NCBI GenBank assembly: GCA_016650315.1
Contig: JAENVZ010000017.1
Location: forward strand, 1 to 8,805
Direction: 5' to 3'
DNA length: 8,805 nt
DNA from: Alphaproteobacteria bacterium
Lineage (GTDB): Bacteria; Pseudomonadota; Alphaproteobacteria; Sphingomonadales; Sphingomonadaceae
In this document: piece after piece, positions 1 through 8,805 of the stretch
How positions within the stretch are numbered: the stretch's first letter is position 1
Layout of the letters: every line of letters begins with the position of its first letter
Notes under the pieces: model-generated
Seen by the model: the letters and a program-made list of their open reading frames with translations, nothing else
Databases searched by the model: none
Told to the model about the DNA's origin: nothing
Position numbers and translations under genes: made by a program

Positions 1-1018
1 CGGTCGTATTGGCGTCCGAGCCGCCAACACCAGTCAGCACATTGCCGTCGGCCGTCAGCGGACCATCCTCGGTCACGCTGTCGACATCATTCACCGCCAC
101 AGGCACATCGTCGACGACGGAAACGGTCAGTGTCGCTGTTGCCACGTCACCATCGCTATCCGTGATGGTGACGGCAAATACGTCAGGCTGGCCTGCCCCA
201 ATGACATTGTCGGTCAGCGTGTAGCTATACCCCACCTCACCATTGGCGATGGATGTGATGGTAAGCACACCCTGGGTCGTTACAATGGTCTGACCCACAG
301 CGGTAACCGCAACGCCATTTATGGCCAGAACGGCGGGCAAATCAGTCGCGGAATAGACAATCGTGCCGGTCGTCGTTTCAGAATTGGCCGCCGCGTTGGA
401 CCCCGCAGGTTCTCCCGCGCGCGCAGGCAAGCCCGCTTCATCAACCGAATCAGTTACATCGGTCGCGCCAGCGGGGAAATCATCGGTGACGATAACGATG
501 GTCGGTTCACTATCTTCTTCAACCGCTACTGGAAAGATTTCACGCTGTTCTGGCGTCGAAAAGGCCAGTTCCGTCGGCGGCAGAAGGTCGCCAAGGTTGA
601 ATGGGTCGCCAATGGCGCCTTCGGCGGCGGCAAAGTTGCCGCCTGAACTTTGTGGGGAGCCTGCCGCAGGCTGGGGCTCAGCGCCGATCAGGAGCGCCGC
701 GATATTGGCTGGCGGGATTTCAATGCCACCGACAACCAATTCCGGGACGAATACCGCGCCATCAACGATCACCAATTTGGTTCCGTCCGGCAAGGTGACG
801 ACCAAATCCCGTCCAGACACCCGAATTTCATCCAGGTTCACGCCTTCGGGCAAAATGACTGGTCCGGCGAGGGCGGAAACAACCTGCGCATTTGGATGTT
901 GGGATGCGGGATTCTGACCTGGCTGTGCGACGGCCATTCCCTTAATGTCGTTCGTCGCAGCATAATTTAACGACTGCCCGGCATCGGTGTCGTTGCTGAC
1001 TGTGCGCTCAATATCCAT
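1..1018 (-). CDS. Large type I-secreted adhesin, N-terminal 339 residues (3' end outside window)
   Basis: The reading frame is open from ATG at 1018 to the window edge. Residues 1-50 are polar and show no signal peptide, as expected for type I secretion. Residues 54-110 form a compact beta-rich module (VILPEGVNLDEIRVSGRDLV, then a TLPDGTKLVIVDG stretch) of the kind that precedes repeats in large sphingomonad adhesins. Residues 114-165 are a Pro/Gly/Ala-rich linker containing PAAG at 117-120. From about residue 165 a first repeat begins: acidic SVDEAGLP at 191-198, YSYTLTD at 264-270, the DSDGD calcium-binding-type loop at 287-291, and VVDDVPVAVND at 301-311. A second repeat starts with SVTEDGPLTADGNVLTG. 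This pattern is that of T1SS-143/VCBS/cadherin-like repeats. Such proteins are usually thousands of residues long, end in a C-terminal RTX secretion signal and act in surface attachment or biofilm. Neither the C-terminus nor the transporter genes are in view, so secretion by a type I system is inferred. Confidence 0.85.
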   Translation of the reverse strand, partial: MDIERTVSNDTDAGQSLNYAATNDIKGMAVAQPGQNPASQHPNAQVVSALAGPVILPEGVNLDEIRVSGRDLVVTLPDGTKLVIVDGAVFVPELVVGGIEIPPANIAALLIGAEPQPAAGSPQSSGGNFAAAEGAIGDPFNLGDLLPPTELAFSTPEQREIFPVAVEEDSEPTIVIVTDDFPAGATDVTDSVDEAGLPARAGEPAGSNAAANSETTTGTIVYSATDLPAVLAINGVAVTAVGQTIVTTQGVLTITSIANGEVGYSYTLTDNVIGAGQPDVFAVTITDSDGDVATATLTVSVVDDVPVAVNDVDSVTEDGPLTADGNVLTGVGGSDANTT

Positions 1019-1022
1019 TTTC

Positions 1023-1030
1023 CCACCTTC
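1023..1030 (-). promoter_or_regulatory. Ribosome binding site of the adhesin gene
   Basis: On the minus strand GAAGGTGG lies 7 bases (from the AAGG core) before ATG at 1018. This supports that start, although the same frame stays open upstream to about 1182. Confidence 0.6.
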
Positions 1031-1175
1031 ATATTTCCCGAAAGCGGCAAACACGGATGGGCAAGAACCAACGACAATCACTACAACCACTACAATATAA
1101 GCGCTGTTTGTGCTGGTCGGCGCGAAGATGGGTAAAGTCCCCTCCTTCGTTTCCTTTACTCTATCCGGTTGCAAT

Positions 1176-1192
1176 GAAGGTTAGAAACCTTC
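1176..1192. repeat. Perfect 7-bp-arm inverted repeat (GAAGGTT-AGA-AACCTTC)
   Basis: The arms at 1176-1182 and 1186-1192 pair fully around a 3-base centre. It lies about 160 bases upstream of the adhesin start and inside the larger 13-bp inverted repeat. It may be an operator or a small hairpin in the leader. No T tract follows on either strand, so a terminator is unlikely. Confidence 0.55.
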
Positions 1193-1249
1193 TCTGCGCT
1201 CCCGCATATTAGTGACCGAGCCTGCGCCCCGAATATCTCGATCACCTCA

Positions 1250-1268
1250 GGTTAATATTTATTTAACC
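1250..1268. promoter_or_regulatory. Candidate CtrA binding box
   Basis: The sequence GGTTAA-N7-TTAACC matches the Caulobacter CtrA consensus TTAA-N7-TTAAC with no mismatch. Being palindromic, it matches on both strands. A further half-site (GGTTAAC) lies at 1291-1297. The box lies 232-250 bases before the adhesin ATG. On the minus strand a GATATT hexamer at 1238-1233 and a TAATAT hexamer at 1211-1206 are possible -10 elements downstream of it. CtrA is known to control motility, chemotaxis and surface genes in alphaproteobacteria. Regulation of this gene by CtrA is an inference. Confidence 0.6.
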
Positions 1269-1303
1269 GGATAGAGTCACCTTTATTTAAGGTTAACGAT
1301 CAG

Positions 1304-1315
1304 ATTGCATGCAAT
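1304..1315. promoter_or_regulatory. 12-bp perfect palindrome (ATTGCATGCAAT), possible operator
   Basis: This is an exact 12-base palindrome on the promoter-distal side of the CtrA box, at the edge of the AT-rich block. I do not recognise it as the site of a particular regulator. Confidence 0.35.
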
Positions 1316-1320
1316 TTTCG

Positions 1321-1410
1321 CTTAAAAATTGAAAGTAATAATCCTAATGTTATAGAATCTTACTTAGTTGATATTTCTTTAGTTATATATCCAATAGATT
1401 AATATTAACG
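1321..1410. other. AT-rich block, about 20% GC
   Basis: I count 18 G or C among 90 bases, against clearly GC-rich flanking genes. It includes several TTAA/TTAAC motifs (one TTAAC at 1405-1409). It has no open frame of note. It may be an upstream promoter element, a binding region for a nucleoid protein, or old inserted DNA. Confidence 0.6.
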
Positions 1411-1443
1411 ACTTGTCGGACGTGAAGAACGACTCGGAGCAAG

Positions 1444-1458
1444 TTGCCAAATTGGCAA
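1444..1458. promoter_or_regulatory. Perfect palindrome TTGCCAA-A-TTGGCAA, possible operator
   Basis: Seven-base arms are separated by a single base. The form is typical of a dimeric helix-turn-helix repressor site. It lies 425-440 bases before the adhesin start and about 130 bases after the end of the che operon, so which unit it would serve is unclear. Confidence 0.4.
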
Positions 1459-1586
1459 ATGATGCCATCCCCGCATAAGATCAAAATTCGATTGAAAAAT
1501 AAGGGAAATTTGCGAACGTCATCGTATATCCTTATGCCATACCTAGGGTCAGCAAGGGCAGTCTGGCATCGAAGATGAAGGGGGCT

Positions 1587-1895
1587 TTACGCGGCGATTT
1601 GGGCAACCATGCGTTCACGCAACGCTTCAAGCGAAATATCGGCCAAGGCCGCCTGCATATCTGTTGCGCGCAACACATGCGCCAGGCACGCCTGACGCTG
1701 CGCGAGTTCATCCAGTCCCTGCAAAGTGGGCAAATAGGCCTGCACCAGATTGGGGTCACGGCACAACGCAACGCCTAGTTGCTCCAGACATTGCCGCGAT
1801 GCTTCCAGTTCGCTGGCAATAGCCCGCAGCACAGCCAGATTATCGGAGGCGATGGAGGTCGCCGCAGAGGTTTCGGAGTTATCGTCCACGATCAA
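1587..1895 (-). CDS. Small helical protein ending the che operon; candidate CheT-like CheY phosphatase
   Basis: This encodes 102 residues, cytoplasmic, with no signal peptide or membrane segment. The start is probably TTG at 1895, whose TTGA overlaps the TGA stop of the preceding cheB by 3 bases; a GTG two codons in (1889) is an alternative. Residues 1-18 are polar (Ser/Asp/Thr), and the rest looks almost wholly alpha-helical, in three or four amphipathic segments (about 19-46, 49-58, 59-78, 80-101). Helix 59-78 carries D62-E-L-A-Q66, the D-x-x-x-Q spacing used by CheZ phosphatase (D143/Q147 in E. coli). S. meliloti CheT, encoded last in its che operon, is similarly short and has the same motif with little other similarity to CheZ. 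I recognise no family from overall sequence, so a phosphatase role for the neighbouring CheY is an inference from motif, size and position. It is otherwise a hypothetical chemotaxis-associated protein. Confidence 0.7.
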   Translation of the reverse strand: MIVDDNSETSAATSIASDNLAVLRAIASELEASRQCLEQLGVALCRDPNLVQAYLPTLQGLDELAQRQACLAHVLRATDMQAALADISLEALRERMVAQIAA

Positions 1896-2941
1896 GCCGC
1901 CTTGGCAAACTTGCCAGCTACTCCCAAAGTAGCGGCAGCCAGACCATTGAGCGGCAGTTGCTGCTCGACCGCACCTTGTGCCACGGCGGCGGAGGGGGCT
2001 TCATAAACCATGCAACTGTCCTTGTTCTGGCAGAAGGTCTTGCCGCCTGCCCCGCGCAAGGCCTTTAGGCCCGCCGCACCATCGCGACCCATGCCGGTCA
2101 GGATCATGCCGATACCATTGGCACCCGCAGTCTTTGCGATGGTTGCAAACAACAAGTCAGCCGAAGGGCGGAACCCCTGCACCGGATCATTGCCGAGCAG
2201 GCGGATCGACGCATCGGGCCAGCGGTCGATCACCGCATGTTTGTCGGGATCGGCAACGATATAGACCGTGCCCTGTTCCAGTTTCAGACCATCGGCGGCG
2301 ACCACCACTTTCGGCTTGATCGCCGCATCCAGCTTAGCCGTAAACGGTTCAGCGAAACCGGCTTCCATCTGCTGCAACACAATGGTTGGCGGACAATTGA
2401 CCGGGAAGGCGGCGAGCAGTTCAGACACAGCTTCCACGCCGCCGGTCGATGCGCTCATGGCGATAAGCTTGCCATTCCATTCGAACGGGATTTCGGAAAG
2501 ATCGCCAGCGCCTGCCGCCGCCTTCACGCTCCTGGATCGCACCTTGCCGTTGGCCGCAGCGATCACCAGCTTGCCAAGCTTGTCGACAATCTTGTCGAAT
2601 TCCGCAGGCGTTGCCTGCTGAGGCTTGGGAAAGCAGTCCACAGCGCCCAATTCAAGCGCCTTGAACGACGTCTGGGCTCCCTTTTGTGTCAGGGTCGAGA
2701 GCATCACCACAGGCATGGGATTGCTCTCCATCAGTTCTTCGAGAAACTCCAGGCCGCTCTTGCCGGGCATTTCGACATCCAGTGTCAATACATCGGGTTT
2801 CAGCGCCGCAATCATGTCGCGCGCTTCATCAGCGTTGGCGGCGGCGCCTACCACGCTGATCCCGCTCGACCGTTCCAGCACATCGGTAAAAAGCGCGCGC
2901 ATGGTTATGGAATCATCGACGACCAGAACCCTTGTACTCAT
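1892..2941 (-). CDS. cheB: Second CheB-type response regulator, catalytic histidine replaced by glutamine
   Basis: 349 residues with normal CheB architecture. The receiver (1-125) has D9/D10, phospho-acceptor D55, T83 and K106. A short linker of about 30 residues leads to the CheB effector (about 157-345). CheB normally removes methyl groups from, and deamidates, MCP glutamates using a Ser-His-Asp triad. Here the serine is present (S165 in SASTGG) and the aspartate is present (D287 in TGMGRDG). The conserved QH at the histidine position reads Q190-Q191, encoded CAG CAG at 2369-2374. The usual PGG-H loop (intact in the other CheB at 221-225) is also altered to DPDKH at 231-235. The domain is otherwise full length and well conserved. 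It may lack esterase activity and act as a phosphate sink, a CheA- or receptor-binding regulator, or an enzyme with altered chemistry. The ATG is preceded by AAGGGAAG at 2953-2946. It follows cheW by 32 bases. Confidence 0.92.
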   Translation of the reverse strand: MSTRVLVVDDSITMRALFTDVLERSSGISVVGAAANADEARDMIAALKPDVLTLDVEMPGKSGLEFLEELMESNPMPVVMLSTLTQKGAQTSFKALELGAVDCFPKPQQATPAEFDKIVDKLGKLVIAAANGKVRSRSVKAAAGAGDLSEIPFEWNGKLIAMSASTGGVEAVSELLAAFPVNCPPTIVLQQMEAGFAEPFTAKLDAAIKPKVVVAADGLKLEQGTVYIVADPDKHAVIDRWPDASIRLLGNDPVQGFRPSADLLFATIAKTAGANGIGMILTGMGRDGAAGLKALRGAGGKTFCQNKDSCMVYEAPSAAVAQGAVEQQLPLNGLAAATLGVAGKFAKAA

Positions 2942-2973
2942 TGTGCTTCCCTTTGTTTTTGTTGCGATTGAAA

Positions 2974-3423
2974 TCAGGCGGCTTCGGCCGTAATCAGATT
3001 ACGGGTCTCTGCGGCAAGCTGATCCAGCGACAGAACCATCACCATGCGATCCTCGACCGCGACCAGGCCTTTGAGGAACAGCGAGGCACTATCGACATTC
3101 AGATTTGGCGGGGCCTGCATCGCGTCATCATCGACGGTGACAATGTCGTTGACGGCATCGACGATCAGGCCATGGAGCTGTTCGGCGATGCGGACAACGA
3201 TGATGACATGACGTCCCGTCGGCTCCGTCAGTCCCCAGCCAAGGCGAGCGGCAAGATCAATGACCGGCAGTACATTGCCGCGCAGGTTGATGACGCCGCG
3301 CACATATTCGGGAACATGCGGCAAAAGCGTGGAAGGCGACCATGCGCGAATTTCACGAATGGCCATAATATCGACGCCCAGAAACTGCTCGCCGATCTGG
3401 AAGGTGATAAGTTGGCTGGGCAT
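2974..3423 (-). CDS. cheW: Chemotaxis coupling protein CheW
   Basis: 149 residues, one CheW domain spanning nearly the whole protein, the usual length for the family. The beta-barrel landmarks are in order: ITFQIGEQFLGVDI at 6-19, the REI(R) strand at 23-26, and VINLRGNVLPVIDL at 44-57 containing the conserved Arg (R48) used in receptor and CheA binding. A second subdomain starts around HVIIVV near residue 72 and has LIVDAVNDIV near residues 86-95. CheW links MCP tips to the CheA P5 domain in the signalling array at the membrane. A ribosome site AAGGA (3436-3432) lies 8 bases before the ATG. The gene sits 32 bases after cheY and 32 bases before the second cheB, within the operon. Confidence 0.96.
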   Translation of the reverse strand: MPSQLITFQIGEQFLGVDIMAIREIRAWSPSTLLPHVPEYVRGVINLRGNVLPVIDLAARLGWGLTEPTGRHVIIVVRIAEQLHGLIVDAVNDIVTVDDDAMQAPPNLNVDSASLFLKGLVAVEDRMVMVLSLDQLAAETRNLITAEAA

Positions 3424-3455
3424 AATACCGGTCCTTCTTCTTCAAATTGCGTAAA

Positions 3456-3827
3456 TCAATGACAAACCCGGCGAACGGCGGCGGCCAGTTTGACCGGGTC
3501 GAATGGCTTGACGATCCAGCCGGTCGCGCCAGCCGCACGTGCGCGGGCCTTTTTCTCTTCCGAACTTTCCGTCGACAGGACCAGGATCGGGCGATCCCGA
3601 TGACGCCCATCCGCCCGTAGCGCGTCGATCAGGCCAAAACCGTCCATGCGCGGCATGTTGATGTCGGTGATGATCATGTCAGGCGTATTGACCTTCAGCC
3701 AATCGAGCGCGGCAATGCCATCCTCGGCCTCGGCCACATCATAGCCATGTTCAGTAAGCGCGATGCGCAGCAGCATTCTCATGCTGGGGCTGTCATCGAC
3801 CGTCAATATCTTGGTTACGGCAGTCAT
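3456..3827 (-). CDS. cheY: Chemotaxis response regulator CheY
   Basis: 123 residues, a single receiver domain with no output domain. The acidic pair is D11/D12, the phospho-acceptor D55 (in ITDINMP), the switch Thr T86 and the conserved Lys K107 (in VKPF). The position of E. coli Tyr106 is Trp (W104). It receives phosphate from CheA and would normally bind the flagellar motor switch; a phosphate-sink role is also possible and cannot be told apart here. I chose ATG at 3827 because GGAG lies 6 bases before it and the receiver begins normally. A TTG at 3839 would overlap that ribosome site. The gene begins 15 bases after the cheD stop. No cheZ is present; the small protein at the operon end may supply dephosphorylation. 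Confidence 0.95.
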   Translation of the reverse strand: MTAVTKILTVDDSPSMRMLLRIALTEHGYDVAEAEDGIAALDWLKVNTPDMIITDINMPRMDGFGLIDALRADGRHRDRPILVLSTESSEEKKARARAAGATGWIVKPFDPVKLAAAVRRVCH

Positions 3828-3837
3828 GGAGATCTCC
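3828..3837 (-). promoter_or_regulatory. Ribosome binding site of cheY inside a 10-bp palindrome
   Basis: GGAG at 3837-3834 is 6 bases from the ATG. The ten bases GGAGATCTCC form a perfect palindrome directly abutting the start codon. This site decides the ATG at 3827 over the upstream TTG. Confidence 0.6.
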
Positions 3838-3842
3838 AATGG

Positions 3843-4412
3843 TCAGAATAGTTCGACGTCGCCCATGGACGCCGCTGGGGTTGGGGTGGTTTTAATTTCG
3901 ACAGGAAGCTGATCTGTCAGCACGCGGCAGCGCGCCTGACCTTTCACGGCGCGGAAATCGACGCGTCGCGCCGCATTCCCGCCCAGATTACTGAACGTGA
4001 GCGAAATGCCGTCACGAGCGAGGAAGTCGATGGCGAAGCGCGCATTCGCCGACCCGATTTCCTGCATCCCGACATGCATGTTCGCGCCGCCATAGAGATG
4101 CGCCCTCATCCGTCTGCGCACTGCGCCCGCCTTCAGCATCTCGTTGATCAGCAATTCCATGGCATAAGTGCCATAGCGTTCCGACTGCGCGCCGAAAGAC
4201 AAGTCGCCTTCGCGCGGTTCGGACAGCAGGAAATGGTTCATGCCGCCGACCCCGGCAATGCCGTCGAACAGACAGGCGGCCACGCAACTGCCCAGCACCG
4301 TCGTCAAAACCACAGCAGAATCCAATGTCACTTTGGTCGTGCCCTGGATTACGTTGATGCGTTTTTCCGGCAACAAGGTCGTCCTATTGTCCACCGGGGT
4401 CATGAATGACAT
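3843..4412 (-). CDS. cheD: Chemoreceptor glutamine deamidase CheD
   Basis: 189 residues. CheD converts specific receptor glutamines to glutamates and so tunes MCP signalling. The catalytic set is visible: T37, C43 in VLGSCVAACLFD, and H60 in GGMNHFLLS. Downstream are RYGTYAMELLINEM (near 79-92), the LYGGANM motif (near 106-112), and the C-terminal GDVELF tail typical of alphaproteobacterial CheD. Length is normal; the C-terminal linker before the tail is Thr/Pro-rich. The start is ambiguous. ATG at 4412 has GGAAGG about 11 bases upstream and overlaps the preceding cheB by 13 bases. ATG at 4403 would give a 4-base ATGA overlap like the upstream gene pairs. I prefer 4412 for its ribosome site. 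There is no CheC partner in the window. Confidence 0.95.
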   Translation of the reverse strand: MSFMTPVDNRTTLLPEKRINVIQGTTKVTLDSAVVLTTVLGSCVAACLFDGIAGVGGMNHFLLSEPREGDLSFGAQSERYGTYAMELLINEMLKAGAVRRRMRAHLYGGANMHVGMQEIGSANARFAIDFLARDGISLTFSNLGGNAARRVDFRAVKGQARCRVLTDQLPVEIKTTPTPAASMGDVELF

Positions 4413-5404
4413 TGTTCGATGACCCTTCCGGCCAGTCCGTCAAGGGACACGACATGGCTGGCCGCGCCCAGTTCCACGGCGGCGCGCGGCATTCCATAGA
4501 CAACGCAACTGTCCTTATCTTGTGCAAAGGTCACCGCGCCTACATCGCGCATTTCCAACAGGCCTCGCGCACCGTCACTGCCCATGCCGGTCAATATCGC
4601 GCCGACAGCCCGGCGACCCGCAACCCGTGCGACCGAAGCGAAAAGCATATCCACGCTCGGTTTATGGCCACAGACCGGGTCAACATCGCTCAGGCGGCAA
4701 TAAGGCCGCTGCGTCGAATGGATCGTGAGGTGACTACCCCCCGGCGCCACATAGACATGGCCTATTTCCAAAGGCTGGTCATGCGCGGCCAGACCGACGC
4801 TGGCCGCGCAATGTGTGTCCAGCCGTGCCGCCAACGCGCCGGAAAAGCTTGCCCCGATATGCTGGACAATCAATGTCGGCGGACAATTGGCAGGCCAGCT
4901 TTTGAGCAACTGGATCAGCGCCTCGACGCCGCCGGTCGATGATCCGATGGCGATGATATTGCCATTGGGCCGAAATTCGGCGCTGGAACGGACGACAGGC
5001 TGACGCGCTGCCAATCGGCGTATGCTGCTGCGCGCGGCATGACGGACGATGTTCGCCAGTTCATTGTCGTTGAACGGTCCCTGCGGCTTGGCATAACAAT
5101 CGACCGCGCCCAGTTCGAGCGCACGCATCGTCGTCTCCGCACCCTTGTAGGTCAATCCCGACACGACGACGACTGGGGTTGGTCGCAGGGTCATGATCTT
5201 TTCCAGGAAATCGAGGCCGCTCATGCCGGGCATTTCAATGTCCAGCGTGATGACATCGGGGTCCAGTTCCTTGATGAGCCGCCGCCCCTCCTGCGCATTG
5301 CTGGCGGCGCCCACGACTTCAATCCCGGGATCGCGCGACAGGCTGGCGCTCAACAGCGCGCGCATGGTGGGGGAGTCATCAACGACAAGGGCCCGGACAG
5401 TCAT
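4400..5404 (-). CDS. cheB: Chemotaxis methylesterase/deamidase CheB, intact triad
   Basis: 334 residues. The receiver (1-120) has D9/D10, phospho-acceptor D55 (TLDIEMPG), S82 and K106. A linker of about 25 residues leads to the CheB effector (about 148-330). The triad is complete: S156 in GSSTGG, H182 in VQHIG, and D277 in TGMGSDG; the PGG-H loop is at 221-225. When phosphorylated by CheA it hydrolyses receptor methyl esters and so resets the MCPs. The ATG at 5404 overlaps the cheR stop as ATGA. The frame is open further upstream to 5446, but that extension precedes the normal receiver start and lies inside cheR, so I reject it. A second cheB four genes later is paralogous: both share short identical nucleotide blocks around the Ser and His motifs. 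Confidence 0.96.
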   Translation of the reverse strand: MTVRALVVDDSPTMRALLSASLSRDPGIEVVGAASNAQEGRRLIKELDPDVITLDIEMPGMSGLDFLEKIMTLRPTPVVVVSGLTYKGAETTMRALELGAVDCYAKPQGPFNDNELANIVRHAARSSIRRLAARQPVVRSSAEFRPNGNIIAIGSSTGGVEALIQLLKSWPANCPPTLIVQHIGASFSGALAARLDTHCAASVGLAAHDQPLEIGHVYVAPGGSHLTIHSTQRPYCRLSDVDPVCGHKPSVDMLFASVARVAGRRAVGAILTGMGSDGARGLLEMRDVGAVTFAQDKDSCVVYGMPRAAVELGAASHVVSLDGLAGRVIEQCHS

Positions 5405-6273
5405 GCGCCATGCTTTCTGTAAATGGTGGGACCGACAGGATCGCAATGCCGCACAGCGGGACCGACCAGCCGCTCACTATGGCCGATATACAGATAGCCG
5501 CCGGGCTGGAGCTTCGCACACAGGCGATCCAGCAGCTTTTTCTTGGTCGGTTCATCGAAATAGATCATGACATTCCGGCAAAAAATAACGTCGAACATGC
5601 CTGTTAACGGCCAGTTGCCGAGCAGGTTTAGCTGGCGGAAGCGGACGAGGTCCCGCACCGCGTCGGATATGACGATATTGACGCCTTCGGCCCTCGCCCA
5701 GTTCTGCTTCAACCGGGCGGGCATTTCCGCCGTACCGATGGAGGGATAGGTTGCAGCGCGGCCGGTTTCGAGGACATGATCGGCAAGGTCGGTTGCCAAC
5801 AGGGCAATGTCGCTGCCCGCAATGCGCCGACCGCTGGCCTGTTCTTCGCCAAGCAGGGTCATGCCCAGCGAATAGACCTCCTCCCCGCTCGAACAGCCTG
5901 CCGACCACATACGGACGCGGCCACCGCCAAGCGCCCGCCTGACCATCTGGAGCCGCACATCGCGCGCGAAATGTTCGAAATGATGGTTCTCACGAAAAAA
6001 TTTCGTATGATTGGTGGTCAGAGCACTGATCGCGCGCCGCCGTTCTTGAGGATCTGAATTCAATATGCCGATATATTCGGCAAAGGTCGCAACCGCCCGT
6101 TCACGCAAATATTTGGTGAGGCGCGAATAGATGAGCATGGCCTTGCCCTCTGGCATGACAATGCCCGCATCGGCATAGACCAGCGCCGAAAGCGCCTGAA
6201 AATCGTCCCGGTGATAGGCAAAGTCATGGACGACGTCGAACGGGCTGTTCGTGGCGACCGCGAGCGCGCTCAT
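5401..6273 (-). CDS. cheR: Chemoreceptor methyltransferase CheR
   Basis: 290 residues, the usual CheR length. It transfers methyl groups from S-adenosylmethionine to receptor glutamates. An N-terminal helical domain (about 20-95) ends in NHTKFFR at 88-94. The methyltransferase domain carries the SAM loop SAGCSSGEE at 124-132, LLATDLADHVL at 158-168, FDVIFCRNVMIYFD at 227-240, and YIGHSERL at 262-269. The beta-subdomain that binds receptor tails falls around 185-215. The DWTKF tail of the upstream MCP is a plausible docking site for it. ATG at 6273 overlaps the cheA stop as ATGA, and the cheR stop overlaps the cheB start the same way, so translation is probably coupled. Confidence 0.96.
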   Translation of the reverse strand: MSALAVATNSPFDVVHDFAYHRDDFQALSALVYADAGIVMPEGKAMLIYSRLTKYLRERAVATFAEYIGILNSDPQERRRAISALTTNHTKFFRENHHFEHFARDVRLQMVRRALGGGRVRMWSAGCSSGEEVYSLGMTLLGEEQASGRRIAGSDIALLATDLADHVLETGRAATYPSIGTAEMPARLKQNWARAEGVNIVISDAVRDLVRFRQLNLLGNWPLTGMFDVIFCRNVMIYFDEPTKKKLLDRLCAKLQPGGYLYIGHSERLVGPAVRHCDPVGPTIYRKHGA

Positions 6274-8405
6274 GCCGCTTCGGCCATACGAGAACGGCCC
6301 AGTTCGGACGCAACCACCGATTCAACGTCCAAGATCAACGCAACCCGGCCATCGCCCAATATGGTCGCGCCAGCGACCCCGTCGATCTGCTGGAAATTCG
6401 TCTCAAGGCTCTTGATCACCACCTGTCGCTGATCCTTGATCGTATCGACCATCAGCACCGAATGGCCGGCCGTTTCGGACTCCACGACGATCAGCACCGC
6501 CTGCGTCGGGTCGGTTTCACTGCCCTCGATCCCCAGTCTGCGACCGACATGCTGAACCGGCAGGAATTGCCCGCGAACGTTCAGCATGAACTTGCCGCCG
6601 CCAAGCTGCCGCACTTCCTGTGGTCCGGGTCGCAGGCTTTCGACGATATGGGTCAGCGGCACGACGAGCGTCTGGTCACCCACGCCGACGATCATCCCAT
6701 CGGCAATGGCCAGTGTCAGCGGCAAAGCAAGCGTGAAGGTGCTGCCATGGCCGGGACGTGAGGAAATGCTGATCCGGCCGCCCAATGCCTGCACATTTTG
6801 CCGCACCACATCCATCCCGACGCCGCGGCCCGATATGTTCGACACAGTTTGCGCGGTCGAAAAACCCGGCGCGAAGATCAGATTGTCGATCTCTTCATCC
6901 GAAAGTTGAGCGTCCGCACCGATCAGGCCACGTTCGATGGCCTTGGCCAGAACGCGCTCGCGGTTGATGCCCCGTCCGTCGTCTGACACACAGATAAGTA
7001 TCCGCCCTCCACGATGTTCGGCGCTAAGCCGCACCACGCCTTCAGGCGATTTGCCCGCAGCAGTGCGATCCTCGGGCGTTTCAAGACCATGATCGATCGC
7101 GTTGCGGATAAGGTGGGTCAGCGGTTCGCCAATGCGCTCCACGACGGTCTTGTCGAGTTCGGTGCCCTCCCCTTCCACATCCAGCCGGACCCGCTTGCCA
7201 GTTTCGGTTTCCAGCTCGCGCACGATACGCGGCACCCGGCTGAAGACCGAACGGATCGGCTGCGCGCGGATCGACATGGCGCAATCCTGCAGCTCCCGCG
7301 TCAGATGGTCGAGATCGGCAACCTCGGCAATCTGGGATACGCCCATCACCGATAACTGTTGGGCAAGCATGGCCTGCGTGATGACCAGTTCGCCCACCGT
7401 ATTCACCAACCGATCAAGCTTTTCCAGATCGACCCGGATGGTCTGTCCAGCCTTGACTGAAGCCTGACCCGCCTGGGGTGCAACAGGTGCGGCGTCCTTG
7501 GGTTCCGGCTTGACTTCGACCTTTACAGCAACCGGTATCAGTGCCTGAGGAGCGTCCGTGACTGCCTCATGTTTAGCAGCAGGCACAACGGTGGCATCGG
7601 CCATTTTGATGACCGGCTCGGCATCAACCTCGTCAATGACGACCTTGCATTCCGAACCCAGGAAATCGAATATATCGGCGATGTTGGCACGTTCGACGCT
7701 GACAGGCAGGCGATATTGCCATTCCAGATAGGCGGCCTCTGCGTCGAAGACATCCAGATCCGGCACTTCGTCGACATGCGCATGAACACAGCGCGCCCCA
7801 AGATCGACCAGCGCCCGCAGCAGCAGCAGCGGCTCACTGCCATTGGTGAGCGCGCCCGCCATGGGCCGCACCGTCACCAGCCACTCTTTCGCGCCGCTTG
7901 TTTCGTCGCTGCTCTCCGCTTCGGGCTGGTCGAGCGAACTGAGCAAGCCCTCCAGGTCAAAATCCAGCCCTGTAATCTCCGGCATCACTGGTTCAGGTGT
8001 TCCCGGTTCAGTTGGGGTAGCTCCGGCCGCGCTTTCTGCAACTTCTTCCAGCAGACGGCTCATTTCGGCATCGTTCGGTGTATCGCAGTCACCTTTGATG
8101 GTGCTGACATGATCGGTCAGAATATCAAAGGCACGGAACAATGTCGCCAGCAGCGCATCTGTCAACGGCTTGTCGCCATCGCGCACTTGGGCGAGCACCG
8201 TTTCAAACTTGTGTGTATATTGTTGCAGCGCGGTAAAACCGAATGCCCCTGCTCCGCCCTTGATCGAATGGACCGCCCGGAAAATGCTGTTGATCGCTTC
8301 GCTGTCTTGCGCATTGGACTGGCAATCGATCAGGCCGGTTTCGGCGCTGGCAAGACCTTCGTCGCATTCCTGCAGGAAAATGATCTGGATGTCGTCCTGG
8401 TTCAT
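6270..8405 (-). CDS. cheA: Chemotaxis sensor histidine kinase CheA
   Basis: 711 residues, a full-length CheA. P1 (1-110) carries the phospho-histidine H46 in VHSIKGGAGAFGF. A P2-type response-regulator docking domain spans about 174-258 (EWLVTVRPMAG to KVVIDE), between low-complexity Glu/Pro/Ala linkers (125-170, 262-318). P3 dimerisation begins at TIRVDLEKLDRLVNTVGELV (322-341). P4 kinase has the N box HLIRNAIDHG (431-440), the G1 box SDDGRG (474-479), the FAPGFST lid region (511-517) and the G2 box GRGVGMD (526-532). P5, the CheW-like domain, covers about 565-700. It autophosphorylates in response to MCPs and phosphorylates CheY and the CheBs. ATG at 8405 is chosen because P1 starts there and AAAAGGGG (8423-8416) precedes it, overlapping the STAS-gene stop. 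The frame is open to 8483, but that part is antisense-like Cys/Pro/Arg sequence inside the STAS gene. Confidence 0.97.
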   Translation of the reverse strand: MNQDDIQIIFLQECDEGLASAETGLIDCQSNAQDSEAINSIFRAVHSIKGGAGAFGFTALQQYTHKFETVLAQVRDGDKPLTDALLATLFRAFDILTDHVSTIKGDCDTPNDAEMSRLLEEVAESAAGATPTEPGTPEPVMPEITGLDFDLEGLLSSLDQPEAESSDETSGAKEWLVTVRPMAGALTNGSEPLLLLRALVDLGARCVHAHVDEVPDLDVFDAEAAYLEWQYRLPVSVERANIADIFDFLGSECKVVIDEVDAEPVIKMADATVVPAAKHEAVTDAPQALIPVAVKVEVKPEPKDAAPVAPQAGQASVKAGQTIRVDLEKLDRLVNTVGELVITQAMLAQQLSVMGVSQIAEVADLDHLTRELQDCAMSIRAQPIRSVFSRVPRIVRELETETGKRVRLDVEGEGTELDKTVVERIGEPLTHLIRNAIDHGLETPEDRTAAGKSPEGVVRLSAEHRGGRILICVSDDGRGINRERVLAKAIERGLIGADAQLSDEEIDNLIFAPGFSTAQTVSNISGRGVGMDVVRQNVQALGGRISISSRPGHGSTFTLALPLTLAIADGMIVGVGDQTLVVPLTHIVESLRPGPQEVRQLGGGKFMLNVRGQFLPVQHVGRRLGIEGSETDPTQAVLIVVESETAGHSVLMVDTIKDQRQVVIKSLETNFQQIDGVAGATILGDGRVALILDVESVVASELGRSRMAEAA

Positions 8406-8421
8406 GACCCTGTTTCCCCTT

Positions 8422-8706
8422 TTAAAGCGCCTGTGCGGCCGGGCCGGGCAAAAGGCGGTGCAACCCGGCAATGCGCAGTGCATTTTCGAATGGCTCGCTT
8501 CTGTCCTGGACCATGAATGAAAGGTCGCGTTTCTCAGCGGTCAGCGCCGCGCTTACCAGCAATTGCAGGCCGCATTGGCCGATCTGACGCACATTCCCCG
8601 CCGCGACCGCAACTTCTGTACCCGCGCCCATCGCATCGGAAAGCTCAGTAGCCAGTTCAATCGCCGCCGTGCGATCGACGACCGGGGGAAGGTTGATGAT
8701 TTTCAT
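8422..8706 (-). CDS. STAS-domain protein of the chemotaxis operon
   Basis: 94 residues forming a single STAS (anti-anti-sigma-like) fold: two N-terminal strands, a helix (about 12-26), the strand VAVAAGNVRQI (32-42), then GQCGLQLLVSAALTA leading into the second helix. In SpoIIAA-type proteins this loop reads D-S-S-G with a phosphorylated Ser just before Gly; here that residue is Cys45 (I42-G-Q-C-G46), so partner switching by classical phosphorylation is unlikely. The protein has no signal peptide. Stand-alone STAS proteins often open alphaproteobacterial che operons, but I know of no established function for them. The ATG at 8706 has AAGG 10 bases upstream. It precedes cheA by 16 bases and shares its ribosome site region with its own stop codon. 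Confidence 0.85.
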   Translation of the reverse strand: MKIINLPPVVDRTAAIELATELSDAMGAGTEVAVAAGNVRQIGQCGLQLLVSAALTAEKRDLSFMVQDRSEPFENALRIAGLHRLLPGPAAQAL

Positions 8707-8784
8707 GGCCGTATTGCCTTTTTTCGAAGTCGTGATTGTAAAGCCAAAGAAGCATGCGTCCTGCTGGCCACGCGTTGCCTGTGC
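8707..8784 (-). other. 78-base gap between the presumed MCP gene and the STAS gene
   Basis: There is no gene here. I see no CtrA box, no sigma-54 (-24/-12) element and no strong -35/-10 pair. An AAGG at 8720-8717 serves the STAS gene. The operon promoter may therefore lie further upstream, before the MCP gene. Confidence 0.5.
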
Positions 8785-8805
8785 TTAGAATTTCGTCCAG
8801 TCATC
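8785..8805 (-). CDS. C-terminal six codons of an upstream gene, probably an MCP chemoreceptor
   Basis: On the minus strand the window opens with GAT GAC TGG ACG AAA TTC TAA, that is DDWTKF and stop. A terminal x-W-x-x-F pentapeptide (NWETF in E. coli Tar) is the docking site for CheR and CheB on receptors. Its position immediately before a che operon on the same strand fits a methyl-accepting chemotaxis protein. The evidence is only six residues, so the assignment is an inference. Confidence 0.5.
   Translation of the reverse strand, partial: DDWTKF

What the first reader, a model, noticed from the sequence alone, without database searches (positions are those of the whole stretch)
2369..2371. 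Second CheB has lost its catalytic histidine (Gln191)
Aligned to the intact CheB in the same operon (PPTLIVQHIG), this protein reads PPTIVLQQME, with CAG at the codon for the catalytic His. Ser165 and Asp287 remain, and the receiver (D10, D55, K106) is intact. The PGG-H substrate loop is also changed. Established knowledge says the His is needed for methylesterase activity. The rest of the domain is well conserved, so it is probably under selection for a non-esterase role such as phosphate sink, competitive receptor binder or regulator of the active CheB.
Basis: partly seen in the sequence, partly recalled or inferred. Interest (0 to 1): 0.75.

Follow-up and report, generated by a model that had tools for sequence, protein, structure and literature searches.

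The report
Dead CheB replacing a second CheY
In sphingomonad bacteria a second copy of the chemotaxis enzyme CheB has lost its catalytic residues in nearly every copy examined while keeping its phosphorylation site, and in the operons that could be read it occurs only where the usual second CheY is missing, so it likely works as a phosphate-accepting signalling protein and not as an enzyme.

Summary
Window 1892-2941 (-) encodes a 349-aa CheB paralogue (CheB2) with CAG (Gln191) where solved CheBs have the catalytic His; Ser165, Asp287 and the receiver's acidic pair, Asp55 and Lys106 remain. It is not strain-specific. All 59 CheB2 rows of a 126-row tree lack an intact Ser-His-Asp triad; the other 67 rows, including CheB1 of the same operons, keep it. 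One metagenome homologue outside that tree (P0035) has all three residues. His became Gln, Arg, Pro or Asn in most genera; Ser became Asp or Glu in one Sphingomonas group. Over 69 loci with both CheBs, the CheB2 receiver is on average more conserved than CheB1's and its esterase domain much less. CheB2 tracks operon type: 73 of 79 CheB2 operons hold exactly one CheY (four of the rest are cut, one cheB2 is displaced, one is a miscall); 23 of 24 operons without CheB2 hold two. The CheY2-like regulator was not found elsewhere in 16 CheB2 genomes. Most likely CheB2 is a non-catalytic response regulator in the second-regulator slot, acting as phosphate sink or competitor; that step is inferred. The papers searched listed no description.

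The parts
1892..2941 (-). cheB2: receiver plus degenerate CheB methylesterase domain, 349 aa
   Evidence: PF00072, PF01339; AlphaFold2 mean pLDDT 90.5; nearest 6ymz/1a2o, TM about 0.88
2369..2371 (-). codon CAG, Gln191, where catalytic His is expected
2447..2449 (-). Ser165 codon (nucleophile position, kept here)
   Evidence: S in 59 of 81 CheB2, D 11, G 6, E 5
2081..2083 (-). Asp287 codon (third triad position, kept)
   Evidence: D in 81 of 81
2612..2941 (-). receiver domain, residues 1-110, with D9, D10, D55, S82, K106
   Evidence: all five 81 of 81; on average more conserved than CheB1's receiver
1964..2473 (-). degenerate esterase domain, residues 157-326
   Evidence: 16 of 169 columns at least 97% conserved against 49 of 169 in CheB1 (columns 157-325)
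4400..5404 (-). cheB1, intact triad
   Evidence: 69 of 69 CheB1, window included, keep S, H, D
3456..3827 (-). cheY, the only CheY of this operon (Trp at the Tyr106-like site)
1587..1895 (-). X102: 102-aa helical protein, no Pfam hit, invariant LQxxDxxxQ; TTG start overlaps the cheB2 stop
2974..3423 (-). cheW
3843..4412 (-). cheD
5401..6273 (-). cheR
6270..8405 (-). cheA (Hpt, dimerisation, ATPase, CheW-like); start codon chosen by eye
8422..8706 (-). STAS-domain protein before cheA; a single-domain STAS protein, CheS, is known from rhizobial che clusters (its place there is recalled)
   Evidence: PMC12654446 passages

Best explanation
CheB2 is a CheB paralogue without a complete catalytic triad but with an intact, strongly conserved receiver, and it likely serves as the second response regulator of a one-kinase circuit, where it would take phosphoryl groups from CheA and so limit or shape phosphorylation of CheY and CheB1. 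Shown by sequence: the triad is broken in the CheB2 clade, the receiver residues are invariant, an intact CheB1 is present alongside in most loci, and CheB2 occurs in operons that lack the CheY2-like second CheY. Inferred: that CheA phosphorylates D55, that methylesterase activity is absent, and that the function is that of a phosphate sink or competitor, with the dead esterase domain kept as scaffold or lid and perhaps for docking at the array. CheB2 probably arose by duplication of the operon's own CheB inside the Sphingomonadaceae.
For: Triad: 0 of 59 CheB2 rows intact against 67 of 67 other rows (two divergent third CheBs, L019 and L020, are among the 67 and attach beside the clade on a branch of 2.87). 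Careful tree without them: CheB2 39 rows, support 100/100, none intact, other 47 all intact. Receiver residues D9, D10, D55, S82, K106 in 81 of 81. Same-genome contrast over 69 loci (68 named and the window): receiver distance CheB2 0.317 against CheB1 0.349, esterase 0.524 against 0.385; resampled differences exclude zero. Columns lost in CheB2 include those next to the triad: Salmonella G162, S164, T165, G166, G167, E169, Q189, H190, T281, G282, M283. Purifying selection in 21 close pairs. Operon swap: with CheB2, one CheY in 73 of 79; without, two in 23 of 24 (exceptions in the Full report section). The second CheY (nearest solved chain named CheY2, 1p6q) is found in 6 of 6 CheB2-less genomes (query's own, and 76-86% identity in five) and at no more than 39% identity in 15 of 16 CheB2 genomes, with no match at E 1e-12 in the last. 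The retained CheY differs between operon types at about 11 of 123 columns, two of them (88, 106) at sites recalled as FliM contacts in E. coli CheY, which suits the retained CheY having become the motor regulator. In Sphingomonas SRS2 and Y57 cheY-cheB2-X102 stand together while only a distant CheA (39-42%) and no operon-type CheB1 were found. Precedent: one kinase, two regulators, one a sink, in S. meliloti (PMC4214558, passages).
Against: No phosphotransfer or esterase assay exists. P0035, a metagenome CheB2-like protein, has Ser, His and Asp, though Val for Thr166 and Leu for Gln190. The receiver contrast is an average: CheB2's receiver is the closer one in 1447 of 2278 locus pairs, equal in 117 and the more distant in 714. 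The swap of CheY2-like for CheB2 may be one or few evolutionary events, so operon counts are not independent. It is confounded with motor type: canonical FliM with the CheY-binding-like peptide occurs in 8 of 8 CheB2-less genomes and 0 of 14 CheB2 genomes, so CheY2 may have gone with its motor and CheB2 need not be its substitute. The lost CheY resembles the motor-binding CheY2 of S. meliloti, not its sink CheY1. Purifying selection on the dead domain, similar to CheB1's at short range (0.01-0.22), suggests it does more than a bare sink needs.
Confidence: 0.48

Rival explanations
1. CheB2 is a non-catalytic receptor-array protein: when phosphorylated it binds methylation sites or CheB1/CheD and shields or competes, tuning adaptation.
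For: The esterase fold is kept with high model confidence and matches CheB and is under purifying selection in close pairs; the gene sits in or beside the operon with cheR, cheB1, cheD in most loci.
Against: The neighbourhood of the active site changed most (27 of the 34 columns lost are in the esterase domain), only 16 of 169 esterase columns are at least 97% conserved, and in two genomes cheB2 stays with cheY and X102 away from adaptation genes.
Confidence: 0.2
2. CheB2 became an output regulator: its phosphorylated receiver acts on the divergent flagellar switch, replacing the CheY2-FliM output.
For: CheB2 genomes lack both the CheY2-like regulator (16 genomes) and any FliM found with the FDQAxIDALFG-like peptide (0 of 14 genomes; 0 of 13 divergent FliMs against 8 of 8 canonical).
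Against: The retained CheY changed at two recalled FliM-contact sites, as if it had taken over the motor itself; on this re-reading I lowered these odds from 0.17. Divergent FliM also occurs in 5 of 8 CheB2-less genomes examined. No motor-binding CheB is known to me.
Confidence: 0.15
3. CheB2 is still a methylesterase by other chemistry, e.g. another base for His191.
For: Ser165 and Asp287 are kept here; His235 is invariant; one homologue has the full triad.
Against: His235 is also invariant in CheB1 (69 of 69), so it is not a replacement; Ser165 itself is lost in 22 of 81; Thr166, Gln190, Gly283, Met284 vary.
Confidence: 0.05
4. CheB2 is a decaying relic with no function.
For: The esterase domain drifts and the triad is lost in several ways.
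Against: dN/dS well below 1 for both domains in all 21 close pairs, receiver on average more conserved than CheB1's, gene kept in or beside the operon over several genera.
Confidence: 0.04

Closest known systems
CheB receptor methylesterase (PF01339 / NCBIfam NF001965; 1a2o, 6ymz)
   Same: Receiver plus esterase fold, domain order and length; scores above NCBIfam's CheB cut-off (321.8 against 293).
   Different: Catalytic triad incomplete; active-site columns variable; coexists with an intact CheB1.
Phosphate-sink response regulator, CheY1 of Sinorhizobium meliloti (PMC4214558, passages)
   Same: Second receiver beside one CheA in a one-kinase, two-regulator system that also has a STAS protein and a DXXXQ protein (PMC12654446, passages); no effector activity expected.
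   Different: A two-domain CheB, not a single-domain CheY. Kinetics unmeasured. The CheY lost here resembles CheY2, not CheY1.
Rhodobacter sphaeroides CheB2 (PMC2924250, passages)
   Same: A CheB modelled as a phosphoryl carrier between kinases.
   Different: That CheB2 is described there as a working methylesterase; the shared name is coincidental.
CheT/CheZ-type DXXXQ phosphatases (PMC12654446, passages) for the neighbour X102
   Same: Next to cheD in CheB2-less operons (that rhizobial cheT follows cheD is recalled), helical, invariant DxxxQ.
   Different: No sequence family hit; fold comparison inconclusive.

Membership tests
CheB methylesterase (active enzyme) | Receiver followed by CheB esterase domain | tested here: met
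CheB methylesterase (active enzyme) | Complete Ser-His-Asp triad | tested here: not met
   Q191; 0 of 59 clade rows intact; one homologue not in that tree, P0035, has it
CheB methylesterase (active enzyme) | Demethylation or deamidation of receptors | not testable with these tools
   needs an assay
Phosphate-sink response regulator | Phosphorylatable receiver | tested here: met
   residues D9, D10, D55, S82, K106 in 81 of 81; phosphorylation itself not shown
Phosphate-sink response regulator | Shares one CheA with an output CheY in the operon | tested here: met
   window operon; one CheY in 73 of 79 CheB2 operons; that this CheY is the output is inferred
Phosphate-sink response regulator | Accepts phosphoryl groups from CheA and drains CheY-P | not testable with these tools
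   needs phosphotransfer kinetics
CheZ/CheT-type phosphatase (X102) | DxxxQ helix motif | tested here: met
   D62 and Q66 in 50 of 50
CheZ/CheT-type phosphatase (X102) | CheZ-like fold | tested here: inconclusive
   helical hairpin, only generic matches

The most novel reading that the evidence does not exclude
A dead CheB has taken the place of the motor-type CheY in sphingomonads: CheB2-P, not CheY2-P, carries part of the output to a flagellar switch whose FliM has lost the CheY-binding peptide, making this a chemotaxis pathway with a re-wired output built from an adaptation enzyme.
Probability: 0.15. Interest if true: 0.88.

Novelty: new variant of a known kind. Interest (0 to 1): 0.62.

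Why it matters
NCBI's family model names this protein as a working CheB, so models of sphingomonad chemotaxis would count two adaptation enzymes where there is probably one. If the reading holds, an adaptation enzyme was converted into a second signalling regulator in step with loss of a CheY and of the usual CheY-FliM contact, which gives a natural case for testing how phosphate sinks arise and how these soil, water and plant bacteria steer.

Tried and rejected
A strain mutation or sequencing error: rejected, the 10 closest homologues all have Gln. Viral origin: the viral-contig scan found no relative. An orthologous dead clade outside the order: the six best-scoring CheBs outside it in a 385-genome class sample were read (L231-L233, L235-L237) and are all intact; lower-scoring ones were not read. 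His235 as substitute base: rejected, invariant in CheB1 too. X102 as a partner of CheB2 alone: rejected, it also occurs in CheB2-less operons. X102 as CheZ by fold: inconclusive; no CheZ chain was among the rows listed. X102 outside the order: of the 189 other genomes in a class sample 3 matched, one of them well. A relic gene: disfavoured by dN/dS. Limits: several dS values exceed 1, domain bounds in loci other than the window are approximate, and the CheB1 values of pair L113/L109 are unusable because CheB1 of L109 is split over two frames. Counts (107 of 396 genomes at E 1e-60) mix CheB1 and CheB2 and were not used as a CheB2 census. Literature: ten searches listed no paper whose title or printed abstract start describes a catalytically dead CheB; several listings were capped, only listings and passages of five papers were read, and subscription journals are mostly not held. 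Of 115 sources, 12 had no core che gene and were not counted. In one search, 68 of 2346 locus pairs were dropped for too few shared columns.

Full report
What is there. The window is a chemotaxis operon on the minus strand of a Rhizorhapis-like genome (closest named homologue of CheB2 95% identical, Rhizorhapis sp. SPR117): STAS, CheA, CheR, CheB1, CheD, CheY, CheW, CheB2, X102. CheB2 is window 1892-2941. Codon 191, at 2369-2371, is CAG. Against Salmonella CheB it aligns over residues 2-335 and Gln191 faces His190. Ser165, Asp287 and the receiver residues are in place. The predicted structure is a normal CheB (mean pLDDT 90.5; nearest solved chains 6ymz and 1a2o at TM about 0.88). NCBIfam scores it above its CheB cut-off (321.8 against 293).

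It is a clade, not a mutation. Of the 120 homologues listed, column 191 is Gln in 98, Arg in 14, Pro in 7 and His in one, P0035, which also has Ser and Asp; its eight nearest homologues in that list (80-86% identical) have no His there. In 80 named genome loci plus the window, CheB2 has Ser165 in 59 of 81, otherwise Asp 11, Gly 6, Glu 5, and column 191 is His in 16 of 81; those 16 are the ones with Asp or Glu for Ser. Asp287 and His235 are in 81 of 81. CheB1 has Ser, His and Asp in 69 of 69. Over all loci then held, 228 distinct CheB sequences including the Salmonella reference, 108 had an intact triad and 120 did not. In a tree of 126 representatives with the triad columns left out, all 59 non-intact rows form the CheB2 clade and all other 67 rows are intact; two divergent third CheBs (L019, L020) sit beside the clade on a branch of length 2.87. 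Without those two, a careful tree of 86 rows gives CheB2 (39 rows) support 100/100, again with no intact member, and 47 of 47 others intact. The Ser-lost Sphingomonas group and the His-lost groups suggest that the site was broken in more than one way; the order of losses is not resolved, because the fork that places the Sphingomonas group is only moderately supported (81/95). CheB2 nests with the sphingomonad operon CheBs (99/95), so duplication within the family is likely.

Which part is under constraint. In 69 loci with both CheBs (68 named and the window), mean pairwise distance is 0.349 (receiver) and 0.385 (esterase) for CheB1, and 0.317 and 0.524 for CheB2, over 2278 locus pairs. Drawing 40 loci at random 1000 times gave differences of 0.033 (0.016-0.054) and 0.138 (0.118-0.156). 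Pair by pair, the CheB2 receiver is the closer one in 1447, equal in 117 and the more distant in 714; the CheB2 esterase domain is the more distant in 2193. Columns at least 97% conserved: receiver 35 of 109 (CheB1) and 42 of 109 (CheB2); esterase 49 of 169 and 16 of 169; of 34 columns lost in CheB2, 27 are in the esterase domain, many beside the triad residues. In the 21 close pairs, dN/dS of the CheB2 esterase part was 0.02-0.26 (CheB1 0.01-0.22), so the dead domain is still constrained. This suits a protein whose receiver does the work and whose esterase domain is kept for its fold or for docking.

What it travels with. In CheB2 operons there is one CheY; in related operons without CheB2 there are two. 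Counts: with CheB2, exactly one CheY in 73 of 79; none in five, of which L076, L091, L269 and L270 are cut before cheY and L068 has cheB2 apart from the main operon; two in L109, where the second hit is CheB1's own receiver (63% identical to CheB1). Without CheB2, two in 23 of 24; L252 is a cut contig. These 24 are 16 of the same family, 6 of other families of the order and 2 from outside the order. In 18 of them the second CheY lies between cheB and cheD and is of one type ('CheYb'); in the 6 of other families it lies behind cheB and is less like CheYb. CheYb is closest to the solved CheY2 chain 1p6q (that this chain is from S. meliloti is recalled) and has Tyr at the 106-like position in 18 of 18; rows labelled CheY, mostly the retained one, have Trp in 99 of 107. 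CheYb is present in 6 of 6 CheB2-less genomes (the query's own, five at 76-86% identity) and in none of 16 CheB2 genomes (best match 39% identity or less). X102, with invariant LQxxDxxxQ, is in both operon types. An intact CheB1 lies in the same fetched piece in 68 of 80 named loci. Of the other 12, 11 were searched genome-wide: 8 have an operon-type intact CheB1 on another contig and 3 (Sphingomonas SRS2 and Y57 and one MAG) showed none; the twelfth, L061, shares its genome with L080, which has one. In SRS2 and Y57 cheY, cheB2 and X102 stand together and only a distant CheA (39-42% identity) was found.

The motor differs too. Canonical FliM with an N-terminal FDQAxIDALFG-like peptide was found in 8 of 8 CheB2-less genomes. 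The 14 CheB2 genomes had only divergent FliM (8) or none at E 1e-10 (6), and none of 13 divergent FliMs has the peptide; 5 of the 8 CheB2-less genomes carry a divergent FliM as well. FlhA was found in 13 of 14 CheB2 genomes, and in one genome that groups with Novosphingobium fliD lies next to cheB2, so these are probably still flagellar systems. That the peptide is the CheY-binding site is recalled from E. coli FliM. The retained CheY differs between the two operon types at about 11 of 123 columns (23 rows against 76); two, 88 and 106, match sites recalled as FliM contacts in E. coli CheY.

Reading. The most economical account is a one-kinase, two-regulator circuit in which CheB2 fills the second slot and the retained CheY speaks to the motor. 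S. meliloti shows that such a second regulator can act as a sink that speeds signal termination and sharpens the response (PMC4214558, passages); S. meliloti and A. fabrum also have CheS, a STAS protein, and CheT, a DXXXQ protein (PMC12654446, passages). Against a simple swap stands the fact that the lost CheY resembles the motor-binding CheY2, not the sink CheY1, and that the motor changed at the same time. Hence two live rivals: an array or receptor binder, and an output regulator for the divergent motor.

Not shown: phosphorylation, lack of esterase activity, any binding partner, and the number of independent swaps.

Noticed in passing
window 1587-1895 (-): Unnamed 102-aa helical protein with invariant LQxxDxxxQ, a candidate small CheZ/CheT-like phosphatase at the operon end; found in 71 of 80 loci, the other 9 pieces lacking the operon's 3' end.
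   Followed up: partly
L297-L317 (FliM loci): Two FliM types in Sphingomonadaceae; only the canonical one carries the FDQAxIDALFG-like peptide, and the 14 CheB2 genomes examined have only the other type or none at the threshold.
   Followed up: partly
L322 11975-15051; L325 15344-18835: Two MCP genes just upstream of the operon, one with a protoglobin sensor.
   Followed up: no
window 2-1174 (-) and L323 5810-18002: Bap/LapF-like adhesin fragment next to the operon in the window; in the sister genome a 2714-aa frame, then OmpA, outer-membrane efflux and ABC transporter genes.
   Followed up: no
G000 contigs C70 and C87 (L003, L002): Two more CheB domains in the window's genome, one a divergent CheB and one in an 867-aa frame that may be a CheB-CheR fusion (not tested).
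   Followed up: no
L061 and L080 (one MAG, G050): One genome with two CheB2 genes on two contigs, both without triad, and no FlhA or FliM found at E 1e-10.
   Followed up: no
L203/L246 (G411): A genome of group g68, in which many sampled genomes carry CheB2-type matches, has the two-CheY operon instead, which may point to exchange of whole operons.
   Followed up: no
L109 4.1-10 kb: CheB1 of this Novosphingobium contig is split over two frames: a receiver frame and a separate esterase frame.
   Followed up: no
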